Made by a program: the position numbers and the translations under genes. Below are positions 1 to 64,000 of a stretch of 64,000 nt of DNA, piece after piece. The notes beneath the pieces are model-generated. The model was not told where the DNA came from. It saw nothing but the letters and a program-made list of their open reading frames with translations, and did no database searches. Each line of letters begins with the position of its first letter. The stretch's first letter is position 1. The stretch is from Brevundimonas poindexterae (lineage in GTDB: Bacteria > Pseudomonadota > Alphaproteobacteria > Caulobacterales > Caulobacteraceae), in contig NZ_JAIVLL010000001.1 in the NCBI RefSeq assembly GCF_020524625.1, forward strand, positions 62,001 through 126,000, read 5' to 3'.

Positions 1-8
1 TTTGTCAT
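1..8 (-). CDS. First codons of a gene running off the left edge
   Basis: Read on the minus strand, an ATG at positions 8-6 is preceded by a strong purine-rich ribosome binding site (GGGAGGA at about 17-11). Only the first codons (Met-Thr-) lie in the window, so the product cannot be named. It would be divergent from the small secreted protein at 110. The call rests only on the good Shine-Dalgarno/ATG pair. Confidence 0.4.
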
Positions 9-109
9 CTTCCTCCCTTAACGCGCTTCGCCCCGCTTTGTCGTCAGGTTCCGGAGGTTGAGCGCCGGACGGCGGCGCGCAAGGTGCAGGCCTCATCCTG
101 GAGCTTCAC

Positions 110-466
110 ATGTTCATCACCGCCCTGGCCCTGTCCTTCGCCCTGTCCACCGCCCCGCAGGACCCCCCGACCCATCAGCAGGCCGTCAACTGCACCGGCG
201 TGTTCCTGTTCACCGCCGTACTGGCCGCCCAGGTGGTCGAGAACGACCCGACGGACGAGAATCGGGAGACCGCTGAGCTTGCGGCCACCCTGCTGAAGGC
301 TGCTGATGCCAGCCGACTGCAGGCTGCGTCGCGCGAAGGCCTGTCGATCGACGACAGCGGCAACGCCCTGAACGCGTGGCTGGATTCCAATGAAGACGGC
401 GGGGGCACCATTCTGGAGCGCGAACTGGATGGCTGCATCGGCCTCTACGCCTACGCCATTCCCTGA
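110..466 (+). CDS. Small secreted hypothetical protein
   Basis: A 118-residue protein. The N-terminus is a short hydrophobic stretch (FITALALSFALSTA) that looks like a signal peptide, so it is probably periplasmic. The rest is acidic and polar, with two Cys (about residues 29 and 111) that could form a disulfide. I recognise no family. A GGAG element lies 6-9 nt before this ATG, which favours it over an out-of-frame ATG at 84. It sits 71 bp upstream of the cystathionine beta-synthase gene on the same strand. Function unknown. Confidence 0.6.
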   Translation: MFITALALSFALSTAPQDPPTHQQAVNCTGVFLFTAVLAAQVVENDPTDENRETAELAATLLKAADASRLQAASREGLSIDDSGNALNAWLDSNEDGGGTILERELDGCIGLYAYAIP

Positions 467-537
467 GGGTATGAGGCGTTCGGCTTGACCTGAGCGGGAG
501 ACCGGACCAGCTTCCGGCCCAAAGCCCAGGAGTCAGA

Positions 538-1941
538 ATGTCGCTTGCCCCCAAACCGGTCCTTGCCGGTCCTACCGCTTCGCTGCTCGATCTGATCGGC
601 AAGACGCCCATGGTCGAGGTGAGCCGCATGGACACCGGCAAGTGCCGGCTGTTCCTGAAGCTGGAAAGCCAGAATCCGGGCGGGTCAATCAAGGACCGCA
701 TCGCCCTGTCGATGATTGCGGCCGCCGAGAAGGAAGGTTGGCTCAAGCCCGGCGGCACGATTGTTGAGGCGACGGCCGGCAATACCGGTCTGGCGTTGAC
801 CCTGGTCGGACAGGCCAAGGGCTACAAGGTGCTGCTGGTCATCCCGGACAAGATGTCCAGGGAGAAGATCCAGCACCTGCGCGCCATGGGTGCCGATGTA
901 CGGTTGACCCGCTCGGACGTGCCGCACGGCCACCCCGAATACTATACCGACATGGCCGAACGCCTGGCCCAGCAGATTCCGGGCGGCTACTACGTCAACC
1001 AGTTCGCCAATGACGCCAACTCGGCCGCGCATTTCGAGACCACGGGGCCCGAGATCTGGGAGCAGATGGACGGCAAGGTGGACGGCTTTGTCGCCGGCAT
1101 CGGCTCGGGCGGCACCATCACGGGGATCGCCCGCTTCCTGAAGTCAAAGGGCTCGGACGCCAGGATCATTCTGGCCGACCCGGTCGGGTCGACGCTGGCC
1201 GGGATCGTCAATGACGGGGAGCCGGGACCCGAGGGCAGCTATACGGTCGAGGGGATCGGCCAGAATTTCGTGCCTGACACTGCCGACATGGACCTGATCG
1301 ACAAGGCCTATTCCATCCCCGACGCCGAGGCGATCGCCACCGTGCGCGACCTGCTGCTCAAGGAGGGCATTCTCGCCGGATCGTCGTCGGGCACCCTGAT
1401 CGCGGCGGCCCTGCGCTGGTGCCGCGAGCAGACCGAACCCAAGACGTGCGTGACCTTCGTCTGTGACACCGGGGCCAAGTATCTGTCCAAGGTCTACAAC
1501 GACGCCTGGCTGGCCGATCAGGGACTGGGCGAGCGCGAGTTGCACGGCGACCTGTCGGACCTGATCACCCGCAAATATGAGGACGGCGCCGTGGTCTTTG
1601 CCGGGCCGGACGACACGGTGGACACGGTGTTCAAGCGCATGCGCGGGGCCGATGTCTCGCAACTGCCGATCTTCAGCGAGGGGCGGCTGGTCGGCATCGT
1701 TGACGAGAGCGATCTGGTGCACACGATGAACACCGACGAGATCACCCGCGAGGAGCGCTTCAGGCTGCCGGTGTCAAAGGTGATGACGCGCGAGCTGGAC
1801 ACCGTTCAGGTCAATGAACCGCTGGAGGCGCTGGTGCCCCTGTTCGACCGGGATCGGGTGGCGATCGTGCTGGACGGCGAGAGGTTCGTCGGCCTGATCA
1901 CCCGCACGGACCTGATCAACCACCTCAGCCTGAATCGGTGA
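538..1941 (+). CDS. cbs: Cystathionine beta-synthase (PLP enzyme with C-terminal CBS pair)
   Basis: Condenses homocysteine and serine to cystathionine in the cytoplasm, the first step of reverse transsulfuration. The 467-residue protein has the fold-type II PLP domain at about 15-325, with the Schiff-base lysine in GGSIKDR (Lys52), the phosphate loop GSGGTITG and the substrate loop TAGNTG. A pair of CBS (Bateman) modules follows at about 340-460, the full eukaryote-like arrangement without a haem domain. O-acetylserine sulfhydrylases lack the CBS pair, which argues against that alternative. The hydrolase gene at 1943 follows with a 1-nt gap, and a gamma-lyase/synthase lies at 3424, so the group probably forms one operon for Met-to-Cys sulfur flow. 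Confidence 0.93.
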   Translation: MSLAPKPVLAGPTASLLDLIGKTPMVEVSRMDTGKCRLFLKLESQNPGGSIKDRIALSMIAAAEKEGWLKPGGTIVEATAGNTGLALTLVGQAKGYKVLLVIPDKMSREKIQHLRAMGADVRLTRSDVPHGHPEYYTDMAERLAQQIPGGYYVNQFANDANSAAHFETTGPEIWEQMDGKVDGFVAGIGSGGTITGIARFLKSKGSDARIILADPVGSTLAGIVNDGEPGPEGSYTVEGIGQNFVPDTADMDLIDKAYSIPDAEAIATVRDLLLKEGILAGSSSGTLIAAALRWCREQTEPKTCVTFVCDTGAKYLSKVYNDAWLADQGLGERELHGDLSDLITRKYEDGAVVFAGPDDTVDTVFKRMRGADVSQLPIFSEGRLVGIVDESDLVHTMNTDEITREERFRLPVSKVMTRELDTVQVNEPLEALVPLFDRDRVAIVLDGERFVGLITRTDLINHLSLNR

Positions 1942-1942
1942 G

Positions 1943-2695
1943 ATGACCCCGGACCGTCGCCAGCTGCTGATCGGGGGCCTGGCCGCGACGACGGTCGGGA
2001 GTGCGGGCGCGGTCAAGGCCCAGGATCCGGCGGCACTGGGCATCTCCGTGGTCAGCTATCAAAGTGGGGCGTTCCCCATCAACGGCCTGCTGTTCTCGCC
2101 GGTCGGCGACGCGCGGCGCGGTCCGATGGCCGGATCCGCCGTCGCCCTGCTGCACGGGGGAGGCGGGGCGCAGGACGATGTGCACATCTTCACCGAAGGG
2201 GCCCTGTCCCTGACGGCGAGGGGCTATCACTGCCTGATGCCCAACTACTTCGACGCGACGCCGAGACAGCGCCGCACGACCGCCGTGGCGGCGGAGCGGT
2301 GGCGCCGGGCGATCCTCGACGGGCTGGACTGGCTGGGTGGGCGGTCGGGTGTCGAGCCGGACCGGGTGGGTGCGCTGGGGTTCTCGCGCGGGGGCTCCCT
2401 CGGGCTGGACGGGGTGCTGGAGGAGGGAAGCGCCGCGGCCTTCGTCGGTGTAGCTTCCGGCGGGTCGCTGGACACGGACAGGATCGGTCACCGCCCGCCG
2501 GTGCTGCTGATCTATGCGGACGGCGACCCTCTGGTCGCGGCGCGTCGGGTGCGCGAGCGGGCCCGGACCCTCGCCGACGCCAGAGTGCCTGTGGAGTTGC
2601 ATGAGCTGACCTCACCCCGCCACCGCTTTGACGCGGGCGAGTGGCGGACGGTGTTTGACGTGGCAGGGCGGTTCTTCGACCGCACCCTGACATGA
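1943..2695 (+). CDS. Tat-exported dienelactone hydrolase-like alpha/beta hydrolase (first copy)
   Basis: A 250-residue alpha/beta hydrolase with an N-terminal twin-arginine signal (DRRQLLIGG followed by an Ala-rich hydrophobic segment), so it is probably exported folded. The nucleophile elbow is GFSRG, a serine where classical dienelactone hydrolases have cysteine. An oxyanion-type LLHGGGG motif lies near residue 70, and the likely catalytic His is in SPRHRF near the C-terminus. It begins 1 nt after the cbs stop and overlaps the next gene by ATGA. The following gene is a paralogue, so this is a tandem duplication. Substrate unknown. Confidence 0.8.
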   Translation: MTPDRRQLLIGGLAATTVGSAGAVKAQDPAALGISVVSYQSGAFPINGLLFSPVGDARRGPMAGSAVALLHGGGGAQDDVHIFTEGALSLTARGYHCLMPNYFDATPRQRRTTAVAAERWRRAILDGLDWLGGRSGVEPDRVGALGFSRGGSLGLDGVLEEGSAAAFVGVASGGSLDTDRIGHRPPVLLIYADGDPLVAARRVRERARTLADARVPVELHELTSPRHRFDAGEWRTVFDVAGRFFDRTLT

Positions 2696-3408
2696 CCCGC
2701 ACGCGCCGGCAGCTTCTGGTCGCGGCCGCAGCCACGCCCTGGCTGGCGGGTATGGCACGCGTGCAGGACGCGCCGTTCTCGGTCGAGACCCTGACGTTCC
2801 GCAGCCGGCGCAAGGACATCCGTGCCGCGCTCTATCGCCCGACCGCGCCCAATGGGGCAGGCGTGGTCTTCATGCACGGTGCAGGCGGCATCGGTCCGCC
2901 GTATCTGACGCTGGCCGAGCGTTTCGCCGCCGAGGGCTTCGTGGCGATGGTGCCGGCCTATTATGACGCGGCGGCGGATGACGGGGTGCGGCCGGAGCCC
3001 ATGATGGATGCCTGGCGGACTGTCGGCAGCGACGCCATCAACTGGCTGATCGCGGACGGTATCGACCGCCGCCGCACCGGCATCATGGGCTATTCGCTGG
3101 GCTCCTATGTCGCCGTGGATGGAGCGCTGGGCAACAGCCGGGCGGCCGCCGCCATCGGCTTGGCCGGAGGGTGGGACGTCTATATCCCGCGGTCGCCGCG
3201 CCGCCGGATCCCCGTGCTGGTCATCCAGTCGGAGAACGACAGCCACGTCTCTCCGGAGAGCACACGCCGCTGGGTCGAGTTCCTGCGTCGCGCCGATGTG
3301 CCGGTGCAGCATGAGGTGGTGCGCGGGGCCGGGCATATCTATACGCCGGCCCAATGGCTTGAAGTCCATCGCCTGGCGTCCGACTTCTTCAAGCAGACCC
3401 TTCTGTAG
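2692..3408 (+). CDS. Tat-exported dienelactone hydrolase-like alpha/beta hydrolase (second copy)
   Basis: A 238-residue paralogue of the preceding protein. It has a Tat-like N-terminus (TRRQLLVAAAA), an oxyanion-region motif FMHGAGG, the nucleophile elbow GYSLG (Ser), the acid in QSENDSH and the likely catalytic His in GAGHIY. Its start overlaps the stop of the previous gene (ATGA at 2692-2695), so translation is probably coupled. Both copies lie between the two transsulfuration genes, but nothing in the sequences ties them to sulfur chemistry. Esterase or lactonase activity in the periplasm is the most that can be inferred. Confidence 0.8.
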   Translation: MTRTRRQLLVAAAATPWLAGMARVQDAPFSVETLTFRSRRKDIRAALYRPTAPNGAGVVFMHGAGGIGPPYLTLAERFAAEGFVAMVPAYYDAAADDGVRPEPMMDAWRTVGSDAINWLIADGIDRRRTGIMGYSLGSYVAVDGALGNSRAAAAIGLAGGWDVYIPRSPRRRIPVLVIQSENDSHVSPESTRRWVEFLRRADVPVQHEVVRGAGHIYTPAQWLEVHRLASDFFKQTLL

Positions 3409-3423
3409 AGAGACCGATTCCGC

Positions 3424-4587
3424 ATGACCGACCGCAAGAACCGTCCGGGCTTTTCCACGCGTGCCATCCACGCCGGACAGCGGCCCGATCCCACGACGGG
3501 TGCGGTCATGACGCCGATCTACGCCACCTCGACCTACGCCCAGGAAAGCCCGGGGGTGAACAAGGGCTATGAGTATGCGCGGGGTAAGAACCCCACGCGT
3601 GAGGCGTTCGAGGCCTGTATCGCGGACCTGGAGGGGGGCACGCACGGCTTTGCCTTCGGCAGCGGCATGGCCGCGACCTCGACGGCGCTCGAACTGCTGG
3701 ACGCCGGCAGCCACATCGTCACCGGCGACGATCTGTACGGCGGGTCGTGGCGGCTGTTCGAGCGGGTGCGGCGCCGGTCCATGGGGCTGGACTTCGCCTA
3801 TGTGAACATGGCCGATCCGGCGGCGGTCGAGGCGGCCATCACTGACAAGACCCGGATGATCTGGGTCGAGACCCCGACCAATCCGCTGATGAAGCTGGCC
3901 GACATCGCGGCCCTGTCGAAGATCGCGAAGGCGCGCGGCCTGATCCTGGTGGTCGACAACACCTTCGCAACGCCCTGGTGCCAGCAGCCGATCAGCCTGG
4001 GTGCCGACATCGTCATGCACTCGGCCACCAAGTATCTGAACGGGCACTCGGACATCGTCGGCGGGGTGCTGGTCACGGCCAACCCCGAGCTGGCGACACA
4101 GCTGAAGTTCCTGCAGAACTCGGTCGGCGGCATCATGGGACCATTCGACGCCTTCCTCGCCAACCGGGGACTGAAGACGCTGGGCCTGCGGATGAAGGCC
4201 CACTGCGAGAATGCGCTCGCGGTGGCGCGCTGGCTGGAGACGCGCAAGGGCGTGGCCAGGGTCATCTATCCGGGCCTGATCAGCCATCCGGGGCATGAGC
4301 TGGCGGCACGCCAGATGACCGGCGGCTTCGGCGGCATGGTCAGCGTGGTCATCGACGGCGATCTGGAGCGGACACGCCGGGTGCTGGAGCGGGTCGAGGT
4401 TTTCACCCTGGCCGAGTCGCTGGGCGGGGTCGAAAGCCTGGTGAACCACCCGGCCATCATGACCCATGCCTCGGTGCCGAAGGAGGTGCGCGAGGCGGGC
4501 GGCATCACCGACAGCCTGATCCGGCTGTCCGTCGGGGTCGAGGACATCGACGACCTGATCGCCGACCTCGACCAGGCGCTGGGCTAG
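3424..4587 (+). CDS. Cystathionine gamma-lyase / gamma-synthase family PLP enzyme
   Basis: A 387-residue member of the Cys/Met-metabolism PLP family (fold type I). The PLP lysine is in HSATKYLNGHSD (about Lys203). Other landmarks are YEYARGKNPTR near residue 53, the SGMAA pocket and the VVDNTFATP segment. Members of this family act as cystathionine gamma-lyase, gamma-synthase or beta-lyase and cannot be separated by motif alone. Linkage to a full-length cystathionine beta-synthase favours gamma-lyase, giving cystathionine to cysteine. The stop codon shares the CTAG at 4584-4587 with the convergent small gene. Confidence 0.88.
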   Translation: MTDRKNRPGFSTRAIHAGQRPDPTTGAVMTPIYATSTYAQESPGVNKGYEYARGKNPTREAFEACIADLEGGTHGFAFGSGMAATSTALELLDAGSHIVTGDDLYGGSWRLFERVRRRSMGLDFAYVNMADPAAVEAAITDKTRMIWVETPTNPLMKLADIAALSKIAKARGLILVVDNTFATPWCQQPISLGADIVMHSATKYLNGHSDIVGGVLVTANPELATQLKFLQNSVGGIMGPFDAFLANRGLKTLGLRMKAHCENALAVARWLETRKGVARVIYPGLISHPGHELAARQMTGGFGGMVSVVIDGDLERTRRVLERVEVFTLAESLGGVESLVNHPAIMTHASVPKEVREAGGITDSLIRLSVGVEDIDDLIADLDQALG

Positions 4588-4790
4588 GCGCCGCTGTCGG
4601 CCTCGGCCGCGGCATAATGCTCGCGGCAGAGGTCGCGAAGGGCGGCGTTGAGGGTGCCGCCATACAGCGACTCGCGGATGCGCTCGTAGCCCTCGATCTT
4701 CAGCTGGATCTTGATGTCGCCGACGGTGCGGCAGCGGCCCTCGCGCGCCAGCTCATAGGCGCGCTCGAGTGTCGTGGGTCGGAAGGTCAT
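4584..4790 (-). CDS. Small conserved hypothetical protein
   Basis: A 68-residue, highly charged, mostly helical protein without signal peptide or cysteine pair. Its pattern (YELAREGRCRTVGDIKIQLKIEGY) recalls a small helix-turn-helix but I do not recognise a named family. The ATG at 4790 is directly preceded by a 16-bp perfect palindrome (4791-4806) whose centre TATATA could be a -10 box. No Shine-Dalgarno is spaced correctly, so a leaderless mRNA is plausible. It shares the CTAG stop site with the convergent PLP-enzyme gene. Confidence 0.6.
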   Translation of the reverse strand: MTFRPTTLERAYELAREGRCRTVGDIKIQLKIEGYERIRESLYGGTLNAALRDLCREHYAAAEADSGA

Positions 4791-4806
4791 GCCCCTATAT
4801 AGGGGC
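4791..4806. promoter_or_regulatory. 16-bp perfect palindrome abutting a start codon
   Basis: GCCCCTATATAGGGGC reads the same on both strands and lies immediately upstream of the ATG (4790-4788, minus) of the 68-residue protein. The central TATATA is placed so that transcription would begin at about the A of that ATG. The palindrome could be an operator for the gene's own product, or a weak hairpin after the porin gene ending at 4819. It has no T-run, so an intrinsic terminator is less likely. Confidence 0.45.
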
Positions 4807-4818
4807 TACGGCCAAGGT

Positions 4819-5517
4819 TTAGAAGTAGAAGCCGATGTTGGCCACCACGGCCGAGCCGTACTGGTCGCCGAACAGGGACGGGTCGGCGTCGGTGTCGTGA
4901 TAGCGGACATCGAGGTCGATCGCGGGCGTCAGCTGCCAGGTCACGCCGGCGTCCCAGCCCGTGTAGTCGACCGACAGGTCCTGTTCGCGGCGGCCGATTC
5001 CGGCCGAGATCGCGGTGGTGAGGGTCAGGTCCCAGCTGGCGCGCGCCTCGACCCAGGTCCAGGATTCGGTCGGGCCGGTGCCGTCCGGCGAGTACTGCAG
5101 GCGCAGCTTGCCCTTGGCCGGGCCAATGGCGCGGCTGACGTCGGCGGTGAGCTCCCAGGCGTCGTCGTCCGTGCCCGGATTGGCATCGACCCGCCACTTG
5201 TGCGTGGCGTTCAGGTCGAAGTCGAAGCCGCCCCACTGGGGCCGGATGCCGACGCCCGCCTCAATCTCCAGATCCGAGCCCGAGCTGTCGATGGTTTCGG
5301 CCCCGGCGCCCGTGTAAAAGAAGCCGTCGCCGCTGGTCCATTCCGCGAGCGCCCAGCCATAGGCGTCCGTGCCCGACTTGGAGACGTCCTTGGAGCGGTT
5401 GTCGGTACCGGCGCCGACGCCAAATGCCCAATCGCCACCGGCCATGCTCTGGGCGGCAGCCGGGGTCGAGACGGCCAGAAGGGTCAGGGCCGAAAGGCCG
5501 GTCAGGAGGGCGCGCAT
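4819..5517 (-). CDS. TorF-family putative outer-membrane porin
   Basis: A 232-residue protein with a clear signal peptide (MRALLTGLSALTLLAVSTPAAAQS, cleaved after AAA or AQ). The mature part has alternating hydrophobic/polar residues typical of transmembrane beta strands and ends in an aromatic (…NIGFYF), the usual outer-membrane barrel C-terminal signature. Start, size and sequence style match the TorF-type putative porins (CHP02001 family). I chose the ATG at 5517 because the longer frame to 5607 adds a charged stretch before the signal peptide. Substrate unknown. Confidence 0.78.
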   Translation of the reverse strand: MRALLTGLSALTLLAVSTPAAAQSMAGGDWAFGVGAGTDNRSKDVSKSGTDAYGWALAEWTSGDGFFYTGAGAETIDSSGSDLEIEAGVGIRPQWGGFDFDLNATHKWRVDANPGTDDDAWELTADVSRAIGPAKGKLRLQYSPDGTGPTESWTWVEARASWDLTLTTAISAGIGRREQDLSVDYTGWDAGVTWQLTPAIDLDVRYHDTDADPSLFGDQYGSAVVANIGFYF

Positions 5518-5631
5518 GATGGCTCCGTATAAGGACGAATCCGTGGGACGCCGCCCCCTTAGCTGAACTTGTCGCCGCTGGCGAATTGGGTCGCGGCGTG
5601 ACAGCACATTTGTTGCCGCCGCGCCACGCAG

Positions 5632-6162
5632 TCAGGCGGGGTGCCGCGAGGCCTGCTCGGCCCGCCGCAGGGTATAGCGACCCGGCTCGGCCTGACCGTC
5701 CGGACCCTGATAGACCTCCGTGCGGACGAGAGCGCCGTCGCGGGCGGTCGAGAACGCCAGATCGTGCTGGTAGCTTTCGCCGGGGTCGAGGTCGGTCACG
5801 TCGCGGAAGGTGAATCGGATATCCGGACCGTCCGAGCCATGCGAAACTAGGCGCGGCTGGTTCCCCTGGGGGCAGTAGTGGGTCGCCACCAGGGCGTCGC
5901 CGTCCATGTGATAGACGGTCATTGAGTGCAGACCGTTGGGCGTCTCCCAGCGTTCGACGATGGTCCGGCCGTTGGCCGTGCTTTCGAAGACGATGGTCAG
6001 CACCTCGGTTTCGTCTACCCGCCAGCGCCCAACCCATTGCGCGATCTGTTCGAACTGCTGCGTGGCCGAGCGCGCGTCGGGAGCCGGAGCCGGGGGCAGG
6101 GGAGCTGCGCCGGAGCACAGCGCTACGCACAGGGCTCCGAGGGCAATCGACGCGAACTTCAT
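5632..6162 (-). CDS. Secreted DUF1579-like / lipocalin-like hypothetical protein
   Basis: A 176-residue protein with a signal peptide (FASIALGALCVALCSGAAP) followed by a Pro/Ala-rich spacer. The globular part begins about residue 35 (QFEQIAQWVGRWRVDETEV) and continues with alternating beta-strand patterns. The WxGxW-like opening and overall style recall DUF1579 and other small lipocalin-like beta-barrels found in alphaproteobacteria, but I cannot assign a function. It is on the same strand as nitronate monooxygenase upstream (29 bp gap), so the two may be co-transcribed. Confidence 0.6.
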   Translation of the reverse strand: MKFASIALGALCVALCSGAAPLPPAPAPDARSATQQFEQIAQWVGRWRVDETEVLTIVFESTANGRTIVERWETPNGLHSMTVYHMDGDALVATHYCPQGNQPRLVSHGSDGPDIRFTFRDVTDLDPGESYQHDLAFSTARDGALVRTEVYQGPDGQAEPGRYTLRRAEQASRHPA

Positions 6163-6191
6163 AGAGGCCTCCGCTTTTGTGACCCGGTTCC

Positions 6192-7118
6192 TCAGCCGTA
6201 GCGCTTGTGGACGTTGGAGAGTGCGGATCGGAACTCACCCGTGAGACGCTGGACCAGCTCGGCCGCCGGCACAACATCGTGGATGGAACCTGCGCCCTGT
6301 CCGGCGGACCATACGGTCTTCCAGGCCTTGGCCTCGTCGGCCATGTCCAGCTTGTGCTCGGGCAGGGTCTTCGGGTCGATGCCGTTCTCGATCAGCGAAG
6401 GCGTCAGGAAGTTGGCCGGGATGCCCGAAACCGCCGGGGTGTAGGTGATGTCCGAGGCCCCGGAGTCCACAATCATGGCCTTGTAGGCGTCCTGTGCCAT
6501 GGCCTCGGTCGTGTTGATAAATCGGGTGCCCATATAGGCAAAGTCGGCCCCAAGAGTGATGGCGCCGGCAATGTCCTGGCCGGTCGAGAGACAGCCGGAC
6601 AGGATGATGGTGCCGTCGAAGAAGGACCGCACCTCATTGATCAGGGCAAAGGGATTGATGATCCCCGCGTGGCCGCCTGCGCCATTGGCCACGAGGATCA
6701 GGCCGTCGACCCCGGCCTCGGCGGCCTTGCGGGCGTGGCGGACATTGGCGATGTCGTGGAACACCACCCCGCCATAGCCGTGCACCGCATCAACGACATC
6801 GCGCACGGCGCCCAGGGAGGTGATAATCAGGGGCACCTGTTCCTCGACCGAGACCATCATGTCGGCCATCAGGCGCGGATTGGTCGGGTGGACGATGTGG
6901 TTGACGCCAAAGGCGGCGGCGTCGGGCTTCAGGCGGGCCTTGATGTCCTTCAGCCACTCCCGATAGCCCTCGGTGGTGCGCTGGTTCAGCGAGGGGAAGG
7001 TGCCGATGACCCCCGCATTGCAGGCCTCGACCACCAGATCCGGCCCGGACACCAGGAACATGGGCGCCGCGATCACCGGCAGCTTCAGCCCTTTTTGTAG
7101 GGAAGCGGGAATGGTCAT
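6192..7118 (-). CDS. Nitronate monooxygenase (2-nitropropane dioxygenase family)
   Basis: A 308-residue FMN-dependent TIM-barrel enzyme oxidising alkyl nitronates or propionate-3-nitronate. Seen directly: the N-terminal PVIAAPMFLVSGPDLVVEACNAGVIGTFP segment at about 14-42 (flavin site), a conserved GxxxH-type region at VVFHDI, the GAGGHAG phosphate-binding loop at about 162-168, and GADFAYMGTRF. The ATG at 7118 is preceded by GGAG. It probably protects against nitro toxins, though members of this family are often annotated beyond the evidence. The upstream gap (7119-7636) holds a repeat element. Confidence 0.85.
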   Translation of the reverse strand: MTIPASLQKGLKLPVIAAPMFLVSGPDLVVEACNAGVIGTFPSLNQRTTEGYREWLKDIKARLKPDAAAFGVNHIVHPTNPRLMADMMVSVEEQVPLIITSLGAVRDVVDAVHGYGGVVFHDIANVRHARKAAEAGVDGLILVANGAGGHAGIINPFALINEVRSFFDGTIILSGCLSTGQDIAGAITLGADFAYMGTRFINTTEAMAQDAYKAMIVDSGASDITYTPAVSGIPANFLTPSLIENGIDPKTLPEHKLDMADEAKAWKTVWSAGQGAGSIHDVVPAAELVQRLTGEFRSALSNVHKRYG

Positions 7119-7636
7119 GGGCGGCTCCTCCGTTGTCTTTCGCTACGGATAGACGGCTGTCGCGGGGTAAGGCAACGGGGGAAGGCGGTGCCGAGGGCGC
7201 GAAAAATACCGTCTGAATGGTCTGAATTGGCCTTCCTCTGACAAGGTGGTCCCCTTCTTCCGATGGGAGAAGGTGGCGCGTGAGCGCCGGATGAGGGGCG
7301 GCGGTGTCCGTCGGCGACAGCCGTGGCAGGACCGGTGCGACGGCTCACGCCGAAGGACATGGAGAGCCCCTCACCCCCTGCCCCCTCTCCCACGGGAGAG
7401 GGGGGAAATTTACCGTCTGAATCGTCTGAAATCATGGGATGGGGTGTGCGGCGACGTTGGCAACCGGACAGTATGGGCGGGCCGCGACCCAGGGCGGGAA
7501 GAACGGTCCGGGAAACGGCGGGAGCGTTGAAGGGGCGAGGGAATTCGGATGCGGCTTTGATAGCAGCAGCCGCCGGACCTTCGTCATGCCCAACCCCGCC
7601 ATTTTCAGCCCGCCCGCAACCCGCTAAAGGCCTTCC
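7119..7636. repeat. Gene-free region with a hairpin-rich intergenic repeat bounded by direct repeats
   Basis: No convincing gene lies between nitronate monooxygenase and queF. TACCGTCTGAATGGTCTGAA at 7207-7226 recurs at 7411-7430 with one mismatch. Between them lie nested inverted repeats: CCTTCT/AGAAGG near 7252-7273, GGCGC/GCGCC near 7275-7288, TGAGGGGC (about 7291) against GCCCCTCA (about 7366), and CCCCTCTCCC/GGGAGAGGGG near 7382-7403. This architecture fits a small non-autonomous palindromic element. Several short open frames here have no coding character. Confidence 0.6.
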
Positions 7637-8098
7637 ATGACCACAGACACTTCCGGCCTGAGCCAGCTGGGCGCGCATACGGCGCAGCCGGCTGATCCTG
7701 ACTCCGCAACGCTTGAGCGGGTGCCCAATCCGCACGCCGACACCCTGTATGTCGCGCGATTCACAGCGCCCGAATTCACCAGCCTGTGCCCCGTCACGGG
7801 CCAGCCGGACTTTGCCCATCTGGTGATCGACTATGTGCCGGGGGACTGGCTGGTCGAATCGAAGAGTCTGAAGCTGTACCTGACCAGCTTCCGCAATCAC
7901 GGCGCCTTCCACGAGGATTGCACCGTGGCCATCGGCAAGCGGCTCGCGGGACTGCTGGAGCCCAAATGGCTGCGTATCGGCGGCTACTGGTACCCGCGCG
8001 GCGGCATCCCCATCGACGTCTTCTGGCAGACCGGACCGGTGCCCGAGGGTGTCTGGCTGCCCGATCAGGGTGTGCCGGGGTATCGCGGGCGGGGTTAG
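7637..8098 (+). CDS. queF: NADPH-dependent 7-cyano-7-deazaguanine (preQ0) reductase
   Basis: Reduces preQ0 to preQ1 in queuosine biosynthesis, a four-electron nitrile reduction. The 153-residue protein is the short, unimodular QueF type. The catalytic Cys lies in [12 protein letters not shown] (Cys51) with the acid Asp58. The QueF signature [20 protein letters not shown] follows at about 74-93 and supplies NADPH and substrate contacts. No other queuosine genes are adjacent. I looked for a preQ1 riboswitch in the upstream gap and saw no preQ1-I-like core. Confidence 0.95.
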
Positions 8099-8158
8099 TC
8101 ACCCGTTCCTCACCCCCCGCTCATGACGCTCAGCGGTGCTCCGTGATCCAACCGGGGC

Positions 8159-9049
8159 ATGAGCGCTTCCTATCGCCGTCCGCCGCTGGAAATCCTGGGT
8201 CGCCGCTGGCTGGCGGGGGCGCAGGCCTGGGCGGATCGGGGGCGAGGGCGGGGGTATGCGTTCGAGCTGTTGATGTTCGGGATCAAGCAGGGCTGGGCGT
8301 GCCTGTTCGGCGGGCTGTTATTGGTGCTGATCGTCGCGACCTTCCTGTGGTGGCCCGAGGACCTCGGCATCGCCCGCTATGACGCCCTGGTCGTGGGGGC
8401 GGTGGCGATCCAGGCAGGCATGCTGGTCTTCAAGCTGGAGAGTTGGGAGGAGGCGCGGGTCATCCTGCTGTTCCATATCGCGGGCACGATCATGGAGCTG
8501 TTCAAGACGGCGCACGGGTCGTGGGTCTATCCCGAGGCCTCGATGCTGAGGATCGGCGATGTGCCGCTGTTCTCGGGCTTCATGTACGCGGCAGTCGGCA
8601 GCTATATCGCGCGGGTTCAGCGCATCTTTCACATCCGGGTGCGGGACTATCCGCCGGTGTGGATGACGGGGGTGCTGGCGGCGGGGATCTATCTGAACTT
8701 CTTCCTGCACCACTGGCTGCCGGACGTGCGGGGTGCGCTGTTCCTGATGGCCGGCGTGCTGTTCGGCCGGGGCTGGTTCTGGTTCACGCCGGACCGGAGG
8801 CGGCGGGCGATGCCCCTGTTGGCGGGCTATGGACTGGTGGCGCTGTTCATCTGGCTGGCCGAGAACATCGGCACCCTGGCGCGGGCTTGGACCTATCCGG
8901 GGCAGGAGGCGGGCTGGGAGCCGGTGTCACTGGACAAGCTGGGCAGCTGGTTCCTGCTGATGATCATCTCGATCGTGCTGGTGTCGCTGGTGCATCGTCC
9001 GGAGACGGAGCCGCGGAGCCCGTGCCGGATTCGCTCGCCTGGGTCTTAA
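8159..9049 (+). CDS. DUF817 family integral membrane protein
   Basis: A 296-residue protein with about seven or eight hydrophobic segments, for example 50-64, 75-90, 100-110, 183-200, 205-220, 235-250 and 270-287. Conserved polar residues sit within membranes (GTIMELFKTAHGSWVYPE, and a GxFMYAAVGSYIAR motif), matching the DUF817 family. The family has no established function; the buried His, Glu and Arg suggest an enzymatic or transport role, which is inference. A probable intrinsic terminator follows at 9062-9082. Confidence 0.85.
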   Translation: MSASYRRPPLEILGRRWLAGAQAWADRGRGRGYAFELLMFGIKQGWACLFGGLLLVLIVATFLWWPEDLGIARYDALVVGAVAIQAGMLVFKLESWEEARVILLFHIAGTIMELFKTAHGSWVYPEASMLRIGDVPLFSGFMYAAVGSYIARVQRIFHIRVRDYPPVWMTGVLAAGIYLNFFLHHWLPDVRGALFLMAGVLFGRGWFWFTPDRRRRAMPLLAGYGLVALFIWLAENIGTLARAWTYPGQEAGWEPVSLDKLGSWFLLMIISIVLVSLVHRPETEPRSPCRIRSPGS

Positions 9050-9061
9050 GAAGCGTTAGCC

Positions 9062-9082
9062 ATCGCGAATAACGCGATTTTA
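9062..9082 (+). terminator. Probable intrinsic terminator after the DUF817 gene
   Basis: ATCGCG-AATAA-CGCGAT forms a 6-bp stem with a 5-nt loop and runs directly into TTTTA. It lies 12 bp after the DUF817 stop and 24 bp before the histidine kinase start, separating the two same-strand genes. Confidence 0.5.
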
Positions 9083-9106
9083 TGACACCTGGGCGATAGT
9101 GGGGGC

Positions 9107-10723
9107 ATGGCGGGGAATCCCACATCTCAAAGGCTTGATCTGCGGCGGGTTCTGCTCGTCGCCTTGCTGGTCGGCGCCCTTGTGCTCGCGGGGGCCGCGG
9201 GGCTGTTCGCCTTTGCGGCGCGCTCCATCGACAAAATCCACAAGGATGAGGAAATCCACCTGGCCTGGGTGGGCCTGCAGCGGATGCAGGCGCGGACGCT
9301 GGAGGAGGTACAGACCTCAAGCATATGGGCGGAGGCGGTGAGCGCCTTTGCCCGCAATGACACCCAGTGGATGAAGGACTATTTCGCGGACTACTACAAC
9401 GAGTACATGCACCACGACGTGACGGTGGCGGTGGGAAGCGACGGTCAGGTGGTGATGGCCGAGCGGGTCGGTGCGCCGCTGACCGACGCGGAGCGGGAGG
9501 CCCTTGCGGCTGCGACCCGGCCGGTGGCGCTGGCCCTGCAGCAAAACCACCCGCCGGGGCTGGGCCTCGAGGTCGCCCAGAGCTGGACCGGAATGATGGA
9601 GGCGGACGGTGTCACCTATGTCGTCGCGGCCTCGACCGTGGTGCCGGAGGATGACTCGGTCGCGCGGCTCGCGACCGATCCGGTCGTGATCTCGATGCGC
9701 AACATCTCGGCGATGGTCGACAGTCTTAGCCGCGATCTGGCGCTGGAAGGCGTCGAGTATGTGACGGAGCCGCGCGTCAATCAGGTGGCCTTTCCAATCG
9801 TCGGGCCTGAAGGCAAGCGGCTGGGCGTGCTGGCGTGGACTCCCAGCCGGCCGGGCGCCGCCGTCCTGAAGCGGGCCAAGCCGATGTTCATCGTGCTGAT
9901 CTCCGCCCTGATCGGCGGGGCGGTGCTGCTGTGGGTGTCTCTGGACCGTATCGCTAAGGCGCTGGAGCAGAACCAGGCCGACCTGTCAGAGGCGCGCGAC
10001 CGGGCCGAGGCGGCCAGTGAGGCCAAGACGCGTTTTCTGGCCAACATCAGTCACGAGCTGCGCACGCCCCTGAACGGAGTGTTGGGCATGGCCGAGATCA
10101 TGGCGCATGGCGAGTTGAGCCCGATCCAGCAGGGCCATCTGAAGATTCTCAAGGCGTCGGGTCAGGACCTGCTGGGCATGATCGAACAGATCCTGCTGGT
10201 CACGCGTCTGGAGCGCGAGCGAGTGGATCTGGAGACGGCGCCGTTCGATCTGGACGCCCTGATGGAGGACATCGCGGATCGCACCCGCGCAGCCGTGCAG
10301 ACCAAGCCGATTTCGGTGCTGGTCGACTCGGGTGTGAAGGGCCTCTGGATGGGGGACGGCCCGCACCTGAAACAGGCGCTGGAATGCCTGACCCGCAATG
10401 CTGCGAACTTCACCACCGAGGGGCATATCCGTCTGTCGTCGACCGTGAAGGGCGGGGTGGTGCACCTGAGCGTGTCGGACACAGGGCCGGGTCTCGACCC
10501 GGATTTTGTCCCGCGCATGTTCGATGACTTTGCCCAGGCTGACGAGTCGGTGACCCGCGCCCACGACGGGGCCGGGCTGGGGCTGGCGATCTGCAAGCGG
10601 CTGATCCGCGCGATGGGCGGGGACATCTCGGTGAACAGTACGCTCGGCCAAGGCGCGACCTTCACCCTGCGCCTGCCGATGGTACCGGCGCCGGTCGAAG
10701 ACGCACCGGCCAAGGCCGCCTGA
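9107..10723 (+). CDS. CHASE4-domain sensor histidine kinase
   Basis: A 538-residue inner-membrane kinase. TM1 is at about 14-37, a periplasmic CHASE4-type sensor at about 40-255 and TM2 at about 259-278, followed by a coiled linker. The HisKA H-box is FLANISHELRTPLNG (His316). The N-box is ECLTRNAANF, and the G boxes are DTGPGLD and GAGLGLAICKRL. There is no receiver or Hpt domain and no response regulator next to it, so this is an orphan kinase. HisKA and ATPase motifs are complete, so it should be active. The ligand is unknown. Confidence 0.9.
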   Translation: MAGNPTSQRLDLRRVLLVALLVGALVLAGAAGLFAFAARSIDKIHKDEEIHLAWVGLQRMQARTLEEVQTSSIWAEAVSAFARNDTQWMKDYFADYYNEYMHHDVTVAVGSDGQVVMAERVGAPLTDAEREALAAATRPVALALQQNHPPGLGLEVAQSWTGMMEADGVTYVVAASTVVPEDDSVARLATDPVVISMRNISAMVDSLSRDLALEGVEYVTEPRVNQVAFPIVGPEGKRLGVLAWTPSRPGAAVLKRAKPMFIVLISALIGGAVLLWVSLDRIAKALEQNQADLSEARDRAEAASEAKTRFLANISHELRTPLNGVLGMAEIMAHGELSPIQQGHLKILKASGQDLLGMIEQILLVTRLERERVDLETAPFDLDALMEDIADRTRAAVQTKPISVLVDSGVKGLWMGDGPHLKQALECLTRNAANFTTEGHIRLSSTVKGGVVHLSVSDTGPGLDPDFVPRMFDDFAQADESVTRAHDGAGLGLAICKRLIRAMGGDISVNSTLGQGATFTLRLPMVPAPVEDAPAKAA

Positions 10724-10726
10724 GGC

Positions 10727-11320
10727 CTATCGGCGGACGACCTTGTCTTCCGGGTCGGGGCGGGGGCGTTCCATGGGCGGGGTCTCGAGCGTGCCCATAT
10801 GGATGAAGCCGGCGATGCGCTCGGCCTCGCCAATGCCGAACAGGCTGAGGGCCCGGGGGTCATAGGCGTACCAGTCGGTGATCCAGCTGGCCGAAAAGCC
10901 GTGAGCGAAGGCCGCGTGGCTGAGGTTCATCGCCAGTGCCCCGGCGGACAGTTCCTGCTCCCAGACGGGGACCTTGTGATCCCGGACCGGAGTGGAGATC
11001 ACCATGACCGTGACGGGCGGGGCGGTCAGCTTGGCGAGGACGGCGCGGGCCTTGTTGGGGTCGGGCTGGTCGTCAGCGAGGGGCTGCAGCGCATGGGCAA
11101 GGGCCGCGCGCGTCTCATTGGACAGGACGACCAGCCGCCAGGGGAAGAGCTTGCCGTGGTCGGGGGTGCGAAGGCCGATCCGCAGGATGGCCTCAAGGTC
11201 CGCATCGGACGGTCCGGGGCCCGCGAGGGCCTGGGCCGGAGCCGAGCGCCGGGTCGACAGATAGTCGATCAGGGCGGGGTCGCGGCGGGGAAGGGCGAGG
11301 GGGGCGGCAAGCTCGGTCAT
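10727..11320 (-). CDS. Nitroreductase family protein
   Basis: A 197-residue flavin reductase of the nitroreductase superfamily, probably FMN-dependent. Landmarks are the N-terminal LSTRRSAPAQAL (the RRS FMN-phosphate contact) at about 20-30, RTPDHGKLFPWRLVVL at about 52-67, and the C-terminal GFIHMGT strand. The size fits the YdjA-like short branch. It is convergent with the histidine kinase (3 bp gap) and divergent from cysE. A 12-bp palindrome CCCTAGCTAGGG sits 4-15 nt upstream of its start. Physiological substrate unknown. Confidence 0.85.
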   Translation of the reverse strand: MTELAAPLALPRRDPALIDYLSTRRSAPAQALAGPGPSDADLEAILRIGLRTPDHGKLFPWRLVVLSNETRAALAHALQPLADDQPDPNKARAVLAKLTAPPVTVMVISTPVRDHKVPVWEQELSAGALAMNLSHAAFAHGFSASWITDWYAYDPRALSLFGIGEAERIAGFIHMGTLETPPMERPRPDPEDKVVRR

Positions 11321-11421
11321 GAGCCCTAGCTAGGGGCGCGGGCGCGGGGCCGCCAGTGCCCGGGGTGGCGATATGCGGGTGGTGGGCCTATCTTTCGGCC
11401 TGAACCAATAAGCGAGGATGC

Positions 11422-12249
11422 ATGGCCACGCCCCGACTGGAGGCCGTTCCCGAAACGTCTGACCTGTGGAACCAGCTGAGGCGCGCCGCCGAGCAGGCCT
11501 CTCGCGATGAGCCGGATCTGGCCTCGCAGATGAATGCCGTGATCCTGTCGCATGGCAATCTGGGCGCGGCGTTGAGTTTCCAGATCGCGAGGAAGCTGGG
11601 CGATGCCGAGCTGGGCGCCATGACGGTGCGCGAGGTGTGTCTTGCGGCGTTCGAGGCCGACCCGGGGATTGTCGCCGCCGCCGAGGCCGATCTGCAGGCC
11701 GTCGAGGAACGCGATCCGGCGATCCGCTCGCTGCTGCAGCCCTTCCTGTACTTCAAGGGCTTTCAGGCGCTGCAGGGCTGGCGCGTGGCCCACTGGCTGT
11801 GGACCGAGGGGCGTGAGACCCTGGCGCTGCATTTCCAGAGTCGCATCTCGGAACTGTTCCAGGTCGATATCCACCCGGGTGCCCAGATGGGCTCGGGGCT
11901 GTTCCTCGATCATGGGACGGGCATCGTTATCGGCGAAACGGCGGTGGTCGGCGACGAGGTGTCCATGCTGCATGCGGTGACGCTGGGCGGCACCGGCGCC
12001 GAGCGCGGCGACCGCCACCCCAAGATCGGCAAGGGCGTACTGCTGGGGGCCGGGGCCAAGGTGCTGGGCAATATTACGATCGGCGACTACGCCAAGGTAG
12101 CGTCGGGCTCGGTGGTGCTGAAGCCGGTGCCCGCCGGATGCACCGTGGCCGGGGTGCCCGCGCGGCTGGTCAACTGTCCGACCGATGCCACGCCGGCCCG
12201 CACCATGGACCACACCCTGGCCGACATTGTGTATGACTTTGTGATCTAG
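11422..12249 (+). CDS. cysE: Serine O-acetyltransferase
   Basis: Transfers acetyl from acetyl-CoA to serine, giving O-acetylserine for cysteine synthesis. The 275-residue protein has the helical N-terminal SATase domain (about 12-115) and a C-terminal left-handed beta-helix of hexapeptide repeats. Active-site stretches are FQVDIHPGAQMGSGLFLDHGTGIVIGE (His of the H-D pair) and the loop VTLGGTGAERGDRHPKIG. With the cbs and gamma-lyase genes at the left end, the window carries two routes to cysteine. It is divergent from the nitroreductase gene; the 101-bp gap probably holds both promoters. Confidence 0.94.
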   Translation: MATPRLEAVPETSDLWNQLRRAAEQASRDEPDLASQMNAVILSHGNLGAALSFQIARKLGDAELGAMTVREVCLAAFEADPGIVAAAEADLQAVEERDPAIRSLLQPFLYFKGFQALQGWRVAHWLWTEGRETLALHFQSRISELFQVDIHPGAQMGSGLFLDHGTGIVIGETAVVGDEVSMLHAVTLGGTGAERGDRHPKIGKGVLLGAGAKVLGNITIGDYAKVASGSVVLKPVPAGCTVAGVPARLVNCPTDATPARTMDHTLADIVYDFVI

Positions 12250-12280
12250 GCCCGGTCGGGCTTTCCCTTGCGGGCCGCCT

Positions 12281-12301
12281 TCTCTAGGGTCCGCGCCGAA
12301 C
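12281..12301 (+). promoter_or_regulatory. CTAGGGT-type promoter-like motif upstream of the DUF3126 gene
   Basis: The stretch TCTCTAGGGTCCGCGCCGAA, ending 18 bp before the GTG at 12319, closely matches stretches at 40281 and 23547, each just upstream of a gene. CTCTAG would be the -10 region, with a loosely matching CTTGCG 17 bp upstream. Read as a core-promoter element by recurrence and position only. Confidence 0.4.
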
Positions 12302-12318
12302 GAACCGAGAGGCATCCC

Positions 12319-12528
12319 GTGAACGAGAACGACCAACGCCGGCTGGAAAGCCACCTGAAGCGCACCTTCAACCACGGAGGGATCAAGCTGAAGGCCCGCA
12401 AGACCGCCGACTCGGTCGAGGTCTATGTCGACGATGAATTCCTCGGCCTGGTCTTCGAGGACGAGGACGGCGACGGCTCCTTCATGTTCGAGATGGCGAT
12501 CCTCGCCGAGGACCTGCCGCCAGCCTGA
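12319..12528 (+). CDS. DUF3126 family small protein
   Basis: A 69-residue acidic protein matching the alphaproteobacterial DUF3126 family (KRTFNHGGIKLKARKTADSVEVYVDDEFLGLVFEDEDGDGSF). It has no signal or membrane segment, so is cytosolic, and its function is unknown. I chose the GTG at 12319, preceded by GAGAGG, over a TTG at 12268 because the extra residues are basic low-complexity and the family begins near here. A strong terminator follows at 12549. Confidence 0.8.
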   Translation: MNENDQRRLESHLKRTFNHGGIKLKARKTADSVEVYVDDEFLGLVFEDEDGDGSFMFEMAILAEDLPPA

Positions 12529-12548
12529 CGACCCGCGCCAGCGCACAA

Positions 12549-12587
12549 GAAAAAACCCCCGCCGGTGCCACTCCGGCGGGGGTTTTC
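12549..12587. terminator. Strong bidirectional intrinsic terminator
   Basis: CCCCCGCCGG (12556-12565) pairs perfectly with CCGGCGGGGG (12573-12582) across a 7-nt loop. It is flanked by an A-run on the left and TTTTCTGTTT on the right, so it can stop transcripts from the DUF3126 gene and from the convergent Ala/Lys/Pro-rich gene. Confidence 0.9.
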
Positions 12588-12606
12588 TGTTTGGGCGGTC
12601 GCCGGA

Positions 12607-13218
12607 TCAGCGCTTGCCGAAAATGGCGTCGAGGATGCCGCCGATGAAGCTCTTCTTCTCGGCCGGCTTGGCCGCGGTCGAGGAGGAAGCGGCGGGGGCA
12701 GGGGCCGGAGCCGCCGAGGTCGGAGCCGGGTGAACCGGAGCCGGGGTAACGGCCGCAGCCTTGGGCGTGGTGGCCGGTTTGGCAGCGGCGCGCGCGGCGG
12801 CGGGCTTCTTCGCCGCAGCCGGACGGGCCGGAGTGGCGCGCGAGGCGGCCGGCTTCTTCGCGGCCGGGGCGGCCTTGGCCGGGGCCGCCTTGGCAACAGC
12901 GGGCTTGGCAGCCGCGGTCTTCGTCGCCGGCTTGGCAGCGGCCGGCTTGGTCGCCGCAGCAGGCTTCTTCACGGCCGGTGCCTTGGCCGCAGCGGGGGCC
13001 TTGGCGGTAGCCGGAGCCTTGGGTGCGGGCCGCGCGGCGGCCTTAGCAGCCGGGGCTTTCGCCTTGGCCGGAGCGGCCTTGGGCGCGGTCGCCTTGGCAG
13101 TCGCCGGCTTGGCCGTCGCTGCTTTCGCCGTAGACTTCGGCGCGGCTTTAGGCTTGGAAGCGCCCGATGCAGTTGCGCCCGGCTTGGACGTACTCGACTT
13201 GGATGGAACCTTGGCCAT
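12607..13218 (-). CDS. Histone H1-like Ala/Lys/Pro-rich protein
   Basis: A 203-residue protein made almost entirely of Ala, Lys and Pro in irregular AKP/AAKPA repeats (about 15-185). It resembles the C-terminal tails of eukaryotic histone H1 and bacterial H1-like nucleoid proteins. The last 16 residues (KKSFIGGILDAIFGKR) differ: they are hydrophobic/basic and could form an amphipathic or membrane-touching helix. There is no signal peptide. The gene is divergent from prmA. DNA binding is plausible from composition; a role in membrane or partner contact through the C-terminal helix is inference. Confidence 0.7.
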   Translation of the reverse strand: MAKVPSKSSTSKPGATASGASKPKAAPKSTAKAATAKPATAKATAPKAAPAKAKAPAAKAAARPAPKAPATAKAPAAAKAPAVKKPAAATKPAAAKPATKTAAAKPAVAKAAPAKAAPAAKKPAASRATPARPAAAKKPAAARAAAKPATTPKAAAVTPAPVHPAPTSAAPAPAPAASSSTAAKPAEKKSFIGGILDAIFGKR

Positions 13219-13303
13219 GTATTCCCCGACCCCTCGGATGGATTTGACGCGAGACGCCGCGCCGACGATTCATGCGATTCGGTATGATAGCGGCGTTTGA
13301 GAA

Positions 13304-14173
13304 ATGTCAGAGTCCGCAGTTCAGATAATCGCACATGGGTCGAGAGACGCAACCGAAGCGCGGGTGGCGGCGTGGGACGCCGACCCCCTGCTGGAGGGCG
13401 TGACCTATTCCATCCTCGAGGAAGACGAGGACCGGGGTATCTGGCGCATCGACGCCTTTCCGACCACGGACGCCGAGGTCGAGCGACTGGTGACCTCGCT
13501 GAAGGGTGACACAGCCCTGAGCACCACGGTCGAGGATCTGGCCGATGCGGACTGGCTGGCGATGTCGCTGTCGGGTCTGCCGCCGGTGCGGGCGGGGCGG
13601 TTCTTCGTCTATGGCGCGCACGATCAGGGGCGGGTGCCGCAGAATACCGTGAACCTGAAGATTGATGCCGGCGCGGCCTTCGGCACCGGGCACCATGGCA
13701 CGACGGTTGGGTGCCTGATGGCGTTCGATGACCTGTTGAAGCGCGAGCGGTTCGAGCGGGTGCTGGACGTCGGGGCGGGCACGGGTGTGCTGGCCATCGC
13801 CGCGGCGAAGACCGGCAGCCGGGTCGCGGTCGGGACCGATATCGACGCGCCGTCGGTGCGCATCGCCAACGAGAATGCGGCGCTCAACCAGGCGAAGGCC
13901 AGCTTTGTCCACGCCTCCGGCCTGAGCGACCGGAAGGTCCGTCGGCATGGCCCCTACGACCTGGTGTTCGCGAACATTCTGGCGCCGCCGCTGGTGGCGC
14001 TGGCGCAGGACATCAAGGAGGCGCTGCAGCTGGAGGGCGTGGCCATCCTGTCAGGCCTGTTGCGGACGCAGGAGCGTCGGGTGACCGCCGCCTATCTGTC
14101 GCGCGGCTTCGTGCTGGAGCGGCGCATCCGGCGCGATGCCTGGAGCGCGCTGGTGCTGAGGCGAAAGGGTTAA
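13304..14173 (+). CDS. prmA: Ribosomal protein L11 methyltransferase
   Basis: Methylates ribosomal protein L11 using S-adenosylmethionine. The 289-residue protein has an N-terminal substrate-recognition region (about 1-110) and a class I SAM domain. SAM motif I is [19 protein letters not shown] (about 148-166), preceded by the PrmA-typical [10 protein letters not shown] variant of the N-P-P-Y-type motif, [13 protein letters not shown], is at about 221-233. A TATGAT sequence at 13283-13288 may be its -10 box, overlapping the divergent control region of the Ala/Lys/Pro-rich protein. Confidence 0.92.
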
Positions 14174-14230
14174 GGAACGCGGGCACAGGCGGGGCCGTTT
14201 TCAGGTCTGAAGACCCTGAGGAGCCCTCCC

Positions 14231-14515
14231 GTGACCTACCTTGATCCGAACGACCCCCGCCAGCCGACCGTGATCGTCGAGCCGGCGCCCGCCTATTCCG
14301 AAACGACCGAGACCGTCATCGTGCGCGAGAGCAACACCGGCTGGTGGATTGCCGGGATTCTCGGCGGGCTGGTGCTGGTGGCCGTCATGCTCATCCTGTT
14401 CAACCGTCAGGCCCCGCAGACCGAGCCGGTGGTGGTTGAACGCGAGGTGGCGGTGCCGGTCGCGGTACCGGTGCCGGCTGCCGAAGCCCCGGCCGGAACT
14501 CCGGCACAGCAATAG
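14231..14515 (+). CDS. Small single-pass membrane protein
   Basis: A 94-residue protein starting at GTG, with one transmembrane segment (WWIAGILGGLVLVAVMLILF, about 38-57). A polar N-terminus of about 37 residues precedes it, and a Val/Pro/Ala-rich C-terminal tail (VAVPVAVPVPAAEAP) follows. I do not recognise a named family; similar proteins are common in Caulobacterales. Topology is probably N-in, with the PV-rich tail in the periplasm. Function unknown. Confidence 0.65.
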   Translation: MTYLDPNDPRQPTVIVEPAPAYSETTETVIVRESNTGWWIAGILGGLVLVAVMLILFNRQAPQTEPVVVEREVAVPVAVPVPAAEAPAGTPAQQ

Positions 14516-14561
14516 GCCAGCTCCCTTCCCGCATGGGCGAGGGAGATGCTAAGCCGCGCGC

Positions 14562-16373
14562 ATGAGACAGACATTCGACGAGACCACCGACCCCGGCTTT
14601 GGCGAGCGCCACCTGCCGCTTCTGCGACGCGAGATGCAGGCCCAGGGCCTGGACGGCTTTCTGGTGCCGCATGAGGATGAGCACCAGAACGAGTATCTTC
14701 CGGCCGCCAATGACCGGCTGGCGTGGATCTCGGGCTTTACGGGCTCGGCCGGCGCGGGCGTGGTGATGAAGGACAAGGCCGCCGTGTTCGCCGACGGGCG
14801 CTATACGGTGCAGGTGAAGGCCCAGGTCGATCAGGGCCAGTTCGAGCTGCGTGATTTCAACGAGACGGCGGTCGCCCGCTATCTGTCGGAGCAGCCCAGG
14901 GGGTCGGTCGTCGGATACGATCCGCGGCTGCACAGCCCTGATGCGCTGAAGCGTTTGCAGACGGCGGCGAAGCGCGCAGGGGTGACGCTGAAGCCCGTCG
15001 ACAGCAATCCGCTGGACAGCGCCTGGGGATCGGAACGTCCCGCGCAGCCGCAGGCGAAGGTCGTGCCCCACCCGATCGACTATGCGGGCGAGGACGCGGC
15101 CGACAAGCGCGCCCGTGTGGGCAAGGCTGTGGCGGAGGTCGGGGCCGATGTGGCCCTGCTGACGGCGCCGACCTCGGTCGCCTGGCTGTTCAACATCCGG
15201 GGCGGGGACGTGATCCGCTCGCCCCTGCCGCTGGGACAGGCGCTGGTCGAGGCGGACGGGCGGGCGCGGCTGTTCCTCGACCCGGCCAAGGTGACCAATG
15301 AGCTGCCCGGCTGGCTGGGCGAGGATGTGACGCTGGAGACGCCCGAGACCCTGGCCTCGGCGCTGGACGAGATGAAGGGCCGGTCGGTGCTGATCGATCC
15401 GGCCCAGAGCGCGGCCTGGTATTTCGACCGGGTGGAAGCCACCGGGGGCACCGTCGTGCGCGGTCAGGACCCCTGCACCCTGCCGCGCGCGGTCAAGAAT
15501 CCGGTGGAGATCGAAGGCGCGCGTCAGGCGCATATCCGCGACGGCGCGGCGCTGGCCCGCTTCCTCCACTGGCTGGACACCGAGGCGCAGGAGACCCTGC
15601 CGGACGAGCGGGCCGTGGTCGAGAAGCTGGAGCAGTTACGCGAGGGCACCGGCGCCCTGATGGACCTGAGCTTCGACACGATCGCGGGGGCCGGTCCGAA
15701 CGGCGCCCTGCCGCACTACAAGCCCGTGACCCGCACCATCCGACGGATGGAAAAGGGCTCGCTGCTGCTGGTGGACGGCGGCGGACAATACCTGGACGGC
15801 ACGACCGATGTGACGCGGACCATCGCGGTGGGCGAGCCGTCGCAGGGTCAGCGGCGCATGTTCACCCTTGTGCTCAAGGGTCATATCGCCATGGCCGTGG
15901 TGCGCTTCCCCGAGGGCACAACCGGGCATCAGCTGGACGCGCTGGCGCGGCTGCCGCTGTGGATGGCCGGGCATGACTATGATCACGGCACCGGCCATGG
16001 CGTCGGCAGCTATCTGGGGGTCCACGAGGGCCCGCAGCGGATCGCCAAGGCGGTCAACACCCAGCCGCTGCTGACCGGCATGATCGTGTCGAACGAGCCG
16101 GGATACTACCGCGAAGGCCACTGGGGCATCCGCATCGAGACGCTGCAGGTGGTGACGGCGCCGGAGGCCATTCCGGGCGGCGAGCGGCCGATGCATGGCT
16201 TCGAACAGCTGACGCTGGCGCCGCTGGATCGTCGGCTGATCGACGTTGACCTGCTGACGGCGGACGAGCGGGCCTATGTCGATGCCTACCATGCCGAGGT
16301 GCTGGCCAAGGTCGGGCCGCTGCTGGACGGCGAGGTTCTCGACTGGCTGACGGTGCAGTGCGCCGCGCTCTGA
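14562..16373 (+). CDS. Xaa-Pro aminopeptidase P (M24B)
   Basis: A 603-residue cytosolic metallopeptidase that removes N-terminal residues preceding proline. Two creatinase-like N-terminal domains (about 15-310) are followed by the pita-bread catalytic domain. Metal ligands are visible as the two Asp in VDGGGQYLDGTTDVTRT, the His in HGTGHGVGSYLGVHEGP, and the Glu residues in SNEPGYY and WGIRIE. Length and the three-domain plan match the aminopeptidase P long form. A small hairpin (CTCCCT…AGGGAG) lies just upstream at 14521-14546. The next gene starts inside the last 16 bp. Confidence 0.93.
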   Translation: MRQTFDETTDPGFGERHLPLLRREMQAQGLDGFLVPHEDEHQNEYLPAANDRLAWISGFTGSAGAGVVMKDKAAVFADGRYTVQVKAQVDQGQFELRDFNETAVARYLSEQPRGSVVGYDPRLHSPDALKRLQTAAKRAGVTLKPVDSNPLDSAWGSERPAQPQAKVVPHPIDYAGEDAADKRARVGKAVAEVGADVALLTAPTSVAWLFNIRGGDVIRSPLPLGQALVEADGRARLFLDPAKVTNELPGWLGEDVTLETPETLASALDEMKGRSVLIDPAQSAAWYFDRVEATGGTVVRGQDPCTLPRAVKNPVEIEGARQAHIRDGAALARFLHWLDTEAQETLPDERAVVEKLEQLREGTGALMDLSFDTIAGAGPNGALPHYKPVTRTIRRMEKGSLLLVDGGGQYLDGTTDVTRTIAVGEPSQGQRRMFTLVLKGHIAMAVVRFPEGTTGHQLDALARLPLWMAGHDYDHGTGHGVGSYLGVHEGPQRIAKAVNTQPLLTGMIVSNEPGYYREGHWGIRIETLQVVTAPEAIPGGERPMHGFEQLTLAPLDRRLIDVDLLTADERAYVDAYHAEVLAKVGPLLDGEVLDWLTVQCAAL

Positions 16374-17353
16374 TCGCGCTGGCGGTCTGGCTGGCCGCCG
16401 GGCCAGTGGTGGCCCAGAGCCAGCCAAGGCTGCCCCGCGCGGTGTTCGATGTGATCCCGCCGTCCGAGCGGGTCACCGGACGGCGCGGGGCGATGCAGAT
16501 CGTGCAGCCCGGGTGCCGGGTGGGCCCGACCCACTGGGCGCGCAGGCGGATCGTCGATGTGGCCGTGCAGGAATGGGGCGTGTTCGGCTTCCAGACCATC
16601 GATCTGCGCGGCCTGCGCGAGCGGCGCCTGCCGGAGGGTGTGGTGCCGGATGCGCTCAATCCCGCCCTCGAGGCGCCCGAGCAGGACCGGGTGATCCGCG
16701 CGGTCGGACGGTGGGAGCATACGCCGTCGCTGGCGGCCACCATCGCCGGCTACTGGAGCGCTACGCCGGACGGGGCCGACGTCCTGTCCCGCCAGAACCG
16801 CCAGTGGCGGCAGGGCGAGGGCGAGATCAACTGGGTCGAGCCCTGGTCGGCGGCCTTCATCAGCTGGGTGATGTGCGAGGCGGGCCTGGGCGAGATGGAC
16901 CAGTTCGAGCGGGACATTGCCCACCGCGTCTATATCGATCAGGCCATCCGGGCACGGGACGGCGAGCGCCCGAAGGCGGCCTATGTCGCCCATGACCGGG
17001 GCGAGGTGCCGATCCGGCCCGGGGACCTGCTGTGCAATTCGCGGGGTGGGGTCGACTATCGCAGCCTCGCCGACCGCCGGCCTGATCTCGGACGCTATGC
17101 CGGGACGCATTGCGATGTGGTCGTGCGCATCGAGGGCGACACAGTCGCGGTGATCGGCGGCAATGTGCTGAACGGGGTCAGCCTGACCCTGCTGCCGCTG
17201 GCGGCCATGGCCGGAGGCTATCCGGCGGTGGTGGCGGCGAACGACCTCGACGAGGCGCGGACCATCTTCGCCCATCTGTCTTTGCAGGCCGATCCGGTGG
17301 AGGACACCGCGCTGGACGCCTCGCCGACCATCCGGGCGCTGAACGCGCCTTGA
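16358..17353 (+). CDS. DUF2272 family exported protein
   Basis: A 331-residue protein from a GTG start that overlaps the aminopeptidase gene by 16 bp. The signal peptide is MRRALIALAVWLAAGPVVAQ. The mature part contains the DUF2272 region: INWVEPWSAAFISWVMCEAG (about 147-166), VPIRPGDLLCNSRGG and GTHCDVVVRIEGDTVAVIGGNV. The Cys-His-Asp-like pattern (C in SWVMC, H in GTHCDVVV) resembles NlpC/P60 or CHAP cysteine peptidases, so cell-wall hydrolase activity is a reasonable inference but unproven. It is translationally close to the peptidase upstream. Confidence 0.8.
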   Translation: MRRALIALAVWLAAGPVVAQSQPRLPRAVFDVIPPSERVTGRRGAMQIVQPGCRVGPTHWARRRIVDVAVQEWGVFGFQTIDLRGLRERRLPEGVVPDALNPALEAPEQDRVIRAVGRWEHTPSLAATIAGYWSATPDGADVLSRQNRQWRQGEGEINWVEPWSAAFISWVMCEAGLGEMDQFERDIAHRVYIDQAIRARDGERPKAAYVAHDRGEVPIRPGDLLCNSRGGVDYRSLADRRPDLGRYAGTHCDVVVRIEGDTVAVIGGNVLNGVSLTLLPLAAMAGGYPAVVAANDLDEARTIFAHLSLQADPVEDTALDASPTIRALNAP

Positions 17354-17407
17354 AACCCGGCCGGGCGCCGACCACCTGAAGGGCTCTCCGCCACGAGGAC
17401 CTTTCCC

Positions 17408-18397
<990 letters not shown>

Positions 18398-18440
18398 GCC
18401 ATTACGCCGAATTCACTGGCGCCAAGCGGAGTCGCCTAGC

Positions 18441-18464
18441 TAGTATTTGCATATGCAAACACTA
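18441..18464. promoter_or_regulatory. 24-bp palindromic operator over the trmB-like start codon
   Basis: The 24-bp stretch 18441-18464 is palindromic except for one base pair (18445/18460); its core TTTGCATATGCAAA is a perfect 14-bp palindrome. The ATG of the regulator (18453-18455) lies at the centre. No Shine-Dalgarno sits in range, so the transcript may be leaderless, with the upstream GCTAGTAT acting as -10 region. A dimeric regulator bound here would block its own transcription start. Confidence 0.65.
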
Positions 18465-19294
18465 CAGACGAGCGATGACGCGGAAGCCGGGCTGAAGGCG
18501 CTGGGGTTCACCGAACTGGAGGCGCGGCTGTACTGCACCTTGCTGCAGGCGGGGCCGTCGACCGGCTACCGGCTGGCCAAGCTGTGCGGAAAGGCGCCGC
18601 CGAATGTGTACCAGGCGCTGGGGCAGCTGACGCAGAAGGGCGTGGTGCTGGTCGAGCAGGGGGAGCCGTCGGCCTATCGGGCCGCCGCCCCGTCCGAAGT
18701 GCTGGCCGCTCTTGAAGCCGGGTTCGAGCGGGCCCGGGAGCGGGCCGACGGAGCGTTGCAATCGCTGGGCCGGCCGCAGGACGATGACCGCATCTACCAG
18801 ATCGGTGAAGCCGGACAGGTGATCGAGCGGGCGCGGGCCATGCTGGCGTCGGCGCGCGAGATCGTGCTGTTCGACCTGTTTCCGGCGCCGCTTGACGCCT
18901 TGCGCGAGGACTTGGCCCGGTGCGCGGCGCGGGGGGTGACGGTCGCGGGCCTGATCTATGGCGAGAGCACCGGGATCGAGGGGGTCATCCAGCGTCGCGC
19001 GACAGCCGAGGCGCGGGTGGCCTCGGACTGGCCCGGCCATCAGCTGACGCTGGTGGTCGACGGGCGTGAGCATCTGGTGGCCCTGATGGCCGAGGGGCTG
19101 GCCGGCGTCCACCGGGCCCTGTGGAGCGACAGCGCCTATCTGTCGTGCCTGCAACACAGCGGGCTGTCGGCCGAAATCCGCCTGACAGGTCAGGACAGGT
19201 CTTCGTCTGATCCCCTTGCAAACCTGTCGCTTTTTGCCAGCGCGCCGGCCGGTCTGGCGGCGCTGACGCGACGCACCCTCCCGGAGGTGAAACA

Positions 19295-19298
<4 letters not shown>
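18453..19298 (+). CDS. TrmB-family transcriptional regulator
   Basis: A 281-residue regulator. The N-terminal winged helix (about 9-70) matches TrmB: LGFTELEARLYCTLLQAGPSTGYRLAKLCGKAPPNVYQAL. A short coiled region leads to a C-terminal effector-like domain with the DxxxxP-type strand IVLFDLFPAPLDALREDLARCAARGVTV seen in TrmB C-terminal domains. The family is best known from archaeal sugar regulation and less common in proteobacteria. I start at ATG 18453 rather than the in-frame TTG at 18447. The stop overlaps the protease ATG (ATGA at 19295-19298), so the two are co-translated. Likely autoregulated through the palindrome over its start. Confidence 0.85.
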
Positions 19299-23481
<4,183 letters not shown>

Positions 23482-23546
23482 CTAGCATCGTCGGCCCGGC
23501 TTCCCAGCGCCGATGACAGGAAGTTAATCTGACGGCGGTCGCGCCC

Positions 23547-23567
23547 GGGTCTAGGGTTCGGGCGAAC
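23547..23567 (+). promoter_or_regulatory. CTAGGGT-type promoter-like motif upstream of the M28 peptidase
   Basis: GGGTCTAGGGTTCGGGCGAA at 23547, then C, matches the motifs at 12281 and 40281. It ends 15 bp before the ATG at 23583. TCTAGG would be the -10 region; the call rests on recurrence and placement. Confidence 0.4.
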
Positions 23568-23582
23568 AGTTCCGGAGGTTCC

Positions 23583-24542
23583 ATGCGTCGTCTGTCGAAG
23601 CCCGCGTCTGCCGTGCTGGCCCTTGTGGCCGCCGGGGCGCTTGCGGCCTGTGTGCCCGGCACGTCCGAGGTGTCGTCGCCCGCCCAGCCTGAGGTCTCGT
23701 CGCAGCTGTGGGCTGACCTCACGACCCTGTCGGCGGACGACATGGAAGGACGCGGGACGGGGACGCCCGGCGGCGAACGCGCCCGGGCCTATATCGTGTC
23801 GCGCTTTGAAGAGCTGGGCATTGCCGCGCCGGCCATGGGGCGTCTGCAGCCGTTTTCCGCCGAGGGGCGCTCGCACGAGGGACGCCGGACCTTCAACGGT
23901 GTGAATGTGCTGGGTCTGATCCCCGGCACCCGTGTCGGCAACCGCTATATCGTGGTGACGGCCCACTATGATCACGTGGGGATGTACGGCGGGCAGATCT
24001 ACAACGGGGCCGACGACAATGCCTCGGGCGTCGCGACCATGCTGGCCTTGGCCGAGGAGCTGAAGCGCAATCCGCCCGAGCACAGCGTGCTGTTCGTGGC
24101 CTTCGACGGCGAGGAGCGGGGCCTGCTGGGCGCGAAGCATTTCGTCGAGGCGCCGCCGTTCCCGCTGGAATCGATCTCGATGAACCTCAACTTCGACATG
24201 ACGGCCCGGGCGGAGACCGACGGGCATCTGTGGGTCACGGGCACCTATCAGAACCCGACGCTGCGGCCGTATCTTGACGGGATTGCGCCGGTCGGCCCGG
24301 TGTCGCTGGCATTTGGCAAGGATACGCCTGAGGACACGGGTTCGGACAACTGGGTCAGCGCCTCGGACCACGGGGCCTTCCACGCGGCGGGGGTGCCCTT
24401 CCTGTACCTCGGGGTCGAGTTCCACCCCGACTATCACAAGCCCAGTGACGACCCTGAGCGGATCACGCCCGAGGTTTTCCAGGCGGCCACCACCCTGTCG
24501 ATCCAGTCCTTCCGGGCGCTGGATCGCGGACTGGACCGCTAG
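23583..24542 (+). CDS. M28-family zinc metallopeptidase lipoprotein
   Basis: A 319-residue lipoprotein (lipobox near LAAC, Cys at about 21) with an M28 aminopeptidase catalytic domain. Zinc-site motifs are visible: AHYDHVG (His/Asp), NGADDNASGVATML (bridging Asp), FDGEERGLLGAKHF (Glu-Glu pair), NFDM (Asp) and DHGAFHAAGVPFLYL (His). A GGAGG Shine-Dalgarno lies 5 bp before the ATG. It probably trims peptides in the periplasm. Another lipoprotein follows 13 bp downstream. Confidence 0.9.
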   Translation: MRRLSKPASAVLALVAAGALAACVPGTSEVSSPAQPEVSSQLWADLTTLSADDMEGRGTGTPGGERARAYIVSRFEELGIAAPAMGRLQPFSAEGRSHEGRRTFNGVNVLGLIPGTRVGNRYIVVTAHYDHVGMYGGQIYNGADDNASGVATMLALAEELKRNPPEHSVLFVAFDGEERGLLGAKHFVEAPPFPLESISMNLNFDMTARAETDGHLWVTGTYQNPTLRPYLDGIAPVGPVSLAFGKDTPEDTGSDNWVSASDHGAFHAAGVPFLYLGVEFHPDYHKPSDDPERITPEVFQAATTLSIQSFRALDRGLDR

Positions 24543-24555
24543 GATGAGGACGGTG

Positions 24556-25131
24556 ATGCGCACCGCCGCCCTGATCGCCGGGGGCATGGCCGCCCTGGCG
24601 CTGGCCGCCTGCGATCCGCCGCTGGAGCCGGCCGATGCGCCCAAGGACACGGGGGCAGAGACGGCGTCCCTGCCCGAGGGGTTCAGCAATGACCTGAGCG
24701 CGGACGTGTCCGGCTACTACCGGCCGACGACCGAGGTCCGGCAGGCCAGCTGGCGGCTGGATCACGTGTTCCTCGGCCAGACGCAGGACTTTGCGGCCTG
24801 GGAGAATGGCGCGCGCGAGGGCCGGTTCGCGCCGGTCATGCTTGAGTTCGTGGATGAATCCAGCCCGACGGTCCAGACCGAAAGCGGCGAGATCCACACC
24901 GGCCGCGTGCGGGTGCTGCCGCGCTTCTACAGTCTGGAGAAGGGCATGCTGCGCTTCGTCGGCGTGTCGGACGAGCTGGGTGTGGTGCGGCTGGACGCCC
25001 AGCTGAATGGCGATGCGCTGGCGACGGCGCGGCGCAATCTGGGCGAGGAAGGCTCGGTGCTGAACGGCACGCTCAGCATCGGTCAGGGCGCCCCGCAGGC
25101 GGTGGGCTTCCGCTGGTGGGCGGGGGACTGA
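24556..25131 (+). CDS. Hypothetical lipoprotein
   Basis: A 191-residue lipoprotein with signal AALIAGGMAALALAAC. The mature part has repeated beta-strand patterns (FAPVMLEFVDE, HTGRVRVLPRFYSLEKGMLRFVG) but no family I recognise. I chose ATG 24556 because GAGGA sits 5 bp upstream; an in-frame ATG at 24544, 2 nt after the M28 stop, is an alternative with no clear ribosome site. It is probably co-transcribed with the M28 peptidase. Confidence 0.65.
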   Translation: MRTAALIAGGMAALALAACDPPLEPADAPKDTGAETASLPEGFSNDLSADVSGYYRPTTEVRQASWRLDHVFLGQTQDFAAWENGAREGRFAPVMLEFVDESSPTVQTESGEIHTGRVRVLPRFYSLEKGMLRFVGVSDELGVVRLDAQLNGDALATARRNLGEEGSVLNGTLSIGQGAPQAVGFRWWAGD

Positions 25132-25161
25132 CGTCACCCCGCCCGGATAGGCGAAATCGAT

Positions 25162-25626
25162 CTAGTTAACGGTCGCCTTGACGATCTTGCCCGGATTGCG
25201 GGGCGGCTCGCCCTTGGGCAGGGCGTCGACGTGTTCCATGCCCGACTCGACCACGCCCCAGACCGTGTACTGGCGGTCGAGGAAGGTCGCATCGTCGAAG
25301 CAGATGAAGAACTGGCTGTTGGCGCTGTTCGGGTCGTTGGTGCGGGCCATCGAGCAGACGCCGCGCACGTGCGGCTCGGCCGAGAACTCGGCCTTCAGGT
25401 TCGGCTTGTTCGAGCCCGAGGTGCCGGTGCCGGTCGGATCGCCGCCCTGGGCCATGAAGCCGGGGATGACGCGGTGGAAGACCACGCCGTCGTAGAAGCC
25501 TTCCTGCGCCAGTTCGGTGATGCGCGCGACGTGGCCGGGGGCCAGGTCCGGGCGCAGGCGAATGACGACGTCGCCGCCGGTGTCATTGCCGGTGTCGAGG
25601 GTGAAGGTGAGGGTCTGTGCAGTCAT
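25162..25626 (-). CDS. Cyclophilin-type peptidyl-prolyl cis-trans isomerase
   Basis: A 154-residue cytosolic cyclophilin with no signal peptide. Core motifs are intact: FHRVIPGFMAQGGDPTGTGTSG (catalytic Arg and the Gln-Gly pair), FSAEPHVRGVCSMARTNDPNSANSQFFICF, and VWGVVESGMEHVD. I start at ATG 25626 (MTAQTLTFTLDTG); a longer frame to 26340 is antisense to the methyltransferase gene. It catalyses proline isomerisation in protein folding. Confidence 0.93.
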   Translation of the reverse strand: MTAQTLTFTLDTGNDTGGDVVIRLRPDLAPGHVARITELAQEGFYDGVVFHRVIPGFMAQGGDPTGTGTSGSNKPNLKAEFSAEPHVRGVCSMARTNDPNSANSQFFICFDDATFLDRQYTVWGVVESGMEHVDALPKGEPPRNPGKIVKATVN

Positions 25627-25690
25627 ACGGGCTCCTTTTGTCGAGGCGGGGTCATAGCGGCTCAACGCGCGGGGCGCTATGTCGGGAGCC

Positions 25691-26404
25691 ATGACCGACG
25701 AAGAAAACCCCGCCCCTCGCCGCCGGATGGTGCGACCGCCGACCAAGGGCACGGCGGCGGGCCGGGGCATGGGCACCAGGATGAAGACGGCGGACGACAA
25801 GTCCATGTCCAGCCAGCAGTGGATCAAGCGACAGCTGGCCGACCCCTGGTCCGACCGGGCCCGGGCCGAGGGCTGGCGCAGCCGCGCGGCCTTCAAACTG
25901 ATGGAAATCGACGACCGGTTCGGCCTGATCCGCCCGGGCTCGCGGGTTATCGATCTGGGCGCCGCGCCCGGCGGCTGGGTGCAGGTGGCGCTGAAGCGCG
26001 GGGCCCAGGCCGTGGTCGGCGTGGACCTGTTGATGATCGAGCCTATCCCCGGCGCCGAACTGGTGCAGGCCGACTTCACCCACCCGGGCGTGGACCGGCA
26101 GCTGATCGAGGCACTGGGCGGGGCGCCGGACGTGGTGCTGTCCGACATGGCCCACAACACCATCGGCCACCGCCAGACCGACCACCTGAAGATCGTCGCC
26201 CTGATCGAGATCGCCGCCGAGTTCGCCCTCAGGACGCTGAAGCCCGGCGGCCATTTCGTGACAAAGAACTTCCAGGGCGGTGACGCCGGGGGCGTGCTGG
26301 CCGAGCTGCGCGCCGGCTTCCGCGAGGTGAAGTACGTCAAGCCGGCGTCCAGCCGGAAGGACAGTTCGGAAGTCTATCTGGTGGCGATGGGACGGCAGCC
26401 CTGA
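25691..26404 (+). CDS. rlmE: 23S rRNA (uridine-2'-O)-methyltransferase RlmE/FtsJ
   Basis: Methylates U2552 in the A loop of 23S rRNA during late 50S assembly. The 237-residue protein begins with a basic disordered tail (about 1-35). The RrmJ fold follows with SAM motif I VIDLGAAPGGWVQVAL and the K-D-K-E catalytic set: Lys in RSRAAFKL, Asp in VLSDMAHN, Lys in HFVTKNFQG and Glu in SSEVYLV. An in-frame ATG at 25679 would add four residues. It is divergent from the cyclophilin gene. Confidence 0.93.
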   Translation: MTDEENPAPRRRMVRPPTKGTAAGRGMGTRMKTADDKSMSSQQWIKRQLADPWSDRARAEGWRSRAAFKLMEIDDRFGLIRPGSRVIDLGAAPGGWVQVALKRGAQAVVGVDLLMIEPIPGAELVQADFTHPGVDRQLIEALGGAPDVVLSDMAHNTIGHRQTDHLKIVALIEIAAEFALRTLKPGGHFVTKNFQGGDAGGVLAELRAGFREVKYVKPASSRKDSSEVYLVAMGRQP

Positions 26405-26413
26405 CGCCCCGCC

Positions 26414-27046
26414 TCAGGGTTGGGGGTCGTCGGCAAGGCTGCCGTAGGTGGGCGCGGCGCGCTGGGCTTCGCGGCGCGCCTCGATCCGGGTCCATATGCG
26501 GTCGTGGACGGTGAAGAACAGCGTCTGCACCAGGGGCTCGACGATGCCGATAGCCAGGGCGATGCGAATGTCGCGCGTGATGGCAAAGGCCACGATGACG
26601 GCCACGGTGAAGTGCATCAGGCCGTAGGTGACGGTCTTGAGTGCCACCTGTTTGAACGAGGTGGGCAGGGCATGGCTGTGGCCCGCATGTCCGTGCGAGC
26701 GGGCCTGCTCGCGGGCGTCCATCAGTTCGAGGCGGGCGGTGAAGGCCTCGGCCGTTTCCTCGACGCGGGTGAGGCGCTTGCGGCGCTCGATCCGGTGCCA
26801 GATGCGGTCGTGAATGGAATAGGCGATGGTCTGGAAGAAGGGCTCGACCATGCCGACCGCCAGGGCCATGCGCCAGTCGCGGGTCAGGGCAAAGGCCACC
26901 AGAATGGCGACCACCAGGTGCATGACGCCGTAGCTGGCGATCTTGAGCGCCAGGCTGCGCGCGGTTCTGAGGATCATTCGCACCATCGAAGCGAAAATGG
27001 GCGGGAACTGAGAGGGTTGCAACGTCAGAATTTCTATCGTTGCCAT
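26414..27046 (-). CDS. Tandem DUF2061 membrane protein with His-rich linker
   Basis: A 210-residue inner-membrane protein built from two homologous DUF2061 units at about 28-95 and 131-195. Each has the pattern ALKxxxYGxMHxxVAxxVAFAxTRDxRxALAxGxVEP…Q…HDRIWxRIE. A polar linker between them contains HGHAGHSH, a possible metal-binding site. Single-unit DUF2061 proteins are about 70 residues, so this is an internal duplication and fusion giving about four membrane segments. I start at ATG 27046; ATG 26986 (MVRMILRTARS) is an alternative just before the first unit. Function unknown. Confidence 0.8.
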   Translation of the reverse strand: MATIEILTLQPSQFPPIFASMVRMILRTARSLALKIASYGVMHLVVAILVAFALTRDWRMALAVGMVEPFFQTIAYSIHDRIWHRIERRKRLTRVEETAEAFTARLELMDAREQARSHGHAGHSHALPTSFKQVALKTVTYGLMHFTVAVIVAFAITRDIRIALAIGIVEPLVQTLFFTVHDRIWTRIEARREAQRAAPTYGSLADDPQP

Positions 27047-27058
27047 AAGCCCGGGTGA

Positions 27059-28609
<1,551 letters not shown>

Positions 28610-28624
28610 GGGAGAGAACCGGTC

Positions 28625-29023
28625 ATGGACATGACACCGGAATTCATCGCCCTGGCCGGAACGCTCGTGCTGGCGCTGGTTCAGATCCTGGCGGCGGGTG
28701 CGGCACGCACGGCCGAGCTGGGCGCCAAATGGAATGCCGGTCCGCGGGACGGCAATCCGCCCCCGCCCGGACCGCTGGCCGGACGCCTCAAGCGGGCGCA
28801 GGACAATCTGCTCGAGACCCTGCCGCTGTTCATCGCTGCCGTGCTGATGGCCGTGGTGGCGGACAAGACCGGCACGCTGACGCAGTGGGGCGCCTGGCTG
28901 TACCTGCTGGGTCGCATCGTCTACGTGCCGCTCTACGCCCTGGGTGTGCCCTATGTCCGCAGCCTTGTGTGGATGGCCGCCCTGGCCGGCCTGGTCATGG
29001 TGATCGTGGCCCTGTTTGTCTGA
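28625..29023 (+). CDS. MAPEG family membrane protein
   Basis: A 132-residue protein with four hydrophobic segments (about 9-25, 58-75, 82-97 and 108-130) and the MAPEG-like core AGAARTAELGAKWNAGPRD…AGRLKRAQDNLLETLPLFIAAV. Eukaryotic MAPEG enzymes handle eicosanoids and glutathione; bacterial members have no defined substrate. It begins 15 bp after guaB and ends 9 bp before the rRNA methyltransferase gene, so it is probably in the same operon. Confidence 0.83.
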   Translation: MDMTPEFIALAGTLVLALVQILAAGAARTAELGAKWNAGPRDGNPPPPGPLAGRLKRAQDNLLETLPLFIAAVLMAVVADKTGTLTQWGAWLYLLGRIVYVPLYALGVPYVRSLVWMAALAGLVMVIVALFV

Positions 29024-29032
29024 AAGCCCTGA

Positions 29033-30292
29033 ATGACTCCTGCTGCCCGACTGGCTGCCGCCGCTTCCATCCTCGACTCCATCGCGCAGGGTCGCCACCC
29101 GGCCGAGGTCGTGATCAAGGCCTGGGGGCAGCAGAACCGCTATGCGGGCTCCAAGGACCGGCGCGCGATCGCCGACCGGGTCTACAAGGTGCTGCGGGCC
29201 CGGGGCCGACTGTCGTGGATCATGGGCGGGCGCGAGGACGGCCGGGCGCTGGTGATCGGGTCGCTGGGCGTGCTGGACGGCCTGTCGCTTGAAGAGATCG
29301 AGGCCCTGCATACGGGCGAGGGCTATGGCCCCGGACCGCTGTCGAAGCACGAGCGCGGGCGACTGGCGGTCAAGGACAGCGAACTGCCCGGCTGGGTCGA
29401 GGCGGGGCTGCCGGAGTTTGTGGTCGAGGACCTGAAGCAGACCTTCGGCGATCAGTGGGCCGCCGAGGCCCGGGCCCTGATGGCGCCGCGCGCGCCGATC
29501 GATCTCCGGGTCAATACCGGCCGGGCCAGCCTCGAGGCGGTCGAGGGTGAGTTGCGCGCCGCCGGACTGTCGCCCGAGCGCACGCCCTGGTCGCCGGTCG
29601 GCCTGAGACTGACGGCCGAACCGCCGCCCAACATCCAGACGCTTGGTGCCTTCCGCGAAGGCCGTATCGAGATCCAGGACGAAGGCAGTCAGGTCGTCTG
29701 TGCCCTCGCCGGGGCCAAGCCCGGCATGACCGTCGTCGACTATTGCGCCGGGGGCGGGGGCAAGACCCTGGGGCTGGCAGCCGCGCTTCAGGGCGAGGGG
29801 CGACTGATCGCCTCGGACGTGGTGCAGAAGCGGCTGAACAACATCCAGCCCCGACTGGAACGCGCGGGCGCCGAGGCTGACCTGCGCCTGATCGGCCAGA
29901 ACGGCGGGGGGCTGGAGGACCTGAACGGTCAGGCAGATCTGGTGTTCGTCGATGCACCCTGTTCGGGGTCGGGGACGTTGAGGCGTCACCCCGAGGCGGC
30001 GTGGCGCCTCAAGCCCGACGAGGTCGAGCGCCTGCATGCCCTGCAGGTCCGAATCCTGGATCAGGCGGCGAAGCTGGTGAAGCCCGGCGGTCGGCTGGCC
30101 TATGTGACCTGTTCGGTGCTGACGCGCGAGAACAAGGCCAGCGCCGATGCCTTCGAGGCGGCCCACCCGGATATGCGCCCGGTCGCCGTGACGCCGCCGT
30201 GGGCCGACGGGCCGATGACGCGGGTCCGGCTGTCGCCCGGTGCGACCGACACCGACGGCTTCTTCCTTGCCCTCTATGAGCGAGCGGCATGA
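29033..30292 (+). CDS. RsmB-like 16S rRNA m5C methyltransferase (NOL1/NOP2/Sun family)
   Basis: A 419-residue SAM enzyme. The N-terminal NusB-like helical region (about 1-130) is followed by the Sun-family catalytic domain. SAM motif I is VVDYCAGGGGKTLGLAA. Motif IV has the catalytic-pair cysteine in VDAPCSGSGTLRRHPE, and motif VI has the nucleophile in YVTCSVLTREN. It likely makes m5C in 16S rRNA as in RsmB/RsmF; the exact target position is inferred. Its stop overlaps the next start (ATGA, 30289-30292). Confidence 0.87.
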   Translation: MTPAARLAAAASILDSIAQGRHPAEVVIKAWGQQNRYAGSKDRRAIADRVYKVLRARGRLSWIMGGREDGRALVIGSLGVLDGLSLEEIEALHTGEGYGPGPLSKHERGRLAVKDSELPGWVEAGLPEFVVEDLKQTFGDQWAAEARALMAPRAPIDLRVNTGRASLEAVEGELRAAGLSPERTPWSPVGLRLTAEPPPNIQTLGAFREGRIEIQDEGSQVVCALAGAKPGMTVVDYCAGGGGKTLGLAAALQGEGRLIASDVVQKRLNNIQPRLERAGAEADLRLIGQNGGGLEDLNGQADLVFVDAPCSGSGTLRRHPEAAWRLKPDEVERLHALQVRILDQAAKLVKPGGRLAYVTCSVLTRENKASADAFEAAHPDMRPVAVTPPWADGPMTRVRLSPGATDTDGFFLALYERAA

Positions 30293-30990
30293 CAGGACGG
30301 CTGGAGCGTCGGGGCGGAGTGACGGTGTTGCCGGTCATGGCTGCACCGGCCGAATACGGCGCGCATCTGAAGGCCCGCATCGACCCGCTGATGACCGGCG
30401 TTGGCCCGGTCGAGGCGGCGGTGTCGCTGACCGCCGCGCTCGCCCGGCTGGAGGGGAGGGACGGACGGCCCGACCTGATCGTGTCGCTGGGGTCCTGCGG
30501 ATCGCGCACGCTGGAGCATGCTGCGGTCTATCAGGTAGCCTCGGTCGGCTATCGCGACATGGATGCCAGCGCGCTGGGCTTCCCGAAGGGCGTGACGCCG
30601 TTGTCGGACCTGCCGGCGGTCCTGCCGCTGCCGTGTCCGATCCCGGGCCTGCCGACCGCGACCCTGTCGACCGGAGCCAATGTCGTCTCTGGGGCGGCCT
30701 ATGACGCGATCGATGCCGACATGGTGGATATGGAGACCTGGGCGCTGGCCCGGGCCGCCCAGACGTTTGACGTGCCATTGGTTGCCCTGCGCGGCGTGTC
30801 TGACGGACGGACCGAGCTGAAGGCGCTGGAGGACTGGACCGGCACCCTGCATCTGATTGACGAACACCTTGCCACGGCGTGGGATCGGTTGACGGACGTG
30901 CTGGAGGCCGGGGGCCTCGCCGCCCTCGACCGCATCCCCTCCACCCGCCAGGATATGTCCCAGCCCGCCTCCCCGGAACCGATCGCATGA
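30289..30990 (+). CDS. MTA/SAH nucleosidase-like phosphorylase-superfamily protein
   Basis: A 233-residue protein of the purine nucleoside phosphorylase/MTAN fold. Seen: [15 protein letters not shown] (about 39-53), a VSLGSCGS ribose-site loop, [12 protein letters not shown] (the conserved Glu that contacts ribose) and GVSDG with the catalytic-type Asp. These fit 5'-methylthioadenosine/S-adenosylhomocysteine or futalosine nucleosidases. It overlaps rsmB-like and guaA by 4 bp on each side, so the three are translationally coupled. The hydrolysed base is uncertain. Confidence 0.78.
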
Positions 30991-32546
30991 GCCAACCCGA
31001 ACACCAGAAAGTCCTGATCGTCGATTTCGGCAGCCAGGTGACGCAGCTGATCGCGCGGCGCCTGCGTGAGGCCAAGGTCTATTGCGAGATCCATCCCTTC
31101 CAGAAGGCCGAGGCCGCCATGGCGGCGATGAACCCGGCGGCGATCATCCTGTCGGGTGGGCCCGAGAGCGTGCACGAGGAAGGCAGCCCGCGGGCGCCCG
31201 AGGCAGTGTTCACCGCCGGCGTCCCGGTGCTGGGCATCTGCTACGGCGAGATGACGATGTGCGAGCAGCTGGGCGGCAAGGTCGAGGGGGGGCACCATCG
31301 CGAGTTCGGCCGGGCCGAGATCACGGTTCAGAAGGCCTCCCCCCTGCTGGAGGGCCTGGCCGGGATCGGCGAGGACGAGCCGGTCTGGATGAGCCACGGC
31401 GACAAGATCGTCGCCATCCCCGAGGGTTTTGACGTGATCGCCACCTCGCCCGGCTCGCCCTATGCGGTGATTGGCGACGAGGCGCGGCGCTTCTATGGCA
31501 TCCAGTTCCACCCCGAGGTCATGCATACGCCGCGCGGTGACCGGATGCTGAAGAATTTCACCCACGGCATCGCCGGTCTGAAGGGCGACTGGACCATGGC
31601 CGCCTATCGCGAGGAGAAGATCGCCCAGATTCGCGAACAGGTGGGCGACGCGAAAGTGATCTGCGGCCTGTCGGGCGGGGTCGACAGCTCGGTCGCCGCC
31701 GTTCTGATCCACGAGGCGATCGGCGACCAGCTGACCTGTGTGTTCGTCGACACCGGCCTGTTGCGCAAGGACGAGGCGAAACAGGTCACGACCCTGTTCC
31801 GGGATCACTACAACATTCCGCTGATCCACGTTGATGCGTCGAAGGAATTCTTGGGCGAACTGGCCGGTCAGTCGGATCCCGAGACCAAGCGCAAGACGAT
31901 CGGCCGGGTCTTCATCGAGGTATTCGACCGCGAGGCCGGCAAGATCGACGGCGCCGAATTCCTGGCGCAGGGGACGCTGTACCCCGATGTGATCGAGAGT
32001 GTGTCCTCCTCCAGCGGCAAGGCCCATGTGATCAAAAGCCACCACAATGTCGGGGGCCTGCCCGACTATATGAAGCTGAAGCTGGTCGAGCCGCTGCGTG
32101 AACTGTTCAAGGACGAGGTGCGGGCGCTGGGCCGCGAGCTGGGCCTGACCGACGCCTTTGTCGGACGCCATCCCTTCCCCGGACCGGGTCTGGCCATCCG
32201 CATCCCCGGCGAGATCACGCCGGATGCGGTGGCGACGCTGCAGGAGGCCGACGCCATCTACCTCGAGGAAATCCGCAAGGCCGGCCTGTACGACGACATC
32301 TGGCAGGCCTTTGCCGTGCTGCTGCCGGTCAAGACCGTCGGCGTGATGGGCGACGCCCGGACCTATGAAAAGGTGCTGGCCCTGCGCGCCGTGACCTCGA
32401 CCGACGGCATGACGGCGGACTTCTATCAGTTCCCGTGGGAGGTACTGGGCCGGACCGCCACCCGCATCATCAACGAGGTGCGGGGCGTCAACCGCGTCGT
32501 CTACGACGTGACGTCCAAGCCGCCGGGCACCATCGAGTGGGAATAG
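30987..32546 (+). CDS. guaA: Glutamine-hydrolysing GMP synthase
   Basis: Converts XMP to GMP with ATP and glutamine. The 519-residue protein has an N-terminal class I amidotransferase (nucleophile Cys85 in GICYGE, partner His/Glu in QFHPEV). An ATP-pyrophosphatase domain follows with the P-loop SGGVDSSV, and a C-terminal dimerisation domain ends in [12 protein letters not shown] 30987 overlaps the preceding stop (ATGA). With guaB on the same strand, both branch-specific GMP enzymes are within 5.4 kb. Confidence 0.97.
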
Positions 32547-32550
32547 GGCG

Positions 32551-33345
32551 CTAGGCCCTGATCCCGAGCGCCCCTGCGCTGCGGTAGAGCATGTAGGCGG
32601 CGACGACGAAGATCAGGGTCGCGAACACGGCGTTGAGCGCGCCCTTGTGGCTGGAGAGGGTCTTGGCCAGCCCTGCGCCCAGCATGCCACCGGCGATCCC
32701 TCCGGCCAGGAAGACACCGGCCAGCGGCCAGTCAACCCAGCCGGACAGGGCATAGTTCGCGGCCGTCGTCAGGCCGAAGGCTGTGACCCCGACCAGCGAC
32801 GATCCGACGGCGTAGAAGATCGGCATGCGGGTGGCATACATCAGGCTGGGAACGATCAGGAAACCGCCCCCGATGCCGAAGAAGCCGGAGAGGATGCCGG
32901 TGGCCGCTCCGGTGCCGAGCAGCTTCGGCGCATTGCCCCGGGTGAGGGTGACATCGGGATCGCCGTCGCCCTTGCGGCCGCGCAGCATGAGGACTCCGAC
33001 GATCACCATCAGGAGGGCGAACAGGGCCAGCAGCTTCTGGCCGTCAAAGGCCTTGCCGAGCGTAGAGCCGAGCAAGGCTCCGACCACACCGGCCAGGGCG
33101 AACAGGCCGGCGATCTTCCACTTCACCGTGCCGTGGCGGGCATGGTTGACCAGATTGGCGGCGGCATTGGCGGCCACGGCGAGGGCACTGGTCCCGATCG
33201 CCAGGTGCGGCTCCTTGACCCCGACCAGATAGACGATCAGCGGCACGGCGAGGATCGATCCGCCGCCGCCGACAAGGCCGAGCGAGAAGCCGACCAGGGA
33301 CCCGGCGGCCGCGCCGAGTCCGTACTGCAGCAGGGAAAGGTCCAC
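32551..33345 (-). CDS. TauE/SafE-family sulfite exporter-like permease
   Basis: A 264-residue membrane protein with about eight helices and two internal half-repeats. TauE/SafE motifs are LVGFSLGLVGGGGSILAVPLIVYLVG (about 17-42) and GILSGFFGIGGGFLIVPSLM (about 154-173). It is the last gene of the minus-strand sulfur operon headed by the MBL hydrolase at 34640-35569. In such clusters the family is thought to export sulfite or other sulfur anions; that role is inferred from context here. Confidence 0.88.
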   Translation of the reverse strand: MDLSLLQYGLGAAAGSLVGFSLGLVGGGGSILAVPLIVYLVGVKEPHLAIGTSALAVAANAAANLVNHARHGTVKWKIAGLFALAGVVGALLGSTLGKAFDGQKLLALFALLMVIVGVLMLRGRKGDGDPDVTLTRGNAPKLLGTGAATGILSGFFGIGGGFLIVPSLMYATRMPIFYAVGSSLVGVTAFGLTTAANYALSGWVDWPLAGVFLAGGIAGGMLGAGLAKTLSSHKGALNAVFATLIFVVAAYMLYRSAGALGIRA

Positions 33346-33372
33346 GGGAGGTGTCCTTGGAAGGGGCCGGCC

Positions 33373-33780
33373 CTAGAGACGGGAGCGCAGGCCGGAAAGG
33401 TCATAGCCGGCCTCGCGGGCGGCGTTGATCAGGGTGTGCGGGTCGGACTGCGGCGCGCGGGCCAGCGCCCAGAGCATGGCGGTGCGGGTGCCGCTGCGAC
33501 AGAAGCCGAAGATGGGAGCGGGCAGGGTCTCGAGCGCCTCGGCCATGGCCGCGACGTCGTCCGGACCGATGTTGCCGCCGGTGACCGGGATGTGGCGGAA
33601 GGCCAGTCCGTGCTGGTCGGCTGCAGCCTTCATCTCGGCCGCGGTGGGCTGACCGGGATCCTCGCCGTCGGGCCGGTTGGAAATGACCGAGCGGAAACCG
33701 GCCGCCGCAATGATCTCGAGTTCCTCGGGGGCCACCTGGGGCGAGGTGCTGAGGGTGTCGTCCAGTTTACGTCCTGCCAT
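33373..33780 (-). CDS. TIGR01244 sulfur-transferase / phosphatase-like protein
   Basis: A 135-residue protein with the dual-specificity-phosphatase-like active-site loop CRSGTRT (about 94-100), matching the TIGR01244 family (DUF442) often fused to or encoded with metallo-beta-lactamase sulfur dioxygenases. Family naming as a sulfur transferase is tentative; the Cys could carry a persulfide or act on phosphate. It overlaps the YeeE/YedE subunit gene by 14 bp and is 27 bp upstream of tauE, within the BigR-type operon. Confidence 0.85.
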   Translation of the reverse strand: MAGRKLDDTLSTSPQVAPEELEIIAAAGFRSVISNRPDGEDPGQPTAAEMKAAADQHGLAFRHIPVTGGNIGPDDVAAMAEALETLPAPIFGFCRSGTRTAMLWALARAPQSDPHTLINAAREAGYDLSGLRSRL

Positions 33781-34213
33781 GGGGGGCTCCTTGAACTACG
33801 ACCGCGCGGGCCGGGAAGAAGTGGAACACGGCCATGCCCGCGAGCATGGCGGCAACGAAGACCACGCCCTGCCAGGCGCCGGTCGTGAGTGAAGCAAGGG
33901 CAGGCCCGGGGCACAGGCCGACCAGGCCCCAGCCCAAGCCGAACAGGACGGCGCCGCCGATCAGGGGACGATCGATCCTGCGGCTGGTCGGAATGGCGAA
34001 ATCCTTGGCCAGCATCGGGGCATGCATGCGCCGGTGCATCAGATAGGCCAGGCCGGACGGGATCAGGGCGCCGCCCATGACAAAGGCCAGCGCGGGGTCC
34101 CAGTTGCCGGTCACGTCGAGGAAGGCCAGCACCCGGGCCGGGTTGACCATGTCGGAGACGATCATACCGGCACCGAACAGGACGCCGCAGAGAATGGCGA
34201 TGAGCAGGCGCAT
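33767..34213 (-). CDS. YeeE/YedE-type transporter subunit (DUF6691-like)
   Basis: A 148-residue membrane protein with about four helices and the half-transporter signatures GVLFGAGMIVSDMVNPARVLAFLDVTGNWDPALAFVMGGAL and GLGWGLVGLCPGPALASL. The Cys in LCPGPA is the conserved thiosulfate-relay-type cysteine. It pairs with the next half-subunit (34215-34643) to form one YeeE/YedE-type sulfur transporter. Overlap with the downstream gene and a 1-nt gap to the upstream gene indicate tight co-expression. Confidence 0.85.
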   Translation of the reverse strand: MRLLIAILCGVLFGAGMIVSDMVNPARVLAFLDVTGNWDPALAFVMGGALIPSGLAYLMHRRMHAPMLAKDFAIPTSRRIDRPLIGGAVLFGLGWGLVGLCPGPALASLTTGAWQGVVFVAAMLAGMAVFHFFPARAVVVQGAPHGRT

Positions 34214-34214
34214 C

Positions 34215-34643
34215 CTACATCCCTCCGATCAGATGACGGGTGACGAAGACGGTCACGGCCGCCGTCCCCATGAACAGGGCGGTGGCCGCCAGCGACCGGG
34301 GCGACAGGCGGGCAATGCCGCAGACCCCGTGCCCGCTGGTGCAGCCGGAGCCCCAGCGTGTGCCGAAGCCCACCAGCAGGCCGCCGATGATCAGCAGCGG
34401 AAGGCTGCTGGTCACGATCACCTCCGGGCGGCGGATCAGGGCGCCGGCCAGCAGGGCCCCGCCCAGCAGGCCGCCGAGGAAGCCGAGGCTGAGATCGCGG
34501 GGGCCGCTGCCGCCCAGCCGCAGGCCACTGGCCATCAGGCCGGATATGCCGGCGATGCGCCCGTGCATCAGCAGGAACAGGCCCGCCGAGGCCCCGATCA
34601 GCAGGCCGCCGGTCAGGGGCCATATGAAGGACAGCGTGCTCAC
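34215..34643 (-). CDS. YeeE/YedE-type transporter subunit
   Basis: A 142-residue membrane protein forming the other half of the split YeeE/YedE pair. Landmarks are GGLLIGASAGLFLLMHGRIAGISG and GFGTRWGSGCTSGHGVCGIARLS, with the conserved transport Cys in SGCTSGHGVCG. I chose the GTG at 34643 (VSTLSFIWPLTG), which overlaps the MBL gene stop (GTGA); a longer frame to 34988 is antisense-like. YeeE-type proteins take up thiosulfate; in BigR clusters the direction and substrate are not settled. Confidence 0.85.
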   Translation of the reverse strand: MSTLSFIWPLTGGLLIGASAGLFLLMHGRIAGISGLMASGLRLGGSGPRDLSLGFLGGLLGGALLAGALIRRPEVIVTSSLPLLIIGGLLVGFGTRWGSGCTSGHGVCGIARLSPRSLAATALFMGTAAVTVFVTRHLIGGM

Positions 34644-35569
34644 AGCAGGTTCAACGGCAGTTTGAGATAGCGGGTGCCGTTGGCCTCCGGCTCGGGCGGG
34701 CGCCCGCCGTTCATATTGACCTGCACCGAGGGCAGGATCAGGCGCGGCATGGCCAGCGTCGCGTCGCGCTGGGTGCGCATGGCGACGAACTCGTCCTCGC
34801 TGATGCCCTCGCGCACATGGATGTTGCCCGTGCGCTCGGCGCCGACGGTGGTCTCCCAGGCGAACTCGGTCCGGCCCGGGGGGGCCTTGTAGTCGTGGCA
34901 CAGGAACAGGCGCGCCTCGTCGGGCAGGCTGAGCAACCGGTGGATCGAGCGATAGAGGGTGCGGGCATCGCCACCGGGGAAGTCGCAACGCGCGGTGCCA
35001 TAGTCCGGCATGAACAGGGTGTCGCCCGGGAAGATGGCGTCGCCGATGACATAGGCCAGACAGGCCGGGGTGTGGCCGGGTACGTGCAGGACCGTCGCGT
35101 CCAGCGAGCCGACGGTGAAGCGATCCCCGTCATTGAACAACTGGTCGAACTGGCTGCCATCGCGGCGGAATTCGGTGCCTTCGTTGAAGATCTTCCCGAA
35201 CACGTCCTGCACGGTCAGGATCTCGTGGCCGATGGCGAGGCGCCCGCCCAGCTTTTCCTGAAGATAGGGCGCGGCCGACAGGTGATCGGCGTGGGCGTGG
35301 GTTTCCAGAATCCAGTCGACCGTCAGGTCCTGGGCCTCGACATAGGCGATCAGGGCGTCAGCCGAGGCGTGGGACGTGCGCCCCGAGGCCTGGTCGAAGT
35401 CGAGCACGCTGTCGATCAGCGCCGCGCGACGGGTCGCCGGGTCATGGACGACGTGACTGATGGTGAAGGTGGCCTGGTCGAAGAAGGATTTCACGACAGG
35501 GCGTTTGACGGAATCGGCGAGGGCGGCTTCGATGATGGAAGCGGCGTGGTCGCGGGCGGGGTCCGACAT
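34640..35569 (-). CDS. MBL-fold persulfide dioxygenase-like hydrolase (Blh/ETHE1-like)
   Basis: A 309-residue metallo-beta-lactamase-fold protein with THAHADHLSAAP (metal-site HxHxDH), a later His in VPGHTPACLAYV and Asp in FPGDTLF, and HDY near the C-terminal region. This matches the ETHE1/Blh persulfide dioxygenases that oxidise glutathione persulfide to sulfite. There is no rhodanese domain fused. It heads a five-gene minus-strand operon (MBL, two YeeE/YedE halves, TIGR01244, TauE) like the bigR-blh operons that detoxify H2S. The divergent ArsR-family repressor and operator lie just upstream. Confidence 0.88.
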   Translation of the reverse strand: MSDPARDHAASIIEAALADSVKRPVVKSFFDQATFTISHVVHDPATRRAALIDSVLDFDQASGRTSHASADALIAYVEAQDLTVDWILETHAHADHLSAAPYLQEKLGGRLAIGHEILTVQDVFGKIFNEGTEFRRDGSQFDQLFNDGDRFTVGSLDATVLHVPGHTPACLAYVIGDAIFPGDTLFMPDYGTARCDFPGGDARTLYRSIHRLLSLPDEARLFLCHDYKAPPGRTEFAWETTVGAERTGNIHVREGISEDEFVAMRTQRDATLAMPRLILPSVQVNMNGGRPPEPEANGTRYLKLPLNLL

Positions 35570-35595
35570 CGGGAATCTCCGTTCAGTGGAGTCCC

Positions 35596-35623
35596 GATAT
35601 AAACAGTTTCATAATTACTGCAA
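35596..35623 (-). promoter_or_regulatory. Promoter of the sulfide-detoxification operon
   Basis: On the minus strand TTGCAG (35623-35618) is followed after 16 bp by TATATC (35601-35596), a good -35/-10 pair, placing the start near 35589, about 20 nt before the MBL ATG. GGAG lies in that short leader. The -35 is within the inverted repeat 35610-35636, so a bound repressor would exclude RNA polymerase. Confidence 0.55.
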
Positions 35624-35636
35624 GTATGTAATTATG
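35610..35636. promoter_or_regulatory. BigR/SqrR-type operator between the divergent genes
   Basis: CATAATTAC at 35610-35618 and GTAATTATG at 35628-35636 form perfect 9-bp arms around a 9-bp spacer. The site is strikingly AT-rich for this genome. It lies between the MBL operon and the divergent ArsR-family gene and covers the -35 of the former, as expected for the repressor's own operator. Confidence 0.72.
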
Positions 35637-35644
35637 TGGACGTG

Positions 35645-36016
35645 ATGACGCACCAGCCCCATATGTCCGACATGACCGTTGAAACCCTGCCGCCCCCGGA
35701 TTTCGAGGCCATGGCCCGCCTCAAGGAAAAGGCCCCCGAGGCCGCTGACCTGTTGCGTCAGCTGGCCAATCCGACGCGTCTGCTGATCCTGTGCCACATC
35801 ACCCGTCAGGAGCGGGCCGTCGGCGAGATGGAGCGGGACCTTGGCCTGAAACAGCCGGGTCTGTCGCAGCAACTGGCCGAGCTGCGTCAGGCCGGTCTGG
35901 TCAAGACGCGACGCGAGTCGCGCTCCATCTATTATTCGATCGCCGACGACCGGGTGCAGGGCATCATGGGCATGCTGCACGATATCTTCTGCGCCGAGCC
36001 GGTCAGCGCGCCCTAG
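35645..36016 (+). CDS. bigR: ArsR-family sulfide/persulfide-responsive repressor (BigR/SqrR type)
   Basis: A roughly 123-residue winged-helix repressor. The recognition region is EMERDLGLKQPGLSQQLAELRQAGLVKTRRESRSIYYSI. Two cysteines, LILCHITR and DIFCAE, sit at positions matching the redox pair of BigR/SqrR that forms a tetrasulfide bridge with persulfides and releases DNA. No ArsR-type metal CxC motif is present. ATG 35645 is used; GTG 35636 and ATGs at 35663 and 35672 are alternatives. It probably represses the divergent operon and itself through the 35610-35636 repeat. Confidence 0.85.
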   Translation: MTHQPHMSDMTVETLPPPDFEAMARLKEKAPEAADLLRQLANPTRLLILCHITRQERAVGEMERDLGLKQPGLSQQLAELRQAGLVKTRRESRSIYYSIADDRVQGIMGMLHDIFCAEPVSAP

Positions 36017-36504
36017 TCTTCGTAGGCGGCCTCTAGAGCCGCGATGTCGAGGCGCTTCATGTCCATCATGGCGTGGAAGACGCGTCTGGCCCGCGCGGGA
36101 TCCGGATCCGACAGCATGGCCGGCATGTCACGGGGGATGAGCTGCCACGACAGGCCGTATTTGTCTTTCAGCCAGCCGCACTGTTCGGCCTCGGGCACGA
36201 CGGACAAGGCGGCATAGAGGCGGTCCAGTTCGTCCTGATCATCGCAGATCACCTGGATCGAAATGGCCTCGGTAAAGGTGAAATACGGGCCGCCGTTCAG
36301 GGCGGAGTAGGGCTGACCCGCGAGCGTGAACTGGATTTCAAGCGCCTGGCCTGCCTTCCCGCCCGGATAGTCGTCGGGAGCACGGGTTATGTGGTCGATC
36401 CGCGAGTTGGGAAGCAGCGAGACGTAGAAGTCTGCGGCGTCCTCGCCCTGATCGTCAAACCAGAGACAGGGGATCACACGGGTCGTCTGATCGGCGTAGG
36501 TCAT
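36013..36504 (-). CDS. VOC-family (PhnB-like) protein
   Basis: A 163-residue protein of the PhnB/3-demethylubiquinone-methyltransferase-like VOC branch. Landmarks are IPCLWFDDQGEDAADFYVSLLPNS (first beta-alpha-beta-beta-beta unit), ALNGGPYFTFTEAISIQV and CGWLKDKYGLSWQLIPR. No function is established for this branch. I use ATG 36504; an in-frame upstream codon at 36516 is less likely. Its stop shares a CTAG (36013-36016) with the convergent repressor gene. Confidence 0.85.
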   Translation of the reverse strand: MTYADQTTRVIPCLWFDDQGEDAADFYVSLLPNSRIDHITRAPDDYPGGKAGQALEIQFTLAGQPYSALNGGPYFTFTEAISIQVICDDQDELDRLYAALSVVPEAEQCGWLKDKYGLSWQLIPRDMPAMLSDPDPARARRVFHAMMDMKRLDIAALEAAYED

Positions 36505-36623
36505 GAGGCGCCTCATTCGCTGAGAGAGTGCCGAGGATATTAAACCATAGAGTTAAATGCAAGGGCTGGCCCGGGATGGACAGAGGCTTCAGGATCAGGC
36601 CCCGTGATTCACAGGAGCTCCCC

Positions 36624-36971
36624 ATGACCCTCACTCTCTATGGCATTCCCAACTGCGACACGGTCAAGAAGGCGCGGGTCTGGCTGGACGGAGAGGGGCA
36701 TGCCTACGCCTTCCACGATTACAAGAAGGCGGGGATCGACGAGGGACGGCTGCGCGGCTGGGTGGATCAGGTGGGCTGGGAAAAGCTGCTCAACCGGGCC
36801 GGCACCACCTTTCGGAAGCTGCCCGACGCGGACAAGGCGGACCTGAATGCCGACAAGGCGGTGGCGCTGATGCTGGCCCAGCCTTCGATGATCAAGCGGC
36901 CGGTGGTCGAGACGGGCGGGACGCTGCTGGTTGGCTTCAAGCCGGACGAGTGGAAGGCCGCCCTGGACTAG
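36624..36971 (+). CDS. ArsC/Spx-like protein (YffB type)
   Basis: A 115-residue thioredoxin-fold protein of the arsenate reductase-like ArsC/YffB family. The single active-site Cys is in YGIPNCDTVKKA (Cys12), and KRPVVE near residue 91 is the usual cis-Pro region. YffB proteins have no clear arsenate activity, so the role is open. AGGAG at 36613-36617 fixes the start at 36624. It shares a CTAG stop site (36968-36971) with the convergent endonuclease-like gene. Confidence 0.88.
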   Translation: MTLTLYGIPNCDTVKKARVWLDGEGHAYAFHDYKKAGIDEGRLRGWVDQVGWEKLLNRAGTTFRKLPDADKADLNADKAVALMLAQPSMIKRPVVETGGTLLVGFKPDEWKAALD

Positions 36972-37780
36972 ACCCCGACGAACCGCGCCACCTTGGCGAA
37001 GTGGTCCGAGGGCCAGACCTCGCCGACCGGCTGATCACCGAGGATGGCGGCCTCTACGGGGCGGAACGCGCCGGCATCGTACAGGATGTGGTCGATCTGG
37101 GCCGAGCGGTGGCCGAGCGCGGTGTTGAGCGTGGTGCGGTCGGCCTGATCGGGATGAACGGTGCGCAGGGCTTCGGAGAAGCGGGCGCGGAGGGGTTCCA
37201 TTTCCGGATTGTCGAGCGGCGCATTGAGGTCCCCCGTCAGGATCAGCGGCACGCCGTCGTCCGGCAGCCAGTCCAGCAGATGGGCAATCTGGCGGGCCCG
37301 GATCGCACCACCCTCGGGCGTGTGATGGAAATGGGTATTGGCAAAGTCGACGATCCGGCCGTCGGCCATCCGGCAGCGGATGCGCTGGGCGGTGCGGTAG
37401 TCATCGAGGGGCTCCAGCTTGACCCAGTCATGGTCAAGGATCGGCAGCCGGGAGAGCAGGGCATTGCCGTAGCGCCGCGGGCGGTCCGCGTCGTCGACCG
37501 AGCTGAAGACCATCTGCATGCCCAGCCGGTCGGCCAGGGTCTGCGCCTGGTTGGGCAGCGCGTCGCCGTCCTGCAGGATCTCCTGGAGGCCGATGACGTC
37601 GGCGTTCGCGGCGCGGAGGGTGGCCTCGACCAGCGGCAGGCGGGCGGGCCAGTCTCCCTGATCGTGCCAGATGTTGAAGGTGGCGACCGTGGGCCCCGCG
37701 GCATTGCGGGACGGCAGGCCCGCACAGGCGGCAAGCGACAGGGCGGGCAGGGCGGCGAGAAGCCGGCGGCGGGTGGTCAT
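36968..37780 (-). CDS. Endonuclease/exonuclease/phosphatase family lipoprotein
   Basis: A 270-residue protein with a lipoprotein signal (RRRLLAALPALSLAAC, Cys about 19), also carrying an RRR motif. The EEP fold follows: VATFNIWHD (Asn), VIGLQEI (metal Glu), FANTHFHH (His), LILTGDLNAP (Asp/Asn), IDHILYD (Asp-His) and PSDHF (catalytic His). Such exported EEP proteins may act on nucleic acids, phosphoinositides or sphingolipid-like phosphodiesters; the substrate is undetermined. ATG 37780 gives a proper signal; upstream frame to 37888 is rejected. Confidence 0.85.
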   Translation of the reverse strand: MTTRRRLLAALPALSLAACAGLPSRNAAGPTVATFNIWHDQGDWPARLPLVEATLRAANADVIGLQEILQDGDALPNQAQTLADRLGMQMVFSSVDDADRPRRYGNALLSRLPILDHDWVKLEPLDDYRTAQRIRCRMADGRIVDFANTHFHHTPEGGAIRARQIAHLLDWLPDDGVPLILTGDLNAPLDNPEMEPLRARFSEALRTVHPDQADRTTLNTALGHRSAQIDHILYDAGAFRPVEAAILGDQPVGEVWPSDHFAKVARFVGV

Positions 37781-37917
37781 AAGGGGAGCCTTTCCGATCG
37801 GCTGTGCCAACCTTACGAAGATTTCACCCGGGGCATCGCATCTGTTCAACCCTGTCGGCGCCTCTTCCCCCATAGAAGCCGGGAACATTCTGTTTCAGGC
37901 CCCTGAGAGGATTAGTC

Positions 37918-38316
37918 ATGGAAGACTTCATTCCCGTCGTGGCCATTCTGGCGGTGTTCGGCACCATCACGGCCATTGTCGTCGGACCGAGCTGGCTGAA
38001 GAGTCGCGAACGCCGCGAGATTCAGGCCACGGTCAGGAGCGCGATCGACAAGGGTCAGCCCCTGCCGCCGGAAGTGATCGACGCCCTGAGCAAGGACATC
38101 ACCAAGAATCTTCCGTCACGCACCCGGGACATCCGTCGCGGCGTGATGTGGCTGGCCGTCGGGATCGGCATCGCCGGGTTCGGCCTGGTCCAGGACCTGG
38201 GCGATCGCAACTGGAGCGACAACGTCGGTGACGGCATGCTGGCCTTCGCCGTGATCCCGGCCACCATCGGCCTGGCCTTCCTGGTGCTGAGCTTCTTCAA
38301 CAAAAACGTGGACTGA
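37918..38316 (+). CDS. DUF6249-like membrane protein
   Basis: A 132-residue protein with an N-terminal membrane segment (VVAILAVFGTITAIVVGPSWL). A cytoplasmic charged region follows (RERREIQATVRSAIDKGQPLPPEVIDALSK), and then two more hydrophobic segments (VMWLAVGIGIAGFGLV and MLAFAVIPATIGLAFLVLSFF). It fits the DUF6249 type found beside ECF sigma factors in Caulobacterales. It is 26 bp upstream of the sigma gene and probably in its operon, perhaps as part of the signal-sensing unit; that role is inferred. Confidence 0.78.
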   Translation: MEDFIPVVAILAVFGTITAIVVGPSWLKSRERREIQATVRSAIDKGQPLPPEVIDALSKDITKNLPSRTRDIRRGVMWLAVGIGIAGFGLVQDLGDRNWSDNVGDGMLAFAVIPATIGLAFLVLSFFNKNVD

Positions 38317-38342
38317 GGTCGGGATCCGAGGGGACGAATGTC

Positions 38343-38906
38343 ATGACCCGATCCGGCCTGTCCGACCGGCACGATGTGGAGCTGGCCGCCCTGGCGGCGG
38401 CCAGCGACCGCGCGGCCTTCGGTGAACTGGTGCGCCGACACTCCTCGTCGGTCCGCGCCCTGCTTCGCCGGATGGGTGCGCAGCCCGCCCTGGCCGACGA
38501 TATTGCGCAGGACGCCTTCATCGTCGCCTTCGAGCGGAGCGCCGAATTTCGCGGGGAGGGGACGTTCTCCGCCTGGGTCCGGCGTATCGCGGCGCGCCTC
38601 TATCTGAAGCGGCGCGACAAGGAAGCCCGCTATGTCTCCGAAGATGCGGCCGGGGACGAGGCGGTCAGCGTCGACCCTCTCGGGCGGTTCGACCTGGATG
38701 CGGCCCTGCAGACCCTGAGTGAGGTAGAGCGACTGTGCGTCTCTCTCGGTCACGGCGCCGGAATGACCCATCCGGAGATCGCGACTGCCCTAAATCTGCC
38801 GCTTGGAACGGTGAAGTCTCATGTCAAACGTGGTCTGGATAAACTCCGCCAGATCCTCGATCCGGGGATGGGCGAAAGCGGGAGGGCGTCACATGTCAGC
38901 GGATGA
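38343..38906 (+). CDS. ECF-type RNA polymerase sigma factor
   Basis: A 187-residue sigma-70 family ECF factor. Region 2 is at about 25-95 (DDIAQDAFIVAFERSAEFRG, then FSAWVRRIAARLYLKRRDKE). Region 4 is at about 125-175 (LSEVERLCVSLGHGAGMTHPEIATALNLPLGTVKSHVKRGLDKL). Its 3' end overlaps the next gene by 14 bp. The flanking membrane proteins (DUF6249-like upstream, a small membrane protein downstream) suggest membrane-linked control. No canonical zinc anti-sigma motif is visible in the neighbours. Confidence 0.9.
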   Translation: MTRSGLSDRHDVELAALAAASDRAAFGELVRRHSSSVRALLRRMGAQPALADDIAQDAFIVAFERSAEFRGEGTFSAWVRRIAARLYLKRRDKEARYVSEDAAGDEAVSVDPLGRFDLDAALQTLSEVERLCVSLGHGAGMTHPEIATALNLPLGTVKSHVKRGLDKLRQILDPGMGESGRASHVSG

Positions 38907-39312
38907 ATTCGACCCCTTCATCGAGCGCGCCTTCGAGCGCGCGGCCCCGATGGCCGACACCCCCCTGTTCGTGGCCGGTGTCGAGACGCGACTGCAGTCC
39001 GGTGCCCGTTGGCGCGCCGCCGGCCTTGGCGTCGCCGGCGCCTTCGGCGGTGTGCTGGCGCTCCGGGAAATGCTGAGCCTCGATGTCGACCTGTCGGGCG
39101 CCGACAACGTCCCGGGCGTCCAGATGGCGGAATCGGCCTCCCGTTCTGTGAACATGGATGTGGCGACCGCGATCCACGGAGTTCTGGAGAACTGGGGCGT
39201 GGCGGACCTGACGCTCGGCGGCGTGGGCAGCATGCAGATGTTCTGGATTGCCGCCGGTGCGCTGGTCGCCCTGGCCCTCGCCGGAGTGGTGCGCCTGTCG
39301 CAGGACGTCTGA
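38893..39312 (+). CDS. Small membrane protein coupled to the ECF sigma factor
   Basis: A 139-residue protein starting inside the sigma gene. The N-terminal 35 residues are acidic and cytosolic-like, then a hydrophobic segment (GLGVAGAFGGVLALREMLSL), a polar middle, and a C-terminal membrane helix (MFWIAAGALVALALAGVVRL). Position and topology suggest an anti-sigma or accessory membrane protein, but I see no known anti-sigma domain, so this is inference from context. Confidence 0.7.
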   Translation: MSADEFDPFIERAFERAAPMADTPLFVAGVETRLQSGARWRAAGLGVAGAFGGVLALREMLSLDVDLSGADNVPGVQMAESASRSVNMDVATAIHGVLENWGVADLTLGGVGSMQMFWIAAGALVALALAGVVRLSQDV

Positions 39313-39377
39313 GCGGCGGGTGACGCCGCGGGCGTCCGGGTCTATGCTGCGCCGCACAAGCCGACCGGGAGCCCACT

Positions 39378-40214
39378 ATGTCGAGCCAGAAACAGGAGAC
39401 CGTCCGCAGACTGGCGGCGCCGGACATCCAGGCCCGCAAGGGCAAGGAGCCCCTGGTCTGCCTGACGGCCTATGACGCACCGACCGCCACCCTGCTGGAC
39501 GATTACTGCGATCTGCTGCTGGTCGGCGACAGCGTCGGCATGGTGGTCCACGGCCTGCCGAACACTGTCGGTGTAACCCTTGAGATGATGATCCTGCACG
39601 GCCAGGCCGTCATGCGCGGCGCGCGGCGGGCCATGGTGGTCGTCGACATGCCGTTCGGTAGTTATGAGGGCGGCAAGGAACTGGCCTACGAGAACTGCGC
39701 CCGGGTGATGAAGGAAACCGGCGCCCAGGGGGTCAAGCTGGAAAGCGGCCCCACAGTCCCCCAGACCATCGCCTATCTGGTCGAGCGGGGCATTCCGGTG
39801 ATGGGCCATGTCGGATTGCGCCCCCAGGCGGTGCTGACCGAGGGCGGGTTCAAGGCCAAGGGGCGTACCGAGGCTGAACGCCTGAGGGTCATGGCCGAGG
39901 CCGAGGCCACCGCCGATGCCGGAGCCTTTGCCGTGGTCATCGAGGGCGTGGCGGCGGATCTGGCGGGCGAGATCACCCGTGCCATCCCCGTGCCGACGGT
40001 CGGAATCGGCGCCTCAGCCGAGTGCGACGGCCAGATTCTGGTGACGCCGGACATGTTGGGCCTGTTCGACTGGACGCCCAAATTCGTGCGCCGCTATGGC
40101 GATATGCGCGGCCATATCGTCGAGGGCGTGACCGCCTATGCCGATGACGTGCGGGCCCGCCGTTTTCCTGCCGAAGTCGAGACCTATTTCTCGCGCAAGC
40201 CGGTCGGCACCTAG
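39378..40214 (+). CDS. panB: 3-methyl-2-oxobutanoate (ketopantoate) hydroxymethyltransferase
   Basis: Adds a hydroxymethyl group from methylene-THF to ketoisovalerate in pantothenate synthesis. The 278-residue TIM-barrel protein has LVGDSVGMVVHGLPNTV (metal Asp), MPFGSYE, VKLESG, MGHVGLRPQ and the catalytic-Glu region FAVVIEGV. panC, a pathway partner, lies 20 kb away on the other strand, so the two are not one operon here. Confidence 0.96.
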   Translation: MSSQKQETVRRLAAPDIQARKGKEPLVCLTAYDAPTATLLDDYCDLLLVGDSVGMVVHGLPNTVGVTLEMMILHGQAVMRGARRAMVVVDMPFGSYEGGKELAYENCARVMKETGAQGVKLESGPTVPQTIAYLVERGIPVMGHVGLRPQAVLTEGGFKAKGRTEAERLRVMAEAEATADAGAFAVVIEGVAADLAGEITRAIPVPTVGIGASAECDGQILVTPDMLGLFDWTPKFVRRYGDMRGHIVEGVTAYADDVRARRFPAEVETYFSRKPVGT

Positions 40215-40222
40215 CGGGCGAT

Positions 40223-40249
40223 CCGCGACGGACGATTATGCGGTTTTTT
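40223..40249 (+). terminator. Possible terminator after panB
   Basis: CCGC (40223-40226) can pair with GCGG (40040-type partner at 40240-40243) just before a run of six T (40244-40249). The stem is only 4 bp with a long loop, so the call depends mostly on the T-run and position after the panB stop. Confidence 0.3.
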
Positions 40250-40280
40250 CAAGGGGGGACGTCTCGACCCGGGCGGAAAA

Positions 40281-40301
40281 TGCTCTAGGGTCGCGCCGAA
40301 C
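40281..40301 (+). promoter_or_regulatory. CTAGGGT-type promoter-like motif upstream of the TPR gene
   Basis: TGCTCTAGGGTCGCGCCGAA, followed by C, matches 12281-12301 and 23547-23567. It ends 29 bp before the GTG at 40331. CTCTAG would be the -10 region of the TPR-bamB unit. Confidence 0.4.
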
Positions 40302-40330
40302 TCTGAACAACGACTTGGGGCGTGCTTTTC

Positions 40331-41095
40331 GTGACGGATATCTTCGAGCAGGTCGAGGAGGAGCTTCGCTCCGAACGCTACAAGCGTCTGGCCAGGACCT
40401 GGCTGCCGGTGCTGGGTGGCGTGCTGCTGCTGGCGCTGATCGCGGCGCTGGGCTGGTGGGGCTGGCAGGCCAATGAGAGCTCGCGCGCCGGCAAGGCGTC
40501 GGTCGCCTATGAGCGCGGCATCGAAGCCCTGCGCTCGAATGATCTGGCCGCGGCCGAGTCGGCCTTCCAGGAAGCCGCCCAGGTGGGCAATGGCGCCTAC
40601 AAGTCGATGGCCCTGGCGCAGCGCGCCGGTCTGGCCCTGACGTCCAACCGTGTGGACGACGCCATCAATCTGCTGGACCAGTCGGCCAAGGCGATCGGCG
40701 ATCCGCTGATGTCGGACTCCTCGGCGTTCAAGGCCGCCCTGCTGGTGATGGATACCGATGCCAGCTACGAGGATGTTGAAAAGCGTCTGACCCCGCTGAC
40801 CCGCGAGGGCCGTCCCTTCCGGGCTGAGGCGCTCGAGGCGCTGGCCATGGCGCAGATCCAGCACGGCAAGACCACCGAGGCCCGCGCTACCTTCGTTCAG
40901 CTGCAACTCGGCCAGAACGTGCCGGATACGATCCGCCAGCGCGCCCAGGCGGCGATCGGCATGATCGACGGCGGAACCCTGGGCGGCATCGGACAGGTGC
41001 TGGAAGCCCAGTCGGCCGCGCCCGAAATCGTATCGCCTGACGCCGCGCCGGCCGGCGGAGCCCCCGCGGAAGCCCAGGCTCCGGCCGCCGAATGA
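40331..41095 (+). CDS. YfgM-like TPR membrane protein
   Basis: A roughly 254-residue protein with a short cytoplasmic N-terminus (VTDIFEQVEEELRSERYKRLARTW), one transmembrane helix (about 29-45, VLLLALIAALGWWGW) and periplasmic TPR-like repeats to about 215. An Ala/Pro-rich tail ends it. This fits the YfgM/DUF2133 family, a periplasmic partner of the Sec and BAM pathways in E. coli. I use GTG 40331 because the family begins with this D-I/V-F-E-E motif; GTG 40322 adds three residues. It is followed by bamB with a 23-bp gap, the same order as yfgM-bamB-der in E. coli. Confidence 0.85.
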   Translation: MTDIFEQVEEELRSERYKRLARTWLPVLGGVLLLALIAALGWWGWQANESSRAGKASVAYERGIEALRSNDLAAAESAFQEAAQVGNGAYKSMALAQRAGLALTSNRVDDAINLLDQSAKAIGDPLMSDSSAFKAALLVMDTDASYEDVEKRLTPLTREGRPFRAEALEALAMAQIQHGKTTEARATFVQLQLGQNVPDTIRQRAQAAIGMIDGGTLGGIGQVLEAQSAAPEIVSPDAAPAGGAPAEAQAPAAE

Positions 41096-41118
41096 CGTCA
41101 CAGTTCAGGAGTTCTCCA

Positions 41119-42495
41119 ATGAACCGGTTCGCCAGAACACTCATGGTCTGTGGCGCTGCCCTCACCGTCACGGCCTGCGGCACGGTCAGCAATCTGCTGC
41201 CCTTCAGCCTCGGGCGCTCGCCGGACGCCGGTGCGGTCGCCTCGGAAGGGGAACGCCTGTCGGTTCTCGAATTCGACCAGGCCCTCGCGCCTTCGCCCGC
41301 GCTGGCCGGTCGTGACTTCTTCCTGCCCGGTCCGCAGGCTGTCGTGTCCTGGCCCGCGCCGGGCGGCAACGCCGAAAACGCGGTCGAGCACGCCATCGCC
41401 GGTGCTGACTTCACCATCGCCTGGCGTCGTGACATCGGGGCCGGCTCTGCGCGCACCCGTCAGATCATGGCTCAGCCGGTCGCCGAGAACGGCCGCATCT
41501 TCGTGATGGACGGCGAGGCCACGGTCTCGGCTGTCGACGCGCAGACGGGTGCTGTGGCCTGGCGTGCCTCGGTCAAGCCCGAGGGGCGTGAAGGCGGCGG
41601 CTTTGGCGGTGGCGTGGCCCTCGGCGGCGGCAAGGTGTTCGTGTCGTCGGGCTATCGCACCATGACGGCCTTCGACCAGGCGACCGGTGCCATGCTGTGG
41701 CAGACGCCCGTGGACGTGCCGATTCACGGCGCCCCGACGGTGGCCGGCACCAAGGTCTATGTGGTCGACATCGACAACCAGATCATCGCCTTCGACACCC
41801 AGACCGGGGAGATCGAGTGGTCCTATCGCGGGATCGTCGAGCCGGCCCGCATCATGCGTGCCTCCAGCCCGGCGGTGACGGGCGAAACGGTCATCGCGCC
41901 GATGTCGTCAGGGGAAGTGTTCGCCCTGCGCGCCTCGACCGGCCAACCGGTCTGGCAACAGGAACTGTCGCGCTCGACCCGCACCAGCGCCCTGTCGGAC
42001 ATTCGCGACATCGCCGGTCGGCCGGTCGTCAGCCGCGGCTTCGTCTATGCTGTCAGCCACGCCGGCGTGCTGGCCTCGATGGATGTCCGCAGCGGCCAGC
42101 CCCGCTGGCAGGTGCCGGTCGCCTCGGTCAACGCTCCCCTGCCGGTCGGTGACGTGGTCTATGTGGTGTCCAAGCTGGGCGAACTGACGGTGGTCAACCG
42201 CGAGTCGGGCCAGGTCTACTGGACCCGTGACCTGAACGAAGGTCGCGTGCGTCAGGAAGGTGGCTTCTTCGGCTTCTTTGATCGCACCGTGCGCCCGACC
42301 TGGTCGGGCCCGCTGCTGGCGTCGAACCGGCTGGTGCTGACCAATTCGGACGGTGAGCTGGTGGCCCTCAACCCCAAGACGGGCGAGGTCACCGCGACCC
42401 TGCGTCTGGGCGCCCCCGCATTCGTCGCGCCGAGCGCCTATAACGGGGCCCTGCTGGTCGTCACCGATCGGGGCGAGCTGATCAGCATCCGCTGA
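41119..42495 (+). CDS. bamB: Outer-membrane assembly lipoprotein BamB
   Basis: A scaffold lipoprotein of the BAM complex that inserts outer-membrane beta-barrels. The 458-residue protein has a lipobox signal (GAALTVTAC, Cys about 20), a disordered spacer, then an eight-bladed PQQ-like beta-propeller with repeats such as [46 protein letters not shown] and [14 protein letters not shown] at 41107-41112 fixes ATG 41119. The yfgM-like, bamB, der order matches E. coli and supports the call. Confidence 0.93.
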
Positions 42496-42535
42496 TCCGC
42501 CTTCCAGCCACGCCAGAAACAGGCTAGACGCCGAT

Positions 42536-44161
42536 ATGGCCCTGAAACTCGCCATTGTCGGCCGCCCCAATGTGGGTAAGTCCACCCTGTTCAACAGGCT
42601 GGTGGGAAAGCGTGTGGCGCTGGTCGATGACCGGCCGGGCGTCACCCGCGACCGCCGCTATGCCAAGGGCACTCTCGGCGATCTGGACCTGACCCTGATC
42701 GACACGGCGGGCTTTGAGGACATCAGCGACGACAGTCTGGAATCGCGCATGCGCGAGCAGACCGAGGCCGCCATCAGCGACGGCGACCTGATCCTGTTCA
42801 TGATGGATGCGCGCGAGGGGGTAACGCCGCTGGACCGCATCTTCGCTGAACGCCTCAGGCGTCAGCCCAAGCCGGTCGTGCTGGTCGCCAACAAGTCGGA
42901 AAGCCGCGAGAGCGGCGGGGGCGTGGGCGAGGCCCACTCGCTGGGCTTTGGCGAGCCTGTTCCGCTGTCGGCCGAGCATGGCGAGGGCATGGCAGACCTC
43001 TATGCCGCTCTGGTCGCCGCGGCCGGACAGGAATCCTTCGTCGATGATGACGAGGATGAGGCCGACAAGCCGATCCGCATCGCCGTTATCGGCCGTCCGA
43101 ATGCGGGCAAGTCGACCCTGGTCAACCGGATGCTGGGCGAGGACCGTCTGCTGACCGGCCCCGAGGCGGGCATCACGCGCGACTCCATCTCGGTCGACTG
43201 GGAATGGGAGGGCCGGGCCGTCCGCTTCGTCGACACCGCCGGTCTGCGGCGCAAAGCGCGGGTGCAGGAGAAGCTCGAAAAGCTTTCGGTCGCCGACACC
43301 CTGCGCGCCATCACCTTCGCCGAGGTCGTCGTGCTGGTGATGGACAAGGACAATGCCTTTGACATCCAGGACCTGCAGCTGGCCGATCTGGTCGAGCGCG
43401 AGGGCCGGGCGCTGGTCTATGTCGCCTCCAAATGGGATCTCGAGGAAGAGCCCCAGGCGCGTCTGGCCGAACTGACCCGCCTGGCCGACAGCAAGCTGCC
43501 TCAGCTGCGCGGCACGCCGTTCGTGGCCCTGTCGGCCCACTCCGGCTGGGGCGTCGACCGGTTGATGCCGGCGATCATCAAGGCGCACGAGACCTGGTCG
43601 GTGAAGGTCAAGACCCGTGACCTGAACGACTGGCTGGCCATGGCAACCCAGCGGCACCCGCCGCCCGCCGTCGACGGCAAGCGTATCAAGCCGAAATACA
43701 TGGCCCAGACCAAGGCCCGGCCGCCGACCTTCGTGCTGTTCGCCAGCCGGGCCTCGGCCATGCCCGACACCTATAAACGCTATCTGATCAACACTCTGCG
43801 TGAGAGTTTTGATCTGCCAGGTACGCCGATCCGATTGACGGTCAAGTCGGGCGGCGCCAACCCCTATGCCGAGGGCGGGGCCAAGTCGGGGCCGGAACGC
43901 TACAAGGGCACGGCCAAGACCGCGCCGCGGCGGATCAAGAAGGCCGAAAAGGCCGAGGCCCTCTCGAACCTGCCCGGCAAGGCGCTGGAGCAGAAGAAGG
44001 CCAGCGGTCCCAAACCCAAGGTGATCAGCGGCCTGAAGGCCCGGTCCTCCAAGAAGGCTGGCCAGAGCGTGGCCATCCAGAAGGGGGCCCGCGGCGGCGC
44101 CCGCCAGGTCAGCCGCTCCGGCCGCATCCGCACCGGCCAGAAGCACGCGCCGAAGAAGTAG
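42536..44161 (+). CDS. der: Ribosome-assembly GTPase Der (EngA)
   Basis: Essential 50S maturation GTPase with two tandem G domains. The first has [14 protein letters not shown] (about 9-22), DTAGFED and NKSE. The second has [14 protein letters not shown] (about 184-197), DTAGLRRK and SKWD. A KH-like C-terminal domain follows at about 355-445. The protein is 541 residues, longer than the usual 440-490, because of a Lys/Gly/Ser-rich basic tail (about 445-541: [31 protein letters not shown]). The tail may add RNA contacts. Confidence 0.95.
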
Positions 44162-44196
44162 GGTAAGGTCAGCCGGATCAAACCGAGGGACCGACC

Positions 44197-44703
44197 ATGA
44201 TCTCAACTCTGATGGTGCTGGCCCTGCTTCAGGCGGACCCTGTCGGCTGTCATGAGGTTGCTCCAGAAGACCGCCTCGCCTGTGGCCGTCGCGCCGTCGA
44301 AGCGGCCGAAGCGCGCGTTGCAGAGTTCGACGTCACCGATTGTGCGGAGGCGATGACCACGCTGGAGATGAACGTCTGTGGCGCGCTCGACGTCGCGCGG
44401 GCCGAAGAGCAGATGTTCCGCTACCTCGATGTGGCTCTCGACCGCGCAGAGGAGTCGGATGCGGAAACCGTCGGATCCGTGCGGGTGGAGACGGCGCGCT
44501 ATCTCGAAGCCTCGCAGGTCACCTGGGTATTCTATGCCGACCAGGCGTGTCAGGCCGTCTATGAGCAGTGGAAAGGCGGGACCATTCGCGGCATCATGTG
44601 GCAGGGCTGCTGGATCGAGCTGACGGAGCAACGGACGCACACGATCTGGGCCAACCATCTGACCCATATGGACAACTCTCCGCCGGTGTTGCCGGAGCCC
44701 TAG
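44197..44703 (+). CDS. LprI/DUF1311-type secreted protein
   Basis: A 168-residue protein with a short hydrophobic N-terminus (ISTLMVLALLQA) as signal. The cysteine-rich DUF1311/LprI domain follows: CGRRAVEAA, then DCAEAMTTLEMNVCGALDVARAEEQM, and later DQACQAVYEQWKGG and MWQGCWIELTEQRT. LprI proteins can inhibit lysozyme; whether this one does is not shown. Six cysteines at conserved spacing suggest disulfides in the periplasm. Confidence 0.78.
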   Translation: MISTLMVLALLQADPVGCHEVAPEDRLACGRRAVEAAEARVAEFDVTDCAEAMTTLEMNVCGALDVARAEEQMFRYLDVALDRAEESDAETVGSVRVETARYLEASQVTWVFYADQACQAVYEQWKGGTIRGIMWQGCWIELTEQRTHTIWANHLTHMDNSPPVLPEP

Positions 44704-44715
44704 GCGCTCTGCGGA

Positions 44716-45453
44716 TCAGGCCTGCGCGGCCTTCCACTCCCTGAAGCTGACCATGACCGGCGGCACCTGATCGCCGCGGGCCAGATCGACAATCAGCGGC
44801 ACGATTTCCGACGGGTGGGGCAGGGTCTCGGGATCCTCGCCGGGGAAAGCCTGGGCGCGCAGGCGGGTGCGCATGCGGCCGGGATCCAGCACGGTGGCGC
44901 GGATCGGGGTGGACTCGATCTCGTCGGCCCAGCAGCGGACCAGCACCTCGGCGGCCGCCTTGGTCGCGGCATAGCTGCCCCAGAAGGCCTTGGGCGCATT
45001 GGCGAGACTGGTGGTCAGATGGATGGCGCGGCCGGCATCAGACGCCCGCAGCAGCGGTTCCAGCGACCGGATCAGCCGGTAGACGGCGGTCAGATTGACC
45101 TTTTCGATCTTGGCGAACTGGCGGGGGTCGGCATGGGCGACGGGGGTCAGGCCCTCGGCGCCCAGGGTGGCGGCCGTGTTGACCCAGATGTCCAGTCGGC
45201 CGAAGCGCTCATAGAGGGCGCCGCCCAGCCGGTCGATCGCCCCGCCATCGACCAGATCGAACGGGATCAGGGTGGCATGCTGGCCGGTCGCGGCGAAGAT
45301 GGCGTCGTCCAGCTCCTCCAGGCCGCCCTGGGTGCGGGCCGTGGCCACGACATGGGCGCCAGCGCGGGCCAGGCCCAGCGCCGCTTCATAGCCGATGCCG
45401 CGCGAGGCGCCGGTGATCAGGGCTATACGGTCTTTCAGGGGGAAGTCGGACAT
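44716..45453 (-). CDS. Short-chain dehydrogenase/reductase
   Basis: A 245-residue SDR. The cofactor site is TGASRGIGYEAALGLARAGA (about 15-34), the structural motif is NTAATLG (variant of NNAG) and the active site is YAATKAA with the upstream Ser in TTSLANAPK. Substrate unknown. It is a minus-strand gene downstream of the carboxylesterase and probably separate from it (57 bp gap). Confidence 0.9.
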   Translation of the reverse strand: MSDFPLKDRIALITGASRGIGYEAALGLARAGAHVVATARTQGGLEELDDAIFAATGQHATLIPFDLVDGGAIDRLGGALYERFGRLDIWVNTAATLGAEGLTPVAHADPRQFAKIEKVNLTAVYRLIRSLEPLLRASDAGRAIHLTTSLANAPKAFWGSYAATKAAAEVLVRCWADEIESTPIRATVLDPGRMRTRLRAQAFPGEDPETLPHPSEIVPLIVDLARGDQVPPVMVSFREWKAAQA

Positions 45454-45510
45454 GGGCGGCTCAATAGCGCGCGCCGCGCCCCGCCGAAAGGCCTGTCGCG
45501 CCCGGCGTGC

Positions 45511-47013
45511 CTACTGTCGCAGGCTGTCGTAAACGCGGTCGAAGGCTTTGAGGGCCTCGACATTCGGCAGGTCGCCGACTTTTGGCGTCGCATCGAGTAT
45601 CAGGGCCGGCCCCTCGGGTCCCGCGAAGACCGGCCAGAACACGTCGTCGGATGGGTTCGGATCGCCGGTGCGGGCGAAACGGACCCAGGAGCCGGCCATC
45701 AGGTCTGCCAGTCGATGATCCTCATGGGTCCAGGCCCAGGGGTGTTGATCCAGGGAATCGAACATGTACCAGAGGTCGACGAAGTGCCCGGCTTGCCAGT
45801 GGGCCTGAACGGCATCGGACGGCACCGGCGGCACCCGCTCGAAGTGGTAGAGCCAGGCCGGCGAACCGCTGTCGGTCTGCAGTCTGGCCCAGCGCCAGAT
45901 GTCCCACCCGAACCGGAGATCTCGCTCGAAGGCGGCCATGCCCTCTGACGGAGGCAGGGCCCGGTAGGGATCAATCAGCGCGGGCGGCAGATCGCCCCAA
46001 CGGCGTTGGACCTCCGCCTCAAGGTCAGTCACGTCGTCGAACCGGCTCAGTGATCGGGCTTCGTCGGCGTTGAACCCCAGCAATAGCGGAACGCGGGCCT
46101 GATCCCCGGCGACGAATACATCGAACGGAGCCCGGGGAAGCACGCGCCCCTCGAGGGTCGGGTGGGCCCGGCGGTTTTGCGGCGCGCTGGCGATCGTCTC
46201 GGCGGGGATCAGACGAAGCTCATCCAGGGTCTCCGCGCCCATCGCTGTGGCAAAGGCAAGGCCTTCAGCCTCGGACGCCGGCAGTCGATATCGCGGTGCC
46301 AGCTCGATCGGCTCGAACAGGCCGCCGCTTTGCGCGATGGCGCGTTGAAACAACCCTCTGGCCCGTGGAGAGGCCATCAGGATGGTGACCGACGTGGCCC
46401 CCGCAGACTGGCCGGCAATCGTCACCCGATCAGGGTCGCCGCCAAAGGCGGCGATGTTGTCGCGAACCCATTCAAGCGCCGCGATCTGGTCCATCAGGCC
46501 ATAGTTGCCGGAGCCGACACCGTCGGCCTCGGCAGTGAGCTCCGGATGGGCGAGAAAGCCTAGGAGGCCGAGGCGATAGGAGATCGTCACGACGATGGCG
46601 CCGTGGCGGGCCAGCCCTGCGCCATCATAAACCGGCGCCGCGGTCGCCCCATTCACGAAGCCGCCTCCGTGAATCCAGACGATAACCGGCAGGGGGCGAT
46701 CGCCAGCGTCCTGCGGCACCCAGATGTTCAGGTAGAGGCAGTCCTCGCTGACCGGCGTCGGCGCTTCGTCCGGCATGGACGTGCCGGTCTGCATGCAGGC
46801 GGGTGCGAAGTGATCTGCGCTGCGCACGCCGGTCCAGCTTTCCGGGGGCAGGGGGTCATGCCATCTGAGGTCACCAACCGGCGGGCGGGCATAGGGCACG
46901 CCGCGGTACACGGCTCCGCCGTCTTCGAGCGTGACCCCGCGCAGATCTCCCTGATGAACGTGGACGGTCGGGTCCGCGACCATAAGGTGGAACAGGGCAG
47001 CCAGGATCAACAT
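45511..47013 (-). CDS. Type B carboxylesterase
   Basis: A 500-residue secreted alpha/beta hydrolase with a short hydrophobic N-terminus (MLILAALFHLMVADPTV) as probable signal. Type B signatures are EDCLYLNIWVP and the nucleophile elbow GQSAGATS (catalytic Ser), with oxyanion WIHGGGFVNG. The Glu of the triad is probably in FNADEARSL and the His in VQAHWQAGHF. Substrate is likely an ester or lactone, not more closely defined. Confidence 0.92.
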   Translation of the reverse strand: MLILAALFHLMVADPTVHVHQGDLRGVTLEDGGAVYRGVPYARPPVGDLRWHDPLPPESWTGVRSADHFAPACMQTGTSMPDEAPTPVSEDCLYLNIWVPQDAGDRPLPVIVWIHGGGFVNGATAAPVYDGAGLARHGAIVVTISYRLGLLGFLAHPELTAEADGVGSGNYGLMDQIAALEWVRDNIAAFGGDPDRVTIAGQSAGATSVTILMASPRARGLFQRAIAQSGGLFEPIELAPRYRLPASEAEGLAFATAMGAETLDELRLIPAETIASAPQNRRAHPTLEGRVLPRAPFDVFVAGDQARVPLLLGFNADEARSLSRFDDVTDLEAEVQRRWGDLPPALIDPYRALPPSEGMAAFERDLRFGWDIWRWARLQTDSGSPAWLYHFERVPPVPSDAVQAHWQAGHFVDLWYMFDSLDQHPWAWTHEDHRLADLMAGSWVRFARTGDPNPSDDVFWPVFAGPEGPALILDATPKVGDLPNVEALKAFDRVYDSLRQ

Positions 47014-47081
47014 GGAACGTCCCCCTCAGCAGCAAGCTACCGACTTCGCAAGCGTCGGCGCAAGTTAAAGGGAGGCAAGGA

Positions 47082-48587
47082 TCAGGCGCTGACCAGCAGC
47101 GACAGCTGGCGCGGATTGGCGCTGCGACCGCCCTCGGCGATTTCCCGGTCCAGAAGGCGGGTCGGATAGTCGCCGGTGAAGTAGTGATCGGTGAACTGGG
47201 GATTGGCCGGGTCGCGCGGACCGGCCTCCATGGCGGCATACAGGCCGTCGACCGACAGGAAGCCCAGGCTGTCGACCTCGAGGTGGGCGCACATTTCCTC
47301 GAGCGTCTTGTTGGCGGCCAGCAGCTGCTCCCGCTCGGGCATGTCGATGCCGTAGAAGTCGGGATAGACGATCGGCGGGCTGGCCGAGCGCAGGTGGACT
47401 TCGGTGGCTCCGGCGGCACGCACGGCGCGCACCAGTTTGACCGAGGTGGTGCCGCGCACGATCGAGTCGTCGATCAGCACCACCCGCTTGCCCTCGAGCA
47501 CCGAGCGGTTGGGGCTGTGCTTCATGCGCACGCCCTTCTGGCGGGCGCCCTGGCTGGGCTGGATGAAGGTCCGACCCAGATAGTGGCTGCGGATGATGCC
47601 CATCTCATAGGGAATGCCGCTGGCCTGGGCATAGCCGAGGGCGGCGGGCACGCCCGAGTCGGGCACCGGTACGACCACATCGGCCTCCACCGCATGCTCG
47701 CGGGCCAGACCCTGACCCATGCGCTTGCGAACCTCATAGACCGAGCGGCCGTTCACCACGCTGTCGGGGCGGGCGAAATAGACGTATTCGAACAGGCAGG
47801 GACGGGCCGCGCGCGCCGGGAAGGGCTTGATCGAGCTGACGCCGTTCTCATCGATCACCACGACCTCGCCGTGCTCGACGTCACGCACGAAGGTGGCGCC
47901 CATGGAGTCGAGCGCACAGGTCTCGGAGGCCAGCACCCAGGCGTCGCCCAGCTGACCCAGCACCAGCGGGCGGATGCCCAGCGGGTCGCGCGCGCCGATC
48001 ATCTTCTTCGGCGTCTGGGCGACGAGGGCATAGCCGCCCTCGATCCGGGCCAGGGCGTCGATGAAGCGGTCGACCACCCTGGCCTTACGGCTGCGGGCGA
48101 TCAGGTGAAGGATGACTTCGGAGTCGGAGGTCGACTGGAAGATGGCACCTTCCGAGACCAGCTGGTTCCGCAGGAACAGGAAGTTGGTCAGATTGCCGTT
48201 GTGCGCCACGGCGATGCCGCCGGTGTCCAGATCGGCGAACATCGGCTGGATATTGCGCAGGAAGCTGCCGCCCGAGGTGGAATAACGGGTATGGCCGACC
48301 GCGGCCGAGCCGGGCAGGCGACCGGTCAGGTCGGTGCTGCCGAAAGCTTCCCCCACCAGGCCCACATGCCGCTCGGTGTGGAAATGAGTGTCGGCGACGC
48401 TGGCGATGCCGCAGGCTTCCTGTCCGCGGTGCTGTAGCGCATGCAGGCCCAGCGCGACGATGGAAGAAGCTTCGTTGGCCGCAGCGCCCCAGACCCCGCA
48501 CACTCCGCACTCCAGCCGCAGCTGATCATCCTCAGCCTCGCGCTCGGGCCAATGGTGGACGACGGGATCGGCGAGGCGGTGGGACAT
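47082..48587 (-). CDS. purF: Amidophosphoribosyltransferase
   Basis: First committed purine step: PRPP plus glutamine to phosphoribosylamine. The 501-residue protein has the catalytic N-terminal Cys at 27 (RLECGVCGVWG), implying removal of a 26-residue propeptide as in the B. subtilis class. Phosphoribosyltransferase motifs are VVPVPDSGVPAALGYA and VVLIDDSIVRGTTS. Two Fe-S ligand regions of that class are altered: YPDFYGID has Asp in place of Cys, and PQFTDHYFTGDYPT lacks the CxxC. It is preceded by cvpA (32 bp gap), as in E. coli. Confidence 0.95.
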   Translation of the reverse strand: MSHRLADPVVHHWPEREAEDDQLRLECGVCGVWGAAANEASSIVALGLHALQHRGQEACGIASVADTHFHTERHVGLVGEAFGSTDLTGRLPGSAAVGHTRYSTSGGSFLRNIQPMFADLDTGGIAVAHNGNLTNFLFLRNQLVSEGAIFQSTSDSEVILHLIARSRKARVVDRFIDALARIEGGYALVAQTPKKMIGARDPLGIRPLVLGQLGDAWVLASETCALDSMGATFVRDVEHGEVVVIDENGVSSIKPFPARAARPCLFEYVYFARPDSVVNGRSVYEVRKRMGQGLAREHAVEADVVVPVPDSGVPAALGYAQASGIPYEMGIIRSHYLGRTFIQPSQGARQKGVRMKHSPNRSVLEGKRVVLIDDSIVRGTTSVKLVRAVRAAGATEVHLRSASPPIVYPDFYGIDMPEREQLLAANKTLEEMCAHLEVDSLGFLSVDGLYAAMEAGPRDPANPQFTDHYFTGDYPTRLLDREIAEGGRSANPRQLSLLVSA

Positions 48588-48619
48588 CGTCGGCGGCTCC
48601 GATGACCTGGGGGAAATAA

Positions 48620-49213
48620 CTAGCGGGCGGTGTCGGGCGAGTTAGGCGCTGTTTGTGTTTTCGGCAAGGCATCCTGATCGGAAAACCCTTGGCGTACGGA
48701 CGAGTCTACCACGGGCACGAGGGCGTCGGCGCCCCGTCCGATACCGGGCAGGATGAACTGGATCATGCGCGCGGCGCCGGCGCTGACGGGATAGAGGGCG
48801 GCTTCGCCCAGCCAGCGTGGCGTCTTCTCTCCGGGCATGGCGGCCACGACCACCAGATGGATCGCCCCGATCAGGACCAGCGCCCGGGCCAGTCCGACGA
48901 AGATGCCGAAAAACCGGTCGATGCCGCCCAGATGCGGATGGGCCTGGGCCCTCCGCGACAGGGTCGACCCGAAGATGCGCACGCCGAAATAGACCAGAAG
49001 GAAGCTGGCGAGCGCCGCCAGCAGGGTCCCGGCCCAGTCGGGATCGACCAGCGACTTGCCGATCGGGGCGGAGAAGGGCAGGGCGATCAGGGCAATGAAG
49101 GCCGCCAGCACAAAGCTGAGCAGGGTCAGAAGCTCGCGCGTGCCGCCCCGGATCCAGCCCGCGGCCCCCGAGGCCAGCAGCACCAGTACGGCAAAGACGT
49201 CATAGGCGGTCAT
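48620..49213 (-). CDS. cvpA: CvpA family membrane protein
   Basis: A 197-residue protein with four transmembrane segments (about 6-20, 29-47, 62-80 and 98-120) and the CvpA pattern FAVLVLLASGAAGWIRGGTRELLTLLSFV…GGIDRFFGIFVGLARALVL. The C-terminus is polar. ATG 49213 starts the first helix; upstream extension to 49234 is rejected. cvpA-purF linkage is conserved. Role unclear (colicin V production and envelope homeostasis in E. coli). Confidence 0.9.
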   Translation of the reverse strand: MTAYDVFAVLVLLASGAAGWIRGGTRELLTLLSFVLAAFIALIALPFSAPIGKSLVDPDWAGTLLAALASFLLVYFGVRIFGSTLSRRAQAHPHLGGIDRFFGIFVGLARALVLIGAIHLVVVAAMPGEKTPRWLGEAALYPVSAGAARMIQFILPGIGRGADALVPVVDSSVRQGFSDQDALPKTQTAPNSPDTAR

Positions 49214-49218
49214 GGCGT

Positions 49219-49374
49219 CTCCTCCCCATTGCAAATGGGGAGGGGGACCGCGAAGCGGTGGAGGGGCACTTTTCGCCCCGCTGACCTGTTCCGGATCGCC
49301 TCACAACCCCTCCGTCTCGTCGGCTGCGCCGCCGATCCACCTCCCCGTTCGCGGCGCGAACAGGGAGGAGACAA
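49219..49374. repeat. Composite palindromic intergenic repeat
   Basis: The gap between cvpA and radA is filled by nested hairpins. CCTCCCCAT-TGCAA-ATGGGGAGG lies near 49220-49242 and CCGC-GAA-GCGG at about 49248-49258. GGAGGGG (about 49260) can pair with CCCCTCC (about 49307). A second CCTCCC-type hairpin closes the element (about 49340-49369, CCTCCCCGTTCGC against GCGAACAGGGAGG). The two outer hairpins are related. The layout recalls the 7250-7405 repeat and the CTCCCC/GGGGAGG elements common in Caulobacterales. Confidence 0.65.
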
Positions 49375-49378
49375 GCAT

Positions 49379-50755
49379 CTAATACCTGCTTTGCGAGATT
49401 CGTTCGACCGCCTCGGCCAGGCGGCTGAGCGAGGTGGCGGCCATGTCGGTGGGCTCGTGACTGAGCGGGGGGCAGAGTGCCTTGTCAAAGCCCAGCTTCA
49501 TGGCCTCGCGCAGCCTCGCTTCGGCCCGGCCCACGGCCCGGACCTCGCCCGACAGGCCGATCTCGCCAAACACGACGCAGCCGCGCGGCAGGGGTTTGTC
49601 GCAGACCGAGCTGATCAGCGCAGCGGCGGCGGCGAGGTCGGCGGCCGGCTCGTTGATCTTCAGTCCGCCGGCGACGTTCAGATAGATGTCGCGGTCGCCG
49701 AAGCCGAGGCCACAGCGCGACTCCAGCACGGCCAGCACCATGGCGAGGCGGCCGGAATCCCAGCCCACCACCGCCCGACGCGGCGTGCCATAGGCCGACG
49801 GCGCCGACAGGGCCTGGATCTCGACCAGCACCGGGCGTGAGCCCTCGATCCCGGCAAAGACGGCGGTCCCCGGTTCGCGCTCGGCCCGCTCGCCATTCTG
49901 GTCGCCGAGGAACAGGGAGGAGGGATTGGTAACCTCGCGCAACCCCGTGTCGCCCATTTCGAAGACGCCGATCTCGTCGGTGGCGCCAAAGCGGTTCTTG
50001 CCGGCGCGCAGGACCCGGAACGGATAGCCGCGCTCACCCTCGAAATTCAGCACCGCATCGACCATGTGCTCGACCACCCGGGGTCCGGCGACCTGTCCGT
50101 CCTTGGTCACATGGCCGACCAGGATCATGGCCGGCCCGCCGGCCTTGGCCAGCCGTACCAGTTCGGACGCACAGGCCCGGACCTGGACGATCGAGCCGGG
50201 CCCGGCCTCATGCACGTCGGACCACAGCGTCTGGACGGAATCGATCACCACCAGATCAAAGGCCTCGCGCTTCAGGGTGGCGACAATCTCGCGCAGGGCC
50301 GTGGCCGAGGCGAGGGCGACGTCGGCCTCCGACAGGCCCATGCGCCGGGCGCGCGAGCGGATCTGCTCGACCGCTTCCTCGCCGGACAGATAGGCGACCT
50401 TGGCGCCCTTCAGCGCCGCGCGGGCGCAGACCTCCAGCAACAGGGTCGACTTGCCGACCCCCGGATCCCCGCTGATCAGCAGGGCCGAGCCGGGCACCAG
50501 GCCGCCGCCGCACACGCGGTCGAACTCTCCGACGCCGGTGATCAGGCGGGGCGGATCGGGGTTTTCGGAGCGCAGGTCCTCGAACTGGATGCCGCGCGCA
50601 CGCTTGGTCGTGGCCGGCCTGAGCGCTCCGGGCGGGGCGCTTGAAGTCTCTTCCGTCAGGCAGTTCCATTCGCCGCAGGCGGAACACTGACCCGCCCATT
50701 TGGCATGGACGGCCCCGCAGACGCGGCAGATGTATTGGGATGAGTCACGAGCCAT
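49379..50755 (-). CDS. radA: DNA repair protein RadA
   Basis: A RecA-like branch-migration helicase for recombination intermediates. The 458-residue protein has an N-terminal four-Cys zinc finger (YICRVCGAVHAKWAGQCSACGEW). The P-loop is SGDPGVGKSTLL (about 94-105), the RadA-specific motif is KNRFGATDE, and a C-terminal Lon-like domain follows with EIGLSGEVRAVGRAEARLREAMKLGF. All diagnostic motifs are intact. Confidence 0.96.
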   Translation of the reverse strand: MARDSSQYICRVCGAVHAKWAGQCSACGEWNCLTEETSSAPPGALRPATTKRARGIQFEDLRSENPDPPRLITGVGEFDRVCGGGLVPGSALLISGDPGVGKSTLLLEVCARAALKGAKVAYLSGEEAVEQIRSRARRMGLSEADVALASATALREIVATLKREAFDLVVIDSVQTLWSDVHEAGPGSIVQVRACASELVRLAKAGGPAMILVGHVTKDGQVAGPRVVEHMVDAVLNFEGERGYPFRVLRAGKNRFGATDEIGVFEMGDTGLREVTNPSSLFLGDQNGERAEREPGTAVFAGIEGSRPVLVEIQALSAPSAYGTPRRAVVGWDSGRLAMVLAVLESRCGLGFGDRDIYLNVAGGLKINEPAADLAAAAALISSVCDKPLPRGCVVFGEIGLSGEVRAVGRAEARLREAMKLGFDKALCPPLSHEPTDMAATSLSRLAEAVERISQSRY

Positions 50756-50829
50756 GCGGTTCGCTTACACCGATTTCGGTGCCGGGCGCAGAGGGTCGGG
50801 AGTGGCCTGCGACCGATCCTGACGTAGCC

Positions 50830-51867
50830 CTACCCGGTGTAGGTGCGATCCACCCGGCTGCCGACCGAAGTCAGCAGCTCATAGGCGATGGTGCCGGTGT
50901 CGCGCGCGGCATCGTCGATCGGCCGGTTGGGGCCAAACAGTTCGACCCGGTCGCCCTCGACCACATCCAGTCCGGTAATGTCGACCGCCAGCGCGTCCAT
51001 GGATATCCGCCCCAGAATCGGCCGCAGCTGCCCGGCGACGAAGACCTGGCCCCTCGGGCTGGTGGCGCGCATGACGCCATCGGCATAGCCCGCGCCGACG
51101 GTCGCGACGGTCAGCGGCTGGTCGGCCACCTTGCCCCGGGCATAGCCGACGCTCTCGCCGACGGGGACCGGCCGCACCTGCAGAATCGGCGCGCTGAAGG
51201 TGGCGACGGCCTTGATACGCGGGTCGGGCCGCCCCTCGGGTCCACCGCCCCACAGGCTGATGCCGGGCCGAACGGCGTCGAAGCCATAGTCGGGCCCCAG
51301 GAAACAGCCGCCTGAATTGGCGAAGGAGGCGGGGATGTCGGGATAGCGACTGCGGACGTCGGCAAAGGTGTCGCGCTGTTGCCGGTTCATCGGGCTGTCC
51401 GGCTCATCGGCGCAGGCGAGGTGGCTGATCACCAGTTCCAGTCCGGGGAAGGCGGCCGGGGCCTGCTCCGGGCGAAAGCCCAGCCGGTTCATGCCGGTGT
51501 CGATGTGCAGGCCGCACGCGCCGCCGCCCGCCTCTTGCCAGCGGGCCAGTTGATTGGCGTGGTTGATGACCGGGCGGAGGTCTGCGTCTCGAAGGGCTGC
51601 CGCGGCGCCTGCGGTGCATCCATCCAGCACATAGATGATGGGGGTCGCTCCCATGGCCTCGCGCAGGGCCAGACCCTCGACCAGACGGGCGACGAAGAAG
51701 GTGCCCGCCCCCGCCTGCATCAGACGGGTGACGCAGGCCTCGGCGCCGAGGCCATAGGCATCGGCCTTGACCACGGGCTGTACCGGCCGCCCGGTCAGGC
51801 GTTCCAGCGTGTGGAAATTCTGTGCGAGGGCGTCGAGATCGACGGAAAGACTGGCCGGGGAGAGCAT
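50830..51867 (-). CDS. alr: Alanine racemase
   Basis: PLP enzyme converting L- to D-alanine for peptidoglycan. The 345-residue protein has the PLP-lysine in PVVKADAYGLG (Lys34), HIDTGMNRLGF, and the second catalytic base Tyr in VGAGYADGVMR. The C-terminal domain has ILGRISMDALAVDIT. ATG 51867 is preferred over the TTG at 51885. Placement between dnaB and radA is conserved in alphaproteobacteria. Confidence 0.95.
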   Translation of the reverse strand: MLSPASLSVDLDALAQNFHTLERLTGRPVQPVVKADAYGLGAEACVTRLMQAGAGTFFVARLVEGLALREAMGATPIIYVLDGCTAGAAAALRDADLRPVINHANQLARWQEAGGGACGLHIDTGMNRLGFRPEQAPAAFPGLELVISHLACADEPDSPMNRQQRDTFADVRSRYPDIPASFANSGGCFLGPDYGFDAVRPGISLWGGGPEGRPDPRIKAVATFSAPILQVRPVPVGESVGYARGKVADQPLTVATVGAGYADGVMRATSPRGQVFVAGQLRPILGRISMDALAVDITGLDVVEGDRVELFGPNRPIDDAARDTGTIAYELLTSVGSRVDRTYTG

Positions 51868-51975
51868 CCCCGGCTTATGCCGCAACCTGTAGGGCCTGCG
51901 AACCGGTTTGACGGAAATTTCCGACCGCCTTCAAACGGGATTGCCAGACGACCGGAAATCGCGCCTTCCTTCGGA

Positions 51976-52767
51976 ATGAGCACGCAGCCGGTTCGCGACG
52001 ATCTCCTCACCCTCGCCGCGATCGGCGTGCTGGCCGCGCTGACTGCCGTCGCGTCCCACGAGCTGGTGGGACACAGCGCGGGATGCCTCGCGGCGGGCGG
52101 CGAGGTAAGACTGGTCACGACCATCTTCTTCCGCTGCGACGGTGGCAATGGCCTGACCGATCTGGGCGGGCCATTGGGCAATCTGGCGTTGGGTGTGCTG
52201 GCGATGGCCCTGACGGCCAGCCGTCGTGTCAGGCTGAAGGAGATGCGGGTCTTTCTGCTGCTGACCGGGGGCTTGGCACTGTTCTGGTTCTTCTCGCAGC
52301 TCGTCGTGAACGGTCTGACGGGTTCCGGTGACTGGAGCTTTGCCGCCGGTCAGCTCGCATGGCCGTCGTCGTGGCGTGTCGTCGCCGTGGCGGTGGGCGC
52401 GCTGGGCTACGACCTGACGCGTCGCGGCCTGACACGAGGCATGCGGACGCTGTCGGCGGGCGGAGACCCGGCCGGCGACAGGCGACGGTTCCTGGTCCCT
52501 TGGGCGGCGGGCATGATAGCGCTCACGGCATCGGCCGCCCTGTTTGCCGGTGATCGACTGGGCGGCATTCGCGACACAGCCCTGACGCTGGGACTGGCCC
52601 CACTGGGACTGGTGCTCGCCCTGGTTCTGGCAGAACGGTTCGGCCCCACGGCGCAAATGCCGTTGCAACCGATCCCGCGCCGCCGGGCGTGGATCATAGC
52701 TGCCGGGGTCCTGTACGCAGCGTTCTGTCTGATCGTGGCGTCGGGACTGGGTGGCGGTGCGCTATAA
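51976..52767 (+). CDS. Integral membrane protein with HExxH motif
   Basis: A 263-residue protein with about six hydrophobic segments. The first helix ends in SHELVGHSAG (His28, Glu29, His33), a match to the zinc HExxH motif placed within a membrane helix as in M50 site-2 proteases. A GGPLGNLALG segment (about 66-75) recalls the NPDG-adjacent region only loosely, and no clear third ligand is seen. It is divergent from alr. A membrane metallopeptidase is possible but unproven. Confidence 0.68.
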   Translation: MSTQPVRDDLLTLAAIGVLAALTAVASHELVGHSAGCLAAGGEVRLVTTIFFRCDGGNGLTDLGGPLGNLALGVLAMALTASRRVRLKEMRVFLLLTGGLALFWFFSQLVVNGLTGSGDWSFAAGQLAWPSSWRVVAVAVGALGYDLTRRGLTRGMRTLSAGGDPAGDRRRFLVPWAAGMIALTASAALFAGDRLGGIRDTALTLGLAPLGLVLALVLAERFGPTAQMPLQPIPRRRAWIIAAGVLYAAFCLIVASGLGGGAL

Positions 52768-52798
52768 CCGGGACGTAGCCGCCACCCGAATTCTCCTG

Positions 52799-53920
52799 CT
52801 AGCGAGCCGACCGGGCGGCGTCCCGCAGCGTTTTCATGCGCTCAAGGTGCACGCGGGCGTGATTGATCGCGTTTCCGAAGGCGACATGCGGCGAAAACTC
52901 GGCCGGCGCCGAGACATAGGATCCGGCCATCAGGCCCCCCGAGATACGGCTGACTGTGCGCCCGTCCGGCAGGGTTTCGACCAGCTCCTGGCCCTCGCCC
53001 TCAAAGGTCGGCACAGCCGTCTGGTTGAGGTCGAGCAGGAGGTAACGGCTGGCCAGGGCGTGAGCGTTATCGACCTCGGCCCGGATCAGGCGACCGTCGT
53101 CCTTGAGCCATTCGCGCGTGAGGAAGATGGATATCTCGGCACGGGTCAGCTTGTTGTCGCGTGCCTCTTCGAGCTCCCGGGTCATGGCCCGATATTCGTC
53201 CGTTCCTTCTGCGGGCAGGGCGCCGGACTCGTCCCGAGCGCTGTTCTCGATCGAGGCGATGAGTTCTTGCTGCAGCTCAGGGGTCAGCTCCGGGACCGGC
53301 AGATGTGCCGAATAATAGACGAAGGTGTTTCTGTAGGTCGGTCCCGACAGCTCCGCCTTGGGCGGCGAGTCTTCAAACGTGTAGGGTGTGACGTACGGAA
53401 TCTCCTCGCTGCTGTAGCTCGCCGTGATCGTGATCATCAGCGTGGTGGCGTCCTCGGACAGCCAATAGGTGGCCGCAACCTCGATCGCATCGTCTTCGGG
53501 CGTGGCTGGCGCCAGCCTTTGAACCGACGTCACCTCGGAAAAGGTCACGCCGGCCCCGGAGTCATCAACCGGAACCAGAGCCAGAAGACTGCCCGTCAGG
53601 GAAGCGTTCAGCGTGTCGACCGGCATCACCACAGCGATCTCGTCGGCGGCCTGTGAGGCCCGCTTGCTGGGACCGTAGTTCATCATCGCATCCAGACCTG
53701 CGGAGACGAGCGCACCGACGAGACCGTATGGGGCACCTGCGGCCGAGCTGTTCTGCATGAACCAGGTCTTGCCGACCCCGTAGTCGTTCTCGACAACCAC
53801 GACCCGCGTCGAGCCCATGGCCGCAATCTGGTCGGTGTTAAGAGGTCTCGCCTGAGGCACAGGTGTACCGGCGCAGGCAGCAAGAGACATCGCGCCAAGC
53901 GCGGCAATCAGAATACGCAA
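52799..53920 (-). CDS. Hypothetical lipoprotein
   Basis: A 373-residue lipoprotein (signal MRILIAALGAMSLAAC, Cys16). The mature part has mixed alpha/beta character: a segment near VVVVENDYGVGKTWFM, a Gly/Ala region (GLVGALVSAGLDAMMNYG), then beta-rich and helical parts. I recognise no family. The DYGVGKTW stretch is only superficially P-loop-like and lacks a Walker B partner. A good promoter lies upstream at 53971-53999. Confidence 0.65.
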   Translation of the reverse strand: MRILIAALGAMSLAACAGTPVPQARPLNTDQIAAMGSTRVVVVENDYGVGKTWFMQNSSAAGAPYGLVGALVSAGLDAMMNYGPSKRASQAADEIAVVMPVDTLNASLTGSLLALVPVDDSGAGVTFSEVTSVQRLAPATPEDDAIEVAATYWLSEDATTLMITITASYSSEEIPYVTPYTFEDSPPKAELSGPTYRNTFVYYSAHLPVPELTPELQQELIASIENSARDESGALPAEGTDEYRAMTRELEEARDNKLTRAEISIFLTREWLKDDGRLIRAEVDNAHALASRYLLLDLNQTAVPTFEGEGQELVETLPDGRTVSRISGGLMAGSYVSAPAEFSPHVAFGNAINHARVHLERMKTLRDAARSAR

Positions 53921-53970
53921 TGGAATCCCCCCAAGGAACGAGCGCGACCTCCCGCCGCTGCTCAGCCTTG

Positions 53971-53999
53971 ATTTATTGACGGTTTTCCAAACCTGTCAA
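53971..53999 (-). promoter_or_regulatory. Promoter for the 373-residue lipoprotein, overlapping a hairpin after dnaB
   Basis: On the minus strand TTGACA (53999-53994) and ATAAAT (53976-53971) are separated by 17 bp, a near-ideal promoter with its start about 45 nt before the ATG. The same DNA forms a TTGACaGGTTT/AAACCGTCAA hairpin 18 bp after the dnaB stop. It could therefore also end dnaB transcripts, although there is no T-run. Confidence 0.5.
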
Positions 54000-54017
54000 T
54001 CGACCGCCACGGGAATT

Positions 54018-55499
54018 CTACTCGTAATTGCTGCTGTCGTAGCGGTTGTCGTGGGCGAGGTTGCCGAAGCGGGTCGTATCGGCGTCGAACGACAGCCGGA
54101 CCGTGCCGATCGGGCCGTGACGCTGCTTGCCGATGATAACCTCGGCGACGTGCTGCAGCTGGTCCATGTCCTGCTGCCACTTGAGGTGTGCCTCGGTGCC
54201 CTCTCGCGGCTCGGACCGGCCCAGATAGTAGCTTTCGCGATAGACGAACATGACCACGTCGGCGTCCTGCTCGATCGAGCCCGATTCCCGCAGGTCGGAC
54301 AGCTGGGGCCGCTTGTCGTCGCGGCTCTCGACCTGACGCGACAGCTGCGACAGGGCGATGACGGGCACGTTCAGCTCCTTGGCCAGCGCCTTGAGGCCCC
54401 CGGTGATCTCGGAGACCTCCTGCACCCGGTTCTTCTGGCTGTTGGCGTCGCCCACGGTCAGCAGCTGCAGATAGTCGACGATGATCAGGTCCAGCCCGTG
54501 TTCCTGGCGCTTCAGGCGGCGGGCGCGCGCGGCCAGCTTGGAGATGGGCAGGCCGCCGGTGGCGTCGATATAGAGCGGGCTCTCGCCGATCTCGATGGCG
54601 GCATCGCGCAGCCGGCCATAGTCGGAAGCGTCGATCTCGCCCTTTCTCAGCCGGTCGGACGAGATGCCCGAGGCATCGGCCAGAATCCGCATGGCCAGCT
54701 GTTCGGCGCTCATTTCCAGCGAGAAGAAGGCCACCACGCCGCCCGATACGGTCTTGCGGCCCTCGGGTGTCGGCTCCCAGCGATAGTTGCGGGCCACGTT
54801 GAAGGCGACGTTGGTGGCCAGCGACGTCTTGCCCATCGACGGGCGACCCGCGAGGATCAACAGGTCAGAGGGATAGAGACCGCCCAGTTTCTGGTCGAGG
54901 TCATCCAGCTGGGTTGCAAGGCCCGCCAGCTTGCCGTCTCGCTGATAGGCCTCGCCCGCCATCTGCACCGCACCGGCCAGCGCCGTCGAGAAGCTGACGA
55001 AGCCCGACGACGGCTTGCCCGTTTCGGCCAGGGTGTAGAGCGACTGTTCGGCGCTTTCGATCTGGTCCAGCGCGGGGGTTTCCGGGTCCGGCGCCGCCCG
55101 GGTGATGTCGCCACCGATACGGATCAGGTCGCGCCTGAGGGCCAGGTCATAGATGACCCGCGCATAGTCCGGCGCATTGGCTGCGGGCGGGGCCCGGTCC
55201 ACCAGATCGGCCAGATAGCGCAGGCCGCCGAACTGTTCGAAGGCCGGGTCCTGTTTGAAGCGCCCCATCAGCAGGGTGGGCTCGGCCAGCAGGCCCTGGC
55301 GGATGTGATCCTCGATCACGTCATAGAGCCGCTGGTGGAACGGCTCGTAGAAATGACTGCCCCGCAGCTTGTCCGACAGGCGCTCGAAGGCCGAGTTGTC
55401 GAACAGCAGACAGCCCAGCAGCGCCTGTTCGGCCTCCAGGTTGTGAGGCAGGGACTGGGGACCGGCGTCGGACGGGGAGAGGGCAGCGAGGGCGTTCAT
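54018..55499 (-). CDS. dnaB: Replicative DNA helicase
   Basis: Hexameric 5'-3' helicase of the replication fork. The 493-residue protein has the N-terminal DnaB domain (LPHNLEAEQALLGCLLFDNSAFE) and RecA-like core with Walker A LAGRPSMGKTSLA, Walker B LIIVDYLQLL, QLSRQVESR and the C-terminal RESGSIEQDADVV. There is no intein. A GAGTC site lies 31 bp upstream and a GGTTA/TAACC inverted repeat 2-16 bp upstream of the start. Confidence 0.97.
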   Translation of the reverse strand: MNALAALSPSDAGPQSLPHNLEAEQALLGCLLFDNSAFERLSDKLRGSHFYEPFHQRLYDVIEDHIRQGLLAEPTLLMGRFKQDPAFEQFGGLRYLADLVDRAPPAANAPDYARVIYDLALRRDLIRIGGDITRAAPDPETPALDQIESAEQSLYTLAETGKPSSGFVSFSTALAGAVQMAGEAYQRDGKLAGLATQLDDLDQKLGGLYPSDLLILAGRPSMGKTSLATNVAFNVARNYRWEPTPEGRKTVSGGVVAFFSLEMSAEQLAMRILADASGISSDRLRKGEIDASDYGRLRDAAIEIGESPLYIDATGGLPISKLAARARRLKRQEHGLDLIIVDYLQLLTVGDANSQKNRVQEVSEITGGLKALAKELNVPVIALSQLSRQVESRDDKRPQLSDLRESGSIEQDADVVMFVYRESYYLGRSEPREGTEAHLKWQQDMDQLQHVAEVIIGKQRHGPIGTVRLSFDADTTRFGNLAHDNRYDSSNYE

Positions 55500-55581
55500 T
55501 GGTTAACGTGTAACCGATGCGGCCCCCCGGAGTCAGGGGTTGTCCTGTCTTGGCCGGGGACGGATTGGCGGGGGCTGTGGA

Positions 55582-55959
55582 TCAGCCGCCCGGACAGGGA
55601 TAACGCGAGGCCAGCCAGGACCGGATGCCGTCCGTCACCGTCATGCGCTGGCGGCGGGACTGCGGAATGCCGTTCAGATAATCCAGCAACTGCCGCGGAT
55701 TGAGGTCGAGGCGCTCGGGCGGGCAGGCGGGGGGCGTGCGACCGGCGGCGCGGGCGTCGCGGATCTCGCGGCCGACGGCGGTGAAGGCGCGTTCGGCCTC
55801 TCCCTTCAGCCGGTGGGCGTCGGGCATCAGCATGGCCGCAGGGTTCATCGGAATGCGATTGGCCCGGGTGACGAAGGTGTCCAGGTTCATGGCCGCCTGG
55901 GCATGGGCGACCCCCGCCAGAACGACGACCGCCAGAGCGATCAAAGCACCGATACGCAT
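55582..55959 (-). CDS. Small secreted hypothetical protein
   Basis: A 125-residue protein with signal peptide (MRIGALIALAVVVLAGVAHAQAA) and a helical mature part. Two cysteines (CPPER and the near-terminal YPCPGG) may form a disulfide. I know no family. ATG 55959 starts the signal; upstream extension lacks coding character. It lies between rplI and dnaB on the same strand. Confidence 0.65.
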   Translation of the reverse strand: MRIGALIALAVVVLAGVAHAQAAMNLDTFVTRANRIPMNPAAMLMPDAHRLKGEAERAFTAVGREIRDARAAGRTPPACPPERLDLNPRQLLDYLNGIPQSRRQRMTVTDGIRSWLASRYPCPGG

Positions 55960-56096
55960 GAGACCCTCCCTCGATGGCGGGAGAGTTGTCCGGCCTCGTG
56001 TCAAAACTGGGGCGCGGTGCAGGCCGGGATCCCGCCAAGAAAAAGGGCGCGCCACCCGCAGGAGACGCGCCCTGATCTGTCGTCGATCCGCAGGGA

Positions 56097-56681
56097 TCAG
56101 GCTTCTTCGCCGAAGCCTTCCTGTTGACCGGCGCCGCCTTCGATGAGGTCCGCGGCAGCCTGTTCGGCGGCCTGACGCTCGTCATCGAACTGCGAGCGGA
56201 TGACGTCCTCACCGCGCGCCTGACGCTCGGCTTCATCGGCCGAACGCGCGACGTTCATCTTGACGGTGGCCGAGACCTCGGCGTGCAGGCGGACCTGCAC
56301 CTCGTGGACGCCCAGCGTCTTGATGGGGAAGTGCAGCACGACCTGCGAGCGCTCGACCTTGCCGCCTTCAGCCTGGATGGCCTCGGCGACGTCGCGCCCG
56401 GCGACCGAACCGTACAGCTGACCGGTTTCACCGGCCTGACGGATCATCACATAGGTCTGGCCGTCGATCTTGTCGGCGATCTTCTGGGCCTCGGCCTTGT
56501 TCTTGTCGTTGCGGGCCTCGATGGCGGCGCGTTCGACTTCGAAAGCCTTCAGGTTGGCGGCAGTGGCCCGGCGGGCCTTGTCGCGCGGCAGAAGGAAGTT
56601 ACGGGCGAAGCCGTCCTTGACGGACACGACGTCGCCGATGGCGCCGAGGTTCTCGACGCGTTCAAGCAGAACGACCTTCAT
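56097..56681 (-). CDS. rplI: 50S ribosomal protein L9
   Basis: The 194-residue L9 has the N-terminal rRNA-binding domain ([36 protein letters not shown]), the long connecting helix and a C-terminal domain with [18 protein letters not shown] Glu/Ala/Gln-rich tail makes it longer than the E. coli protein (149). It starts 1 bp after the rpsR stop in the rpsF-rpsR-rplI operon. Confidence 0.97.
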
Positions 56682-56682
56682 C

Positions 56683-56958
56683 TTACTTCACCACATAAGG
56701 CAGGAGGGCCAGGTAACGCGCGCGCTTGATGGCCTTGGCCAGCTCGCGTTGCTTCTTTTGCGACACCGCGGTGATGCGCGACGGCACGATCTTGCCGCGC
56801 TCCGAGATGTAGCGTTGCAGCAGCTTGACGTCCTTGTAGTCGATCTTCGGCGCGTTATCGCCCGAGAACGGGCAGACCTTGCGGCGACGATAGAACGGAC
56901 GACGGGCGGGGCCGTCACCGACGGGGGCGCCCGGCTTGGGGGATTGGGTATCGGTCAT
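56683..56958 (-). CDS. rpsR: 30S ribosomal protein S18
   Basis: The 91-residue S18 has an N-terminal Pro/Gly-rich stretch and the conserved core [66 protein letters not shown]18 binds S6 and the central domain of 16S rRNA. It is the middle gene of rpsF-rpsR-rplI, with an 11-bp gap to rpsF and 1 bp to rplI. Confidence 0.97.
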
Positions 56959-56969
56959 GTGGCCGGTCC

Positions 56970-57344
56970 TTATTCCGAGGCGTTGGAGGAATCGTCGCGC
57001 GACGAGCGTTCACGCTCGCGCTCGCGACGGGCCAGCAGGGGCGACAGTTCCAGGTCGAGTTCCTCGACGCGGACGGTCAGCCAGCGCAGCACGTCTTCAT
57101 TGATCGACAGCTGACGCTCGACCTCGGCCATGGCGGCCGCCGGGGCGTCGATGGCGAGCAGCGAATAGTGCGCCTTGCGGTTCTTCTTGACCCGGTAGGT
57201 CAGGTTACGCAGGCCCCAGTACTCGATCTTGGCAACGGCACCGCCGCCTTGCTCGACAAGACCCTTGATCGTTTCGTTGAGGGCTTCGGCCTGTTGCGCG
57301 CTGATATCCTGGCGCGACATGACCGTGTGCTCGTATAGAGCCAT
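56970..57344 (-). CDS. rpsF: 30S ribosomal protein S6
   Basis: The 124-residue S6 has the S6 fold ([57 protein letters not shown]) and a charged C-terminal tail ([19 protein letters not shown]). In E. coli this region is extended post-translationally by glutamates. ATG 57344 is used, with GGGAG upstream. The 5' region has a promoter at 57481 and a possible S6:S18 regulatory hairpin. Confidence 0.97.
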
Positions 57345-57368
57345 CGTCATCTCCCTTGTGGGGCTCGG

Positions 57369-57398
57369 CATGGAGTGACCGGGTAAGTCGGCTCCACG
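57369..57398 (-). promoter_or_regulatory. Possible S6:S18-binding leader hairpin of the rpsF operon
   Basis: In the rpsF 5' leader, CGUGGAG (57398-57392) can pair with CUCCAUG (57375-57369). CCG is unpaired at 57391-57389 on the 5' side, and a short inner stem leaves CA on the 3' side. Known S6:S18 autoregulatory motifs have a CCG bulge of this kind between two stems. The hairpin lies about 25 nt before the ATG. Drawn by eye. Confidence 0.38.
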
Positions 57399-57480
57399 AT
57401 GGTTCCCGAAGCGGCGGCCGGAAGGCATTCCCGGACCCTTTGACATTCCGCACCGGGACCGAGGCCCTGGAAAGCGGCGG

Positions 57481-57509
57481 CGTATAGGGGATTTCCGCCC
57501 GCACGGCAA
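57481..57509 (-). promoter_or_regulatory. Promoter of the rpsF-rpsR-rplI operon
   Basis: On the minus strand TTGCCG (57509-57504) and TATACG (57486-57481) are separated by 17 bp. Transcription would start near 57474 and give a leader of about 130 nt before rpsF. No other good promoter is visible in the gap shared with the divergent DAHP synthase gene. Confidence 0.55.
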
Positions 57510-57596
57510 GCGCGCGCGGTCACCCCTCTCTATCCTGCGACCGAATGGCTTCAACCGTTTATTGTTCGGGAAGCTTCAACGCCCTATCTTGGCGGT

Positions 57597-58970
57597 ATGA
57601 CCCGCCGCTGGACCCCTGATAGCTGGAGAGAGAAACCCGTCGTGCAGATGCCGACGGACTATCCGGACGCCGGTGCGCTGGCGGCCGTCGAGGATGAACT
57701 GCGGGCCCTGCCGCCGCTCGTCTTCGCCGGAGAGGCGCGTCGCCTGACCGACCGGCTGGCGGATGTCGAGGCGGGGCGGGCCTTCCTGCTCCAGGGCGGC
57801 GACTGCGCCGAGAGCTTCAAGGAGTTCTCGACCGACAACATCCGCGACACCTTCCGCCTGATCCTGCAGATGGCGGTCGTCCTGACCTTCGCCGGCCGCA
57901 AGCCCGTTGTGAAGGTGGGCCGGATCGCCGGCCAGTTTGCCAAGCCGCGTTCCTCCTCTGTCGAGGCCATCGATGGCGTGGAGCTGCCCAGCTACCGCGG
58001 TGACATCATCAACGGCATGGGCTTTACGCCCGCCGAGCGCGTGCCCGACCCCCAGCGCCTGCTGAAGGCCTATCACCAGTCGGCCTCGACGCTGAACCTG
58101 CTGCGCGCCTTCGCAGGCGGCGGCTATGCCGATCTGTACAACATTCATCGCTGGACCCTGGGGTTCGCGGCCGACAACACCTATGGCGCGCGCTACCGCG
58201 AGCTGGCCGACAAGATCGGTGAGGCCTTGGCCTTCATGGAAGCGGTTGGCGTGACGCCCGAAAGCCATCCCGACCTGTCCCGGGTTGAGGTCTTCACCAG
58301 CCATGAGGCCCTGCTGCTGAACCTAGAGAGTGCGCTGACGCGGCTGGATGGGGCCACCGGGGAATGGTTCGACACCTCGGCCCATATGGTCTGGATCGGC
58401 GAGCGCACCCGCCAGCCGGACGGCGCCCACATCGAATTCGCCCGCGGCATCCGGAATCCGATCGGCCTGAAGTGCGGGCCGACGATGGAGCCCCACGACC
58501 TGCTGGCCCTGCTGGATATCCTGAACCCGGAGAACATCCCCGGGCGCATGACGCTGATCGGCCGGTTCGGCGCGGACAAGGTCGGCGAGCGCCTTCCGAA
58601 ACTGATGCGCGAGGTGAAGGCCGCAGGCCGCCGGGTCATCTGGTCGATCGATCCGATGCACGGCAACACCCTCAAGGCCGGAAACGGCTACAAGACCCGC
58701 CCGTTCGAGCGGATCCTGAGCGAGGTGCGCACCTTCATCGATGTGGCCGAGGCCGAGGGCGTGCATCCCGGCGGCGTCCATCTGGAGATGACGGGCCAGA
58801 ACGTCACAGAATGCCTGGGCGGCGCCCAGATGCTGACCGAGGACGACCTGAGCAGTCGCTATCACACCCATTGCGATCCGCGCCTCAACGCCGACCAGGC
58901 GCTGGAGCTGGCCTTCCTGGTGGCGGAACGCCTGACGTCGGGACGCCAGTCCCGATCTGCTGCGGCCTGA
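57597..58970 (+). CDS. Class II 3-deoxy-7-phosphoheptulonate (DAHP) synthase
   Basis: First step of the shikimate pathway, condensing PEP and erythrose-4-phosphate. The 457-residue protein is the plant-like class II type. Motifs are [11 protein letters not shown] (metal Cys), [19 protein letters not shown] (PEP Arg/Lys), [38 protein letters not shown] (metal His) and [10 protein letters not shown]. The opening [18 protein letters not shown] is typical. The prephenate dehydratase gene follows after 7 bp, so both are likely one operon. It lacks the class I allosteric motifs. Confidence 0.95.
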
Positions 58971-58977
58971 GGTCATC

Positions 58978-59529
58978 ATGGCCCGGGGACGCGTCGCCTA
59001 TCAGGGGGCACCGGGGTCCTTCAGCCATGAGGCCTGCGCCGTGCTGCGGCCGTGGGATGAACCGGTCGGCCACGAGACCTTCGCCCAGGCCATCGATGCG
59101 GTCCGGCAAGGCGATTGCGACTGCGCCCTGATCCCCGTCGAGAACAGCCGGATCGGCACGGTTCAGCCCGCCAGCGATCTGGTCGCCGCGTCCGGGCTCG
59201 AGGTCCTGGCGGAAGTCTGGCGGCCCATCCGCCTGGCCCTTATGGCGCCCGAGGGGGCGCGTCTGTCGGACATCCGCACGGCTGAAAGCCATCCGGCCGC
59301 ACTGGGCCAATGCACGGGAACTTTGGCGGACCTGGGGCTCAAGGCCGTCGAGGCCTATGACACCGCCGGGGCCGCCCGCGCCGTGGCCGAGGCAGGAGAC
59401 ACCAGCCGCGGGGCGCTGGCGCCCACCGGGGCGGCCGAGATCTACGGATTGTCGATTTTGCGCAACGACATGCAGGATTCGGCCGATAATCGGACGCGAT
59501 TTGTCCTGCTGGGCCGGAAGGGCGCTTGA
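58978..59529 (+). CDS. pheA: Prephenate dehydratase lacking the ACT domain
   Basis: Converts prephenate to phenylpyruvate for Phe synthesis. The 183-residue protein covers only the catalytic domain: RVAYQGAPGSFSHEAC, GDCDCALIPVENSRIGTV and the catalytic TRF near the C-terminus (DNRTRFVLLGRK, Thr173). The usual C-terminal ACT domain (ESRP, Phe feedback binding) is absent, since the stop comes 8 residues after TRF. The length of about 280 expected for PDT-ACT is not reached and no ACT-coding sequence follows in any frame. Feedback by Phe at this enzyme is therefore unlikely. Downstream is the leader ORF at 59562. Confidence 0.9.
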   Translation: MARGRVAYQGAPGSFSHEACAVLRPWDEPVGHETFAQAIDAVRQGDCDCALIPVENSRIGTVQPASDLVAASGLEVLAEVWRPIRLALMAPEGARLSDIRTAESHPAALGQCTGTLADLGLKAVEAYDTAGAARAVAEAGDTSRGALAPTGAAEIYGLSILRNDMQDSADNRTRFVLLGRKGA

Positions 59530-59554
59530 CGGCGCACGATTTCTGCGGGCATCA
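59526..59554 (+). promoter_or_regulatory. Possible promoter of the Phe/Tyr leader
   Basis: TTGACG (59526-59531), overlapping the pheA stop, is followed after 17 bp by GCATCA (59549-59554). The -10 is weak, but the spacing would place the transcription start at about 59561-59562, the A of the leader ATG. No Shine-Dalgarno precedes that ATG, which agrees with a leaderless transcript like that described for rhizobial trpL. Confidence 0.4.
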
Positions 59555-59561
59555 CCGACCC

Positions 59562-59669
59562 ATGGCCACCAAGCGCGCCCTGACTGCCGCTTTTGACGCC
59601 CGCGCTTTCGCGGCGTCGGCCCCCTATGCCTACGGCTTCTATTTCTACGGCTTTCGATACGCCGGCTGA
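59562..59669 (+). CDS. Phe/Tyr-rich leader peptide (attenuator candidate)
   Basis: A 35-codon ORF with ATG at 59562 and TGA at 59667-59669. It encodes five Phe and five Tyr; eight of the ten lie in residues 22-33 (YAYGFYFYGFRY). It sits 97 nt upstream of a chorismate mutase, whose product feeds both Phe and Tyr. The codons are TTC/TTT and TAC/TAT with no other rich class. A perfect GACGC(C)CGCG/CGCGGCGTC hairpin lies at 59595-59617, upstream of the aromatic cluster. Amino acid bias, position and size match ribosome-mediated attenuator peptides such as PheL and TrpL, but with two amino acids sensed at once. The peptide is too short and biased to be an ordinary protein. Confidence 0.75.
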   Translation: MATKRALTAAFDARAFAASAPYAYGFYFYGFRYAG

Positions 59670-59766
59670 GGCGTCCGGACCCTGTTCCTGACCTCTCACC
59701 GGCGACCGCTCCCCTCGGAGCGGCGGACTTCGGCCCCCCCGATCCTCCCCCTCGAAAGTTCTGAAG
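59670..59766 (+). promoter_or_regulatory. Attenuator region between leader peptide and chorismate mutase
   Basis: CCGCTCC-CCTC-GGAGCGG (59706-59723) is a perfect 7-bp hairpin. GTCCG (59673-59677) can instead pair with CGGAC (59724-59728), and ACGCC/GGCGT (59659-59674) forms a hairpin with the leader stop in its loop. There is no T-run after the 59706 hairpin, so it is not a standard intrinsic terminator. The region 59680-59700 and 59733-59752 is C/T-rich and G-poor, as in Rho entry sites. The ribosome site of the next gene (GAAAGTTCTGAAG, 59754-59766) is complementary in two blocks to the CTTC/TTTC aromatic codons at 59636-59645. Confidence 0.5.
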
Positions 59767-60516
59767 ATGCCCCTGACCCTTGTGAAATCCCCCGATCCGA
59801 CCGCCGACCTTGAACGCATGACGCTGGCTGCCCTGCGGCACGAGATCGACGAGATCGACGCCGAGATGGTGTCGCTGTTCCAGAAGCGCCTGGCGCTCGC
59901 GGACCGCGTCGGCAAGGCCAAGGACGCCCCGACCGGCGGCTTTGTGAAGCTGCGTCCCGACCGGGAGCAGGCCGTGCTGGCCCATGTGCTGCAGGGCGCA
60001 CGTCCCGACACGCAGGAGGCCGTCGAGGCCCTGTGGCGCGAGATCGTGGGCCATGGTCTGGCGCGTCAGGGCCAGCTGGCCGTGCGGGTCTGGGCCCCGG
60101 TCGAGCCCGCGCGTGCCTTCGACGCGGCCCGCCTGCGCTTCGGGCGCGCCGCGGAGCTGAAGTCCGAGCGCGATCCCCAGGCCGCCCTGGCCTTCGCGGC
60201 CGAGGGCAAGGGCGTGGCGGTCCTGGCCATCAATGCGGGCGACCCGTGGTGGATGGGCCTGCGCCGTGAATGGTCGACCCTCAGCGTCTTCGAGGGCTTC
60301 GGCAAGGGCGTGCCGACAGCTCTGGCGGTCGGGCGGATCGATCCCGGCGCCCTGCCGCGCGGGGACCGGGTACTGGTCACCGCGGGCGGTGACGCGGGCG
60401 ATGGCTCGGGCGCAGGGCGACGCGGGCTGGACACCCACCATGGCTGGAGCCTGTCGCTGACCTCGGCGGCGGTCGTGCCCGGTGGCCCCGAGGGCTGCGT
60501 GGGCGCCATCGCCTGA
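59767..60516 (+). CDS. AroQ-type chorismate mutase with degenerate prephenate-dehydratase-like C-terminal domain
   Basis: A 249-residue protein. Residues about 18-100 form the all-helical AroQ chorismate mutase (LRHEIDEIDAEMVSLFQKRLALADRVGKAK, then EQAVLAHVLQ and EALWREIVGHGL), converting chorismate to prephenate. Residues 104-249 align in pattern with the PDT at 58978: AVRVWAP…ARAFDAARLRFG, DPQAALAFAAEGKGVAVLAINA and GVPTALAVGR. These correspond to RVAYQGAP…FSHEACAVLRPW, ETFAQAIDAVRQGDCDCALIPVEN and NRTRFVLLGR. The catalytic TRF is TAL, so the domain should be inactive. It is preceded by the Phe/Tyr leader; panC is convergent. Confidence 0.82.
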   Translation: MPLTLVKSPDPTADLERMTLAALRHEIDEIDAEMVSLFQKRLALADRVGKAKDAPTGGFVKLRPDREQAVLAHVLQGARPDTQEAVEALWREIVGHGLARQGQLAVRVWAPVEPARAFDAARLRFGRAAELKSERDPQAALAFAAEGKGVAVLAINAGDPWWMGLRREWSTLSVFEGFGKGVPTALAVGRIDPGALPRGDRVLVTAGGDAGDGSGAGRRGLDTHHGWSLSLTSAAVVPGGPEGCVGAIA

Positions 60517-60526
60517 CGGCGGCGGC

Positions 60527-61387
60527 TCAGACCGCCATATTGTCGATCAACCGGGTGCGCCCCAGCCATGCGGCCGCCAGGATGCGCAGGGGCGCGCCCG
60601 TGGCTCCGTCGACCGGTGCCAGAGTGTCGGCGTCGCGCACGGCGACATAGTCCACGCTGGTAAAGCCGTCCGCGACCAGGGCCGCAGCGGCGTCTTGTTC
60701 GACCGTGGCGATCGGGGCGCCTTCCCGAACGCGGGCGGCGGCGTCGGCCAGCCGGCCATTGAGGCGGCGGGCGATCGCCAGCTCCTCGTCGCTGAGGTAC
60801 GCATTCCGCGACGACAGGGCGAGGCCGTGCCCGTCCCGCTCGGTCGGCACCCCGAGGATGCGCGTGGGGATGTCGAGGTCCGCCGCCAGCCGGGTAATGA
60901 CCCGCAGTTGCTGGTAGTCCTTCTCGCCGAACAGGGCGACGTCGGCCTGGACCTGGTTGAGCAGCTTGGCCACGACGATGCAGACCCCGCCGAAGAAGTG
61001 CGGGCGATGGTCGGTCTCCAGCCCGAGGGCCGGGCCGTCCATGGCGATCCGGGTGGCAAAGCCCTCCGGATACATGGTTGATGCGGTCGGGGCATAGAGC
61101 AGGTCACACCCGGCCCCGGCCAGCAGCCCGGCATCGCGCTCCAGCGTGCGCGGATAGGTGTCCAGGTCCTCGTGCGCGGCGAACTGGGTCGGGTTGACGA
61201 ACACGCTGGTGACCACGCGCCGGGCCTCCATGCGGGCCTGCTCGACGAGGCGCAGATGGCCCTCATGCAAGGCGCCCATGGTCGGCACGAAGGCGACGGC
61301 CTCGCCCGCCGCGCGCCATCCGGCCACCGCCGCGCGGACGTCCGCGGGCGTGTGGGCACGGGCGAGGAGGGAAGCGGCTGTGGGCAT
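60527..61387 (-). CDS. panC: Pantothenate synthetase
   Basis: Joins pantoate and beta-alanine using ATP. The 286-residue protein has the HIGH-type motif PTMGALHEGHLRLV (about 35-48) and the Rossmann core FVNPTQFAAHEDLDTYPRTL. Further landmarks are VFGEKD-like LFGEKDYQQL and the KMSKS-equivalent LALSSRNAYLS. Its pathway mate panB lies at 39378. It is convergent with the chorismate mutase gene (10 bp gap). Confidence 0.96.
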   Translation of the reverse strand: MPTAASLLARAHTPADVRAAVAGWRAAGEAVAFVPTMGALHEGHLRLVEQARMEARRVVTSVFVNPTQFAAHEDLDTYPRTLERDAGLLAGAGCDLLYAPTASTMYPEGFATRIAMDGPALGLETDHRPHFFGGVCIVVAKLLNQVQADVALFGEKDYQQLRVITRLAADLDIPTRILGVPTERDGHGLALSSRNAYLSDEELAIARRLNGRLADAAARVREGAPIATVEQDAAAALVADGFTSVDYVAVRDADTLAPVDGATGAPLRILAAAWLGRTRLIDNMAV

Positions 61388-61463
61388 GATCAGACCCCGT
61401 TAACCTATCTACTTAAGGGTGTTCGTGAACCGGGCTGAAATGCGCTCCGGGTAGGGTCGCCTT

Positions 61464-62132
61464 ATGACGTCCGCAGAAGTGTCCCGTCCAGTGCAGAAGC
61501 GCCGCGTGGGTATGGCCCTGATCCTCGGAGGGGCCCTGACCCTGTCGGGGTGTGGCTGGGTCGAGCATGACCCTCACCGGTTCGAACAGATGGCCGAGCG
61601 TGTCGCCGCCATCCCCGTCAGCCTCGACCGACCCGGCAAGACCCCGCTGGAAACACCCCGCAAGGCCGCCGAGATGGGCTTGCGCGAGGGGCGCCCCGGT
61701 GCTGTTCGCGTCGAGGTGATGGATCCGCACGACCTCTGGGAGGCCCGCGACGGCGCCATGGAAGGCCTGGTGCAGGCGGCTGCGCCGGCGATCGCCGAGG
61801 CCGCAGTGGATGCCGTCGAGACGCGCGTCGCCGATGCCGTGCCGGAGCTGCGGGTGCGCCCGGTCTCGACCCGACCCGCTGCGCGGCCGCGCGAGGATGG
61901 GTCGCTGGTCCAGCTGGGCGCGTTCGGCAGCGAGGCCTCGGCCCGCACGGCCTGGGCCCGCATCCGCGCTGCCGCTCCCGAGGTGCTGGGCGACATGACC
62001 CCCCGCTACGAGCCGGTGACCGTCGACGGACGCCAGCTGGTACGCCTGAAGGTCCCTGTTCCGGCCTCCGGCGCCGCCGCGGTCTGTGCCGCCGCGCGCA
62101 TCCGCGATCCGTGGTGCCAGAGGGGCACTTAG
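61464..62132 (+). CDS. SPOR-domain lipoprotein
   Basis: A 222-residue lipoprotein: cytoplasmic lead, then GMALILGGALTLSGC (lipobox Cys about 30). A polar stretch with a helical section (about 100-125) leads to a C-terminal SPOR domain at about 145-215 (SLVQLGAFGSEASARTAWARIRAA…VDGRQLVRLKVPVPASGAAAVC). SPOR domains bind denuded glycan strands at the septum. Proximity to mipZ suggests a cell-division or envelope role. Closest relatives and exact name not determined. Confidence 0.8.
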   Translation: MTSAEVSRPVQKRRVGMALILGGALTLSGCGWVEHDPHRFEQMAERVAAIPVSLDRPGKTPLETPRKAAEMGLREGRPGAVRVEVMDPHDLWEARDGAMEGLVQAAAPAIAEAAVDAVETRVADAVPELRVRPVSTRPAARPREDGSLVQLGAFGSEASARTAWARIRAAAPEVLGDMTPRYEPVTVDGRQLVRLKVPVPASGAAAVCAAARIRDPWCQRGT

Positions 62133-62165
62133 GGCCGCTTCCCGGACCCTGCGGCCAAAGAGGCG

Positions 62166-62215
62166 TTGACCCGGACGGGTCTGCCCCCGATTTTGCCCCG
62201 GGCCCCGCATGAGTC
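62166..62215 (+). promoter_or_regulatory. mipZ promoter region with a GANTC (CcrM) site
   Basis: TTGACC (62166-62171) with a 17-bp spacer reaches GATTTT (62189-62194), a modest promoter. A GAGTC site (62211-62215) follows, 19 bp before the mipZ ATG. In Caulobacter crescentus mipZ transcription is activated by CcrM methylation at GANTC, so this site may do the same. Confidence 0.42.
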
Positions 62216-62234
62216 GCGGGACGGGATCGAGTGC

Positions 62235-63062
62235 ATGAAGCAGCCAAAAGTCATCGTGGTCGGCAATGAGAAGGGCGGGGCGGGCAAGTCCACCCTGGCC
62301 ATCCATATCGCCGTGGGCCTGCTGTACTCGGGGCGGAGCGTGGCGCTGCTGGACCTGGACCTGCGCCAGCGGTCCATGGCGCGCTTCTTTGACAATCGCC
62401 GGGCGTGGATGGTGGCCAATGGACAGAAGCTGCCCCTGCCGGTCGAGCCGGACCTGGGCGACGGCAAGGCCTTGGCGCGCGCGCCCGAGGAGGAGCAGCT
62501 GGCCCGCTTCGAGGCCGCCTTCGCCGAGGCCCGCCAGATGGCCGACGTCGTGCTGATCGACACCCCGGGCGGAGACACCCCCCTGTCGCGCAGGGCGCAC
62601 GGGCTGGCGGACCAGATCGTCACGCCGATGAACGACAGCTTCGTGGACTTCGACCTGCTGGGGCAGGTGGACCCGGTCACGCTGGACCTGATCCGGCCCT
62701 CGATCTACTCGGAGAGCGTGTGGGAAGCCCGCAAGAACCGGGCGATCGCGGGCGGGACGCCGATCGACTGGGTGGTCGTGACCAACCGCCTGGCGGTGGC
62801 GGCGGCGCGGAACCGGCAGCGGCTGACCGACCGGATGAAGAAGCTGGCCAAGCGGATCGGCTTCCGCATCGGGCCGGGCCTCCGGGACCGGGTGATCTAC
62901 CGGGAGCTGTTCCCCTTCGGGCTGACGGTGGCGGACCTGTCCAACGAGATCCGGCCGGTGGCGGTGTCGCTGGCCCATGTGGCAGCGCGGCAGGAGATGC
63001 GCTCCCTGATGATGGCGCTGGGACTGGAGGGGGCCGAGGCGGCCTTCGACGTCACGGAATGA
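62235..63062 (+). CDS. mipZ: Division-site positioning ATPase MipZ
   Basis: ParA-type ATPase that forms a gradient from the poles, inhibits FtsZ and sets the midcell division site in Caulobacterales. The 275-residue protein has the deviant Walker A GNEKGGAGKST (signature Lys about 13), LLDLDLRQRSMARFF, VLIDTPGGDTPLSRRAHG, VTPMNDSFVDFDLLGQVDPVTLDL and the highly conserved KRIGFRIGPGLRDRVIYRELFPFGLTVADL. These features match C. crescentus MipZ well. ATG 62235 is chosen over a TTG at 62166. The stop overlaps the next start (ATGA, 63059-63062). Confidence 0.96.
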   Translation: MKQPKVIVVGNEKGGAGKSTLAIHIAVGLLYSGRSVALLDLDLRQRSMARFFDNRRAWMVANGQKLPLPVEPDLGDGKALARAPEEEQLARFEAAFAEARQMADVVLIDTPGGDTPLSRRAHGLADQIVTPMNDSFVDFDLLGQVDPVTLDLIRPSIYSESVWEARKNRAIAGGTPIDWVVVTNRLAVAAARNRQRLTDRMKKLAKRIGFRIGPGLRDRVIYRELFPFGLTVADLSNEIRPVAVSLAHVAARQEMRSLMMALGLEGAEAAFDVTE

Positions 63063-63331
63063 TGCTGCTGGCGGTCCTCGCGGTGGGGGTGGCCTTCTGG
63101 GCCCTGGTCCAGCTGGGCCGCCGCGCCGACGCCGAGAAGCGGGCCCGCAGGGGCGCCATGCCCCTGGCCGAGGCCCGGGCCCTGCTGGGCGTCGGCGAGG
63201 GCGCCAGCGCCCGGGAAATCAACGACGCCTGGCGGCGGCTGATGGCGCGGGCCCACCCCGATCAGGGCGGAACCGAGGGGCTGGCGGCCCAGCTGAATGC
63301 CGCCCGGGACAGCCTGCTCGACGCGCGCTAG
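63059..63331 (+). CDS. Membrane-anchored J-domain protein (Tim14/Pam18-like)
   Basis: A 90-residue protein with an N-terminal membrane helix (MMLLAVLAVGVAFWALVQLG) and a short basic linker. The C-terminal J domain is LAEARALLGVGEGASAREINDAWRRLMARAHPDQGGTEGLAAQLNAARDSLL, with the HPD motif intact. The TM-then-J layout and the LxAxxNxAxD end closely resemble mitochondrial Tim14/Pam18. It should stimulate DnaK ATPase at the membrane. The start overlaps the mipZ stop (ATGA), and the stop shares CTAG with the convergent FKBP gene. Confidence 0.88.
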   Translation: MMLLAVLAVGVAFWALVQLGRRADAEKRARRGAMPLAEARALLGVGEGASAREINDAWRRLMARAHPDQGGTEGLAAQLNAARDSLLDAR

Positions 63332-63822
63332 AGGACGTCGAGCAGCTCGACGCGGAACAGCAGGACCGAGTTGGGCGGGATCTCGTCGCCGCCGACCCAG
63401 CGATTGCCATAGGCGAGGTCGGCCGGGATGACGAAGTCGTAGGTCTCGCCGACGCGCATCAGGGCCACGCCCTCGGTCCAGCCCTTGATCACCCGGTTCA
63501 GCGGGAACTCGGCCGGCTCGTTGCGGGAATACGAGCTGTCGAACTCGCGCCCGTCGATAAAGGTGCCGCGGTAGTGGACGCGGACAGTGTCGGTGGCGGC
63601 CGGCTGGCGCGCGTCGCGGTGGGCGCGGCCGACGCGGCGATACTGCAGGCCGCTGTCCGTGGTAGTCCAGCCGCGCCGGTCACCATTCCACGCGAGATAG
63701 GCGACCTGACCCGCTTCCCAGCCCGCCTGGCTGGGCACGACGTCGGCAACCGGCGTGGCCGTGGCGCAGGCCGAGAGGGTCAGGGCCGCGAGGGCGGGCA
63801 GGGGGGTATGGTGCAGCTTCAT
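63328..63822 (-). CDS. FKBP-type peptidyl-prolyl isomerase lipoprotein
   Basis: A 164-residue lipoprotein (lipobox ALAALTLSAC, Cys about 19) with a C-terminal FKBP domain at about 75-164: DTVRVHYRGTFIDGREFDSSYSRNEPAEFPLNRVIKGWTEGVALMRVGE, DFVIPADLAYGNR and PNSVLLFRVELLDV. The catalytic pocket aromatics are largely present. It probably helps fold envelope proteins. The stop shares the CTAG at 63328-63331 with the J-protein gene. Confidence 0.9.
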   Translation of the reverse strand: MKLHHTPLPALAALTLSACATATPVADVVPSQAGWEAGQVAYLAWNGDRRGWTTTDSGLQYRRVGRAHRDARQPAATDTVRVHYRGTFIDGREFDSSYSRNEPAEFPLNRVIKGWTEGVALMRVGETYDFVIPADLAYGNRWVGGDEIPPNSVLLFRVELLDVL

Positions 63823-63863
63823 GCGGGGGACGCTATCAGGCCTTTCCGGGGAGGCAAGCCGGA

Positions 63864-64000
63864 TCAGTTCGGCCGCACGACCATACAGGTGACATTGCGG
63901 GCCGAGAGGGTCTCGCAGGCCGCGCGGGCCTGCTCCTCGGTGAAGCCGGTGAAGCGCGACCGGTACCAGCCCTGCGCCTCCTCCACCGACTGACCACTGC
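63864..64000 (-). CDS. C-terminal end of a SPOR-domain protein (partial)
   Basis: The last 137 bp encode, on the minus strand, the end of a protein (WYRSRFTGF then TEEQARAACETLSARNVTCMVVRPN and stop at 63866-63864). This is the final strand-helix-strand part of a SPOR domain. Its beginning lies beyond the window. In Caulobacterales such a SPOR tail is common on D-alanyl-D-alanine carboxypeptidases and related cell-wall proteins; the N-terminal domain cannot be seen here. Confidence 0.6.
   Translation of the reverse strand, partial: SGQSVEEAQGWYRSRFTGFTEEQARAACETLSARNVTCMVVRPN

Follow-up and report, generated by a model that had tools for sequence, protein, structure and literature searches.

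A conserved Phe/Tyr leader peptide before the chorismate mutase gene of Brevundimonas and three sister genera: a candidate translational attenuator

The 64,000-nucleotide stretch of Brevundimonas poindexterae DNA analysed here (referred to as the window; GC content 68.1 %) harbours a short open reading frame (ORF) of 35 codons plus TGA stop (59562–59669, plus strand) upstream of a chorismate mutase (CM) gene. Judged by its reading frame and its counterparts in relatives, this ORF is a real, conserved leader peptide with codons for both phenylalanine and tyrosine. A regulatory role of the leader is very likely, while the exact mechanism is moderately supported. The leader probably couples CM production to the supply of charged tRNA-Phe and tRNA-Tyr by translational attenuation, i.e., by pairing of its last sense codons with the ribosome-binding region of the CM gene.

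The ORF extends from an ATG at 59562 to a TGA at 59667–59669 and translates to MATKRALTAAFDARAFAASAPYAYGFYFYGFRYAG. Translation confirmed the content given in the preliminary description, namely five Phe codons (codons 11, 16, 26, 28 and 31) and five Tyr codons (codons 22, 24, 27, 29 and 33) in 35 codons. Likewise correct was the spacing of 97 nt to the start codon of the CM gene at 59767, the product of which matches Pfam CM_2 (5.1e-15). The putative regulatory codons, YAYGFYFYGFRY (codons 22–33; 59625–59660, plus strand), are delimited by the sequence together with the aromatic identity and Phe/Tyr interchange in 103 loci (see below). Aromatic codons account for 8 of the 15 final codons of the ORF. 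All ORFs of 10–60 amino acids on either strand of the window were compared, and none but this one has more than four aromatic codons in its last 15, and the maximum reached in 60 dinucleotide shuffles of the window is five; the supposed bias beyond that of a random short ORF at 68 % GC is thus borne out. A longer leader of 47 codons would be possible from an in-frame TTG at 59526 in the window's own group; this TTG overlaps the TGA stop of the preceding prephenate dehydratase gene (TTGA, 59526–59529) and represents a possible coupling start. The closest relatives carry a counterpart of the ATG at 59562.

CM homologues were located in the genus, the family and the order, and the DNA upstream of each was compared. 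Altogether, 103 distinct loci have a short ORF in front of CM. They comprise every same-genus locus with enough upstream DNA and the sister genera g43, g47 and g48, and the ORF ends with FRYAG with few exceptions. All same-genus loci with enough upstream DNA have a leader ending in aromatic codons and TTT CGA. Absence of the leader or its Phe/Tyr codons from close relatives, which had been named beforehand as the observation speaking against the proposal, was therefore not seen. The N-terminal part of the leader drifts and differs between groups, with lengths ranging from 20 to 35 codons, such that the anticipated pattern of a conserved short Phe/Tyr-rich ORF with drifting other codons is found in the same-genus loci. 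Hence, the sequence features of an amino-acid-sensing leader are present: clustered codons for the product amino acids before a biosynthetic gene, conserved in relatives.

Of the residues encoded by the ten codons preceding the invariant TTT, 27.5 % are Tyr and 17.7 % are Phe, and none is Trp (103 loci). Since both Phe and Tyr are found within these ten codons in 100 of the 103 loci, a dual signal, as originally suggested, is the natural reading. The two amino acids replace each other at single positions (position -3, Phe 65, Tyr 28; position -2, Tyr 87, Phe 6; position -5, Tyr 41, Phe 19), both synonymous codons are in use at the aromatic positions, and the leader frame is open across 75 nt in 102 of 103 loci (other frames, 71 and 69). 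The Phe/Tyr swaps, the synonymous variation and the open frame together argue that selection acts on aromatic identity.

The leader ends with a near-invariant block (TTT CGA TAC GCC GGC TGA; 59652–59669, plus strand), which provides the final codons as well as predicted RNA pairing strands and is identical in the first 30 same-genus loci. Across all 103 loci, TTT, CGA and GCC are found without exception, and TAC, GGC and TGA in 99, 101 and 99 loci, respectively. The nearly invariant TTTCGATACGCCGG, spanning the last leader codons, shows what would be one nucleotide stretch acting as both codons and RNA structure.

Two hairpins are predicted in this region. P2 (59660–59704, plus strand) is formed by CGCCGG (59660–59665) and CCGGCG (59699–59704) and contains the leader stop codon, as it usually does in the other loci. 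Its basal pairs are present in 103 of 103 loci (with one GU variant class), and 90 % of the P2 cells are paired compared to 32–54 % in slid registers; double changes in P2 pairs are no more frequent than in the slid controls. The interior of P2 folds better than its shuffles (mean z -2.83; 98 % below -1), and does so also in sister genera with different interior sequence (L054, L055, L057). In g43 (L053, L056), the frame continues six codons past RYAG and ends with TAG, and the stop position is accordingly not fixed. P3 (59706–59723, plus strand; CCGCTCC-loop-GGAGCGG, no U-tract after it) lies directly 3' of P2 and has a mean z of -1.73; the fold of the full leader in the window has a z of -3.65. 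RNAalifold on a MAFFT alignment (229 columns) recovered only the basal parts of P2 and P3; as misaligned variable loops spoiled this result, pairs were assessed by anchored counting. The comparison with Rfam covariance models gave nothing except for a chance snoRNA match (E 4.9).

The end of the leader, GGCUUUCGAUA, is complementary to the DNA immediately upstream of the CM start. In the resulting predicted helix P1, the 5' strand GGCUUUCGA (59649–59657, plus strand) is complementary to the CM ribosome-binding region, and the 3' strand UCGAAAGUU (59752–59760, plus strand) overlaps the putative Shine-Dalgarno sequence GAAAG (59754–59758, plus strand), located 8 nt before the CM start codon. The longest P1 helix has a mean of 8.3 nt versus 5.2 nt in shuffled sequences and 4.7–5.9 nt for other leader segments, and the complementarity reaches p <= 0.05 singly in 80 of 103 loci. 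Pairing of a leader segment with the downstream ribosome-binding site, as in translational attenuators of the ermC/cat type, is thus predicted in most loci. In one locus (L029), GGC of the leader is changed to GAG, apparently compensated by the partner GAAACTC, which has its end 19 nt ahead of the CM start. Of the 103 CM genes, 91 have GAARG no more than 22 nt from the start, with a spacing of 7–10 nt to the CM start where GAAAG is exact; none of 17 upstream prephenate dehydratase genes has it. GAAAG can presumably serve as Shine-Dalgarno sequence via CUUUC of the alphaproteobacterial 16S tail; the 16S 3' end, sought for this anti-Shine-Dalgarno sequence, was not found in the genome assembly. 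Conservation of GAAAG could reflect its Shine-Dalgarno role rather than pairing. Little or no P1 is seen in the loci that diverge most (L053, L056, L110–L112, L117). Since TTTCGATACGCCGG is nevertheless kept in them (unchanged in L053 and L056 of g43), P1 cannot explain all of the constraint.

For GAAAG in the window, the modelled unpaired probability is 0.00 in the free RNA and climbs to 0.73 if a ribosome sits on the aromatic codons, or to 0.69 if it sits on the stop codon; a control mask leaves it at 0.00. The respective means of the 103 loci are 0.21, 0.42, 0.40 and 0.20. In the model, 47 of the 103 loci gain more than 0.2 in accessibility and 7 lose more than 0.2.

In case of sufficient Phe and Tyr, the ribosome would complete the leader and depart; the vacated GGCUUUCGA would then be free to form P1, stacked on P2, with the CM ribosome-binding region, and closed P1 would result in low CM translation. 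In case of Phe-tRNA or Tyr-tRNA shortage, ribosomes would pause at the Tyr/Phe codons beside or inside the 5' strand of P1 and, by covering this strand, keep the CM ribosome-binding site open. That a slowed ribosome would cover the 5' strand follows from the aromatic codons adjoining and entering it. A ribosome at the stop codon would also cover P1, and discrimination between the two states must therefore rest on dwell time. Translation of the leader, stalling, a change in expression and control at the level of translation are the steps we infer.

A classical transcription attenuator of the pheL/trpL type with an intrinsic terminator could be suspected from the arrangement of a regulatory-codon leader followed by two conserved GC-rich hairpins. 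This is hardly to be expected here, since no terminator-like site was found in the window, the sequence after P3 is U-poor (no 8-nt stretch with more than 4 U in 101 of 103 loci), and P2 and P3 are adjacent without overlap, such that the usual terminator/antiterminator exclusion was not found between them. The apparent lack of an intrinsic terminator, together with the last codons acting as pairing segments, rather points towards translational than pheL-like transcriptional attenuation. The main rival to translational attenuation, albeit an unlikely one, is Rho-dependent attenuation, with which the missing U-tract terminator agrees: after normal termination of leader translation, Rho would load on the C-rich untranslated RNA separating P3 from CM and terminate transcription, unless blocked by a stalled ribosome or altered folding. 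The segment from P3 to the ribosome-binding site is indeed rich in C and poor in G (mean C 0.40, G 0.18), but this candidate rut stretch is variable in sequence and length, and it would be left unexplained why the leader end is conserved as a complement of the CM ribosome-binding region.

The near-invariant C-terminus FRYAG could alternatively belong to an arrest peptide stalling the ribosome on a small molecule (e.g., free Phe, Tyr or chorismate) instead of uncharged tRNA. However, the FRYAG codons are invariant as nucleotides, too, which is better explained by RNA pairing, and the upstream aromatic codons interchange and shift, fitting tRNA sensing, whereas known arrest motifs have fixed residues; arrest is accordingly quite improbable. 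Least likely of all is the absence of any regulator, with the ORF encoding a small functional protein or representing conserved DNA or RNA with incidental aromatic bias. Regulation is, admittedly, a reading from sequence, and the TTG over the upstream stop would permit simple translational coupling, but the N-terminus is unconserved at lengths of 20–35 codons, and the ORF keeps a constant position before CM and is absent where the CM gene was not found (same-genus genome G139, with neither an orthologue of the window CM nor the leader).

Beyond the genus, leader carriers are g43 (Caulobacter sp. 17J65-9 and 17J80-11), g47 (MAG SZAS-4) and g48 (Caulobacter sp. S45 and relatives). The other Caulobacteraceae genera sampled, including Caulobacter-type genomes, have a more distant CM and no Phe/Tyr leader ORF before it. 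The conservation envisaged for Brevundimonas, Caulobacter and relatives thus applies to the genus and three sister genera, but not to the Caulobacter-type loci examined. A search of GTDB species genomes for the exact pattern TTTCGATACGCCGG-N24-54-CCGGCGACCG retrieved 92 stretches. Among the 80 matches listed, 78 contain a Phe/Tyr leader and two are chance matches; CM is directly downstream in 74, and four more stretches end within 152–258 nt. The motif appears to occur essentially only in Brevundimonas and the three sister genera. Two further searches did not extend this range: the exact pattern FRYAG* in 200 genomes of the order yielded, beyond the genus, only out-of-frame or unrelated matches, and a covariance model (R1) applied to 385 genomes of the class gave, beyond three same-genus genomes, weak matches without a Phe/Tyr leader.

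The interval between pheA and CM, initially regarded as the home of the leader, is so in the window, but the leader stays with CM where the dehydratase is located elsewhere. It precedes CM without prephenate dehydratase upstream in g47, g48 and at an additional CM copy of genome G345 (L113, L205), and is therefore assigned to the CM gene. The second CM copy of G345 (L113/L205/L273) is about half identical to the window CM and has its own leader ending with FLFTGFRYAG.

Genes for a class II DAHP synthase, the first enzyme of the aromatic pathway (57597–58970, plus strand), a prephenate dehydratase (58978–59529, plus strand) and CM (59767–60516, plus strand) are neighbours on one strand, the first two being upstream of the leader and the dehydratase gene ending 32 nt before its ATG. 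The presumably controlled CM consists of an AroQ domain (residues 23–101) and a C-terminal domain of unassigned function (60073–60513, about residues 103–249), for which no Pfam match was found. The AlphaFold model has a pLDDT of 76; Foldseek returned no confident match for the CM model, the best being GqqA (7alz, prephenate-dehydratase-like) with an E-value of 0.013 and a low TM-score, which is a hint only. A second, short AroQ-type chorismate mutase is encoded elsewhere in the genome (L275, G000:C3:134667-134900), and the CM following the leader is consequently not the only one. No aromatic leader was seen upstream of the DAHP synthase gene or the second short CM gene in the same genome.

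The prephenate dehydratase in the window has 183 amino acids, comprises the catalytic domain only and leaves the last third of the full-length family PRK11899 unmatched. The dehydratases of g43, g47 and g48 are also short (180–191 amino acids), whereas the Caulobacter-type enzymes (280–303 amino acids) match PRK11899 to the end. We take the part absent from the 183-amino-acid enzyme to be the ACT-type regulatory domain known in such enzymes; Pfam ACT gave no score even in the long dehydratases. A connection between loss of feedback inhibition and gain of the leader suggests itself, but a strict link between the leader and loss of the regulatory region is weakened by genus g54, which has a short dehydratase (177 amino acids) and no leader. 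In g54 (L269, L270), these enzymes are arranged differently, with a second CM-like sequence located about 290 nt downstream of the short dehydratase gene. Tentatively, and with some doubt, the leader may be viewed as a lineage-specific two-input sensor, in which tRNA-Phe and tRNA-Tyr are read interchangeably and CM translation is set by a strand of the leader's last codons; as the sampled dehydratases of the clade lack the C-terminal ACT-type region, control at the gene level may partly replace feedback inhibition.

In Escherichia coli, pheA encodes a chorismate mutase-prephenate dehydratase, and its attenuator leader pheL contains Phe codons only and employs an intrinsic terminator. The pheL/pheA attenuator and the pheST leader of E. 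coli likewise combine a short leader and clustered regulatory codons with an aromatic-pathway gene; differing from pheL, the leader in the window mixes Phe and Tyr, and neither a U-tract terminator nor an Rfam family match was found for it. Multivalent leaders reading several charged tRNA pools at a branch point are known from enterobacteria, e.g., ilvL (Ile/Val/Leu) and thrL (Thr/Ile). They resemble the present leader in its proposed reading of several tRNA pools, but serve a different pathway and use transcription terminators. In the translational attenuators of ermC and cat, a ribosome stalled on the leader prevents the leader region from pairing with a downstream ribosome-binding site, which thus stays open. 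These respond to antibiotics rather than amino acid supply, and in the present case the sequestering strand is predicted to be the leader's own last sense codons.

Predicted peptides with runs of regulatory codons and no terminator hairpin were described for cys leaders of Actinobacteria, with Rho suggested to be involved (PMC1262725); compared to the leader in the window, these belong to another phylum, relate to another amino acid and have no reported conserved hairpin. Ribosome profiling of Caulobacter crescentus revealed leader coding sequences before trpS and ilvIH (PMC4117421), and leader peptides are thus in use in Caulobacteraceae; chorismate and phenylalanine are not mentioned in that study. 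A Phe/Tyr leader before CM in the Brevundimonas group was not encountered in the open-access papers searched, an earlier prediction in subscription papers being possible.

If the proposed function is true, the leader would give a widespread genus a compact and testable switch for control where Phe and Tyr synthesis diverge. It would, moreover, exemplify in a GC-rich alphaproteobacterium tRNA-sensing leader control that works via ribosome binding rather than a terminator. It would also account for a conserved short ORF without Rfam family in about a hundred genomes.
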